Assembly (NCBI GenBank): GCA_033065855.1
Contig: JAVXUO010001977.1
Location: 186,001-250,000, forward strand
Source: Escallonia rubra
Taxonomy: Eukaryota; Streptophyta; Magnoliopsida; Escalloniales; Escalloniaceae
Direction: 5' to 3'
Length of the DNA: 64,000 nucleotides
Under the pieces are notes generated by a model, which did no database searches, was not told the DNA's origin, and saw only the letters and a program-made list of their open reading frames with translations. A program made the translations under genes and the position numbers. Shown in pieces: positions 1-64,000 of the stretch. How positions within the stretch are numbered: position 1 is the first letter of the stretch; each line of letters begins with the position of its first letter.

Positions 1-100
1 CCAAAGGAAAAGCTCTTGCCTCTAAAACAATCCAAGATCACAATCAACATATTTTCAATCCTTTGGTGTATTTGGCTGCCTAGAGATAAGATATCATTCT

Positions 101-393
101 TGTTGAACCTGGTGTCCAACCCAAAAGCATGCTCAAGAGTTGGGGAAGCCCACCAGATATAAGAATCAACCCCAAACCCCATGTATTGTCGATATGGGAC
201 TTGACACCCGCCCTCACGCGAAGCGTGGAAATAAGAGGTGGTCCCGTTGGATCGAATGGGGCGACAGGGAGCCTAGCTCTGATACCATGTTGAACCTAGT
301 GTCCAACCCAAAAGCATGCTCAAGAGTTGGGGAAGCCCACCAGATATAAGAATCAACCCCAAACCCCATGTATTGTCGATGTGGGACTTGACA
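101..393 (-). mobile_element. TRIM/SMART-type miniature LTR retrotransposon
   Basis: Two 106-bp direct repeats (101-206 and 288-393) begin TGTTGAACC and end GGACTTGACA on the plus strand, so each has TG...CA ends. They differ at about two positions. The 5-bp target duplication ATTCT lies at 96-100 and 394-398. On the minus strand the repeat at 288-393 is followed directly by TGGTATCAGAGC (276-287), the standard primer site complementary to initiator tRNA-Met, and a purine-rich tract (GAGGGCGGG) precedes the other repeat near 207-215. Only 81 bp lie between the repeats, so the whole element is 293 bp, at the extreme low end for LTR retrotransposons. It has no coding capacity and looks structurally complete and young. 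It must have been mobilised by another element's proteins. Confidence 0.9.
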
Positions 394-2900
394 ATTCTGA
401 AGTGACAAGTATTGCGCCATGAACATCATCACCACATCTCAACATCTATCAGAAAAATCTGATAAATACAAATTCTAACCGAAGAACGCCAGCTGGGTCT
501 CTTAGGCCAGTATCCAAGAGTAAAGAGTTTTCTTTTTTTATTGATAAAAGTGAAAATAGCATAGATAAAGAGCTTTTGCAATGAATTATAAGAATTCGCC
601 AAATGACAGATAAAGGTCACGACATTCTCGTAACTCTGTGTATACAAGACCGCAAATGTCAGAAATTAACAACTAGTCTATAGACTCGATACGAATTACA
701 GTTAAATTAAAGTAGAGCATATCCTACACTTCATTCTAACTTTAAGTAATATGTGGAGGCATAAAGGTTACATACAACAACTAGTAAACAAAAACAAAAC
801 AACGTGAGGAAGTCAACCAAAACCGTACAAATAATCGAAGGTGTACATGACAAACAATGTGATCATAACGCAAAGACAAGAGGCAATCAACCTTGTAGGG
901 TTCGCAATATTTCACGGGCATTTCCACCCCAAAATACGGCAATCGTAAATCCAAGCAACAACCTTACAATCACAACACAGGGCTAAGACGATATCCCCCC
1001 ACCCCTTCCCAAAAAAAAACCTAGAGCGGATTACCCCATATACCCCTCCTTCCCGGGACCCAACCCGCCTTCCCCCCCCCCCCCCAATACGCATACTACC
1101 CCAAACCCCCCCAGAGTCCCTATCACCCCCGGACAATAAGGTGTGCCATACTAAAACCCTAGACGCAATACCCAGTAAACCCAACACAAACCCCACAGTT
1201 AGCTATTGAGCCCACACTGTTGTTGGTAAAATTTTGGCCACCACCGACAATGAAAGAATTAACCCTTGCAAATGAAAGCCTTAGCAATCAAGCATAGAGC
1301 TGAGCATCCATCGAGCAACACCTCGATTTAGATCTCTCAGATCTAGTAGATCAAGAGAATCTTCAATACATAGATCTAATAAGATTCGGCGCATGAGAGA
1401 TCAAGGCGGCGCCATTGTGATCATGGTTGAGGGAGATGGTGCCTGCCATCGCACTGCCTTCGTCCACCATCATCCACCCTCAATCTGCCGCGCGGCCACT
1501 AAAGATGCCTATCCTTAGAGAACCTAAGCACAAAAAACAAGAAGGAAAGGATATATAAAGCTAGGCAGAACTTTGGCCGCCGCCCACGCGCGCCAACGCA
1601 GGTCAGGCGGCCACGATGGCTTATCTGTTAAAGGCTTGGTGTAGAGAGAAGGCAGAGAAAACTTTTAGAGAGAAAGAGAGAGATACATACGTGTTAGAGT
1701 AAAAAAATGATCTAATAGTTATAGCTTACAATCTATACTCACGAGGCCAGATCGACAAGTTTTATTAGTGTTGGATGTAAGTTTCAACAACATCATTTAA
1801 GATCTAGAATGGGAATTTGTATCCAGAAGTCCTTTGGAGTACCGATGGGTTATGATTCAACGAACCTTTTTGCAACACAAGTAGTTGCAATTCTGAAGGC
1901 TTTGATTTGGATTAAGCCTTAAAAACTCATGCATATGGTAATGTAAACCAATTTAAAATGCTTGCTTGATCAAATGATAGGGCTCAAGATGTTTAGTGTA
2001 GCAAATACGCCGATCTTATAAGATATGTGTTATGTTAATAATTGGTTTTCATTCCTATCGAATTGTTATGAAAAGCTAGAGACTATTAACTGAAGCAGAC
2101 TCACTCGCTACTTTTGCCTGCAAAGAAAGAACACCATGTGGAATTGGATATTTGTAGATTTAACTTTGATGATGTAGACATTTTGTAACTTTAAAAATTA
2201 AGTTAATTATGTAGTTTTTTTAATTGTCAAATAGCTGGGACGGCTTTATAAAACCATTTCTTGAAAAATCATTTTTACTATTTACCAAAAAATAATCTGC
2301 ACTATCAGTGTTAGTCTTTAGAAGAAAATGATTACTCTCGTCATTTGTAATATATATAATTTTTTTCATGAAAAATCTATGCCATGCTAGAATAACCAAA
2401 AAAAGAAATTCTCTCATCGGTTGAATGGAATTTACCAAGGTGAACCTTCGTTCAAAAGTACCTAATCAATTCATATTTATACACATTGTTCTTGCCGCTT
2501 CTTTATGACCCATTTTTTCTTTCAGCAACACTATATTAAGGAGTTTTTAGAACCAAACAGTTAAGTTAAATGTCAATCTCATCACAAATGGCTTGTACCT
2601 TTAAATACTCAATCATATACCATGATCACTTTGGATATAGGTGATTACGTCTAAAGTAATATCATCTTGAATAATGCCATGGCCTTCCGATTTATACCAC
2701 CCGACATTAGCTTTTTCCTTTCTTGGATAAAGGACTGTACGATGTGACTACAATCTGCCAATCTTTTTCACTTTTAAGTGTAATTTTTATGTGCACATAT
2801 ATATATTTTTTAGTTTTTTTTTATGTAAATCTGTTTGTACCAAGTCTAAATGGCTCAACCCACATTTCAATTTCTAGCTAATAAAAAATGTACTCCAATA
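394..2900. other. Intergenic, no gene seen
   Basis: I see no coding region here. About 1010-1620 is GC-rich relative to its surroundings. It contains a run of 14 C (1072-1085) and a TATA-like motif near 1550, and resembles the untranslated part of a decayed retroelement, but I could not fix its ends. The rest is plain AT-rich DNA. Confidence 0.5.
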
Positions 2901-3383
2901 ACGAGAACCCATAGCTTAAGCACATTTATAGCAACAAAATGGGGTTGACAATTCCTTAACTCCTTAGTGAGTTGTTGGTTAAGTATGGTATGATTGGTGC
3001 TATGTATATGTTAATGGTATAAAAGAAAAAATGTTTATTTCGGCATCATATTCATCTTTATATTTTGTTTTCTCTCACTATAAGTACTGTTGTAGCTAAA
3101 AACTGAATCGGGAATCACACCAGAAATCAGGCCTGCAAACGAGAACCCATAGCTTAAGCACATTTATAGCAAAAAAAATGGGGTTGACAATTCTTTAGCT
3201 CCTTAGTGAGTTGTTGGTTAAGTATATATGATTGGTGCTATGTATATGTTAATGGTATAAAAGAAAAAATGTTTATTTCGGCATCATATTCATATTCATC
3301 TTTATATTTTGTTTTCTCTCACTATAAGTACTGTTGTAGCTAAAAACTGAATCGGGAATCACACCATAAATCAGGCCTGCAAA
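2901..3383. repeat. Tandem duplication, 238-bp period, two copies
   Basis: Copy 1 (2901-3138) and copy 2 (3139-3383) are near-identical, both starting CGAGAACCCATAGCTTAAGC. They differ by a few substitutions and small indels. The last 51 bp of each copy (3088-3138 and 3332-3383) is the outer end of the solo LTR that continues to 3775. The duplication therefore arose after the LTR inserted. The short match between the host-side start (ACGAGAAC) and the LTR (AAGAGAAC) suggests a microhomology-mediated event. Confidence 0.9.
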
Positions 3384-3775
3384 AGAGAACACGGAATGAC
3401 CGCTGGGTGGGGTTCTGGCGGGGGAACGCTCCGATGCTTAAGTCAGAGATGGCTAACAATGTAGAACTCCGAGAAGCAATAAAGACACAATGTGTATGTG
3501 TGTGAGCTTGTCTTTACCTGAGGGGGCTTGACCCCTTTATATAGTTGTAGCAAGAGGAGTCCTATTAGGACTGGGCTTTGATAAACTCTAATCAGAATCT
3601 CATTAGGATCCTAGGGGATCCCATATCAATCTTAGTTGATTTAGTCATAGCTTCTTTAGGATTCTATCCTGTGATTGATATGGTAAGTGCCATATCAGTA
3701 ATGAACCAGTATAGGTTACGTGTCATAACTGTCACGTGTCGTCCGTAGATTGGAGGGGTATTTTTAGCTATATCA
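3332..3775 (-). mobile_element. Solo LTR, probably Gypsy-type
   Basis: The 444-bp sequence starts TGTTGTAGCTAAAAA and ends TTTTTAGCTATATCA, so its ends are imperfect inverted repeats with TG...CA. The same 5 bp, AGTAC, flank it at 3327-3331 and 3776-3780. On the minus strand a TATA box (complement of 3531-3544) is followed by a segment containing CTGACTTAAGCATCGGAG, a motif I associate with the transcribed part of plant Gypsy LTRs. There is no internal region, so this is the scar of recombination between two LTRs. Its left 51 bp was later copied into the adjoining tandem duplication. Confidence 0.8.
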
Positions 3776-5383
3776 AGTACAAATCGAATTTATGATTCAT
3801 CTACATAACCACAATAGATTAGCTTTGAAAGATTGCTTTCTTTTAAGAGTTTGAATTCATATTGTGCAGAAATATTTATCTAAAATTACCTGTAATGCAC
3901 TTTTGTTCCCTTATATAGTCTCGTATTAAGCAAGCGTAAATTTTTGTATTGAGAGATCTTAAATTTTGATCTTTCAATCGTTTTATACCATTAATGAGAG
4001 CATTCCCGCCAAACTTATAACTTTTTTTTTGCTATACTCTGTACCAATATACAGCGAATTAAAGTGTCCTGATACCCGGTGGTTCCTTATAACCGTGAAA
4101 AAATGTTACAACTCGAGCTTATAAGGTACATAAGAATGCGCCTTAGGTGTCCAGATTCAAAAAAAAGGAGTTCTTGTGGCTTATAAGGGACGTTTCTTGA
4201 GCACCCTTTATATTAGTATTAGTTTAGGTAATTTGTGTGAATGATGTGCCTTGGTTCTTTGGCAGTTTAAGAGGAACACTCAACCTAATATGCTGCCTGA
4301 AAATTCAGTCGACACCACATTTGTCATGCCAACTCTTCAACATCTAAGCATGAAACCCATGTGGTTCTCCTATCAATAGAATAATCAAGATATATCTTTA
4401 CATCACAAACTTCATTTTTAAAAACCTTCATTATGCGTTTCTAAAATTGAAGTGCATGAAAACTCTCATCCATACTACAAATGATATCAACCAGCTCACT
4501 TAAATTTCATTCATGTGCTTCACATAAAGATGGCTACATGTACATTGATTATTGGCATGCAACCCACCATTTCCTGCTTCAATTTCTCAATTCCTCTATT
4601 GGCTTCAACAATTTGTCTACATAGATTTTTAAGAGCACATGTAGTGATTCATTAACTCTCTTGATCTTAACCAATATATCAAAGATCGAGGCTTTGAAAA
4701 TGATAAATAAATACTATCAGGTTGAATAGGATTTTTAAAACTTAATTGGGATTTAGATGACCAAGCGAAATATGATAAAGTAAATTATCTAGACATTCTC
4801 ACAAAAAAGTTAAAGCAATAATACACAAATAAAGTTTAAAGATACTTGCTATAAGAGATTTAAATGGTTCAGATTGAATTATCCTCAAGTCTATGTCCAT
4901 CCCTTCAAATAAATTTCCTAGAAAACACTAGTATTGTATACATTTGGGTCAAGAACTAACCACCAAAAACTCCTTGGTGCTATGCCTACACAGTAACCAA
5001 GCTTTGAAAATCCCAAAGTTGAAAATCCCAAGCTATGTAAAAACAATAGTAGATGAAAAGTTTCTTGTAAGAGGTGAGTGTCCGAAGTGTATAATATTTG
5101 AAGCTCCAATATAAAGGAGATGATTATTTATGTTGATTACGAATTTAATGTCTTCTCTCAAGGAATTTCAGCTTATAGAGAATAATCTGACAATGAAAAA
5201 TTTATTAAGAACAAGTCATTGACCTCAATTGATTGCGATAAAGGTTGAATGACTTTTCAGTCAAAAACTTGATTATATGGAGCAAGAGCAAATTATGGCA
5301 ACTAGAGTAATTGGAGCAATCAACGCACTAACCTACTATATCTCGATCGATTAAACTGATCTTTCAGTCGATAAAAAGTTTAA
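3776..5383. other. Intergenic, no gene seen
   Basis: AT-rich sequence with only short chance reading frames and no repeat structure that I can delimit. Confidence 0.5.
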
Positions 5384-5626
5384 GGGCAAATCCCAAAACT
5401 GTACCATTAACTTTACATTTTGTACAACTTTAATACTCAAGTTTGAATATGCACCAAAGAAGTACCTAACTTTTAAAAAACATATCAAATCAGTACCTAG
5501 GCTGACAGATGGTGGATGTCATTAGAAAGTCAGAGGGGTATGACTGTCATTATGAAAAAATCCATAAAGTCTGTCCATGTGGTGACGTGGAGCGTTCTTT
5601 CTGATACAAATTGATTATTGACTCTA

Positions 5627-5675
<49 letters not shown>

Positions 5676-6746
5676 TACACACACACACACATTCTCTCCT
5701 ATCTATATATTCTCATCTTCTCTTTCTCTCTCTTAGACAACATACACACACAGTCTGTCAGCGTGGTCGTGCGTGGTCGTCGGTGGGCTGGATTCCAACA
5801 TGGTCCTGGGTGGTATGCCGACGTGGTCGTGGGTGGCCGTTGGTGGGCCGGATTCCAGCAATAGTCGTGGGTGGTCTGCCGGCATGGTTATGGGTGGTTG
5901 TGGATCTACCGGCGTGGTCTTGGGTGGGCCGGATTCCGGCATACGAAAACAAGAACAAGTGAAAATTGTTCTTGCAATGATAAGAAAAACACAAAGCTAG
6001 GAGGATCTGAGATCAAACATTGGACAAACTGTCGTTCTGGCATAGCTCCAGTTCTATCTATGCGGGGAGTGAAGAGAAGGCGAAAAAGTGCCGCCTGGTG
6101 CAACATTCACTTGCAGGCTGATAGCGGGTCTAAGAAAGTTTGTTGAAAAAGGGGCAGGAGATTCTTCTTTGTCCATGCACCGATCTTCCCACTCAGGGTT
6201 TTGGGGTCAAAGGGCTGCATATGCATTTGCCACATTCACAGATTGACCAACGATAGTCAAGGGTAGCAAAGTACACAGATTGACTAACGATAGTACAAAT
6301 TTCTGCTAATATAATGGTTGTTTTCAATGGCTTGATTGAATTTGGTTGAGTTTATAATCTCTTGCTTAACTTGGGATGGATGCCTTGGTTGTATCTTGAT
6401 GCCAGGAATTTGGGGTTTTACTTGTTGGTTGATGGTAGTTATGGAGATGCTTAGTATGGTAGATGATGCGGCATCAAAGAGAGGGAGTGGACATAGAGTT
6501 TTTTAATGATTAATTAAGAAAGATAAAAAATCGAATGGTTAAGATAGTTCCACATGTTTTTAAGATACACTCTTATGTTATTGACAATCATACCCCTATG
6601 ACTTTCTAACGACAACCGTCGTCCGTCAGCCGATGTACTGATTTGGTACTTTTTTAAAAGTTGGGTACTTCTTTGGCGTACCTTCAAACTTAAGTCATAA
6701 AGCTGTACAAAATGTAAAGTTGAGGGTACAGTTTTGAAATTTGTCC
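5384..6746. mobile_element. Non-autonomous Mutator-like element (MULE A)
   Basis: Long terminal inverted repeats of roughly 180 bp (about 5384-5570 and 6573-6746) share the core CAAAACTGTACC near their tips and a stretch around AACTTTACATTTTGTACA. A perfect 9-bp target duplication, AAAGTTTAA, flanks the element at 5375-5383 and 6747-6755. Long inverted ends with a 9-bp duplication are the hallmark of MULEs. No transposase is present. The inside holds a (TA)n/(CA)n/(CT)n stretch (5620-5760) and a GC-rich block (about 5757-5945) of repeats around GTGGGCCGGATTCC that keeps several frames open. I do not regard those frames as genes. Confidence 0.9.
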
Positions 6747-6938
6747 AAAGTTTAAATAAAGTAGATGTTAAGCTTTTGATCTAGGTTTTGATTGATCTAA
6801 ACCTTTTCATTGAAGATACAAAGTCTTCAAAAGATTTTTTAAGGTTTTATGAATTCAATTGAAATTGTAACTTTTGGCCGATGAAAATCAATTGTTTTGT
6901 CGATCGAAACATGTTAATATTGTTTTTTAATTACTTGA

Positions 6939-7680
6939 TGTAGGGTACCGCCCAAATAAAGGGGGCGCGTGACTCGGCACTCGTGACACGACAAATAAAT
7001 ATAATAGATGCATAAATCTCACCTGATGAGGTGTGCTCAGCACACAACACGACTATGATCGTGCTTATTTGATTATGAAGCTCGAGTGATATACACCGGA
7101 GCATATAATGAAACTCAAAGTAATAAATACTCGAGTATGATTCTAAAACCCTTATTACACTTGAATGGAACTAAAGAGGTTTTAAGAAAGTAATATGTGC
7201 TTAAAGACCCTCAGTGGTCTGAAAAGGGGCTCTTGCAGCTGAGCTTAACTAAAGTCCTCAAGACATGATCATTGATAGGATAAAGAAGAAGTTAAGAAGC
7301 TCGGAAGATGACAACCTCAAAAGACACCTGCCTTGACAGAGACCCCATACTCCAGTAGAAAGAGTCGTCTTAACGAACGTCTCAGGCTCGAAAAGGAAAG
7401 TTATCTGGAGCCAACCACTCTCGGTTAATGCATGCAAGTTCCGTAATGAACACGAAATTATTGCCTATAAATACCCCTTGTATCCAAGTAAACATTCATT
7501 CATGATTCTTTGAGGTTGCGAATTGTATAGTGTCTTTTAATTTTCTTTGTGTTAATCCTTTTTTAACCTTTTTCATAAGTTGAGAGTTCCAGGCCCTAGC
7601 TCCCCCCCATGCCTGGTTGTAACGCCATGATTCTTTAAGGATAGAAACCTACTATCCCCAAGCACTACTTATTACCTACA
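6939..7680 (+). mobile_element. Solo LTR, family uncertain
   Basis: The 742-bp sequence starts TGTAGGGTACC and ends ATTACCTACA, giving TGTAGG...CCTACA inverted ends. It is flanked by the 5-bp duplication CTTGA at 6934-6938 and 7681-7685. A TATA box (CCTATAAATA, 7464-7473) is followed by about 200 bp of leader-like sequence, which sets the plus orientation. There is no internal region or second LTR, so this is a recombination remnant. The GC content is higher than the flanks, as is common for plant Gypsy LTRs. Confidence 0.75.
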
Positions 7681-10580
7681 CTTGACAATGGAGATTTAGG
7701 TGGTTTGGCTCGAATACGTTCCCTTAAAAGGCACTAACATCCTAGAATGGTCTTTCTTATAGGTCAAAACCTAACCTCTTATTTTTCCTTGATGTTATGC
7801 ACACACCAAGAACAAGATTTAATAATCATAAAGCTCCAAAGTTCAATGCTTGACAACCCCAAACTTTGGTTAAAGTGATTAGAAATTAAATATTAACTGT
7901 GATTAAACTTTGATGAAAAACTCTGCTGAAGATGATGAGTACAAGTTTACGCTCTAGAGTAAAGAGAGATGAGCGTACTGATAACTATAAATGTGTACAT
8001 GTCTCGAATATAGCTCACAATGAAAGCTCACTTGAATTGAATGTGAAAACAATGAAGATCAAGAGAGATTGAATAAACATTTGAGCTTGATGAGAGCTTA
8101 GCATAAGATGGATGACTGAAATCATTGCCTAAAATCAGCTTTTATATATGTGAAAAAAATATAGCCATTTTAAAGTTGGTAGATCATTTAATACCCCAAA
8201 ACAATCAATGCAGTTAATTATATTCCCAAAACTAGGAGAGGGAATTTGAATTCCAACAATGCAGTCAACTACGTTGGAATACAGTCACTGTAATCCCATT
8301 TTTGGGACCTACTGCCATGTTGCCAGTTGATTGTATTGCTTCTAATGCGCCTCGACTATATTGTGGGGAAAAAAAACTGTTTTTCCTGATTTTAAATTAT
8401 AAAGCATTTACGCATGCAAACCTATGATCAGGTAACACTCATCCATATGAAAAACTTTAATTCTAGTTATAAAGTAAAGAATGATAGGAATGTTACAATC
8501 GAACTTCGAAGATTCTTGAAGCATTCTATTGAATAACGTGTTGCTTCCATCATCCATGTGATTGATATTTAATCATCTAATGTCCGTCGCATTGAGTATA
8601 AGATCTAAACGTAAAATTTCATGAACTCAAATGCGTATTAGACAACATAATCATCAAAGCTGGGTGTAAGCATAGGTTGTAACCGTATGGCTAAAAGATT
8701 AGTCATCATCAAAACCTACGTTATCATCAATCTCAAGTGCACAAGATTTAATTATAATTGAAGCACAGACCTAGGCCTTAGGTTAAAAAAAAAAATCCCA
8801 CTTGCTACTTTCATCATAAAACGACATTACCAAAATGCGCTCCACTTAATTCACTAGCAATGATGCATGAGCTACATGCTTGTATTACTCCAGTAAGCAC
8901 ATTGCATGGAAGATTATGTTGTTAGGAAATTTTAGCTATGTGCACATAATTGTGTTAGGGACCTACTTCACGTGACACATCACCAAATATGCAATAGTAA
9001 AAGTGACACAGAAGTGACCCAAACAATTTAGGACAAATAGCTGACATCCAATATGCTAAAATTGCTCAAAAATGGCTAAGGCATGAATATCAATCCATGG
9101 CATGACAAAGGAAAGACTGGCATGGTCAAATCCCATGGGGTCACCATACCTATTGGCACGCCATAAAGAAGGTGGGTACGACTGTCTTACGGGGGTATAG
9201 TCGTCGTATGTTATATCCACCTCCCCCATGTCGCCGCATGTTATGCCTCCTTTCCATGTCTTCATATCCAATGCAATTATTGTACCCGTTAAGTACATGC
9301 TCAAGCTGCCTGCTACCGCACTTTCTTAGTACGTGCCAACACTATTGTGCTCCCTTAGCATGTGCTCATGTGCCGCGTCCTTACCATCGTTGAACTTAGG
9401 TAGCCTTGCACTTGGGTACTTTTAGACACTTCCAAAATTTCGGTAAATGAACACCCCATGTCTCCATGACATGCCTTTGGTTCGGCATAATGCCCGACAC
9501 CACATTCGAGACTGTATCCTTCATTGGATGTGCCCATACACCATCTCCCTGCTACATGCCACTGAAACTGCATACAATTCATAGTGCCCATGTACCGCAC
9601 TGTCTTCATGCAATATGCCCCAAAATTGCATACTATCACGACACACTTAAAGTCAGTTCTTACCTTTACGATACCATACTATCATGGAACATGTTTCGAT
9701 CCACTCTTTGGAGTCTGCAACACCTCGAAGGGCTTCACTTGTAGTGATCCAGCATGTTGACCATTTGTACAATGATAGGTTAGATTCCTTGAGACACTAT
9801 TGCTGCTAATAGGCGTGCCTGAGCTGTGAATTATCACAACATGTTACTATGATCATTGATGCCTCCAAAATCATAACCCATGGGTTGAGATATGAGCAAG
9901 TATCTATATGGAATCATGCCTAGTCCTCACCATTTTAGGTTCTCGCATCTCTCAACGCTTTCGTAGGACTCGGTAAAGTGGCATACTCTGGCCACACCAG
10001 TATTGTGTGAATCGATTTTCTTAGATAGATAGAGCAAAGTTGTGTAGGGTAGGTCAAGCGAGTGTAGCGATTTGGCATAACATCGGCATAATGGTGCATC
10101 TCAGTGAGTTATCACCAAGAAGTAGCGCCGTTTGTCACACATGATGACAAGACATCATTAACCACCTACAAATAGAGGACTTAGAACCATTTGCACAACA
10201 CAATAGATTTCCATTTTTCTCACTATGTAGTATTAGAGCTAGAAATTTGTCTAGCAATTCAACTGCATACACCGACTTTGCACCTTAGCGTCGGACGTCG
10301 GACTTGTGACCATCTTCCATGTACTTGCTCTGTGCCTTTGCTCTCACAACATTGGGAGTTCAATAGTCGTGTTTAGCTTGCCTTGCGTCCTTTCTTTGCT
10401 CCTATATCCTTTCTCTGTCCTACATTCTCATACTTGACATCTAATCAGACTATACAAGATGTGACACCTCCACATGTATAGCAAACCAATCTCTTTGGCA
10501 ACAATGTTTTATGCAATTTATCACGAGTATTAACAATATTGGGGGCCAATCATTTGATATTACCGGGCTTTAGAGCATTA
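7681..10580. other. Intergenic, repetitive-looking, no gene seen
   Basis: No coding region is supported. About 8960-10440 has higher GC and a retroelement-like leader near 10160 (CCTACAAATAGAGG followed by a C/T-rich stretch), so part of it may be an old LTR. I could not find convincing ends. Confidence 0.4.
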
Positions 10581-11535
10581 AAGCCCGTTTGGGATTGATT
10601 AAAAAAAGTAGATTCAGCTTAAATCTTAATCAGTTTTTAAAATTTGAATTAATCAGAATCAATTTGTTGTTTGGCAAAAGTAGTTGTAAACTAAATTAAA
10701 TCTATAATAAATGTTTGGATAAAAAGTACTTAAATCAGTTTCACTATGACAAAATGACCATAGAGGGCACTCAATAAACAATTTTTATAATATCCAAGCA
10801 ATGTTAACATAACTTTTATTCTTAAAGAACTATAATGCCCAAATAAATTATGTAAATAACTATTTTCACGCACCTACAAAAGTTGTTACTTTTTATTTTA
10901 AATTAAAAACATAAACAATCTCACGTTATTGCTTATAGTACTATAACATCCCCAAATTAAAAATAAAGTTTATCTTGAGCAAAAAAAAAATAAAATATCC
11001 AGCAGAAATTGCATCACAAATAGTATCACGAACATTGGTCATGTAAATGTCATCTCCAATAACACGGGTGAATGGAGTGCCTCCTTCATTGTTATAATAT
11101 CTACCATTTGCATGCATCATTTGTTCAGCAATATCAAATGGAAGAAAAGATTAGAAGATGAGAAGAGAGAAGAACTTATAGAAATAGCGTGGAGGAAGAA
11201 GGCGGCTGTATCCATCTCTGTGTTTAGCCGTAGGAGAAGATGTTAGCAATAGGAGAAGAGATAAACTCCAGCAACTATCTAATTAATTAAGGGATATGAA
11301 AGGTCTTTTTGTGAAAAAAAATATAGGGATAGGATTGTAAATTACATGATCAAACCTGATTATGGAAGAAGTGATTATTTCATAATCCTCACTTTTGAGA
11401 ATTATGAATTAAATCAGTTTTTAGCTTTTGGAGATGGATTAAATTTCTTAATCTATTTTGCCAAACACCCATAAACCTGATTTAATCTAGATTAAATCAG
11501 GTTTGACCATCCCATAATCAATCCCAAACACCCTC
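10581..11535 (-). mobile_element. PIF/Harbinger transposon, deletion derivative
   Basis: The terminal inverted repeats share the core GTTTGGGATTGATTA (left end 10581, right end 11535). They are flanked by the 3-bp duplication TTA at 10578-10580 and 11536-11538, as expected for PIF/Harbinger insertions. Subterminal parts of the inverted repeats also match (for example TTTGGCAAAA near both ends). On the minus strand about 11136-11001 is open and reads through RVIGDDIYMTNVRDTI. This resembles the C-terminal tail of plant Harbinger nucleases, though I recognise it only loosely. Most of the transposase is missing. Confidence 0.65.
11001..11136 (-). pseudogene. Possible transposase C-terminal remnant
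   Basis: This is about 45 codons open on the minus strand inside the Harbinger-like element, with an acidic stretch followed by a pattern like D-x-Y-M-x-x-V-R-D-x-I. Plant PIF/Harbinger nucleases often end in a similar acidic tail followed by an R-D-x-I motif. No catalytic DDE region remains. The assignment leans mainly on the surrounding element's ends and TTA duplication. Confidence 0.35.
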
Positions 11536-12150
11536 TTACCCTTATAGATCGCTAGTTGAACAAGAGATTAAAATAAGTTTTTTGGTTCAACGGCATTGGA
11601 GCGAGCTTGACGAAAATTTCGTCGCTTAAGTTCATTGTTAGCCCATCTAATAGCACATTTAGCTACAAACTGATGCCACTTTATTTAATAGTTTCACGGG
11701 TTCATGGACATGAATTTGACACCTTAAAAACTTGCCCAACATACCCCCATCAAATCCATCTGGTACTGTGTCCCCATGGTAATTATTTGGTCCTCCCACG
11801 GTAGAATACTAGTATTATACTTTATTTTATCAAAATAGTCGTGACTTAGCTAAAACAGTATTATAAAAGATTACAACCTCTCCCTAAATCATCTTGTGAC
11901 CACAATTTTTCACGGATAGATTAACAAGTGTATACAATAAAGTGATAAACAATTTGTGTACTAAAATGTTGGAAATAATTAAAAGATCGATGAGTTAAAT
12001 ATATATTAGTATTCTAGAAGTACGCGAAAATCTTACTTCAGGCACCATGTTTTTAATTTTTACGAGTCAGGATCTGGAGTTTTGATTATACAATTAGTAA
12101 ATACTTCTGTTCAAATCCTTAACTTTACTCCTAAATCATCACGGACAAAA

Positions 12151-12237
12151 GATCAATTTGCATGCTACGGGACGTATTAGATCAATTTACGTGTTAAGGG
12201 GTGTATTAGATCAATTTACGTGTTAAGGGGCGTATTA
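12151..12237. repeat. Tandem repeat, 3 x 29 bp
   Basis: Three consecutive 29-bp units start GATCAATTT and end GTATTA (12151-12179, 12180-12208, 12209-12237). The last two units differ at one base; the first is more diverged. Confidence 0.9.
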
Positions 12238-12836
12238 GCAAAGTAACAGCACTTTACCTTAAGAGCTTTGTGGCTATCTATACTTGTGAGCATGAAGTAA
12301 ATCCCATTTGCACATTCACTAGTTAAACTAATGAATAATTTTTTGCTGCTATTCCGGTTGTAGAAATCTTCGTCCAATCCTCTAATAGTCGCTAAATTTT
12401 CTAGTGACTTCTCTGTCAATAGTTTCATCAACAATACTTAGCAGCATTTATTTAACGTCACTAAATAAAAGTCAAAATAAATATTTAGCGACCGTTAATT
12501 GTCAACTTTATAGGGAGTAGAATGAAGATTCTTTCGACCCGACTAGCAGCCCAAAATTTTATAAACTAATTAAGCAAGAAAGATGCAGTAATAAGTTTGT
12601 ACTTGCGCTGAACACTACAAAGCAAGGCATGTTGGTGCAATGAAGGAATATGAATATGGACATACATAAAGACAAAATTATTGGTCATACCCTAAGCAAA
12701 AGTCCAATGACTGGTATATGATAATGTTTTAAAATGTAAAAGCTTCAATGCATCATCACTACCTTTCAGAAAATTGGTAAAGTAATCTAATTATTTGATT
12801 AAGCAACTCTTGACCATTACGTATGAATGTAGTGCT

Positions 12837-13033
12837 TGCTTTGAATGCTTTTCAGCAATCAACAGTGAGGGACATGAGCAAGGATTTCAGCTTTGAAAAT
12901 TATTTTAGAAGCCACAGGATCACACATGTGACTTTATATGGCTTTGTGTATCCTGTGGCTTCTAAAATAATTTTCAAAGCTGAAATCCTTGCTCATGTCC
13001 CTCACTGTTGATTGCTGAAAAGCATTCAAAGCA
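12837..13033. repeat. Perfect 84-bp inverted repeat (foldback) with 29-nt spacer
   Basis: The left arm (12837-12920) and right arm (12950-13033) are exact reverse complements over all 84 bases; I checked each base pair. The spacer is 12921-12949. Two bases beyond the right arm the sequence repeats again: 13036-13050 copies 12975-12989 (15 nt) and 13050-13077 copies 12927-12954 (28 nt). A transcript would fold into an 84-bp perfect duplex. The foldback lies 161 bp upstream of the DUF1645 start codon and may be within its 5' leader. Possible origins are a template-switching mutation, a proto-microRNA-type inverted duplication, or a foldback assembly artefact. Confidence 0.95.
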
Positions 13034-13193
13034 CTCAAAGCTGAAATCCTGTGACTTTATATGGCTTTGTGTATCCTTAAATTCAGGAGCAAAATGGTAT
13101 ACACTCAACCCCTCTTCCCAGCAACCCGTTTCATGTAAAGTACTTGTTCCTCTCTTGGAGTGTCTTTGCAGGCTCAGAGTTTTTGCCTTATAT

Positions 13194-14411
13194 ATGGAGC
13201 ATAAAGCTCAAACCCCAGGCTGTTCTTCCTATGTGAGTGCACCCACAAGCCCAGGCGGTTGCAGCGAGGATGATATGCAGTACTTCTACAGTGCACCGAG
13301 CAGTCCAATAAAAAGGCTCGGGAGAAATGTCTCGTTTAGTTATTGCTATGAATCCGGCACACAGAAGATGAAGGAGGATATCAACTCCGACTTGGATGAC
13401 TTCGAGTTTGAAACTAGTAAAAAATTTGGCGATCACTGGGAGTTTGAAGGAAGCCCAAAATTCGAGTGCTTGGTTGGCGACGAAGAGAAGCAAGAACAGC
13501 TAAAGCAACCAGAGGGTGGCAATTCGTTTTCACGAATGGCATTTGCGGATGACATATTTTCCAATGGCCAAGTCTTGCCTTTGAAACTCCCGCCTCGTCT
13601 TCAGTATACTAGCCAAAGCTCGATTCCTACATCGCCAAGGTCCCCGAGTTCGGTACTCAAGATCCCATTTTCTCTTCAGAACACGTGGAACAATGACTAC
13701 GATCCATTCGCGATTGCCTTAAAGAAAGTTAGCAAAGAAAAAAAGGGAAGGCCTAGTGTCCATAGACGTGCTCGGTCACATTCACCATTTAGAAGCCCTG
13801 CAGCACAGAGCCCAAATGACTCGGGACACAAGCCGAGGAGCGAAGTGCCACAACCGCAACGTATCGAACGTAGCCCGAGTGAGTTGGGGGGGTCGAGGGG
13901 CTCGGTTTACGCGAGATACCTTCGAAGCCAAACCATGGGACACAAGGGATCGTTACTTGTGGAGCCAAACGCAAGAGGTCTAAGCAAGCCCAGAGTGTTG
14001 TCTTTTGGAAGAAAGGTGAGACCCGAGAAGCTGGCCCAGGAAGGGCCCATCAAGCCCACTGTTGTAGGGCCCGAAACAGTGGGGCCCAACAAACAGAGCA
14101 GTGTAAAGAGTGACAAGAGTTGTGGTGAGGAAAGCAGGATGCGGAAGATGAAGGGACTTCTGATCAGGTATGCATCTTTTGGGATGGAAAAAAGGGACAG
14201 TGAAGGCAAGGCAGAAAAGGGAAACCAACTTGCGTTAGTGTCAAAACCAAGTTACTTCAAGAAGTTGAGCTTCAAGTTCAAGCAAAGTGGCCATATAAAT
14301 GGGAAGAAGAAAGATTCCCCAGAGGCTAAAATGGCAGTTGTGCAGTACAGGCCATTGAAAATGGCCCTCTGCTTGGGTTACGGGATGGAAAGTCCAAGAA
14401 ATTCCAAGTGA
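13194..14411 (+). CDS. DUF1645 family protein, 405 residues
   Basis: The frame is open from 13008, but I start at the ATG at 13194 because it gives MEHKAQTPGCSSY, a typical start for this plant family; the upstream codons cross the foldback and look non-conserved. Features in order: Ser/Pro-rich N-terminus with SAPTSP and SAPSSP; an acidic stretch with FEFE (about residue 70); FADDIFSNGQVLPLKLPPRL (about 115-135), a family signature; a basic Ser/Arg-rich middle with RRARSHSPFRSP; and a C-terminal block MRKMKGLLIRYASFG, then YFKKLSFKFK. These match plant DUF1645 proteins such as At1g15350. Their function is not established; the low-complexity, basic composition suggests a non-enzymatic regulator. 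TCTTTGCAG at 13163-13171 could be the acceptor of a 5' leader intron. The coding part has no intron and looks functional. Confidence 0.85.
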   Translation: MEHKAQTPGCSSYVSAPTSPGGCSEDDMQYFYSAPSSPIKRLGRNVSFSYCYESGTQKMKEDINSDLDDFEFETSKKFGDHWEFEGSPKFECLVGDEEKQEQLKQPEGGNSFSRMAFADDIFSNGQVLPLKLPPRLQYTSQSSIPTSPRSPSSVLKIPFSLQNTWNNDYDPFAIALKKVSKEKKGRPSVHRRARSHSPFRSPAAQSPNDSGHKPRSEVPQPQRIERSPSELGGSRGSVYARYLRSQTMGHKGSLLVEPNARGLSKPRVLSFGRKVRPEKLAQEGPIKPTVVGPETVGPNKQSSVKSDKSCGEESRMRKMKGLLIRYASFGMEKRDSEGKAEKGNQLALVSKPSYFKKLSFKFKQSGHINGKKKDSPEAKMAVVQYRPLKMALCLGYGMESPRNSK

Positions 14412-15499
14412 ATGGCCCCCTCATATGGAGCTCATTGGTCCATTTCTTGCCATCCTTTTTCTTCTACTTGTTTGCTATAGGGCTTGAATCATAATAACTC
14501 AATTATTGTGCTTTTTGTGGATATGTAACAGTATTTTATTTCGTTATTGGTATTCAGGGTAACCCTCATTTTTCACATGCGAGATCATGTTCTACTTCTT
14601 AATCTCCAGAAATATTAGCATAAGATAAGGAACGGAATATGATTACTATACACAATATCACAACAAATTACTGATAATTATGCTTAAGGTTCTTTATCAC
14701 TTGCATCGAAACGTGGACAGGTCAACTATCTTAAGGTAGCGTCCGTTTGGCAAAAAATTGACCTAGAATTTTGTTAAATCATAGGTTCTTGCAAAATCTC
14801 TGGCTTTTATCTCTCTAGTTCTAGAATTTACTAATCCACGTATTTCTAAGTATCGGATCTCTCGAAAAAAAATTAGTTACTACTCGGGTTGAAAGAATCT
14901 CCCTCCTACCCTTCATATAGCGACAATTAGTGATAAATATTTCTAGTGACTTTTATTTAGTAACGCTAAAAAATACTGTTAAGATTTATCGCTGAAGGTG
15001 TTGGCAGAAAAATACTATAAATATTTAGCAACTATTAATTGTCACTATCTACGGTGTTGGAGGAAGATTTCTACAACCCGAGTAACAGCCAAAATGGAAT
15101 TAACAAATCCCGTCAATTTGTAATCCTCAGTCAAATCTGCAAAATTGAACTCCCCACCTCAAGACTTATGAGAATCACCAATTCTTACCTAGGTCAAGCT
15201 TCAGTGCTTCACTCCACCATTAGAGGTACCTACCTTTCCTCACTTCTCACATGAATGCCCAACCCACCTCCATCAATCATCAATTTTCTCGTTGCTCTTC
15301 GTCTTCTCGCCCTAAACGATCTCCCGCCAAGCTAAAGAAACAAAATCAAGTTCAATAGTATAGAGATATAATACTCATTCATCAGGAAAACTAAAAATTC
15401 TTAAAAAAATAATGTTCGTTAATTGAGCAATTGAAAAAGAATTCTTGAAAAGAATGTTTCACTGAAACTTCTTCGATAACAAAACTGTACAACAGTGTT

Positions 15500-15548
<49 letters not shown>

Positions 15549-16470
15549 ACGTTCCCCACATGTCTTTATCTGTATGAAGCAGATCTCAATTGAATTACCT
15601 CCTCTAGCATCCTTTTTCTTAGCTAGTGGTTCACTCCGTCGCTTTTTCAACTATCTCATTAGCGGGTTCTTGAAAAAAAAAAAAAGTTCTCTGTTCAAGA
15701 ATAAGTTTTGTGTGTGTAGTACATTCATTAAAGCTTTTGGTTATAAAGCAAATTAAAGCTTAGGAGAAGTAAAAGCAACTGAAACTTGTGACAAAAATAT
15801 GATGAAAAGAGACTAGCTTGAACTTTGAACCGGCTACAGAGGCTTTTGATCGATAATGAAACCTAAAGTTTTTTCCTCTTTAGTCTTTGTAATCAAATTA
15901 TTGAATCGTAAAAAGAAAATTATAAATTTTACTCTTTCAGGAATTGGTACAAAATACATTATCTCGAATGATATATGAGACTCGCCCGATACAACTGGTA
16001 CAGAGCCGTATTCTGACTAGTAAAACATGTTAAGGATTACTATACATGTAGAAGGTAAAAATCGTATGTAACAACCAGTATTTTTTGTACCAATACGATA
16101 TCGGTAACTGCGATTGTTTATGTTTAATAAAAAGCAAAGGCAAAATGAAATCTAAACTAGTATCTAAACTCTTGATGAAACTTAACTTTAGTAGGAGTTT
16201 GAGTTTCTTGGGAACTTTCATTATCATAAATAATTGCTTCTGCAATTACATATTAAGGATCAAAGATAACGAAAATGGTCATTGTGCGTAAGAAATACGA
16301 TATTTGGTGGTCCCGGACCAATAGCCGTCATCATCTAGAACCGTTAAATCTCCTGCCTACCTTAGCCTCTCCTCCTATGTCATCACTCCATTTTGATACA
16401 AAGTTCCTGAATGGACGAGACCAATTATCTAAAAGAAGATACATACAACAGCGAAAACTTACTCATTTTC
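14412..16470. other. Intergenic; (TA)n microsatellite, no gene seen
   Basis: The segment begins with the DUF1645 3' flank and contains a (TA)20 tract at about 15507-15546. About 14925-15100 resembles about 12390-12560 on the other side of the DUF1645 gene (shared words such as TATTTAG, TTAATTGTCA, GAAGATT and ACCCGA in the same order). The two are probably copies of one dispersed repeat. Confidence 0.45.
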
Positions 16471-16699
16471 GCTACAACCAACTATTTTGCATTGATTCGA
16501 TGCAAACATTTTGTTCCTCTTTGACTCGTATATCAATTCCCCATGGTTGTTGTCTTCCATTCCATATTCATTAAACACTTTCCTTCCATATACACTACCA
16601 GCCACTTACTTGTTTGTTGTCTTTACTCTTCTTCCTCCCTTATTTACTGCCAAACCCTAAATTCCTCCACTTTTCATTGTGATACATTATTAACCTCAT

Positions 16700-17965
16700 C
16701 ATGGAACCTAATTCCCCACGTCCTCCTTCCCCACCCCTTGATCATGATCCAGATTACCCCTTCTTCCTCCCAGTCTGCCGAACGATATATTAATGTGCCA
16801 CAAAATCTGGTGCTTAATGCCCAAGCTCAGAAAGAGCATTTATTGTTAGGTTTAAATATGATGAGAAACATTTCTCTGAGTCTCGTATGCGTAGGCTAAT
16901 ACACCGCTTTTAGAGATTGCAGGGGTTTGTTCGTGTGGACAAACTTCCCCAACTTTTCCTGTTCCACTTTAAGTTCGCCCATGAAGCCCATCTGGTACTA
17001 CATAACAGACTGTGGACAGTCAAAGCAGCTCTTCTGCTATTTCAACCATGGACTGAGCATGTCATATACTCAAATGTGCGCTTTCATACCATGGATATCT
17101 GGGTTAGGGTTCACAATATTCCAGGTAATTGCTATTTTTTATCCTTGCTGAAGATATTGGGAATTTCCTTGGACAGTTTCGGGTGGATTGGTCGGAGACT
17201 TGCGTAAAATTCATGAACTACTTTCAGATTCTTATCTGATTTCCATTGAGGAACCTCTTTCCACCGCCGTCTTTCTAGCCATTCTTAATAATACCACAGT
17301 TTGGCTTCAATGCTGGTTTGAGAAGCTTTTTCATTTGTGCTATCATTTCAGTTACTGTGGTCATGTTGCCTCTCATTGTTGGGAAACATATGTTCTCATT
17401 CAGGAAGCCTTTGTGCAACAGGTGCTGCGATTCTATAACCGAACTACCAATCCTCCAATATCTGAATTTGGCCCGTCCTTTTACGGAGACTTCTTGGGCG
17501 GCCTTCCGCAGACGGACAGTTGATACCTCTATAGGTCCTGAACTTCACCATGTTTTTACTACCTTTTCACCACCTGCATCGCCAGCCTCTTCCAACGAAT
17601 CTGATTACATTTCGTTTGATTCTTGGGGTGGGGGGGGGGGGGGGGTTCCTTTGCCGCTCAATTTACCATTTGCCGATAATCTAGAAGACTTTCTGAACAT
17701 GGAACTACCAGGGGAAATGGTCCCATCCCCGCTTTCATCTCCCCCGATTTTGACCAATTCCGATATGTTTAGCCATCTCTTTGACTCACCGACGTCACAC
17801 TTCATCTCGATTGACTCGGATTTCCACTCAGTGAATGGGTCGAGTGAGTCTGACTCGGCACAAGTGGTGCCCAATCTGTCCACGTGTCGATTCTGGCCTA
17901 TGCACACTAGTCTCCACCTCAGGATGAGGGTTTTTCCATGTATCTCCCAGGTTGTCTATCTTTAG
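16700..17965 (+). pseudogene. LINE ORF1 remnant (RNA-binding, zinc knuckle)
   Basis: The putative start is at 16701 (ATGGAACCTAATTCC). The frame is interrupted by stops and shifts, for example an in-frame stop shortly after the Pro-rich start. Around 17300-17385 a decayed CCHC zinc knuckle reads C-Y-H-F-S-Y-CGH-V-A-S-H-C, in the position where plant L1 ORF1 has its single knuckle. A Ser/Pro-rich tail follows. ORF1 proteins coat the LINE RNA; this copy cannot be functional. Confidence 0.6.
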
Positions 17966-19329
17966 TGACAGTGTCCCTCTTTTCACTCCCAATGTGGAAC
18001 TGTTGGAATCAGGTTTCCTGGACCTTCTCTCTAACCTCAAAAAATATTGGACCCAGGTCACCCTGGACCACTTAATCCGAGTTTTTGGATGGCCCACTAG
18101 CCCATTTCTTTCACCACCTAACCCATATCACTCATAGACTCCTACTCTAGACTCTGATTCTTCTCATAGGGCCATTGACTCTCATCATAGACTTATAACT
18201 CAAACTCATCTTTTTATCTCTTGACCATACAGTACCTTACGACCACCACATTGTATGACTCATATTGGTGGTCTTTTTGTGGATAAACCTTTTTTACCTT
18301 TCTCTATTGGCAATCGACGATCATATCCCTCTCCTCCACATGCCTCCACTTCCATTCTGTCTACTTTGGGCGCCTCTCTCTCCCATCGCTCCAATGATCC
18401 TGAATATCTTTCCCACCGCCTAGGCAAAGAGCAGGAGTGTGATATAGGGGTTGAGAACTTCACTTTGGCTATCCCCCCTCTCCCCGCCCCCCGATGAACC
18501 CAAGCTTATGGCCTCTACGATTCGTGCAAGCTACTCTAGTATTTTACGTACGATCCATGACTTACTAGGGTTGATGACCACAACAGTACCAATTCTTGTG
18601 CCTAGAAGTCTAACGCTCTCTTCATGTGGCACGACATTTTCTGCACCCCTCTTTGAGGATGATCTTCTTCCTGCTGAGGTACCTGAATTCCTCCCTGTTC
18701 TTGTGGCTGATCCATGGATTTCTCTTCCAAACTCAACCATTCATACAGGGCCTATATCTATGACTACTGGAACACCAGTGAATGAACTAGAGGATTATGA
18801 CCCTGAACTGGAAGCTATGGATATTGATACTCGTTCAACTTTCATGAAGAGGGATCGAGAAATATCATAAAAGGACGACTGTGATCCTACTTGGAGTCCA
18901 AAAAAATCAAAGGCCAACGATTCTGTAGACTTTTCCAGTCCCGTGGTGACAGGTACTGACCTAACTCCGATCGTCCTCTATTATTACCATTGGCATCCTG
19001 ATTTATCCTATAATGGTTTTAGTTTGTGTTCTGACTGCATGCTTTCCTTATGTTTTCTCTCATCTTGCCATTTGCAACACTCTATTAATAGGAAAATGTC
19101 TTTTACCTCTTTAGTATTTCCTGATAATGAATTTGTAGATATTGCCTTAGTCCGATCAGTTACTAAAAAATCTAGATGTACCGATGTAATCTCTTCGTTA
19201 TTCACCTATCATAATAAATTTAAAATGAAAACGCGTTCAGGAGGAGTTGTTACCTCGATTAGTACGCCCTCGAGTTTTTTGCTCTTCTCCTGAATTCTCC
19301 CCTTTTACTATACGGGTTTCGGGTGTTGT

Positions 19330-22300
19330 CCTTGAACAACCCATCCAGTCCCCATAAAGCTCTTCAGCTAGAACTGTCGTGGTATGGCTCCGTCATGCAC
19401 AGTTCGTGCAACATCTCAATTGATCCAACTTCATCGTCCTTCAATCATTTTTTTTCCAAGAAACACGCTGTCTTTCAGCTGAAGTCTTTACCAAGTTTAG
19501 ATCTAGGGGATTTTCTGCGTATAGTGGAATGGTTGCTAAGTGCAATAATAAATAAGGGTTGTGGGTAGGCTGGTTACCTCACCTCGAGGGATCCATACTG
19601 TATCCATTGAAACATCTTATTCTCATAGTGGTGCAGAGGCCTTTATAACTAGTTTTATTTATGGTCATCCTCGGGTTTCAAAAAGGCAGAGGACATGGGA
19701 CACTCCCAACCGCATTTTATCTGAAGTACGTGGTCCCCTAGTGCTACTTGGTGACTTTAACAAAGTTTTTTCTGCGGAGGAGAAAACTAATCAGCGCCAA
19801 TTCACATTCCCAGGTCATCAATTTCAGTCTTGTTTTATTCAGAGCTTGTGCTTAGTTGATCTCAGTTGGTGTTAGCCAACCTACACTTGGCTAAATGGAC
19901 GCCATAGAGATGCTTGTACTTTTGAGAAACTCGATCGGGGGTACTGTAACATCTCCTGGTCCTTACAATATCCATGGACCATGCTCACAAATTTAGGTAT
20001 ACAACATTCTAATCATGCACTTCTACTTTTAAACACTACACCCTAGGGTCGATCTATTACCGAGCTAGACGTTATGAAGCTATGTGGCTTCATCACAAGG
20101 ATGCCCTTTGGATAATCCAGCAGGAACAAAACTCAACAGTGACAAGGTCGCCTTTATTTCGCATTGCAATCTGGGGACGCCGCATGATGAATAACTTGAT
20201 GATATAGAATAAGAACCAATTCGGAAATTTACACATTCAAATTGCTACGGTACGCAAGATTCTAGTTGTATGGCAGGCGCTCATTCCTGACCTTGTGGCC
20301 ATACAACAAGACAACGAGTTGCACATTCATCTTGATTGGCTGTTAGAATCTGATGAACTTTTTTGGGCTAAAAAAGCCAAAGAAAACTGGCTATGTCTGG
20401 GGGATAGGAATACTAAATTTTTTCATGCCTCTACTACTATCAATGCCCCACCTCATTATATCACCCCGAATCTAAGATATTTCTGGCCAGTGGTGCCCAT
20501 AGGATTGGGAGATCCGTAACTATTTTCTTCTCCACTTTGTAAACATTCTTTGCCCCCGCTTATTCCTATTTCGGAGTCACCACGACGTGTCACCACTATA
20601 GGTTTAATTTCCACTCATATTTCATCTACACAAATTTTTTATCTTAATCAAGCATTCACTGCTGATGAGATCCGCCTTGTTGTATTCCAATTAACACCAT
20701 TAAAATCACCAGGCCCCGTATGGAATTCCGCCTATTCATTATTTGAAACGTTGGAGTTTCTTAGAATAGTCAATCATTGTTGATGTATTGTCTTTTCTAC
20801 GATCTGGCCGAATGCTTAGTGAAACCAATCATACTTTCATCACGCTCATTCCTAAATCCGTCAACCAACCACTCCTAGTGACTTCCGTCCTATTAGTCTC
20901 TGTAATACCATCTATAAAGTTATTGCCAAAGTCCTTGCCAATCGCTTAAAACATCTACTCTCGTCTCTTATCTCAACCTATGAAAATGCGTTCATCCTAG
21001 GCCATAAAATTATGGAAAATATCTTGATAGCGTAAGAGATTACAAATAAGATTCAGACTTGTACAACAGGGCAGAGAATTCTTGGCTATCTTAAGATGGA
21101 TATGAGCAAGGTCTGTGATTGGTTACAGTGGGACTTTGTTGAAGCTATCTTGATACAATTTGATTTTCCAAGCTATTTTATCAATTTGATTATGCAGTGT
21201 TTAACAAGCTTTTTTTACTCTCTCTTGATAAATAGTGTCCCGACGACCAAATTTTTTCCGTCCCGTGGTATGCGCCAAGGTGGTCCATTATCCCTTACAT
21301 ATTTATTTTATGTACCGAAGTTCTTTCCCAAACTTTCCTCAAAGCTGAGGCCTGCGGCAGAATTTGTGGTATTCGTGTTCATCCTTGAGCCCCTAGTATC
21401 ACCCATTTCTTATTTGCGGATGATTCCTTTTTATTTTTCTACCTTACGCATCTGAGCTGAGAACTTCTTAAAATATTACTTCAAAAATACTTTTCCGACT
21501 CAGCCCAATTGATAAATCTTGGGAAATCATCTCTAGTTGTTAGTCCTAATTGTCCTCCTCCTCATCTGCTATAATTTTACATGACCTTAGGGGTCCCTTA
21601 TTGGTTACTTTTGACATGTATTTAGGCACAACGCTCGATATTGTGATATACCAAAAAATGTTTTTTCAAAGCTTGGTTGACAAAATCCAGCACGGCTGTG
21701 CTGGTTGGCGTGGATCTCTCCTTAATAAAGTAGGCAGGGCGATACTCATCTCGTCTATCTTAAATTCCTTACTTACCTATCATATGCAGGTCACCTTGTT
21801 ACCTCAACGTGTGTAAGACTATTGATTGTATTCTTAGCAACTTATGGTGGCAAGGAGACTGTACGAAAATGGGCCTTCATTAGGTGAAAAGGCTAACTCT
21901 TTGTGGACCTAAGGTGCAAAGGGGCTTAGGCTTCGATACACCCATTTTTTTAACCTTTCTCTGTTAGCCAAAATAAGTTGGCATATTATTAGTCAAGCCA
22001 ACCGGTTTCTATCAATATCTTTCAAAGCTAAATATTGTCAGCATCTTTCTTTACGATTCGGAAAACATCTGTGACATCTTGGGGTTGGCAGGGACTTCTT
22101 GCTAGGCGCGACTTGCTTCTTCAGGGGTTCCGCTGGTAGGTTGGCATAGGGAAACAAATTAATGTCTGGAATGACCACAAGGTTCCTTCCCTAAAGCCTT
22201 TGGACATTATTTCTTTCCACCGTTGGGTCTTCACTGTCACCAAAGTTTCCGATTTTATTCGTAATTCTTCCTGGGATGTTCTACTCCTCACCGCAGTATT

Positions 22301-23340
22301 TTTTCCCGAGATTTTTAACACGAATATCTAGTATTTATCTTTCTTCTGGAGGTTTTTCGGATTCAGTCTACTGAGCAGTACCCACTCCTGGCTCACATAC
22401 GGTAAAGTCAGCATATTACCTCCTCCATGCCAAGGAAATGCAACGGCAAACCCAGGTCAAACCTTCATTCAACCCAGCCAGGTCAATCTCGGTGTCTACT
22501 TGGCAGGTTGTATGGAAACTCTTGGTTCCATGAAAGATCCAGATGTTCATCTGGCAACTCTTGCTGGACAGATTACCAGTTAAATCACACCTAGTTATGC
22601 GCTAGAGATGAGAATTACTATGTATTCTACAACACGTAGATTAAAACAGCCTCTCATCTCTTCCTCACTGGCCCATGTCTCAGAGTCGTATGGTTTGGCT
22701 GCCAGTTGGGTTTTTATGACATCAGAACATATTCCATCCTTTAGAAAATGGCTTATAGCTTGGATTGAGAACCATTGACCGAGCCCTATCCCTTCTTCTG
22801 CCCAGATTTTTGTTTCTTTGCATTCTTTGGAATATATATGGCTTCATTGGAATGAGTGTATTTTTCGCCAACATTCTTTTTCTGCCAAACAAATAATCTC
22901 TCGAGCCCATTCACTTTGTATATCCATTATAAAATTTTACCCCGCAAATTCTCCACAGCCTCTTTCCTTCTACCATCACAACCACTCCTGTCCCATAAAC
23001 ATAACAAGTGCCTTACCCTCCTCCCTTTGCATTTACATCCGGAACATCACACACACCATTATTCCCTCACCCCTCCTCTCCATCTGCATGTTGCAACAAT
23101 TTGGTGTACGGTGACTTTCTCTTTAGGGATAGGGTGTATTATTATGGATCATGCAGGCAACCGTCAAGGCACCTTTGTTACTACTGAGGTTGCATCAAAT
23201 GAATTTCTTGCTCATGCTCGATCTTTACTCCGAACTTGTCAGTGGACCTATGCACACACACTCACAAATACATGGCTCCATGCTAAGTCTATACCCCTTC
23301 TAATACAGATGGCGGGGATTGAGGAGCTAGGGGCTTAGGT
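19330..23340 (+). pseudogene. LINE ORF2 remnant (endonuclease, reverse transcriptase, RNase H)
   Basis: Recognisable pieces in order: endonuclease with LLGDFNKVFSAEEK (about 19745) and TYTWLNGR (about 19885); reverse transcriptase with LKMDMSKVCDW (about 21090; intact elements read roughly MDMSKAYDR) and GMRQGGPLS (about 21270); the downstream QHGCAGWRGSLLNKVGRA block (about 21690); a decayed zinc-binding region around 22500; and an RNase H-like tail starting near 23120 (GCIIMDHAGNRQG). The acidic FADD motif region is frame-disrupted. The pieces lie in different frames with multiple stops, so the copy is old. Confidence 0.8.
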
Positions 23341-23913
23341 GAAGACGCTTATATATGATATTTGTTCTATATATGCTCCCTATTTGATGAATGCAGTGTA
23401 ACCACAGGGAATCCAGACTTCGTCCAAGAGGCCAAAGTGTTTGCTCTATCGAGGTTCTTATATGTGTATTGCCACGCTGCATTGATTTTGCTGGACTGGA
23501 GCTTTCTTTTATTTACTTTTGTAGTTTGTAGGCTTCATCTTTTGACTTGTAATATTTTGCTGGACTGCTATAGCCCCTGTTGCTACTTATTTTCGTTTAA
23601 CAATCATGCCTTTGATCAAAAACAAAAACAAAAAAAGCGGAAACTTATCTACAAAAGCAGAATGCTTCTAATTCTTCTCCTTTAATTCTTTCACATGTAC
23701 ATGAACGTGGTAGTTGTGGTACACTGAATTTGCATACGGGGTTATGTGTTCTCCCAACAATGAAAGACATAATTTCTACAGAGGAAAAATCACAAAGGGG
23801 AAACAAATAACGAGCCTTTAATATTCATGCTACTGAAAATCGTACGAGTCAGAAGGAGAACAATGGCATCTAGGTAAGATCACTATGCAGCTGCCATGAG
23901 CCGTATAGTAGGC

Positions 23914-26900
23914 CTATTCCAGTACATCGGTTGGCCAAAGCCGCTTCCACGTAGAAATCTCTTCACGGCCGCTGAGTTTTCTAATGCCCCCATAGAATCC
24001 GTCGGCGTCGTTTCCTTCTTTCCGGTGGTTCTTGCGGCTGACAATTGTGCGCCTCCACCGTGAACCAAAGGCGTACTGGTTGAACTCCAGCACTATTGTG
24101 TCTGCAGAAGAAATCCAGCACAGCAGACAGTTAGGGGAAAGTGAAAACAAGTATATGATGCTCTTTTGAACAATATCCAAAAAGATATCTTCATCCATCT
24201 GGTCACCTAGACAACTACTCCTTTCCAGGCAAAAAACCCCAACGCATCTTTCACTTTCACAAGCATTAATGAAATATAAGGAAGGCATCTTCGTCAATCT
24301 GGTCACTATTCTGACAGCAGCTTAAACCAAAAAAAGATGCTTAAAAGGTTCAACAGAGGTCACTGGTTAAAATCTAGGCAGTGACCTCTGTTGAACATGT
24401 TTCTCTTTTACGTGGCTTCGTCACGAACCTGAATATGGTTCTACTATCTGCTCATATCCCGAATTCGCCAAATTATGTGGTTCATTCTACCAAGGTGATA
24501 AAAAACGAAGCATACGTATTTTTGACATCTGTTTTAGTAGGCGAAGAGGAAGGTTAAACTGAGCGTTTTGAAATACAACTGAAGACATCAAATCAATCGA
24601 TACAAGAACAAGGAGGTCAATCTGGCAGTGGAAATTTAACTCTAACTCTGATGAGATTGCTGCGTATATTTGGCATAGACAATACTGAAAAGAAAGCAAG
24701 ATTGGGACACAACCATCAATTCAGCTTCAAAAGGAGCGAGCATTCCTAGTCCACAAATAGCAGATTAGTCTATTTCAGTTCAGTTGGCGTATAATGTCCA
24801 TCGAGACACAATTCATGGCAATGTTACACGAATGCTTGACAAACTGACAAGTTGTCGTCTCGGGACCAATTGCATTGCACCAAAAGCGACCCACACATCA
24901 AAACATGTTTGTCAAGAAATGGGCCAGAAACTGAGCTCTGATTCATGATAAGATTTTAGTGTAATCTCAACCACATTTTGAGAGATTATAATGCCGTCTT
25001 GCGGAGAATCTTCAAAGATCTTTGTCATATCAGAGGCCAATATTTGCGTGCATGAATTCCTACGCTAGGAACCTTTAAATTTAAACACGAATGTGGCTAC
25101 TAAAATTGCATAGTCTTATTTGCAAGGAAAATGATACATGCAACTCACCACTTCCACGGCAACAGCAGTAACTGTTATTCCCATCACAGCGTTCCAAGTG
25201 CCCTACAACGCCATACCACCAACCTGCACCACACGCACAAAATTTCAACCAGAGAATCCCCATCAAGTTTCAAAGTCATCCATTGACGTAACTATTTACC
25301 TAACTGAAAAGCCAACTCAAGTCCATCTAAAGAAAACGGAATTAAAAATTGAACTTTAGATGGTAGACATGGATTAGCACTGAGATGGTATTCCAAAACA
25401 CATTATGGGATCCCACAATTTTGTAAGACAAGTCAATAAATGCCTACTATACAGAATTACAGATAAACACGTCTTTACATAGAATAGATTCTCTTCTTTT
25501 CCAAAAGATATGAAACAACATGTGAAAATCGTGGTTGACACGGCAGTAGACTTCCTTGAAGTTTCTCAAAAACACTTCTTGATTACTGGATAAACCCAAG
25601 GCCAACCACCCACAAACCCAAATTCAGAAAGAAAAAAGAAAAAAAAGAACCAATTTTAAAAGATGTTCAAAAGTTTGAGGTGTTCCAAAAATGGTTGTGA
25701 GCCAAACTTCATTTTTCTGCATTTTCTTTAACGTGGGGAAGGTAAAGCCCAAAGGGGGTGGCGCAGTAGAGGATGCTAAGAAGTTGGATAGGAACTAAAA
25801 GAATGCATAGTATCAAGAACAAACCGTATGGAAATTCCTTGTTTCTTCTCCACTGAATCTCAATGTAGTCTCCAGGGGATAACTCATTCAAACAATCAGA
25901 TATATGAAGATCGTGTGGGGAAGTATCAATAGGGGGTGCCCTTATCCTATCCCATGTCACGCAACTCTCTATTGCAATTGCCCTCCTCCCATGTGGTGGA
26001 TACCTGCAATCATGTTGTAACCCCTGATTAAAGATCAGTAATTCCCTAGACCACAATACACAGTAAGAAGGTACTACACATAGGAAAGCCTGAGATTCCA
26101 GTTTCCCTTGAAAACATCTCTAATTACCTCGCCTGGAAAGTGTCAGTGCGCGGATCATAGCTAAGCTCAGCGTCATAGCAAGATAACATAAAGCCAACAT
26201 GCCCATTCTGCAAAATAAGGAAAGGAATCAACAATTAGCAATTTTAAAATTTGGACTCCAAGGGAAGAATATGCACAATCTGAAGAACTCAGAAAATCAG
26301 AAGCTTAATACCTCGCGGTTATAGACCTGCGCAGGAAACCAGAATTTTCCAGTCTCGAGGGCATGATACCAAGACATATTTGAATTAACTGGGAAAGGAT
26401 ACCTCCTCTTGCTAATGTTGTTGAGGTTAGATCTAACAAATGGAAAAGGCCAAAGTCGCCCGAGATAGCCCATTAAGCCTCTTCCCTTGGTGCGATCAAG
26501 GAAGCTCGAGTCCTTTCTTGTGGCAATATGCCACTGCCATTCACGGTGGGCCGCAGAGCCAATCACCCTACCCCATTTTTGCTTCAAATGCCTGTCCCAA
26601 AGGTGGTCACTCGTACATCTGTCCTTTAACGAACTACACACACACGCCATTCTGCAAAGCCCGTCTGGTGGAAGCCTCTCAAGAATGCATTCTAGTACCA
26701 ATTCGGGCAAATCCAATACAGACATTTCCTGCCGCAGCTCCACACTCTCGGATATCGAATGAACTGTTTTCTTCTTGGGTGACATTTCTGATGGTAAAAC
26801 CAAAGTAAAGCTACTAGAAAGGCTATTCCTTATCGACTTTGAAATGGGAAACAACGACAAATCTTTCCAAAACCAGAGTGATAACAATCTCACCTCACAA

Positions 26901-26980
26901 GCCCATGGTGGAAGTGGCTTGAGAGAAAGTGACTTGTAAAAGAGGATGAAGGAGAAGCAGCTGATCAAAAAGAAAAGCAT
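23914..26980 (-). CDS. F-box protein, At2g26850/At2g41170 type, five exons
   Basis: Exons, 5' to 3' on the minus strand: 26980-26312, 26207-26128, 26003-25825, 25223-25149 and 24101-23914 (stop included). All introns are GT-AG, and the joined length is 1191 nt, or 396 residues plus stop. The N-terminus is hydrophobic (residues 1-20), then LKPLPPWA, an F-box at about 86-132 ([20 protein letters not shown]...CVCSSLKD), and a C-terminal domain with [73 protein letters not shown] and ISTWKRLWP. This order is characteristic of this F-box group. F-box proteins recruit substrates to SCF (Skp1-Cullin-F-box) ubiquitin ligases through Skp1/ASK; the substrate here is unknown. I chose the first Met because the hydrophobic leader and PLPPWA match the family as I recall it; Met66 and Met86 are alternatives. 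Intron 4 (about 1 kb) contains a perfect short hairpin. Confidence 0.9.
24348..24396. repeat. Perfect 17-bp hairpin in F-box intron 4
   Basis: The arms GTTCAACAGAGGTCACT (24348-24364) and its exact reverse complement (24380-24396) are separated by 15 nt. It lies between exons 4 and 5 of the F-box gene. It could be a very small foldback element or a chance structure. Confidence 0.85.
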
Positions 26981-27029
26981 TACAAAAAGGCAATTCTCTT
27001 AAAAGGGCAAAAACTCTAATTCAGCATAA

Positions 27030-27930
27030 ATGATGAGAGGAAGATCAAAAGCTAAGGACCAAACCAATTGTGGAAAAGCAATGGCACACAGCAACAAACT
27101 TATTTGTCTTCTTTTCTTCTTCTCAATTCAGTCCCTCCTTCACTAGAAGAAGAGGATCTTCAACACCCTTTTTCAATAGAGAGGGGTCTTATTGGTGCTT
27201 CGAAGCCCACCGAACCCCACGGTGGGCCTCGTCAAGGACTAGAAGGGGTTTATCGATTAACACCTCCCACCTTAATACATATGAGTCAAGAGGCCACCTA
27301 TACGGCTGTCAATTCAGATACACACAGCTACACCACAAAATGGGTTGTCTTCTACAACACCCAGATGGCAAATGAGAAGATGGTGGTACGCAGAACCTAT
27401 GATGTGCCTCAAAACCCAAATTTTTTTAAATTTTTTTTTTGAGTAGCTGTAAAGCAAAAAGAAGTGGTTTTTTGGTAGATATTGAGATGTGAACTAATCA
27501 GGGTTAGTTGGGAGTGAACCAAAATTAGGTGCAACCAACGATTGCAGATCTCTATAAAGCAATATACTATGCCAAAACAGAACAAGGTTGTAAAGGAGAA
27601 AGAAAAGGACAGGAGAATCTGTAGTGGGTTGAGGAGAGGATGGAGATTGGTGATGAGGAAGACGATGAGTCCACCAGATTCTTCCTCACCATCAGCTCGC
27701 GAAATCGTCCTCCACCCACAGAAAAAACCTCCAATGCCTGTCTCTTTCTGTTGCTGTTGTTTTCCTCTGGCGCAAAGAACAAACAGGCGATGGGCGTCAG
27801 TAGGAAATTGGGAATGGAATGTATGGGTGGTTTACGGTTAGAGAGATTTTTGTTTCTTCGAGTAGGCGAGTGTGTGGATATCAGTGCAAGCAACTGTTTG
27901 TGCGTTTAGAGAAAAGTCCGGCCTGTCATA
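27030..27930 (-). promoter_or_regulatory. Putative 5' leader and leader intron of the F-box gene
   Basis: Upstream of the F-box start codon the minus strand at about 27930-27560 is C/T-rich with Ser-codon runs, like a plant 5' leader. The AT-rich 27560-27030 stretch would then be a leader intron. A 108-codon frame in this block (27893-27567) has no recognisable domain. This rests on composition only. I found no clear TATA box. Confidence 0.25.
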
Positions 27931-28260
27931 GATTTTCTATTGGTGGTCAAACAAAGCAGAGATTTTTTGGCCATCTTCTACTTTTATACTACCAAACTGC
28001 AGTCGCCGCCGGTTGTAGATCTCCGATGTGCAATTCTTTAGGCCACCATTTGCTCGCTAATGTTACAAAATGCAGCAAAATCCAACATCGAGAAAGCCCG
28101 TAAAAGTCAGTTGAGAAAGCATGTGGTATCATTGCTCGAACTTTGTTCCTCCGTAAAAGAAGCCAAGCACCCGTTCTATGTATCTGTAAAACTTTCAAGC
28201 AAAAAAGTTACTAACTTTTTATCTCCTTTATATGAGATTTTATCTCCTTTTTGTCGCTAA

Positions 28261-29128
28261 AATATTAACAATCATCAGTAAACCCGTACATTTTGCAAGA
28301 AAAGGAAAGTGAAAAAAAAGCATGTATGCGGAAGTAGAAATACGGAGTAACATTTTCGAACTTTCAATACCATTCATTCAATATCATTCAGAATGCAAGT
28401 TGTAATCTACATCCATTCAACAATGAAAGATATGATGAACGTTTGCAAATTCTTCAATATTTGTTCGATCAATTGCAATAGCTGCACTATTGACAGTGTC
28501 GGCCAAAGTTAACCTTGTTCACCCAAGAGTTCGCGTTTGTCAAATCTAGCAAAAAATAATAATAATCTCAAACGTTAAAATGTTGCACACAGTGTACGTC
28601 CTATATTCTTTAAAATAGGCAGGCCAATTATCAATGAAGATACCTCGATGCTCAAGCAGATCATTACCGTAGCCTAGCACTCGAAACACAACTAAAGTTT
28701 ATCAAAGGAATTTGCAGCTAAAAACTAAGTGATATAATCATTTTAAATGACACGTTATTCTGACCGAAGTCATATATACTTTACTGCTTCTTTGACGAAA
28801 CTAGCCTTTAGATAACTCAAAGCACCTGACTCAAGGGAGATCAAGGGAAGAAAACTATAAAAGGACAAACTTTAGAGGATTCAGGGCAAGCCCAACACAC
28901 GCAAAGTAGATATGCTCAAAAGCGAAGCAAACCAGGCAGAGCCGGCCAAGCGGAAATACAAGTCAAATTTGATGGGGAAAACGAGTTCACTTCACAAATA
29001 TAAGGTTTGAGGTGGCGTTAGTCAGAGGCAGTTCTCTAAAGATGAGCACCAATTGCTCACCGGGTGACTTGTATTCTTTCGAGAGTCGAACATAGAAAAA
29101 TTGGGGTATAATAAAAGTGTTGAAGTAA
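28261..29128. other. Intergenic, no gene seen
   Basis: AT-rich DNA without supported coding regions or repeat boundaries. Confidence 0.5.
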
Positions 29129-30665
29129 GATAAATTACACACGATACTCTTGAAGTTTTTCATAAACTACAGACGATTTTTACTAACTTTTTTATTACAC
29201 TCCAATCCCACACAATCTGACAGGAAGGCTAACTCCGTTCGAAGAATTTTTGACACACCACTTTTTGTATTTTTCATACCCAAACTACCCTCATTTTGTG
29301 GATTCAATACCAAGTTTGTCCATTTGGGTTTTTCTTCTATCTCTTCCCTTTTGCAGACCCTTCTTCTTCCCCTTCTTCCTTCCTTCATTTCATTCTTCTA
29401 ACAGAAAAATGTCAAGCCGTGCACAGGCGATGCGTGTTCAACTCATTCTTCGTATGGGTCGCACACGTATTACGTGTACATGGTGACTTGTTAACTATTT
29501 AAGCTATTATTTTGCATCATATATATATATATATATATATGATTATTGAAGTTTTATTGGTGAAAAAAAATATAATAAAATGTGAAGATTGAATTTACAA
29601 CAAAGGCTAAAGATTCAAATAATATTTGAGAATTTAAATACTAAAACCAACAATGCATATTGTACAACCAACTATTCAAATAGTACAACAAATAATCCGG
29701 GAACAACAATTCACATTGCAAGCCCTGTCATAAACCAAACCCAACAACATTGCTGCCAACCCATCAATCCCACCGGAATTAGCACGACCGCCACCAAGCC
29801 TACGCCAGCACCATCCTCTGGCGACTGGCAACACCCTCCGGCGACCAATTGCGACCCACCAACGGCCATCACACTACATTGCGCCGCCACCTACTGACTG
29901 CCCACCACGGCAGCCACCTTCCGACAACACCGTCCGGCAACATCACCGGCAACCCCACCATCTGGCAACACCCTCTGGCGACCAATCGATACCCACCAAC
30001 AGCCACCACACTACCCATCGCTGCCATCTATTGACAGGCCACCACCGCAGCCATCAAAACTCACCATCAGGCAACACCGCGACATCACCCTACAGTGTCT
30101 GTCGTGAGCCAACAGACCCACCAATGGCCACCATGCTGCCCCATCGCGACCCACCACCGTCGGCGCACCCATATATAAATTCTGCCCACCCACGGCCATC
30201 CCAGCACGGGACACCAATCACAAAAACGCGTAAATCTGGCCCAGCCACGACCACCCACGGCTATCCTGGGACACCCATAACCACCAATCACCACAAATCA
30301 CGCAATGCGTCTGGTCTCGAGCCAACAGACCTACCAATCCCCACCACACTACCCCGCCACGAACCACCATCGACAGCACATCCACATATAAATCCGGCTC
30401 TCCTACGACCACACGGCCATCTCAGCACACCCATAGTCACCAACGCTCAGCAATCACAAAACCCAAGGGACAAGTTTCTCTCATCCACTTTCTCCTCTTC
30501 AATGACCAATCAAATTTTGTGAGGGCAATAATGTCTTTTTGCGTCACACTGTTTACACTGTCAGAGAAATTGAGGATCATCGAGCGAAGTGTAATAAAAA
30601 AAAAGTTAATAGGAGTCATGTGTAATTTATGACAAACTTCAGGAGTGTCGTGTGTTATTTAACCT
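29129..30665. mobile_element. Non-autonomous Mutator-like element (MULE C)
   Basis: The inverted ends are roughly 120 bp and match when one is reverse-complemented; shared words include ACACACGA, CATAAA and TTTTATTACACT. The flanks carry TTGAAGTAA (29120-29128) and TCGAAGTAA (30666-30674), a 9-bp duplication with one mismatch. The inside has an (AT)n tract (29518-29540) and a C-rich region (about 29750-30480) that is itself duplicated with a period near 211 bp (both units start GAGCCAACAGACC, near 30107 and 30318). No transposase or recognisable gene fragment is present. Confidence 0.75.
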
Positions 30666-30775
30666 TCGAAGTAAAGGTAGTGGTACTGAAGTTAATTACG
30701 GCTAACACTACATACTAGGTTTGCAATTGGTACAAAAAGCTATGTCCCGTGAAGAGTAATGCAAAGTATCGTAGT

Positions 30776-31469
30776 CATTGTTATCAAATGTGCAGGCGCT
30801 AAGGTGGTCCATGGAGCGTAGGCACAAGACGTACGATTTTGCCTTCTAAAGGTGAGATGTAAAAAGAAAATAAATAGACATTAGTCCATTAAATTTAAGA
30901 ATCGCATAAAGAAAAATTCCAAAAACATGAAAATTTGATAACTTTTAACGCTAGAATAAAGTTTCAAACCCGAAGAGTAGTTCATCCTAAGTGAATATGA
31001 CACTGTCACCCTCATTAGTGAGGATCAAGGCTATACTGCTGTATTTGAGGAGATCATAGGCTCAAAGTACGGTAGAGGTTTATCCTCAATTTCAACTTTT
31101 TCGTCTATGATAAGGTGAACTCAAGGATTAGATCTACTTGAAAGGGAATAACAGCCGGCAACGAGACATTGACACAATAAACAACAGTAAGAGAACCGAT
31201 TAATTAAAATTTTGGAGTTTTAGGTTTTTTTTTCTTTCAAATATTGATTATGATGCTATGAAACAAAATGAGCAGTTGAGATGATCTCACGACAACATAA
31301 TAAAAAAGACTTAATAGTTTGGGCTTTTATTTGTACCTCCATCGCTGCCTTTCAACTCCCGGTAGCCCCTAGTCGCGCAAAGCTTGTGCCTCTCTGAAGG
31401 GGTTGCCCCTAGTCCTAAGTGAGGCGCGGTCCCTGTGCCTTGCGCTTAGGCAGGCTTTTGATAGCACTG
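30776..31469. mobile_element. Candidate inverted-end DNA element, unclassified
   Basis: The left end reads CATTGTTATCAAA and the right end, reverse-complemented, CAGTGCTATCAAA. Just inside both are GGCGCTAAGG/GGCAAGGC-type words, a pattern often seen in plant elements rich in AGGCGC. I find no matching target duplication, so the superfamily is open; CA-G-type ends would allow hAT. Confidence 0.4.
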
Positions 31470-33307
31470 GTCTAAGACAAACTTTGTACGCTCTAATATG
31501 AAGGTCGTACTCATCCTTACAACTGCAACGGGTCAGAACAAAATTTACCTCCGAAAAGATACTATGCAACCTCTAATTGTTATCTTCTCTAACTAGGCAC
31601 AAATAAAATGAACGTGATAGAATGAGAGAGATGACGTAAACTAGAGTGATGGTCTAGCAAACTATTTATGATTTATCAAAAAGTACTTTAGAACATTTTT
31701 CTTTTCTTCATAATAGTCACTTAAAGAAAAGTCGCAAATGAGGTTTTTTTTTTTCTAAATCGACCAGATAATAAAGCACTTAAAGCACCCATAAGCCTCT
31801 CTGAGTGGTCGGGCCTGGGGCCGCGCGTGAGTGCAATGTTCATGTGTGAGCTCATGTTCACATCTACATACTTCCTTCCACCGTTTATACGGCTCGAGTC
31901 TTTTGGCTCTTGCACCTTGTACACTACAATTCACTAGTTCCATGTCTCAAGTCTCAACCATGGAAATTTGCCAGTGATGTCCCTCAATTTCCCTATTTTA
32001 AAGTTTTACATTTTGAAACTCAAAAATATGCCTCTCCCCATTTTTTGGTAGATTATACTTGACCGAAAGATGTCTGAAACTAATAAAATAACCCTTGAGT
32101 CGTGAATAGGGTTTTAAGGTTAAATAACCGTAGGGCTAACAATGTCTTTTGATTAAACTTTTCCAGTCATAGCATAAAAAGTTAATCACAATTTAAAATA
32201 GCTGTAGCATTGAACCAAGAGTTGCAGTGACAACATTACACAAATATACAACTTTTCAACCTTTATTTTCAGATACTTGCCCGATTATAGCACTGTGCTA
32301 CATCTTAGGATATTTACAAGTATTTCAAAAGAAAAACTTCAAATCTTTTAGAAGCAACCCGACTTTCCGCACTTGTATAGCTAAATCTCAAGAGGTGCAT
32401 TTATATGAATTGCAACGTCATTTGAGGGCATACATTTCTAAAAGGATTAGTCTTTATCCTCGTTTGTTCTTCCATACGAGCATGCACAACCTAAAGATGA
32501 GATCGAGATCGAGATCTCCATTTATTATCTCTATACGAGCATGCACTATGTCGAGATGAAGAAGATCAAAACCTACTTTTATGTGCTACATAAATAGTTG
32601 TAACTACAAGTGTTCTTCCATTAAACTATAAGTATCTAGTGTCTAGTTGGTTTTCAATTACAAGTTACCTTCATTTCAAATCACATCCCTACCTAGGCCT
32701 ACATAGCGATCAACTAAATGTCCTTTTGACTTTGCTAAATTGACTTCCCATTCTATGCATATAGTAAGCCCGTGAAAGTGTTGCCTCACTATCACTAAAA
32801 ATAAAAGCTAGAGGCATTGCCTCAGGCCATAAGTAAACCTATACTAATAGACTCTAAGGCAATACACCTCATTTATTTCTGTCGCCAAAAAATAGTAAGA
32901 CTGCAACATGTAGAATCAAAGTTTGTTTCTTTTAACGACCTCGTAATGGCACCTCCACACAAGGTAAATATTCAACCACTTATAGACTTCATCTCATTAG
33001 ATGTTTTTGTGTCTTAATTTGCACCCGTGTGCCTTTATAATACGACCAGAAAATTTCTTATGAGCTGATGCATAATTTATTACGCATGTAAGGTACTTAA
33101 GTACCCTAGACATCATTATTTTATGAATATGTCCTAATAAGTTACGAGTAAACCTACACAAAACACTAAACGCAAAGACTATTTCTGATCGAATACATTT
33201 CATGAGATGCATCAAACTCCCAATAATACTTGAATATTTTAGTTGTGAAATATACTTCCCATTATTTGCTGTTTTATCTTGATAAAAGAGTCATATGCAG
33301 TAGAAAC
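31470..33307. other. Intergenic, no gene seen
   Basis: AT-rich; only short chance frames. Nothing further is supported. Confidence 0.5.
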
Positions 33308-33665
33308 TAGAGGTGAGCACGGTTCGGTTCGGTTCGGTTTGGTTTAGTTTCGTTTAGGGGTCAAACCACAAACCAAATTGTTACTCCTCTGTTTGAAAAT
33401 TTGTGAACTAAACCGAACCAAACACCATCGGTTTGGACGGTTCGGTTTAGTCGGTTTATATTGTTCGGCTTGGTCAGTTTAAACGGTTTGCACATACTTA
33501 AAGACATTGTTCCTTTGCACACTACTATTTGATCTAATAATAATTAAAAATTAAAGCTATATTTTTTCTAAATTGCATATAATCTTGTTACAATTGATAT
33601 ATAAGTGCTCATTCATGTATGAGAAAGAATGAGTAATATAAAATATATATTGGTAAAAAAAAAAT

Positions 33666-34999
33666 GGGATAATATCACTTATATCCCTGAATTTAGGGGT
33701 ATATTACAGTCGAGGACACATGTTAGCGTTTATATCACTTATATCCGTTGACCAGATAGAATACTAATGATGTTAAAAATTTGTGTTAAATGACATGATT
33801 GCCCCTCAAGACCAAATCATCTACTTTCTCTTCCTCTTGTCTCTCTCCTTCCATCAGCATCAACCCTTCTCCTTTTTGTCTTTCTTTTCTACTTCTTTCT
33901 TTTCTTCCCCTTCTCCTACTCTCCAACACCCCTGTCCATGCAACCCCATTCATTAGCGTTGCCGGGCTTCTCCATCTTGTGGCGGCACTGCGCGAAGGTC
34001 TTTGCCGGGAAGGCCCCTGGGCAGCGAACACCCACACTAGCGACCACTGCGTCCCAGTCGATCGTGCAGAGGTAGCCGCGGCAGAGCTCGCACCACTTCT
34101 CGCTGTAGGCCTCGATCAGGGACAACGCTTTCTCCTGCGTCTCACACGGTGGGAGAAACTTCCGTGGCAGCTTGTCTGGCGTCGCGACCATCTGGGGGTC
34201 GTGGTGGGTGGTCGACAATTTCGGAGAGGCGCACGTTAGCAGGAACTGCAAAAACTCAGCCGCAACTGCAATGACGGTGAGCAATGGTCTTATTGGCACG
34301 TGCATCGGCCGATGTCGATGAGGATTGGGAGGCGTACATTCACGTTAGCAGATCCGGAGTCACGGGTCAACAGAAATAGTAGAAACCATCTTGGTGGTGG
34401 TGGACGGTGTCCATAGTAATTGGGCCTAAATTATGGGTGATGGCAAAATAAGGGGTGAGGCTTCTCTTACAACGTCCAACAAGGTGGTGGAGGATCTAAT
34501 CAAGAGATAATCTGGATGGTAGCACCATAATTTGTTGTGGTAGAATGTAGTGGTAGATGCGCAGTGTGAAAAATGAGGTTGAATTGTATATGAATTGGTT
34601 GTGGGCAAAGTGGTGGAGGTTGGTGGTGCTGGTGGATGTTGATGATGGGGCATGTGGTGCTTTAAGTGTGTTTTTGAATCTGTGTGTAACCATGATGTTG
34701 GGGTGGGATTTTTGGGACAAAGTAACTAGGTTGTGTAGTGGTTTTGGTTGGTGATGCTGGGTGGTCCAGTGGTTGTGAGAGATGATAGAGGAAATGGGAA
34801 GAAGGAGAGGGTAGTATTGCCATTTTCAAAATACGGTATTGCCAAATCAGCAAAAATCGTTAGTTAGGTTCACGGAGCCCTAACGGTGGGCATATCTGAT
34901 ACAAAATTTTCACATTTTGGATAAGATTGCAAAATTTTGAAACATACGTCTTTGACTGTAATTTACCCCTAAACTGAGGGATATAAGTGAGATTATCGG
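33666..34999. mobile_element. Pack-MULE (MULE D) nested in the hAT-like element
   Basis: The inverted ends share CACTTATATCCCT and, further in, TTTAGGGGTA and ATTACAGTC. The tips are GGGATAAT and CCGATAAT. The flanks AAAAAAAAT (33657-33665) and AAAAAAATT (35000-35008) fit a 9-bp duplication with one mismatch, but the sequence is too simple to prove it. The middle (33940-34320) is strikingly GC-rich against AT-rich ends and encodes a trihelix-domain fragment, so this fits the Pack-MULE pattern of captured host DNA. Confidence 0.75.
33967..34173 (-). pseudogene. Captured trihelix transcription-factor domain fragment
   Basis: About 69 codons are open on the minus strand within a longer frame (34305-33916). 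The segment runs from FLPPCETQEKALSLIEAY through SEKWCELCRG, IDWDAVVASVG and RCPGAFPAKTFAQCRHKMEK. The spacing of KW, DW, RCP, KT-x-x-QCRHKMEK matches the trihelix (SANT-like) DNA-binding domain of plant ASIL-type factors. The first conserved Trp of that domain is replaced (CETQ where relatives have a Trp after Cys). The rest of the gene is absent, and the fragment sits inside MULE D, so it is a captured piece rather than a working gene. Confidence 0.7.
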
Positions 35000-35306
35000 A
35001 AAAAAATTTGTGTTATAAGTGTTCTCATTAATTCTTTTCTTTTAACTTTCAAGATTTTTTTTATTTGGATTTGCTTAGTACCATCTATATGAAATCATTA
35101 ACGAATGTTACTAAAAATATATTAACTTATCATAGGTTGGTTCGGTTCGGTTTGGAATCGGTTTCAAAAATATGAACCGTGAACCAAACCGAATCAAGGT
35201 CAGTTTGAGAAATGTGAAACCGAACCGTTAAGATCTTTGAACGGTTCAAATTGGATGATTCGATTTTATCGATTTGAGCAGTTTAGATCGGTATGCTCAC
35301 CCCTAG

Positions 35307-36437
35307 TAAAACTGTACTAACCTTGTGTTTAGATTTCTTCAAAATTTTCAAAGTATAATGAGACTGTGTTAAAGTAATATGTTAAAGTAATAAGCTACGA
35401 GGATCTTCTAATTTTCATACTCAAAACTGGCATCCATCACCTATAATGGGTATTAAAGCAGGAAGATAGATATGATGTTTCAAAATTTGATTTGATTTTG
35501 GTAAATATATATAAAAAAGAAGAAGAAGAAGGAAATCACTAAATCAATCAAATTTCCAGAGGCTTCATAAAGTGCTTCTTTAGGAGTTTGTTTAATTACA
35601 CTCTCCATAGGTCTCGATCCTAGGAAACTGTAATTCGAGTTTTAGGTTTTAATAATCTGATTTTCATATTGAGTCGTGTTTGTGACGTTTGACGAGATTT
35701 TGTAACCAACAATCTGTGATCATGTCGATTGATGTGGATAAAAGAGACCATGTCTCCTTCCCATTTGGACTCGACCATTGATTTGTGGTGGAGATATGAG
35801 GTTAATTTACTTGCTAGCATAGATCAAAATGTGTGTGTGCACGCGGGCGCACGCTGGTGCGCATGCAGACACGCACGCATGTGTGCACGTGACAACTTAG
35901 GTTCTATGATGGTGAAGAATAGAAGAGATGAAAGACAAGATTGTCCAAGATGTTAGGAATAGATTGGAAGCTGATATTTTTTAGCTCTTGTGCAATCATG
36001 TATGTCGCATGCGCGTGCATTCATATAAACCCTAAACTGTGTATGTGTGTGTGTGAATGCTCGGGTTTGATTTTTCTACGATATAGCGAAGAACATAAGA
36101 GATGGAAGAAAGGATTGCTAAAGACACTGGGTAGAGATTGAAAGATAAGATTTTTACTTTTGAGAAATTGTGTAGTTCAGGGCAAAAGTTAACAACGTTA
36201 GTCTTCTGTTTAGCCAACGTACTCATGTGATAGTACGTCAAATGTGTGTCATTGAGTGGCAAAACCACAAAAGACAAAATAAAAGGCTAATATTATTCCA
36301 ATGCGAACCGTGAATAAGAGTTTGTTGATTGCTTAAAAACAGACTTAATAGAAAGCTATTATCAGGAAATTATGGTAAAGGAAAGTGCATTCGTGCGGCC
36401 CATGCGTGCATTCACATGTTTCAAAGAGAGTGTTAGA
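35307..36437. other. Intergenic, no gene seen
   Basis: Apart from the GT/GC tracts, the stretches ending near 35990 and 36160 look like diverged copies of one another (shared AGATG-AAGA...AGATTGAAAG pattern), suggesting an old local duplication. No gene is present. Confidence 0.35.
35830..35892. repeat. Alternating purine-pyrimidine tract (possible Z-DNA)
   Basis: Some 60 bp are dominated by GT, GC and CA dinucleotides (for example GTGTGTGTGCACGCGGGCGC), in an AT-rich surrounding. A shorter similar tract lies at 36005-36056. Such alternation favours the Z-DNA form under supercoiling; whether it does so here is unknown. Confidence 0.6.
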
Positions 36438-37682
36438 ACTCTACAATTGAGACCTAACTTGCCTCTCTCTCTAAAAATATCTCTCCCACTTCTCTCTAAA
36501 CTACCTTCCACCGAAAGCCACCGCGGCCACCCCACCGTGCGATGGCGCGCGTGGGGCGGCGGTACCCTTATTCCGTCTTGGTAGGTTAGGTCGTGTTTTA
36601 GTTAGGGTTTTCAATTGGGATCTGGGAGGCTATGGTAAGTTGGACGGCCGTCAGGGTTGCGACGATTCGTCATCGATCAGACGTGGTCTTCCTTTTTTGC
36701 CAGCGCTGGTGATCGGTTTGTGTGATGTTCGGTTTTGCTGTCTGGGGCATCGGTGGCTCCACGTTTTGGGTTGTGGTGGCCAACGGGTGAGAGCGGTTTC
36801 TGCCGGTGGGTTGTCCTGGTTCGGAGTTAAGGTGTTGGGTTTTGGTTGAGGGTCTCTTCAAATCTTCCTCCGTCTAGATCGTAGGGTTCGAGCTTCCTTG
36901 GGTTTGTGATCGACTGGTGAGTCTAGGTTAGGTTTTCTCTTCTAGGGCTTATTTTCCCCCTTCCCCCTTAATCGATCCCTTTTCCCCCTTGCCCTAGAAT
37001 GGTTTGCGCTTGTAGTTGATTGATTTAGGTGGCTTGGCCGATGTTGCGATGGCGGAGGTTGCGTTAGGTGGTCGGGACTCGGGGCTCGGCAAGTGCGATA
37101 GGTGGTCGGGGCTCGGGGCTCGACAGGTGCGATAGGTGGTCGGGGCTCGACAGATGATTAGGCAACCGTTTTGATGGAGATTCCGGTGAGGCAGGTTAGT
37201 TCGGCAGTTTTGGGGTTTATCTGGCTCAGTAGTGGAATGGTGACCTGAGAAGGTGGGGAATCCGGGGCCGGCGAGGGTGCACGGGGTTCGAGGCGAGATG
37301 CACCCATAGGACGGCTGTCAGGTCTACTCGTGGGTGGCTGACAGTGCATAGTGTGTTTTGTTTACTTTTGTTTGGTTGTTTTTAATTGGTCTTATCTAGT
37401 TAGTATGTGTTGTATTTTTTAGGTTTTTTGCTGTAGTTGGTATTTATTTGTAACCGTATGCCTCGGCAAGTTACGAAAAGTTAGGCTGAAGTGTAGGATA
37501 TACTTTGCTTCGGTCTAATTGTAATTTGTATCGGGTATATTGGTTAGTTGTTATGTGTAGTATTTTTTATAGCGTTTAATGTTGTCTTTTATGTCTATAA
37601 AATAGATGATTTGGCCGGGACGGCTTGTATAACCTTTTACATATAATATATTTCTCCTCTAAATCCAAAATAAAAAAAAAGT
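36438..37682 (+). mobile_element. Poly(A)-tailed retroposon without recognisable coding region
   Basis: The ends are flanked by AAGAGAGTGTTAGA (36424-36437) and AAGTGAGTGTTAGA (37679-37692), a 14-bp target duplication with one mismatch. The 3' end has an A-rich tail (about 37668-37680), and the 5' part is C/T-rich then GC-rich, like a LINE leader. It contains a 34-bp tandem repeat (GGTGGTCGGG-based, 37067-37160). There is no endonuclease or reverse transcriptase. It is probably an internally deleted LINE derivative, or a retroposed non-coding transcript, mobilised by LINE machinery. Confidence 0.7.
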
Positions 37683-37819
37683 GAGTGTTAGAGTGTTCAG
37701 TTTTAGTCATCCGAAGAGAGAGGTGTACATGTTTGTTAAAATAGACGAGACAATATCGATGGTGTCTCCCTATTTTACAGGGGAAAAAAAAACTCTAGAT
37801 TCCTCAAATTTGTTACTTA

Positions 37820-38878
37820 GGATATATTTGAAATTCATTTCAGTTTTCAGTTTTTATTTTCAAAAAACTCAAAACCAAAGCTTTTTTGAGTTTTTTTATT
37901 ACAAAACTGATAGGTTGTTTGATAGCAGTTTTGTACAATTGGTTTTTATTTTTGTTTTTCATTTTTTTATATCTTTTCTTTTCTTTCATTTTTGAATATT
38001 TGAGAGCTTTTTCTAGGCTCTTATGTTCAACAACTAGAAGCAGCCCCACCACGACCAAAACATCTCATTTGCCACCGTCCAACTACTGCTATGACAATGA
38101 CAGTAACACACTAGCCTGCGAATTAGGGCTTCATTGGGTTTGATTAGGGTTTGATCGGGTAAATAAGTTTGATTGGCTTGGAATTTACCTGCGAAGATCG
38201 AAGATACTAGGGTTAATCAATGGATCAAATCTTGCGGTGGTGTTTGTAGCAGGGACAATGGTGGTCGGTATGACGGTGGATTTGAATTTAGAGGAGTGTT
38301 GGTGTCGTGGTGGTGACCGATGTTAGAAGTTTTGGTGTTCGGCAATCTTGGTCAGTGGTGGTTGTTGTGGTTATCAATGGCTATTGTAATTGGCGGTGTT
38401 CGTGGGTGTCGGTGGTGGTTGGTGACGACGGTCAGTCGCTATAATAGTTGGCGTAATTGTCAGGATTGGTGGTTGGCGGTGTTGATAGTAGTGGTGAAAG
38501 ATTGGCGGTCAACAACTATGGTGGTTGACAGTGTTTGTAATTTGGTATTCGGGGGTGTTGGTTAGTGGTGGCGGCGGCGGCGGCGGTGATCAATGGGTAT
38601 GGTGGTTGGCAATGTTGGCTGTTTGGTGTTCTTAGATGATAGGTATTGGTGCTGAAGATTAAAGGGAAGAAGAGACATAAAATACTTCCAGCCAGCAAAA
38701 GTTGAAAGATAGATCTCTACCAAAAAACAAAAAATAAAAACTCCAAAATGGAGCTTTTAAAAATAGCTCCATTTTAAAAATTGATTTTACGAAACTGAAG
38801 AAAGAAAAAACTAAAACTGATGTCAAACGCTGATATTTTTGTTCAGTTCTCAAAGTAAAAATTATTTCAAATGCTACC
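37820..38878. mobile_element. Harbinger-like non-autonomous element
   Basis: The inverted ends GGATATATTTGAAAT and GGTAGCATTTGAAAT (reverse-complemented right end) are flanked by TTA at 37817-37819 and 38879-38881. Subterminal inverted matches continue (CAGTTTT, AAAACTGA). A 3-bp TTA duplication favours PIF/Harbinger, but TTA next to a TIR could occur by chance. The inside (about 38270-38640) is rich in GGTGGT/GGCGG words and has only chance frames. Confidence 0.5.
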
Positions 38879-38881
38879 TTA

Positions 38882-41800
38882 ATTATGCAGTTCCAAGAAA
38901 TTAGAAAAGTTGATTAAGTGTATAATAATTGGATAGGCCCAGGGGACATAATATAGTTCCTCATTAGTGCTTTGGAATAAGACACCTTGTGAGCTCTCAA
39001 GCTGTGGCATTGGCTGTGGCCTTTCACCAAGGACACCTTGTAAAACATCCACTCTTGCCGGTCGGCATGGTGAGCGAACGTGGCTAAACAAGAGCATTCT
39101 TGCATAACATAACAACAGGCCCCCCCCCCCCCCATCCCTTCTCTACAAAACGTACTGGCTATCTATCACTGCCCCCACACCAAGACTTAGGAGTCCCTCC
39201 TCCTCCTCCTCCTCCTCCTGTCCTCACCAATCATGCTGTCTTGTCACACAACCCCTTTGTATTGAATTGAATTGAATTGAATTGAATTTGAGTACACATT
39301 AAACATCAAAAACTGCTGAAATTGACGGTGCAGGTGAGGTGTGGGGAGCAGAGATGTGGCCCAGAAGGCATCTTCTACTTCAACTTCTTGTCGTTACTAC
39401 TGCGTGTGTTCATATTCATCATGAGAGCTAAACATCAGGATCATAATAATAAGATTAATAATGTCTTTTGTTATATAGTGTCTCTGCAATAATAGATATT
39501 ATCTTTAAATATATTTAAGAGACAAATATATTATCACCATAAATTTTATCAAGAAGAAAGTTTTGTTTTTGTTTTTCATTTAATTAGGATAAGTATATTA
39601 ATAATAAGAGTTGATGCAGAAATACATACACGGATGACATCTCATCGTGTGGACAACAGTAAAACAAAAAATACTTAAAACAAAAAATAAAGACAATTAC
39701 AAAAGGATAATGTCATGATATAAAAGGAAAGGAAAGCAAACATGTCCAAGGTACCTGCACACATTAGAAAAACAAACGGCGCATACATGCTTAAATAACA
39801 AGTCAAATTAAATAAAGGGATAAAGACAGTTCAAAGAGATAAACTCAAATTGTCGTTGAAAACATAACTAGTTGTTCTCATTACAGATCGTCCAAATAGC
39901 GTTACAGTTCCTTCAGACATTTACACTATCCAACTACCATGCAGTAAGGGTGAGCCGAAAAGCCGTAAATTGAATAGCCATAGCACCATAGATTCAAACA
40001 AATCATGCTAACAATCGTCCTGGCTTGGTATCCTACATAATTAGCAATAAAAATGTTCTCTCAATATGGAAAATCAATGACAATATTGTCCTATCAATCA
40101 AATTGGCAACTGCATTTTGGAGTTCTTTTCACAAAGACAAGGGTGGTCAGAGGAGTTCTGGACAGGATTTCCTTCATGCTGATCAGCAATGAAATCAGGC
40201 ATGTCCCATGCACAGCTAGCTGCTTTCAGTACGATGGAGTGCATTTATATCACTGCTAAGGCATCAGAGTCGATGTGCCTTCTTATCTATCGTTGGCTGC
40301 TGCTTATTGTTGTTCCCCACAGCAAGTTTGGTCGCCATAGCTTCAACAAAATCACACCAAGCTAATTCCTTTCTTTTCAATTCACGGATTCACACTTCGT
40401 ACTTCCTCTTCCATGCTTTATTTCTCCCACTTTCCTTTTCTTTCTCCTTGTTTACCACACGGCTTACCCTCCTTCTTCCTTTTGCCGACACTTTTTTTCT
40501 TTGATCGATCAACTTGCAAAAGAAGCAAATCAAAAAGATTCGGCCCAACGGAACTTTTTGACAATATTCGGAGTCCCGTCCCAATTCAAATCATCCCATC
40601 CCTATTTTTCACATACTCATGTTGCCCGATTTTCTATTTAGATGTGTCCCGCTCAGCTCTGCCTCACCCTTTCGACTTCCTTTAATACGGGTCAACCTGT
40701 TTAGTTTATAATTCTTTTTGTTTTAATTAATCAAATTTTTTTAAAGAAATATTATTTTCTTTACTCCGGAGGATGGCAGTGGCCGGCAATTACGGTCATA
40801 GCTGGCTGCCGGAGGTGGCTGGCAATGGTTGGTGGTAGACAACGGACTACAGTGATCGGCAGCGACTAGTAGTGGTCGCCACCGACAGTGTGATTGTGTA
40901 GGTGTGGGAAAGAAAGGGGGGAAATATATATATATATGTGTTTAGCTCAAGTTTTTGAAAATTTATTTGATAAGTTGGGATCTGGAAAATACACAAATGA
41001 CTAAAAGTCCATTTATCCGGGCCTCCCCAAATAAGTATCATGTGGGATGGGGCAGGGGCTCCAATTAGACCCCTAAATTGCCATCTATGGGCAGCTGTCC
41101 AATTCTTTTTTAATCGCAACACAAGCGATCAACTTTCTCATGTTTGCACATGCGCCCAATAGTATAACGTGACACAAATTTCAACTTATAGTATCTAAAC
41201 AAAAGAATTCCTATATAGATCCCGGTTGCATTTTAAATTATTCTTAATTGTTTGGTTTTCCAACATGAGATTACATTCCCAAACACATATATCGATGACT
41301 TTGACTTAAATTTTGGTTTTTTTTTTTTTTTTTTGCAATCGAACCCTCGCAGTGAAGGCCCGCATTTAGAAGGATATCTTGATAGAAAATCCAATGATAG
41401 ATAGTTGAATTAGCTCAAGAAATTTAGAGCTAGTGAACTTTCAATAATTTTTATTTGTATTTCAAACTTCCTTTCATGATAGAGGACAATTGCTCAAGAA
41501 GAATGTTACACAAAAGCTATAATGTAAGTCACATCTATCTATAGAGCAAATTCAAGTTAAGCAAAAGTCCAATATCTGATCATTATCATCAGCAAGATTT
41601 TTTCACAAACTAGTTGGAACAGTTTACATCTTATCTATAGACTGTTTACCGAAAAGACCATCGAATGAGCTCTCATGTGGGTACCAATATTCTCTTTGGA
41701 GAAGTTAGGTTTGATTGATTTCCTTAGATTCAACAAGGATTACTTGGCCGATAACATCAATAATTTTGGCATAAAGATCCTAAAACTCCACCCCTGCCCT

Positions 41801-43980
41801 CGCCCTTCTTTTGAGGTGTCTTCATGTGGATCATTGATGATATAAAAAGGCATTGAAGCATATTCCCCAATGGAGGGTGTACTCTCTTAAAGCACATGTC
41901 TCCTAAAGATGAAGCACACCTCTCTTTCATATCCCCATTGGATTTAAATCCAGCAGCCCTACCACTTTTGTCATTACAAGTGACCACTCCCATGTCTCAC
42001 ATCAAAGTATTAGTATCCTATGCTGTGACCTGCTTTGACATGGGTTTAAGATTTGATAAATGCTGCACACTTTTAATACGTGTGTGCGATTCTGGTGTCA
42101 ACGATAAGGAATATTCTCACGCAGAGACTGCCGGCTATACCGAAATGAGGCCTCCACAATGAATTACCTAAGTGGCTGGGCGATGTTAAAGTTGGCGCAA
42201 AACATGATGCATTAGGCTTCGAAATTATACGCCAGGTCCATTATGTAACCTAACGTCTGTATCTTTATGCGTACCCCTACGCTAGCGTGACACCAGGGTA
42301 TGAATAAAAAGTAAAATATAAAGCGAGTGAATAGCTATTAACATTTCATTAGAAAGTAGTTATTGGCGCACAACACATAAACATGCATTCTGTAGCCTTT
42401 GCACAAATGACTCTTTGAGTGTGTCAACAACTTTCAAGTGCCCCATCAATATTATGTTTGTTGCAATGGTATCGCCTTTTGACCCTTTCCATAGTAAAGT
42501 TACGATTAAAAGAGTTGGCAATTTCCATAGTAAAGTTACAATTAAAAGGGGTGAACGGTGGAATATGATAGAAAAACATAACCATTACTAAGATGGGTTC
42601 GTGACGGTGGTCGACGATGAGGATGAAGTTTGGTGGGTGTCTATAATTAGGGTTTTGGCGTAGGTGAAAGGGGGTGTGAAAAAGGGTGGTGGAGAGGTGG
42701 AGAGAACACCAGAGCGGTGGCGGGTGTTTGGAAAATGAAAGAGAAGAAAGAAAATGACAAAAAACGACCCAGAATTACCTATAAAGTTTTCAAATTAAAG
42801 GGACATTTTTTAGTTGGCGTAGATTGTTTTAAGAGAAAGCAATTGACTAAACAATTATCTTTTATATTTTTTCACTTATACCCTGAGCAATGTTGTTTTT
42901 TACGATCACTCGTGGAGCACGGGAACTGATGTAACAGAAAAGCGAACAAAAGTTTAACAGAAGGACTATTTAAAATGTTTAAAACTTCAAGAAGGGCTTC
43001 ATTGATACTCATAAAATGTTGGGCACTTGCCAAATAGTGAACTTAAAGCTCAGGGAAGTTTTGCAGAATAAACCTTTTATCCTTTTAAAGACCAAAAAGC
43101 CACTTTCCAAGAGAACTTTTCTTTATGACTTTTTAGCTGTAGAACATAGCTTGTAACTGAAAAACTTTTTATTGTTCTTTGCAACATTTATCAGTAAAAC
43201 CAAACTGTTTGTGCTTAATTTGAGTACCAAAAACTTGTCGCTTTTTAAAGTGTACATTAGCGACAAACTTTTGCCATTTTAACTACAAGAAAGTCGATGC
43301 TGCACTTCCTATCGCAAAAGAGAGAGGAGCATAAAAACCTGGAGCAGCGGGGGGTGGAAAGAAATGGGGGTGGTGGCCGTGGTCGTGGTGATGGCAGGGT
43401 GAAGGTATGGGTGTATGCTTCAAATTTTGTCTGGAGAAATCCAGGTACAGGAAGCAAGAAAGTCTGCTGGACCATTGGCTTTCCCTAGAGATGGGATTAA
43501 TAGCTTCTCCAAACTGAGAGTAAAGCCTTGAAATTCCTAATCATGCGAGTCATGCAGAGGTGTGGTATTTTCGTTACTAGTTAGAACACCACGAGCTGTG
43601 CGTGCATGGTGTTCTTGTCGTGGTGGCCATCAGCCTGTCGAATGTCATCCTATCTGTTTGCAAAAACTAGGATTGCAAGTCCAACCAACCGACGAATGAA
43701 AAAAGATAACTTTTATCACCATAGATAGAAGGAGAATGATATATACATTAACATCTGAAAATCGCCCAAGCAGACTCTTATCAATCAATTACAGACATTA
43801 TATTTTCCTTGCATTAGTCTTACCATCAATAAGCTTGCCATCCCTCAGAATGACCCAGATAGAGCTTTCACAGCTTTGACGAAGCTTGCACAAACACAAA
43901 TTACACCTACAAGCAGTTTATATCTATCTATAGCACAAAAATGCATGCTATAAAGCTCGTTTCAAGGAGAATGCTGGAAT
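38882..43980. other. Intergenic; simple repeats, no gene seen
   Basis: It contains a C-run (about 39120-39134), (TCC)n at about 39194-39219, (ATTGA)n at about 39261-39288 and a 16-base T-run near 41320. It also has a short near-duplication around 42485-42550 (both copies include CCATAGTAAAGTTAC). No coding region is supported. Confidence 0.45.
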
Positions 43981-43984
43981 ACTG

Positions 43985-46349
43985 TCATTCGGTTGACATG
44001 CTAATATCACCAGCCTTGCCTGCAAAGTGTAAAACAGTTGTAGGAAATTACCAAAAAATGACAGTTTTGTTTTCCTAAAAACTGTCGTAAACTATCTGTC
44101 ATAAGCTCATAGTTTGTTTTAACTAGAAAGCTATACCGACACTCTCCCTTCCATTATCTTTTCCCTTACCTAATCTAATACATACTTTTTCCCCATCATA
44201 ATGGGAAGACAATGAAACTGATAGCAGATGTGTATAGTCTCACTATATACATAATAAGATATTTCTGTAATTTTCTTCCATGTGCATATGGTAAGCATTT
44301 TATTTTTTTTTTGGAGGACATACTGAACATCACAGCTGCTTACTATCCATAACTAAGCGAAACCGTGGAGAGCTAACTTGAAGCCCTTTTAGGAATTAGA
44401 AAAGTACAGGTTGATATATCATGTCCAAGAACAACCCATTTTTTTCCGAGGACGTCGTCTTAAACTGTAAATAAAGTCAAAACATGTAGACTTATAAGTC
44501 AAATCGTCCTCATCGGCATCTATTCAGAGAGGAATGAAATGAACTAACAAAAGTGACAAAATGAAACTTACAGCATTTTTAAGGTAAGAAAGAGGTCGAC
44601 GCCAGGTAGTGATGATTAGTAGGGAGAAAAACAGACATTTGGGTTTTTATTTCTAATTTTTCAGCAAAATTCAACAAAAATCATATATTTGAAAGTCCAC
44701 TGTGTCAAGCACACAAGAAAGAGGTCTATCTACTATTGGCAATTAGAAGAAACTTTACCGCTTCTCAGTTAGTCTCGAGTAACAACCCTCTTGGGAGATA
44801 ACACGACACCATATATGGACCTCTGCAACCCCCAAGAACATTAAGTCGGCCATAATCCATGTTTTTCTCAACCCATGGGCATTCCTGCTCATACCTGCAA
44901 AATCACCAAGGATATCTAGAGTTGATAGGTTGAGCTTAAGAATAGAGATCAACTGTTCATTACATTCCTAGTGTGCAGCAAGTCAGCAACCATGCCAAAC
45001 TCGATACCAACCATCTCTGCATTTACAGAACCATACTTCTCCTAGAATGCCAAAAATATATAACTTTCAGCACCACCGACAAGCAAACCTGCTTCATTGC
45101 ATAAAGTGAAGGCCAAGGTTGAATAACATCCAGACACTAACAGCAAGCTGTACCAACCACGTAGGGTTAAGGGTTTACACCGATTTAATTCTTATTGGAG
45201 AACCAAATGGAATCCGAGTTTGTTCCTCTAATGCATACGGTCGACGACCATGGCAGTCGGATGGAGAGTCGGGAAAGATCTGGAACAGGGGATAGGCGAT
45301 GTAAATCAGTGGCAACTGGCACGTATGTAATTATGTGGAATAAATGAGGCTTCAATTGTCACAACCATAAGGCACAGGATGACAAAATAGTGGCAGATAA
45401 ATCCTAAAGACTCTTACTCTGGTAGGATTATAACAATTTGCTAAAACTCCTGAATCACTATTAGTGGAGAGCTGACAAGCAATTTACTTTCAAATTCCAA
45501 TAAAGTGATGCTAAAAAGCTTTAGGGTGAAGTCAATGCCAAAACTGATGGAATTAAGCACATTCAAAATCTGTTTAGAAAGATTACTTTGTAGATTTCAT
45601 CCTATGCTACGTATTACCTTCTTCTTTGTTGCAACAAGATGAAGTTAGCTGCATTTTTACTGGAACTTCATTTGGTCTTTCAAGAAATCTCCCACGCACC
45701 TTGCAGTCCAATTAAGAATTTCACAAAATTGAAGCAATGAACAGAAAGATAGCTTTCCATGCATAAGAAGAACAAAGCAGCAGGCGTTGAGAAATGACAT
45801 TTAAGGGATGACCATATTTGTGCCTAGTAAACTTAGCCATTAGATAAATCGCTTCGACATTTTGCCATAGAGAAGTCCATAACTTCATAATAAATTGCAA
45901 GACCACCTTCATTGAAGAGTTCACATCTGACCATGGGGTGATGGGGTATCTTATAATCCCTACAAGAACCATTTGCAATCTAAAAAACTCAGCCGAAAGT
46001 AGTTCAAAACAATTTGGGAGGAGAGTGTACCACCAGTGCCTGACAAGGAACAGGGCAAAGCAGCACATTTGGAAGAGTTAGTCCCCCACGTATAATTTCC
46101 TTGGGATGACCTTTGAAAGTCGCAATTCGATTTGGGAGTCTTTTACATTGAAACCCAGTCCATCCCTTTATGTGACTGGTTCTAGAAGGTGCACAGTTGG
46201 CAGAAGTAGTAAACAAGTTCTATGCAATGTCAACCCCTTACCCACTAGCTTGTTCATAGTCTTTGAAGAGTAGAGTTCCTCTTATCAAGATTACTTTTCT
46301 TCCATTCTTGAATACAACAATACATCTGCGAAGAAAAGGTCGAATATAC
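43985..46349 (-). pseudogene. Unidentified coding-like traces on the minus strand
   Basis: Several short minus-strand stretches look like exons bordered by splice-like signals. 45049-44970 reads EKYGSVNAEMVGIEFGMVAD, 44894-44760 reads YEQECPWVEKNMDYGRLNVL after a TTTGCAG, and about 44020-43985 could be a terminal exon reading KAGDISMSTE and a stop. I do not recognise the protein and cannot join these pieces into one gene. They may be a decayed or low-confidence gene. The LTR element at 46350-48672 separates them from another open minus-strand stretch (48861-48680). Confidence 0.25.
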
Positions 46350-46690
46350 TGTAACATACCGGGGTGGAATCCAAGACCAAACGCTACCATTAAGTGCATT
46401 TTTCGTTTAAACTTTGATAATTAGCGACACTTGTTTCAATTTTTTAACCACCCTCTCTATATAAGAGGTGGGAATCTGTTACTGAAGGATATGAAAATGT
46501 GAAATGCAATGACCAAATCCTCTTTCTCTCTCTAAGCTGTTTCTGTTCTCTCTCTTTCTCTCTCTTGTCCTCATCTCTTTACCTTCTTCTTCTTCTCCGA
46601 ATTTCCCCAATCTCGCAATTACAGTCAAACACCATAGCTGAGACCTCCAAAACACCATGGCCAGTAACGTCTCGAGCTCGATACGTTACA
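46350..46690 (+). repeat. Left LTR of the SART1-carrying element
   Basis: 341 bp with TG...CA ends. It contains CTCTATATAAGAGG (TATA box, about 46453-46466) followed by CT-rich leader-like sequence. It is preceded by the target duplication TATAC. Confidence 0.93.
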
Positions 46691-48138
46691 ATTGGTATCA
46701 GAGCCTTTCGAGGCCTGAACTGGAAACCAATACCCCCAATATCCTACGACCAATTCTCCCTCCACCTTCAAAACAGCCAGAATCAACAGGCATGTCAAGT
46801 TCGGGTGAAGCCTCCATTGGAGATATGCTGAGGAGTCTCAGAGAACTCATGTCTGAGTTGAGGAACTCCATGGCGCAGACCAACTCCAACACGGAACCTC
46901 CACCGCGTCACTCAGCAAATCGAGATGAACCTAACCATAGTGAAATCCAGTATTCCACAGATTTGCCAAATTCTACTCCTCAATCAAGTGCAAAGTTAAA
47001 TGCAACCGGCACACAATCGCCGGATCGTGCAAGGACGAGCCAAACGCAGCACTCTGGGGAGCATCTACAAGGTACACCACCTCCTATCGTTCAGTGTCAC
47101 AATTATACCATAGAATACCTAATGGAGCTAGATGAAGAAGAGGATCAATTCATTGATGCTCTTCGCTGCTGTGAGATGGAGTGCCGAGCTCAAGGTCGAA
47201 ATCTGACGGAAGATGATATTTGGCAGATCGAGCAATCACACGATATTTCACTGATGAATCTTTTCTCGTATCGACAACAAATGTCATCCGTCCATAAATA
47301 TGTAGATGATTTTCTGCTACTCAGGTCTTGGGTTCCAATTTATTTAGGACGAGAACCTTCTGAGGAAATCGTTGTCAAATGTTTTGTTGACAGTCTCAAG
47401 GCCGAAATCAAAGACATGGTGCAAAAATGTAATCCATTGTCCTTATCAACAGCCATTTTTGTGGCCAAATATGAGGAAGATGCCTTTGAAGCCAAGGTGT
47501 TTGCTGAAAGGTCCAAGAGAAGGCTCACCAACAATTGCGCACTTCTTTCCGTCTCTAAATCAACGACTCAAGTTAGGGACAGGTCAATTGAGCTAGTATA
47601 CAATTTGGCGGCAGGCGAAGGTGAATCACAGGTTTTAGGATGGGTTAATAAGAGCCGCAAGCTAGAGGAGAAAATGAATGCTGAAAAGGAGAAAGCCTTG
47701 CATTTGTCAAAGGCTTTTGTAGAGCAGAACAATATTGATCAAGGCGAAAGTGAAGATGAGAGTACAGCTCAGCCTAAGCATCAGGATCTAGCGGGTGTTA
47801 AAATTCTTCATGGGCTTGACAAAGTAATGGAAGGTGGTGCAGTTGTTTTAACACTCAAAGATCAGAGCATACTTGCTGATGGTGACATCAATCAAGAGGT
47901 TGATATGCTCGAAAATGTGGAAATTGGTGAGCAAAAGCAGACGGATGAGGCTTACAAGGCGGCAAAGAAGAAAACAGGGAAACCAATTGGACAATTGATT
48001 ATCATATGTGGTCGCAATAAACTTCTTGTCTCAACTCTAGAGTCACTTGAAGGGAAGATCCCTGTTAATATTAGAGGGTTCGAGACGCAAATGCAGAAAT
48101 GGATGGGCGCTGTGACTGCATTGAGCATCTCAAGTTAA
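46657..48138 (+). other. Fossil element frame: gag-like region plus captured host sequence
   Basis: This 493-codon frame starts within the left LTR. Its first third is Ser/Pro/Gln-rich. The middle (about codons 190-290) resembles a retrotransposon gag: MSSVHKYVDDFLLLRSW, EEIVVKCFVDSLKAEIKDMV, followed by a region like the usual gag helix-rich end. It continues into the host-derived SART1-like segment and a short tail of unknown origin. Whether it is translated is unknown. It is treated here as part of a mobile-element fossil, not as a host gene. Confidence 0.6.
47590..47985 (+). pseudogene. Captured SART1/DOT2-like gene fragment inside LTR element
   Basis: Codons here read WVNKSRKLEEKMNAEKEKAL, then DLAGVKILHGLDKVMEGG, AVVLTLKDQSILADGDIN and VDMLENVEIGEQKQTDEAYK. 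I recognise this as the conserved part of plant SART-1/Snu66 family proteins (Arabidopsis DOT2), components of the U4/U6.U5 tri-snRNP in splicing. Only this part is present and the parent gene is not in the window. Its position between gag-like sequence and the right LTR means it was acquired by the element. The similarity is recalled, not searched. Confidence 0.8.
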
Positions 48139-48332
48139 TAGTTAGTACAGTTCTTATATTTGACCCTGGGGGAAAATTACTTGTCATTTCCCAAATTGGT
48201 GATAGAATCCAGCGACTTCAGAGACCCCTAACTACGTTTGTGTTTGATCCGGGTGGAAGAACTGAAAGGTTAAATGATGGGCAGCTTGGTTTCCCATCCT
48301 TGAGGACAAGGATGATTTCGAGGGGTTGGGAA

Positions 48333-48672
48333 TGTAACATACCAGGGTGGAATCCAAGACCAAACGCTACCATTAAGTGCATTTTTCGTTTAAACTTTGA
48401 TAATTAGCGACTCTTGTTTCAATTTTTTAACCACCCTCTCTATATAAGAGGTGTGAATCTGTTACTGAAGGATATGAAAATGTGAAATGCAATGACCAAA
48501 TCCTCTTTCTCTCTCTAAGCTGTTTCTGTTCTCTCTCTCTTTCTCTCTCTTGTCCTCATCTCGTTACCTTCTTCTTCTCTGAATTTCCCCAATCTCGCAA
48601 TTACAGTCAAACACCATAGCTGAGACCTCCAAAACACCATGGCCAGTAACGTCTCGAGCTCGATACGTTACA
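48333..48672 (+). repeat. Right LTR of the SART1-carrying element
   Basis: 340 bp, nearly identical to the left LTR, with the same ends. It is preceded by a purine-rich tract and followed by TATAC. Confidence 0.93.
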
Positions 48673-49260
48673 TATACTTGGGTGAATTCTTGTAACTTGA
48701 TAGCTTTCACAATAGCCGCATTTACCATACAACAGATATCCTGCTAAGAACGTCTTGAGAGTGGTAAAAGAGCTGGGAGGTAACCGTTCTTGGACTTTCT
48801 TGCAAAAGTTTAGACAACAAAGGGCCAAATAAGCAAAACCATCGAGACTCAGTCGTGACATTACCTAATATCACCTTCAGTGGTAAGGAAACTTAATACG
48901 GAGCTCTCTATAATCAATCGGCAAAGACAGGGTGGATTCCTTAAGAGATCCCTCCCAACCAATTGCCTTCCTTAAACGGCTAGAAAGAAGGCTAGTGCTT
49001 GAAAGAACAGCTACTTTTTACCTATGCAAGACTTCCTAAACTGCAACAATGTTTCTGTTCCTCCAAGATGTAAGGTCTACAATATAAAGTAGAGAATCAG
49101 CATACTTGGGATAAAATAGTGGTGCTTCACATTACCAATGAACACTGCATGTTCACCTTTGCCAAATCTTGTAAATCTTTAATCCTGTTTAACCTGAAAT
49201 GAAAAAAAAATGTTGCAGAACTGCACTCCTACATTTTTTTATGACAAAAATTTGTTAGGA

Positions 49261-49867
49261 CTAGCTAATGTACCCGTGCAAATGCACGGGAGAGTATGCA
49301 ATTTGGTTGTATTGCAAATCATATACTTTAGCAAAGCAAGCAGATCAATTTCAACACCTAAGATAAACAATTCTTGCAGAAAATTTTTACTGTTGATTCA
49401 AATTTCAGCTAGTTTTTATTGCAAAATCAATTGTAAGTTTATCCATATTGTGTGAGAGGGTGAGAGACATTCTAGTAAGACTGAAAAAGATTGAAAAATG
49501 AAAAACAAAGAAATAAAGGTTAAAGAGAGGAGGCATTTACCTGGCAAAGAGAGGGTAAGGAGAGTTAGATGGTAGAGGCCATAATTACATGACATAGGAG
49601 AGATGAAAGTCCAAATTCAAGGTATAATAAGTGGATTAAATGCCTAGATTAATTATATTTATAATAAGAGTTCATATTAGAAGTCCAAATTATTATAGGT
49701 ATAGTAAGTGGATTAGAAGTCAAGATTAATTGTAACACTAATAAGAAGTCTAGTTCAAAAGTCCAAGTTCAAGGTCTTCTAAGACTTCACCACACAACTG
49801 AGAAACGAAAGAGGACACACTTGACTTTCCAAAGAGAAACTCGTCTTTCATATAGTTATCTATTGGA
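49261..49867 (-). mobile_element. Non-autonomous Helitron
   Basis: On the minus strand the 3' end reads CCCGTGCATTTGCACGGG (8-bp stem, 2-nt loop), then 8 nt, then CTAG at 49264-49261, followed by T. A hairpin just before a CTRR end next to T is the Helitron 3' signature. The proposed 5' end at 49867 starts TC after A, so the insertion is between A and T. A second copy of this 5' region lies at about 51321-51130, supporting it as a real element end. There is no Rep/helicase coding region. Confidence 0.6.
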
Positions 49868-51129
49868 TCACATACCTATGGAATTAGGAATTCTGATGGC
49901 ACTTTAGTCCAGGCCGGGTCAATTTGCTGATGCAACACAACTGCCAATCAGCAACAACGAAAAGATGTATTGTGAAAGCGAAGCACATTAAAGCCAGAAT
50001 TGAATAACCCGGGAATAAAGAGCACCAAAAACAATAGTCAAGTAGCAAGTAAAAGCCTCGACAATTGTAATGTAAGTTCATAATCATAGAAGATTTGCAA
50101 TGACACCTTGCTGAAAGCAACACTATAAGAAGAAATCGTATGAAAATGTCGATAAGCTGCCAACAGATTAGGAGAAGAAATCAATAGAACCGGAAAGCCA
50201 AACACATTAAAACCATAATTGAATTATTCAGAGAGAAAGAATACCGAATACAACAATCAATCAGCAACCTTTCCAATTCTAAATGCACTACAGCTATCTT
50301 ATTCCTTAAAATATAACATACAGAGTTCTTTTTATCTCGACCAAAGTCGTTCTTAATGGGTCTGTGTTTGATAACGGGTCTGGGTTTGATTTTGAAAATC
50401 ACAAATACTTTTCAGTGAAATAGCAGCTACGTTTTAAATATCAAGTGATGACAACTGCATCTCAATCCCATGATCCTTTGGTCTTTAACCTAATGATGAG
50501 GATAAAGCCAATAAGCGAAGTACAAATAGACTAATTCCATTTCATGGCCCTCTACCTTTGGCCCTTTATCTAATTCAGTCATTCCGAAACACAGCCACAA
50601 ACCGGTGCTGTTAGCTTATCCCTAAGTCTATGTTCGGCCTAATGAAAATTTCTGCACTATTAGTGGACCGATGGGAAGATGAAAACATAAGATTAGTGAC
50701 TGGAATTCTGGAATCCTACTCTTATTCTTAGTCTTGCAATGTTTTTTGTAGCAGGAGACCAGTACAGGAATTTTTTTATTACACAATCACTAAAAGTGCC
50801 AAATCTAGCATAGATGAGAATACATACTCTCGGGAAGCTTCAGAATTAGCACGTGTAAGATGGAGCTTTCAATATTCACTTCAGGATTCTTCAAGAATTT
50901 GTGCCAGAGTACGGAAAGAGGTGAAGAAGAAACTGAAGATTCTTCATTTGTTAAGAAAGGAAGAGGGGAATAGATTTTAATTCTAAGGGAAGGGAAGAAG
51001 AAAAGGCAGGGTGGTAGAAGAAAAGGCAGAAGGAAGAAGAAAAGGCATATAAGCGGATAGGCAGAGGGTGAAAAAGAGCGTGCGAGAAGAGGAGAGAAGA
51101 AGGAAGATAGGTATGGAAGTGTACAATGC
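49868..51129. other. Intergenic, no gene seen
   Basis: AT-rich sequence between two Helitron-related segments. No coding region is supported. Confidence 0.5.
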
Positions 51130-51321
51130 GACTTAAATGCGAGAGTAATAAAGTAGTAAGATGTCTAGATTCAAGGTACAACATGTGGATCAGAAGTCCA
51201 AATTAATTGAAACAATATTAAGAAGTCTAAATTAAAAGTTTACATTCAACGTAAGCTGAGACTTCACCAGAGAGCTGAGAATTTCAATGAATGACTCGTC
51301 TTTTATATATTTATATCTTGA
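51130..51321 (-). mobile_element. Related Helitron 5' part, incomplete
   Basis: The minus strand from 51321 shares, in order, ATAT-AAAGACGAG, CTCAG, GGTGAAGTCT, AGACTTCTTA, CAATTAAT, TGATCCAC and TACCTTGAAT-like words with the 5' part of the Helitron at 49867. I found no Helitron 3' hairpin for this copy, so it is truncated or belongs to a larger element. Confidence 0.5.
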
Positions 51322-51659
51322 TATCTTGATATCTTGATATTGATTGATGATTGATATTGATATATTGATAGTTACTTTTTATGCCAGTATTATGAAGATC
51401 AAACCCGAACAACTTTAAGAAGTGAAAAACGTCGAACCAATGATCACCTTCATCAAACAATTATTAGTTCTTTCCGAACAGAATAGGATTCTAATTACCA
51501 TTTAAAGATGCTATGGTTCAATTGCCACAAATTCTTCTTTTTAATTCCAAAAGGTTACCCGAATATGAAGTATTCTTTCCTGGTAACTTCAAAGCTCTGA
51601 ACGCCCTAATGTTCTTGGGTCTTCTTAAACCAAAGCATCAGCCTATAAATAAAGTACTA

Positions 51660-52017
51660 CTCCCTCCGTCCCACATAATTTGATCAACTTTCCTTTTTGG
51701 ACCATCCCACAAAAATTGCTCATTTCCAAACGAAGAAAGATTATGTAGGTACTTTTACATATTTACCCTTTTTACACTTTTTTTATTCTATTTATCTCTC
51801 CACATTTAAATCACCATCAACTCATTTTCTCTCTCATGGCCCACTTTCTTGCACCTTGTTATTCATTTCTCTCTCCACATTTAACACTCCACTAACCCAT
51901 TTTCTCTCTCCTGGCCCACTTTCTTCCCCTCCTCTCTCTAAAGGGTAGAATGGGAAACACACAATATATCACTTAAATCCTTATCTACGTGCAAAAAAAA
52001 ATTGATCAAATACAGTA
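51660..52017. mobile_element. Stowaway-like MITE, right end incomplete
   Basis: The left end has TA followed by CTCCCTCCGTCCC (51660-51672), the classic Stowaway terminus of the Tc1/mariner superfamily. Inside is a TTTGATCAA word matched in inverse near 52002-52010 (TTGATCAAAT). The outer right terminus is missing or eroded, so the end coordinate is approximate. Confidence 0.6.
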
Positions 52018-52211
52018 CCAAAGTTAACCATCCAGATGATTCTGATTGCACCAACCCTACGAAGAAAGTTTACCTTAAAATATCAGCTTTTCTTTCTGCT
52101 ATTTTTTCCACTGCACGACTTTTCCCTTAGCTGCACGAGCATGGGTGGGTGTGAGATTTTCCAGAGCAGAGAGCGCCATTAGTATACTGGGCTTTGGGGT
52201 GGAAGCTGGGC

Positions 52212-52870
52212 TGCGAGATTCCAAGGTGGGAGAGTCATCACCTGAATTGGAGAATCCTGCAACTTAAGAAATAGCTATCCATAAACGAAAATAGAGAGCT
52301 CCTGCTTGTAATCAACTAGCATAACTTTCAAGCACCTTTCCTTATCTCACATATAATATGTTGTCTATGAGTAATCCCCACAGGAGTATGCACCATTAAC
52401 GTAGAGGTGAAACTTCTTATCATCCTCACAATAATCTCATTATCTCCACCTTTGATATACACCTCGTTGCCATGTGGCAATCTCCGCACACCCCCAAACT
52501 CTTGATTATGAAAAGAGGTTCCAGGCTGGGAGGATCATCACCTCAATTTGAGAATCCTGCATCTTCAGATTTGTCCTCTGTTACAGCAGTAACAACAATA
52601 GCAAAATATGTACAAACTTGTACAGAGCTCCTGCTTGTGTTTTTAGCTCATTAACTACCATAACTTTCAAGCACCCGTTCTCACTACCTCACACAGCTAA
52701 AATATGTTTTTACCAGTAATCCCCACATGAGCATGCACCATTAACGAAGTGGTGAAACCTGTAATTATCCCTCATAATAATCTCCCTATTTTCCACCTTT
52801 GATATGTACTTTGTTGCCAAGTGGCAATCTCCACACACCCTCAAATTCTTTATTATCCGCAAAGGAGTTC
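52212..52870. repeat. Tandem duplication of the PPR gene 3' end
   Basis: 52212-52517 and 52518-52870 are two diverged copies in the same orientation. Each begins near CCAAGG/CCAGGCTGGGA with ATCATCACCT, continues through GAGCTCCTGCTTG, CATAACTTTCAAGCACC and AGTAATCCCCACA, and ends at GTTCCAGG. The right copy holds the end of the functional PPR coding region and its 3' flank; the left copy is the pseudo-3' end. Identity is visibly well below 100%, so this is not recent. Confidence 0.85.
52375..52517 (-). pseudogene. Duplicated, decayed DYW C-terminus of the PPR gene
   Basis: On the minus strand this copy retains the end of a DYW domain, including VCGDCHMATRCISKVE. It aligns with VCGDCHLATKYISKVE of the intact gene. 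A single-base deletion near its start and further changes disrupt the frame, and the final DYW triplet is lost. It lies directly downstream of the intact gene as part of the tandem duplication at 52212-52870. Confidence 0.85.
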
Positions 52871-55613
52871 CAGGAGGAGTGCTAATCAAGCCGAAAGCTA
52901 AAGCAAGCTTTTCACTGTGTCCGCAGAGGCTAAATTCCTTTTCAGCCTCCTCAACATCCTGCAAAACAAACTTGGTATCAGGAACATACCCAATTTCCTT
53001 TATTTCCAAGTACAAGCTTTGCATCTTTGCCATTATTTGATCCATCAGAGGGTGTGACATATCTCCAACAATGAAGCTATAAACTTTTCTCCCCACCTCA
53101 GTCCAACTGCAACCTGGAAGTTTTGTCACCCCTCGTTCCTTCATCAAACAACGTATTTTGGCTGCATCCTCCCATCTTCCCAATGTTGAGTAAATGTTGG
53201 CTAAAAGTATATAATTTCCAGAACTTTGGGGTTCAAGTTCAAAGAGATATTGTGCTGCATATTCAGCAATCTCAGGGTTGCAATGGATTCTAGAAGCACC
53301 CAATAGTGAACCCCAAATCGCTGCATTGGGCTCAACTGGCATCTTTTCTATGAACTCCATGGTTTCAGTAAACTGGCCCGCACGTGCCATTAGATCTACC
53401 ATGCAAGCATACTGCTCCATAGCAGGGTCTATATCATACACTTCTTTCATCATCTCAAAATACTCCCATCCTTCCTCTATTAATCCCGAGTGACTGCATG
53501 CTGATAAAAGATTTGTGAAGGTAAAACTGTTTGACTTCAGCCCCATAGCTCTCATAAGCCGAAAAGTATTTACAGCATCCATCCCAAATCCATGCATCCC
53601 ATAAACCGCAATCATCACGTTCCAGGAGACGACGTCTTTTTGAGGTATCAAATCAAAGACTCTTCGGCTTTTGCTAATTGAACCACACCGTCCATACATA
53701 TCGATAAGGGCATTCGATAAAGTGTTGCATGAGTTGAGCCCATGTCTGATGATAAACTGGTGAATCTCTTTACCCTGGCGCAAAGCAGCTAACCTTGAAC
53801 AAGCAGGGAGTGATGAGATCATTGTGACAGTATCGGGTACAACACCACTCATATTCAATTCTCTTAACAAGTTTAAAGCGATAGAACCATGTCCACTTTG
53901 TGCGCAGGCAGCAATGATTGAATTCCAAATGACAACATCTTTAATAGGGAGTTCATTGAACACAGAACAAGCAAGTTTCAAAGAACCACAGGCCGAATAC
54001 ATTGATATAAGAGCACTGCCAACACCTGTCGACAGCTCTATTTTATTCCTAATAACATAACTGTGAATCTCCTTCCCTAACTTCATATCCTGTACTTGTG
54101 CACAAGCTGCAAGAGCTCCTGATATAGTGGTTCTGTTGGGACGCGTACCCATTTCTCGCATCATATAGAAGAATGCTAGACCAGCCTTCCCATCACCATA
54201 TTGAGTGAATCCCGTTATCAACCCGTTCCAAGTAATAGTGTTAGGTTCAATTCCTTGTAACTCCATTTCCTGGAGAAGCTTAACTGCATCCTCTCTACTA
54301 CCTCTAATGGCATAGCCAGCCAGCATAGCATTCCATGACACAAGATCTTTCCGCTTGATTTTACTGAATTTCAGCCGTGCTACATCTAAAGATTGACACT
54401 TCGAATAGAAGTCGAGTAAAGAATTCGCCACAGACAAATCTGAATCCAATACATCCTTCTTTATGCAATACCCATGAATCTCTTTGCCATATCGAGACAA
54501 AGACAAGTTGCTACAGGCTGAAACAACACTTGCAATGGTAACCGAGTTTGGTTTTATCCCAGTGATCACCATTTTCTTGAATATGTTTAGCGCTTGAGCC
54601 GAAAAGCCATTCTGTTCATGTCCTGTTATTAGTGCAGTCCAGGACACAACATTAGGTTCTAAGCCTTCAGATCTACTCATTTCCATGAAGCATTTCTGAG
54701 CCTCCTTCAATTGTCCGTCATGGGCATATCCAGCAATGATTGAATTCCATGTTACTCGATCAGGGAATACACCTCTTACCTTCATGTCATTGATACACTT
54801 CAAAGCTTTTGAGAAGTCCCTCCTCGACACATAGCCCGACACCATCATGTTACACATAACAACATCCCCAACACCCATCTGTTCAAACAGCCTCTTTGCA
54901 ATATCCATCCTTCCACACTTTATGAACATGTCGAGAAGAGACCTTTTGACCCAATGGTTTCCCTCAAATCCAATGTCCAGCATGTAATCATAAACTTCCT
55001 TCCCCACCCCGTAATCTTTCAACTCAGCACATGCCTTGTACACTTTGGGAAACACAAAGCGATCCGGTCTAACCCCCTCATCAACCATGGCGTAAAACAA
55101 CTTAATTGTCTCTTCGTAATCACCTAACGCGCAATGCATTTCGACCATCGAAGTCCAACTAAAAACATTTCGTTCAGGCATTTTGTCAAACAGCTTACGC
55201 GCATCATCCGTACACCCTATTTTGCAATATAATTCTAACAGCTGGCTACCAAGGAATGCACAAAATTCAACACCAGAGACTATCATGTGTGCGTGAACTT
55301 GAACACCCACCTGCAAACTATCAACTTTTTTACATTTTTGAAGGATAAAAGCGTAGGTTTGTGTACACTCATCTGGGTTTGTTAAGTCCATGAAATGAAG
55401 CAGTTGGGCCACAATGTCTGACAACCCATGTCTTGGAACTGCGCTTTTTTCAGCGAAATTACCAGAAACAGTTTGATGGATTCTGCGTATTTTTGGAGGG
55501 GTATCAAATTTTGGAATGGATGAGGCTGAAACAGCGTGATATTTTCTGGTAGGAGGGGAATAACATTCGAAGTTAGAAGTTAGAGCAGTTGAGGAGGTTG
55601 CAGAGAGCGCCAT
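52710..55613 (-). CDS. PLS-class pentatricopeptide repeat protein with DYW deaminase domain
   Basis: 967 residues in one exon, as usual for PPR genes. Such proteins bind organellar RNA in sequence-specific fashion, and DYW domains catalyse C-to-U editing in chloroplasts or mitochondria. The N-terminus (about 1-60) is Ser/Thr-rich with few acidic residues, fitting an organelle targeting peptide. Tandem P, L and S repeats run from about residue 85 to 800 (for example RNVFSWTSMVEMHCALGDYE, KDVVSWNVMIAVYGMHGFGM). The DYW domain runs from PGCSWTEVGRKVYSF (about 833) to the end, with the catalytic HSE (899-901), CGDC (927-930) and terminal CSCGDYW. All key residues are present, so it should be active. 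Its RNA target cannot be told from the sequence. The start gives a clean transit-like leader. MULE F lies about 240 bp upstream, and a decayed copy of its 3' end lies downstream. Confidence 0.95.
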   Translation of the reverse strand: MALSATSSTALTSNFECYSPPTRKYHAVSASSIPKFDTPPKIRRIHQTVSGNFAEKSAVPRHGLSDIVAQLLHFMDLTNPDECTQTYAFILQKCKKVDSLQVGVQVHAHMIVSGVEFCAFLGSQLLELYCKIGCTDDARKLFDKMPERNVFSWTSMVEMHCALGDYEETIKLFYAMVDEGVRPDRFVFPKVYKACAELKDYGVGKEVYDYMLDIGFEGNHWVKRSLLDMFIKCGRMDIAKRLFEQMGVGDVVMCNMMVSGYVSRRDFSKALKCINDMKVRGVFPDRVTWNSIIAGYAHDGQLKEAQKCFMEMSRSEGLEPNVVSWTALITGHEQNGFSAQALNIFKKMVITGIKPNSVTIASVVSACSNLSLSRYGKEIHGYCIKKDVLDSDLSVANSLLDFYSKCQSLDVARLKFSKIKRKDLVSWNAMLAGYAIRGSREDAVKLLQEMELQGIEPNTITWNGLITGFTQYGDGKAGLAFFYMMREMGTRPNRTTISGALAACAQVQDMKLGKEIHSYVIRNKIELSTGVGSALISMYSACGSLKLACSVFNELPIKDVVIWNSIIAACAQSGHGSIALNLLRELNMSGVVPDTVTMISSLPACSRLAALRQGKEIHQFIIRHGLNSCNTLSNALIDMYGRCGSISKSRRVFDLIPQKDVVSWNVMIAVYGMHGFGMDAVNTFRLMRAMGLKSNSFTFTNLLSACSHSGLIEEGWEYFEMMKEVYDIDPAMEQYACMVDLMARAGQFTETMEFIEKMPVEPNAAIWGSLLGASRIHCNPEIAEYAAQYLFELEPQSSGNYILLANIYSTLGRWEDAAKIRCLMKERGVTKLPGCSWTEVGRKVYSFIVGDMSHPLMDQIMAKMQSLYLEIKEIGYVPDTKFVLQDVEEAEKEFSLCGHSEKLALAFGLISTPPGTPLRIIKNLRVCGDCHLATKYISKVENREIIMRDNYRFHHFVNGACSCGDYW

Positions 55614-55851
55614 TGTCTACTCCAAAGCTGTATTTGAACTGATTGGTGAGATATTTGGTTCGACAAACGACAGGTTTTCAGTTTTTTCCCACCCAATCTT
55701 CCAAAATCTGGCTCGTAAAAGCCAAGCCGTTTTTTGGATGCTTTCTTTCTTTCTGTTCTCTTTTTTAATTTTGGTAAATAGTAAAAACATTTTGGGGATC
55801 TCCCTTCTTTAATTTTGATAAATAGTAGAAATATTTAGATGATAAAAGATT

Positions 55852-56772
55852 GGGCAAATTACACTTATATCCCTGAGATTATGGTATAATTACAGGCGAG
55901 GACAATAGTTTAGACAAATTACACCTATGTCCGTTAACCAGACGGAATACAAAAAATCATAACAGTTTTAGCGAAAAGTCTTTATTGCCCCTAATTAAAA
56001 TTATAATTCCATGTTTCTTTTTATCTTTTTTTTCTCTCATTTTTCTCTCAAATTCACTCTCAGATTCAATCTCCCCGCACCCCCACCCCGCCCCTCCTCT
56101 TTCCCCACCCCGCTGTCGAACGCTCCCCCTACGCCGACGCCGCGCCCGCTCTTCCCCCCGCACGCCGCCGCTATCCCTCCCTCCCCACCACGCCGCAAGA
56201 TCCCTCTCTGCCGCAAGACCCCTCTCTGACCCACCGTGAACCGCCCCTTTCTCTCATGCCATGACTCGGAATCACAGTAGGTATTTTTCTTGGGTTTTTG
56301 AATTGATGGTGGGTTTTGGTTTGGGAAGAAAGAAGAGTGGGTTATGGCGGTGGTGCGGGGTGGTGGGTTATGGCGGCGGTGCATTTATGGCGATGGAGCT
56401 ACCGGTGTAGGGCGAGGGAAGGGGCTACTGCGGGGGCGCGGTGGGGGGAGAGAAGAGATGGAAGGGGATTTCAGTGAAACCCTAATTTACAAATTAGGGT
56501 TTCAAATTAAGATAGAGAACAATTTTAGGGTTTTAAAACCCTAATCTTTAAATTAAGGATTGAAATCTTAATTTAAAATTTTTAAGAATATTCAGTATAT
56601 ACAGTACAAGGGGTAGTATCGTCATTTTTAAAATACGTATTGATGACATCATAAAAAAGTACACTTTTTTTTTACGGAACCCTAACGGATGGATACGGCT
56701 GATACATCTTAAAAGTGTTTGGTCACAGAATGTTACATTTTGAAACATGTTGTCCTTGACTGTAATTTGCCC
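55852..56772. mobile_element. Non-autonomous Mutator-like element (MULE F)
   Basis: The ends read GGGCAAATTACA on both sides (reverse-complemented on the right). They are flanked by a perfect 9-bp duplication, TAAAAGATT, at 55843-55851 and 56773-56781. The subterminal text (ACTTATATCCCTGAG, GTCCGTTAACCAGACGG) closely resembles the ends of MULE D, so the two belong to one group. The interior (56060-56460) is GC- and C-rich with frames open on both strands. I recognise no gene fragment in it. Confidence 0.9.
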
Positions 56773-57842
56773 TAAAAGATTTTATGAAGTTGTATCCGCT
56801 ATTTGGCACGTACGTAACAACATAATCAACTTAAAAGTTAAAAACTGATTACATGACCAGAATTGAAATTCATGAGCAATGCATTCCATAGATAGACGTG
56901 ATCTTGCTTTGCATGTAAAAGTTGACAATCAAAATATTTTATTTAGTGTTTTTTTTTTTCTTACTAATACAATTCTGCAGGATTGAAAACAGGAGTAACA
57001 TAAGATACATCTGTTGGCACTGAAATTTTGACAAAATAGAGTAATCAATACTAAAAAATATTGGGTTGACAAGCAAGCCCAATATTTTTGTTGGGAGCTT
57101 TATCAAATATTCTGACTTTTAAAGAAGATTCATGCGTTGAAAAGTCTACTAATATTATAACTGGGCTAGGATATTTTGAGTAAAATAAAAGATTTTTTAG
57201 TTTATCTCGTAAAAAATAATGGATAATTTTTTATTGATAAGGCTCAAGTCTAAGTTTATTGTGCTCATTATCCCTCCAAGAAGTGTCGTCCAAGCCGAAG
57301 AGATTAAAGTTGTTTATAAGAGATAGCGGAATGGAGAGAAGGGAGGAGTCATAAACATAAAAAAAGAGAAAAGGAGGACACTGCCTCGGCAGAAGGAAAA
57401 GAGAGGAAAAAGAAGAGAAAAATGGAGGGAGAGAGAGAAAGTTATAATTTCTTTCAAAGCTCGGATATGGAGGGCGCTAGTGGCAGCTCTTCCTCTACTC
57501 TTAATGTGTATTTTTCCTTTCAGTTCTTCCTTTTGATGATTCATTGTAAAAAAGTGGTGTATTTGGTCTCATTATATGGATCAAACCATACAATAATATA
57601 AAGTATTTATGCACACTTCATTATTTATTTTATTTTCGTGTTTCTTTAACCGGAAGTTGTCGTTGACGTAATTAAGAATTGACTTTATAGTCAATTGGGA
57701 ATATGAATCCACTTTACAAAAATAATAAATGCCGTTATAAATACACAAAGGGATTTAGTGGTACAACTTTCGACGCTAGTTAATAGCCCAAAAATGTGTC
57801 GTCAACATCATATAAAGCCGGCGTAGTCTCTGCATTAATCTT
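56773..57842. other. Intergenic, no gene seen
   Basis: AT-rich, with a purine-rich stretch at about 57325-57450 (GA-repeats). No coding region is supported. Confidence 0.5.
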
Positions 57843-58779
57843 TGATGCCAAGGAAGTGGGCTTCTAGCTACGTGGAGGTGTTACAGTGAGGGTGGCGTAA
57901 GGACAGAGAGCAGGGCTTCCTAGATAGGGCGTGAGGAATGGCAGTGTCGTGGAGACGATGGCTAAGACGGACAAGGTCGACAGTCGATAGTCCAAGTCAG
58001 GGTCCAATGACTGTCCAAGCTGAAGTCCAAGTCACGGTCAAATGTTATATCCGATTGTGTTTCTCTCTCTAGAATTCAATAGTTCTGGATTCTAGAATGA
58101 GAAAGTGCTCTGTATCAAATGAGAAAATTATGTCTAAAATGAAGTCCAAAGTCCTTTATTTATAAGCAAAAGTATGCATGTGTCATCAGCTAACACGTGT
58201 CGTCCCCTGAGAATGACACGTCACCACGGGGTCCACAAATATCAGTGCTCCTTTGGACTATTGGTTCCCATATTCACGCTGCCTGTCCCACACAACGTCA
58301 CTATGCTTGTCTGAAAAGACTTACCACACAACGTCGGCATGATTAGAGAACGCCCTTGCCTTAACCACCGGCCCAAAGCCCTTATTAAGTCCCACGGGGT
58401 GCGTTAAGAGACATGGAGAGAACCTGGCAGTGGTGGGGGAGGGTCCCTATGCCCGACTGTCAGGCAAACTTGTGCGATGTCCTCCAAAGACCTGCTCCCC
58501 TCTCGGAATAACCTGGAAGTCATCGTCCTGGGGGCACCAAAGATCATCGGTAACGTGAGTGCGACGTGGTCACAGCTCAGGCGTGCCTAGTATCATGCAA
58601 GTTGTCCCAGGTGGAGATAGTGTCTTTGAGAGCGAGCATATTCCGCTGCGAAGGGTCCTCATGCAGGAGCACTGTGAGTGGAGCCTCTCGAAATGTTGCA
58701 TTTTGGAGAATGGGTCGAACCATGTTCCACGTCCAAGGCGGGGGAACATGGTGTGTTGAATGAGTGCGATGCCCGGGGG

Positions 58780-59170
58780 CACGTAACATGGGAGCAGTGC
58801 ACGGGCGCGGCGACAGGTGTCGCGAAATAGTGCCAGGGTCAATGACATGAAAGCGGCGCATGGGCGCGGCGAATTCTATCGCGGTACAGTGCCAGGAGCA
58901 CAAAGACATGAAATGGCACACGGGGTCGGCAACGTCTATCGCGGTATGGTGCGAGGGGCACAAGTCATGAAAATGATGCACGGGCATGGCGCCGTCTGTC
59001 ACGGAAGTGGGAGTCGTGCCGGGGGCACGTAACACATGAACGACGCATGGCCGCAGCGACGTCTATAGCAAAAGTAGGTGACATGCCGGGTGCACGCGGC
59101 GACGTCTATCGTGTAAGTGGGCATTGTGTCAGGGAGCACATGACACATGGACAACGCATGGGCACAGCGA
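58780..59170. repeat. Minisatellite, about 60-bp units
   Basis: At least four GC-rich units are in register every 60 bp from about 58801 to 59040, around CATGGGCGCGGCGA, TCTATCGCGGTA and GTGCCAGGGGCAC. Further units to about 59170 are longer (about 65-68 bp). The repeat lies inside the large candidate solo LTR. Confidence 0.75.
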
Positions 59171-59514
59171 CGCGTGCCGCGAAGAAAGCTCACAGGCCCC
59201 GCCCACAGGTGTCGCGGATTTCGGCACGCGGGCAAGGGCGACAGTCATTACGGAGTCGGTGCGCAGGCGACGACGACGGTCGTAGTGAAGATGGCACACG
59301 GGCGCAGACAACGGGTATCGTGGGGCCAGCACACAAGTGACGGGCATTATGGGGTCGGTGTGCAGCTGTGGCCGCCGGCAATGGGCGTCACGGAGCCGGT
59401 GCGCGGGTTATACTCCCATGGCATTTGGTCGTCACAAAAAGTGTAAGTGTGAATTGGTGCGAGGCTAAGGCCAACCCCTTCAGAACGACCCCTCCAAAAG
59501 GAAGGCGTCAAACC

Positions 59515-59790
59515 TTTAAGGGGAAGGCAGCCAACCCCCCAAGGGAGGAGGGCACCGACCTCCAAAAGGGGAAGGCAGCCGACCCCCCAAGGGAGGAAGG
59601 GGCTGACCCCCACAAGGGAAAGGCAGCCGACCCCCCAAGGGAAGAAGGCGCTGACCCCCACAAGGGAAAGGCAGCCGACCCCCCAAGGGAGGAAGGCGCT
59701 GACCCCCAAAGAGGAAGGTGTCGACCCCCCAAGGAGGAAGGCGTCGACCCCCCAAGGGAGGAAGGCGCCAATCCCGAAGGAGGAATCAAG
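59515..59790. repeat. Minisatellite, 48-bp units
   Basis: GGCAGCC recurs at exact 48-bp intervals (59527, 59575, 59623 and 59671), with further half-units of about 24-25 bp around GGAAGGCGTCGACCCCCCAAG to about 59790. Since 48 is a multiple of three, long frames stay open on both strands (for example a 16-residue KAADPPREEGADPHKG repeat on the plus strand). These are best read as repeat artefacts, not genes. Confidence 0.9.
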
Positions 59791-60078
59791 CGATCGGCTG
59801 AACGACCCCAAAGAGGGAAGGTGCGCGATCGACTGAGGAATGGGCCTTCGAAGGTCAACGCGCGCCAAGGTCGTCACGCTAGCGACGAAATGAGCACCGC
59901 AAAAATAACTTGAGCGAAGAAAATCATAAAAATGCAAAAAGTGCATGTGACTTGGACGTGCACATTTTCACCGGTTGAGAGCGTTGAAAAATTGACCATT
60001 GACTACGTCGACGTGTCGCGCAAAATGAGATCCACAGTGGGCACATGAATGCGACCAAAATAGGTTGGGAACAATCTT

Positions 60079-63050
60079 CTCCGGCCCTATCATCTGATCA
60101 AACAAACATTTTGAATTGGTGTATATCATATATGCATGAGATTTTTATGCTTCACCCAATTTAGAGTCTTCAAAACTGCTAATGATTGTGATGCAAAAAG
60201 GTCCGTTGAATCATAAAAAAAAAAAAAACTATTTAGTCCTTTCATACTCCTAAAGGCTTCATCACACAAATTCCCACTCCAAATCTCAAATGGTATTATT
60301 AGAAATTACATCCAAAACTAATAAAACTTGTCTGATCTCCTGGGCTATGACAGGGAGTTGAGTATAGATTGTAAGCTATAGTAATTGGACTCACTTCTTT
60401 CCTCTTGAATACCAACCTGAGGGACCCTTTGCATTGTTTAGTTAGAATATGTTTTGATTAAATTTTTACAAATGGATACGATAGATGATGAGATTTCTCG
60501 ATGATGTTCATGGGGTGACATTCATGGGGCAGTGCGTGTCACCCTGGAACGATATCTAGGTTTATTTCCTTTCGTTATCCATGCAATTAGCCATTAAAAA
60601 AATTAAGGCAGTGACTGCTCAAACTTTATACCTTATCCAATCACAACTACACTTGGTCGAATCAAGGAATAGATGCGAGCAGGTTTCTGGGCAACTTTGG
60701 CAAAAAATAAATCGGTTATCACCAATGATGTTGAATCTAACTAGCCTTAACTTTGTAGGTAATCTATTGATTAGAAGTTGCCAGAGGATTTTTGAGGGAG
60801 TCTAAGTTTTCAAAGACGGTTCCAAATTTTGGATGAAATATTCTTTCCTTACTTAATATTGATTCCTCCTATTTTAGTTAAATATATGCTTGTGATTATC
60901 TAAAAAGTATTGAAAAAAACCTACAAAATTGTCTAATGCATGTGTGGCATCCTAACTATCATGCACGTGATTCTGTTTATCAAAGATTAATTAAGTGCAA
61001 ACAAAACTGATATGAGTTGTTGGCAACCACAACCTAACCACTGCCACTTAATGTGAATTTGAATTTTCTTTTGCTCCAAAGGAAATGTGAATTAGAATGT
61101 GAATTTTCAGTTGTTCGCAGAGGAGGCACATGCATGCTAACAATAAGAATTTATTTTCTTGATACACCAAAAAACAATAAAATGAATTTGAATTCTCTTT
61201 TGTTTCAAAAGAACAACATGTTATTATAGATACAATTTTGAACTTGAAATCCAACTCTAAAAAACAAAATATTTATGGTCATTTTAAAAGTATATGATAT
61301 ACACGTTATAGATCTACTTCAAGTACAAGCGGACATTATTTGTGAGAATATAACTTCTTCATAGAAGAGACGAATTAGATGGAAAAAAAAGTGGCAACAA
61401 AAGCTTACTACAAATTAAAAGCTTGTGCAAGTTAAAGGCTCGAACCGCTTCTGATTTGACCAGGATGGATAAAAGGATAATGAGAAAATAAAGAAGAGAC
61501 AAAATGTTATGTCCCTTGGTTATGCAAAACTAATCAACTTAACATTTAAAAGCAAAAGTTCCTGAAGTTCTTAAGAACTTGTAAATGTTTGGAATGTTTA
61601 CTTCTAATTCTATGTCAACGAGCCTGTCTCATACAATGAAGTTACATGATATATGGTACTCTAGTTACATTTACTCCTTACTAATGGGAAAATTAGGAAA
61701 AAGTGGGAATTGGGGTTAACTTTTAGTGGATGGTGGTTATTGTTTGTAAAATTAAGAAAAAGTGAGTTTTTTTTCTAAAAATTTCTGAACAAGGAGTTTT
61801 TCAAATTCTCACTTTTGTGCTACCCAAACTACCCCTCTCAGCTCATTTGTCAAAATACAGAACTGCCCTTGTCTAATTCTCTTTCCCATCTTGTTGACCA
61901 TCTTCATCTTTGACCCGTGTTTCATCTTCCCCATCCATGCCAAATCAGGTTCCCTTCAACTACATGCCCCTCCCCCACCCTACCCATTTCCACTAAGATT
62001 TCTCCCAAAGCACATACGCCCTTTCCCCCCAAACACAAATGCCTGCTCACACCCCTCAACACACACACACACACAAACTTGAATCCCTCCCCTGAAGCTG
62101 TTAAAAACTAAAGCGATAAGAAGGGATTTCAGTTTCACGCATTTCGTCCTAAAGATTAAATCTGAAGCTGGGACATTTGTTGGTGTCGTATTGGCTTTCT
62201 TCCTTTGACTCTCATACGGAAGCTTCAAGCTTGAATATGTAAAAGGTACTCCTTTAATATATTGGTACTATCTTCTTTACGTCTCGCATTATTTGAAGAT
62301 CTTTTTGTTTCCGGAGTGGTGGTATTAATCTCCCCTTTATGGCAATCAATGTTGACTTATGGCTTATTCGGGTATAAATGTGTTAATAGTTTTTTTGGAC
62401 TTTTTGATGTACATCTCATACGTGTAATTGCTGTAATGTTGTGTCTTTGTTTGTTCATTTGACAGTTTATTAATCAAGAGTCTTATACCTACGGTGAGTG
62501 ACGTAGTTCAAATACATGTATGTTTTTTTTTTGTTAACTTTTAATAATTTATTGTCTTTTCATGCAATATGTTTACTCATACACTTCAGTGTCTCTATGC
62601 ATAGACCTCACATCATTGATTATCTGTAAATAGTTTGGATTTATCACAAATGATGGCATACCCACCAAGTATCTTCTAAAGCTTGAAGTGCAATCAAGCT
62701 TGAATGAGATACTCTTGCCTTTATTTGTTAAGGTGGTGGATGGGGCAGAAGAGATGAGTGTCGGGCATTTTCATCATAAGCTCAAAACGATCAATGTGTT
62801 TTGCATCTTTGGTCACGAGTATTAGATGGAACTTGTAAAGCATCTGTTGGAAAAGGCAGTGAATCAAAATAGACTATTGTTGTTTTATGATAACCCTCGT
62901 AATAATCAAATATTGTAGAAGGATACTTTCATAGGTGATGGCCACTTATTTAGATTTTGCTTTGCGGTCAATATGATTTAAAAGCTAGAGTACTAGCAGC
63001 TCAAAGTTGATGCTCGAGCTCTGTCCTATTCAGTACATTTGTTAGAGGTA
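60079..63050. other. Intergenic, no assigned gene
   Basis: Mostly AT-rich. 62637-62823 is open on the plus strand (FGFITNDGIPTKYLL... ending at a stop after FGHEY) and looks somewhat coding-like, possibly an older part of the neighbouring pseudogene or another gene trace. I do not recognise it. A (CA)n tract lies at about 62060-62077. Confidence 0.4.
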
Positions 63051-63054
63051 CCAG

Positions 63055-63710
63055 AGTAGTCCAATCTCTCGTGCAGCCAATGTAGTTACTATGAAAGCAA
63101 CTGATGCAATAACCAATCTTGCTCATGAGAATAGCAGCATCAAAACTTACGTTAAGTTTGTCCTTATGGCATGTTTGGAGCTACCATTTGATTATCATGT
63201 CGTTGTTTTCACATTGCTTTTGCATATTCAGGATTGAAGGTGGTATCTCCTTTGGTTGAATTGCTCGAGTTTAATGACTCAAATTTACAGAGAGTGGTAG
63301 CAGGACCCATATGACCCTTTGCTTTTAAAATAATGAAAATAAAAACAAGGTTGGTGGCTATTTTAATGAATGGAATTATTTGGGATAAATTTTTTTATAG
63401 CATCTAATTACTGCTGATTTTTCCTAAATTCGAACTCTGCAGATTGTTGGATCCAATGCTCTGCCTACTCTTATTCTTATGCTTTAGTCGGAGGATGCTG
63501 CCATGCACTATGAAGTTGTTGCCTCTTGTCTAAACTTTCTACAACTTTCACTTATCTGAACTTATATCCTCTGTGCATACCTATTCATTTTGTTTCGGTT
63601 CTTTCAGGTTGGAGTGAACGGGAATTAGGTTCACTCATCCCTAACTATTAAAATAGAATTTCTTCTTGTTGGAGCTCTCCAACCTGTAATTGGATTGCTT
63701 AGTAGCTGAT
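63055..63710 (+). pseudogene. ARIA-like armadillo-repeat protein, intron-retaining pseudogene fragment
   Basis: Four exon-like pieces are separated by intron-like gaps with AG acceptors. 63055-63155 reads ISRAANVVTMKATDAITNLA and HENSSIKT. 63232-63349 contains IEGGIS and PLVELLEFNDSNLQRVVAG in two frames. 63443-63521 reads IVGSNALPTLILML, stop, SEDAAMHYEVV. 63608-63710 reads VHSSLTIKIEFLLVGALQPV and IGLLSS after a stop. These match, in order, the armadillo repeats of ARIA/ABAP1-type ARM-BTB proteins (ARIA interacts with the ABA factor ABF2). Stops and a frameshift show it is dead. Retained introns mean it came from DNA duplication, not retroposition. No BTB part is seen before the window ends. 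Confidence 0.75.
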
Positions 63711-64000
63711 GCCAAGTTGGTTAGTACGCAATTGGATTTGCAAGGTCTATCTTGGAAGCAACGATCTGTAGACCTTGTAGTCTCTGAGCAATGTTCATGG
63801 ATTTCTCCGAGTTGAGAAATTTGTAATTTAGTTCAGATTTGTATGATGTAAACTACTACTATTTTAGTAAATATAACATTTAAATGTGTCGGATATAACA
63901 AATACCAATTAATGTTCTACATGACTTAGATCTTGTTTATACTACTTCACATATATCTTTTTCACATGTTACAAGAAACATATCTAAGGATTAGTTTTAT
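63711..64000. other. Edge of window, no further exon recognised
   Basis: AT-rich sequence after the last recognisable ARIA-like piece. Decayed exons could continue beyond the window. Confidence 0.4.

Follow-up and report, generated by a model that had tools for sequence, protein, structure and literature searches.

Origin of a perfect 84-bp hairpin upstream of a DUF1645-like gene in Escallonia rubra: a probable single 123-bp insertion copied from adjacent sequence

A long, perfect inverted repeat lies just upstream of a protein-coding gene in Escallonia rubra. How did it arise, and does it have any function? We examined it in a window of 64,000 nucleotides, the whole stretch of DNA that was analysed (contig JAVXUO010001977.1, positions 186,001 to 250,000 of the forward strand); coordinates below are those of the window unless a contig is named. 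A first-pass annotation, made from the letters of this window, had described the repeat and proposed that it could be a proto-MIRNA locus, could affect translation of the adjacent gene if part of its leader, or could be a template-switch mutation or a long-read foldback artefact.

Anatomy of the hairpin and its surroundings

The annotated foldback was recovered as described: the two arms are complementary at 84/84 positions and are separated by a spacer of 29 nt (table 1). The partial third copy was also confirmed. It follows the right arm as 16 nt in inverted and 28 nt in direct orientation; a portion of the right arm thus occurs once more, together with most of the spacer and 5 nt of the arm. 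In a BLAST comparison, 90 query letters (18–107 of 12820–12954) aligned with 89 on the opposite strand at 99% identity. Pairing of the arms extends inward beyond a 1-nt bulge, and outward by two more matching bases when the left-hand TGCTTGCT is read with one TGCT unit fewer, which places the copied source at 12831–12915. Folded as RNA, the 311 nt around the hairpin reach −180.5 kcal/mol, compared with a mean of −69.7 kcal/mol for shuffled sequences (z = −21.6; none of 100 shuffles folded equally well). The structure is far beyond chance. A 62-aa open reading frame (12823–13011), which runs from the left arm through the spacer and into the right arm, is probably fortuitous.

Table 1. Coordinates of the hairpin, the proposed insertion and the downstream gene in the window.
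Feature	Position	Strand	Remarks
Left arm	12837..12920	+	probable original, templating sequence; source reaches 12831
Spacer (loop), 29 nt	12921..12949	.	probable original sequence
Right arm	12950..13033	-	inverted copy of 12837-12920; reaches 13035 with one TGCT unit skipped
Short second inverted copy	13035..13050	-	of 12881-12896, 16/16
Direct copy of 12927-12954	13050..13077	+	28/28; contains TATA-like TTTATATGG
Imperfect inverted repeat	12916..12954	+	in the putative empty site; 5 + 5 bp, 1-nt bulge
123-bp insertion	12955..13077	.	putative empty site 12954/13078; exact rebuild
Downstream gene, 405-aa ORF	13194..14411	+	DUF1645-like, just below Pfam cut-off

The structure lies 116–160 nt upstream of the ATG of a 405-aa open reading frame. 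DUF1645, a plant-specific family, was the sole Pfam match to this frame and scored 24.5 bits against a cut-off of 25, so that the gene label is likely while formally just under threshold. We searched the plant's own genome with both the protein and the upstream DNA for a paralogue retaining the ancestral upstream region, and found no empty site. The protein search returned one relative at E ≤ 0.001, 36% identical over residues 10–184 and located on contig C1870 (three candidates scored). The DNA search returned the locus itself and four matches to a short dispersed repeat at about 12506–12562; the C1870 relative was absent among these matches.

Several other repeats were noted in the window. 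Relatives of the short dispersed repeat occur at 84–85% identity on four other contigs. A MITE-like pair in opposite orientation (12340–12577 and about 14870–15095, outer limits set by eye) flanks the DUF1645-like gene, its two members matching at 87% over 38 nt (12340–12377 with 15057–15094). A 29-nt unit is present three times in tandem at 12150–12238 (31-nt matches, 81–84% identical to the first). Further away, a 97-nt inverted repeat (5384–5480 and 6650–6746, 86% complementary, 1,169 nt apart) is possibly a transposable element.

Rebuilding the insertion from adjacent sequence

The simplest reading of these coordinates is that the whole structure would be one insertion of 123 bp, whose exact position can shift within the 28-nt direct repeat. 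Decomposition by script found local templates for the insert in the adjacent stretch 12831–12954, and a scripted rebuild of 12700–13200 from the putative empty site was exact at 501/501 bases. The ingredients were three local copying steps and one slip of a 4-bp tandem unit: 12915 back to 12831 was copied inverted with one TGCT unit omitted, 12895–12882 was then copied inverted, and 12927–12954 was copied directly. The omitted unit sits in the TGCTTGCT tandem, just beyond the perfect arm, and may have been lost during the event or later. The need for this added slip is a point against a single-event explanation. What was observed directly is the set of copied segments, the first-switch microhomology and the exact rebuild from them.

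At the first switch, the empty site would have carried an inverted repeat, AGGAT(C)ACACA upstream and TGTGTATCCT at the 3' end. AGGAT at 12916–12920 and ATCCT at 12950–12954 provide 5 nt of microhomology, and five more pairs form beyond the 1-nt bulge. We propose that this imperfect 10-bp inverted repeat could have served, through its 3' half, as a good snap-back primer. By statistics devised after the locus was seen, 5 nt of microhomology was attained by 1,225 of 200,000 random forward-to-inverted joins in the locality (0.6%), and a pairing partner in the preceding 80 nt for the last 10 nt before the switch, allowing a single bulge, exists here as at 132 of 59,501 control positions in the window (0.22%). 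The stability of the ancestral hairpin is unexceptional (162 of 1,906 nearby 39-mers fold equally well), and a 5-nt partner 14–80 nt upstream is unremarkable, being present at 8.5% of positions. Microhomology at each of the two later junctions is limited to 1 nt, and these junctions are therefore not themselves pointers to priming.

The template switch put forward in the first-pass annotation was the best reading of the locus, and is well supported by the exact rebuild from neighbouring sequence together with the 5-nt microhomology at the first switch. The locus combines the features of a short-range template switch or foldback inversion: an adjacent inverted copy (84/84), a quasi-palindrome with microhomology at the first switch point, and an insert derived as a whole from local templates (501/501 with one 4-bp slip). 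From these observations we infer the empty site and the occurrence of a single event, as well as its setting and the order and direction in which synthesis proceeded. In this scheme, a 3' end at 12954 would have folded back on its own strand through the pre-existing imperfect inverted repeat, AGGAT at 12916 pairing with ATCCT at 12950 and five further pairs forming beyond the bulge. The folded end would then have been extended by about 80 nt along its own strand, to about 12831. After release, the new strand would have re-copied 16 nt (12896–12881), been released again and rejoined the normal sequence at 12927, with the result that 28 nt are repeated. This could have taken place at a double-strand break with 28-nt 3' overhangs, through fold-back synthesis and end joining, or as a template switch at a replication fork. 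The 28-bp flanking repeat would fit a break with 28-nt complementary 3' overhangs, and would equally be given by a replication template switch that returned upstream of its departure point; the sequence separates neither these two settings nor the two directions of synthesis.

The steps resemble mutations described in other systems. Induced breaks in wild-type yeast are reported to yield inverted local insertions of 10 to >150 bp, most foldback events being about 5–34 bp and some >150 bp; the inverted microhomology behind them is imperfect, spans 10 bp and encloses a loop of 41 nt (PMC11724301). As at this locus, the yeast events described there start from an imperfect 10-bp inverted microhomology, copy adjacent DNA in inverted orientation and show little microhomology at the closing junction (PMC11724301). 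The loop here would be 29 nt between the 5-nt halves, or 18 nt if all ten pairs form. Unlike the yeast events, the present case is a natural plant locus with a presumed break and 79–84 nt copied, and it carries an additional 16-nt re-copy and a 28-bp direct repeat. Short-range template switches likewise are described as placing a perfect inverted repeat beside its source in one step (PMC7954356, PMC8794818). In the gold-standard set reported for great apes, copy length has a median of 12 nt and does not exceed 128 nt, and many events return upstream of the point of departure, as here (PMC7954356). Compared with typical template switches, the copy at this locus is long, and one inverted fragment goes beyond the four-point model. 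The insert is long, yet inside the size ranges published for yeast and apes.

Repair by SD-MMEJ uses hairpin or loop primers and is described as leaving direct or inverted repeats (PMC7407515), and human Pol theta is reported to start from two terminal base pairs when it extends stem-loops (PMC11292364). The events proposed here share with these systems the priming by a hairpin near a break, the subsequent release, and a templated insertion with repeats in inverted and direct orientation (PMC7407515, PMC11292364). The primer repeats given for SD-MMEJ are 1–4 bp with limited synthesis, against which the roughly 80 nt copied here is long (PMC7407515). Breaks with complementary 3' overhangs have been found to yield small tandem duplications (PMC8355091), and the 28-bp direct repeat on both sides would be the expected product of filling in such overhangs. 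In contrast to such duplications, 95 bp of other, inverted sequence separates the two copies here. Natural tandem duplications in rice are said to have been the topic of an earlier study.

We next considered whether the structure was built up by several separate mutations, for instance a 28-bp tandem duplication with filler first and the inverted copy later. The junctions other than the first share only 1 nt of microhomology, which is compatible with such a history and means that the order of steps is not fixed by the sequence. Against it, there is no substitution between the copies, and one local event requires fewer steps. We consider a stepwise origin unlikely, and a single mutational event that put 123 bp upstream of the gene highly probable.

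Age, uniqueness and competing origins

The copies differ by zero substitutions over 224 compared sites (5 counted twice). At plant substitution rates of 1.3e-8, 7e-9 and 2.5e-9 per site per year, this bounds the age (95%) below about 1.0, 1.9 or 5.4 Myr, respectively; the bound would be looser if one arm had since been repaired from the other. The annotation had called the structure very recent. This is reasonable given the absence of substitutions, and loose in that the bound is only about 1–5 Myr at these rates.

We surveyed 306 kb for similar structures, excluding repeats of complexity below 0.4 (mostly TA runs) and overlapping palindromes. Of this total, 260 kb came from contig C2018 and included the window, and the remaining 46 kb was drawn from other contigs (C1393 and C2176, two 10-kb stretches each, and C1870, 6 kb). 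The hairpin was the sole exact inverted repeat with arms >26 nt and a spacer ≤600 nt, the comparison on C2018 covering the best 25 of 35 repeats. These 35 were the exact inverted repeats on C2018 that passed the complexity filter, had arms ≥16 nt and had spacers ≤1,000 nt; among the best 25, all others with arms of at least 27 nt had spacers of at least 632 nt. The 46 kb contained three inverted repeats with spacers ≤600 nt, the longest arm being 20 nt. Among the same best 25, long inverted repeats, interrupted by about 600–960 nt of spacer, form clusters outside the window at C2018:130380–131514, 99029–100052 and 254544–255511, and these clusters resemble transposable elements.

The structure might instead be artefactual, the product of a read, chimeric or folded back, that entered the consensus during sequencing or assembly. 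In vitro processes also produce perfect inverted copies with microhomology. Read fold-backs, however, usually extend to the end of the molecule, whereas the arm here is only 84 bp, and it is followed by two further switches, after which the sequence resumes collinearly. In addition, the survey outside the window (242 kb; on C2018, among the best 25 of 35) turned up no similar structure, so this assembly is not full of them. The short arms, the collinear return and the two extra switches make a simple long-read foldback artefact, one of the annotation's options, improbable, somewhat more so than a stepwise origin.

A search of the 566-Mb genome with the arms and spacer, which skips very common words and scores the best candidates only, found the locus itself and no other copy. 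At E up to 10, too, the locus was the only match to the arms (best candidates scored). Three arm probes, covering 64 of the 84 arm bases with two mismatches allowed, found one extra place, with two mismatches, on C2463; a spacer probe with three mismatches allowed found no extra place in the genome. A separate source of the arm, which the annotation had suggested seeking, was therefore not found among the candidates scored in the 566 Mb. These results bear on whether the repeat is a transposon-like foldback element or MITE with a 28-bp target duplication. An inverted repeat with a flanking 28-bp direct repeat has the outline of such an element, and MITE-like repeats lie in the vicinity. Its sequence was found nowhere else in 566 Mb (best candidates scored), a single locus where multiple dispersed copies are expected, and the insert can be rebuilt from local sequence alone. 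A transposon origin is strongly contradicted, and we regard its probability as negligible.

Possible consequences for transcription and small RNAs

Template switching has been proposed as an origin of microRNA hairpins in mammals (PMC8794818), and young plant foldbacks are thought to traverse an siRNA-like stage if a promoter is nearby (PMC1790633). A young small-RNA locus, in which dicing of a transcript through 12837–13033 leads to silencing in cis or in trans, would be compatible with a single-event origin. The 84-bp perfect stem could feed dicer if transcribed, and inverted duplications are described as an accepted origin of young plant MIRNA and siRNA loci (PMC1790633, PMC3237417). However, plant MIRNA stems are imperfect and suited to DCL1, for which perfect double-stranded RNA is reportedly a poor substrate (PMC1790633), and the stem here is perfect over its 84 bp. 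Loci born by inverted duplication have arms that resemble a protein-coding target; no such resemblance, and no further source gene of the arms, was found in the genome search (best candidates scored), and the three arm probes pointed, besides the locus, only to the one place with two mismatches. Rfam gave two matches, both far under threshold: MIR845_2 at 33.8 bits (gathering score 80) and mir-1255 at 24.6 (63). The proto-MIRNA reading of the annotation thus gained no positive support beyond the stem, with no other source of the arm among the candidates scored and no Rfam match at gathering score, and we consider it very unlikely.

A TATA-like TTTATATGG occurs at 12933 and 13056, the second copy having been made by the insert, and an intron-like acceptor, read by eye from the letters, ends at 13171. 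These signals are too weak for placing the transcription start. The duplicated TTTATATGG could matter if it belongs to a core promoter, and perhaps aids transcription of the hairpin. It is highly doubtful that the hairpin is transcribed and yields cis-acting small RNAs or double-stranded RNA that lower or silence the DUF1645-like gene. If true, this would be a hairpin RNA gene caught at its first step, one that owes its origin to fold-back synthesis within a promoter instead of the duplication of a target gene. Nothing tested supports a function for the hairpin, and the insert probably leaves the organism unaffected or alters promoter or leader modestly.

The insert is best explained as a recent slip of DNA repair or replication, fairly long yet of an ordinary mutation type. 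It adds one more natural case to a mutation class already on record from yeast, apes and bacteria, namely fold-back synthesis or short-range template switching, and establishes no new principle. It offers a clean natural case in which one such slip would have set a long perfect hairpin beside a gene, and hairpins of this kind are the proposed raw material of new hairpin RNAs.
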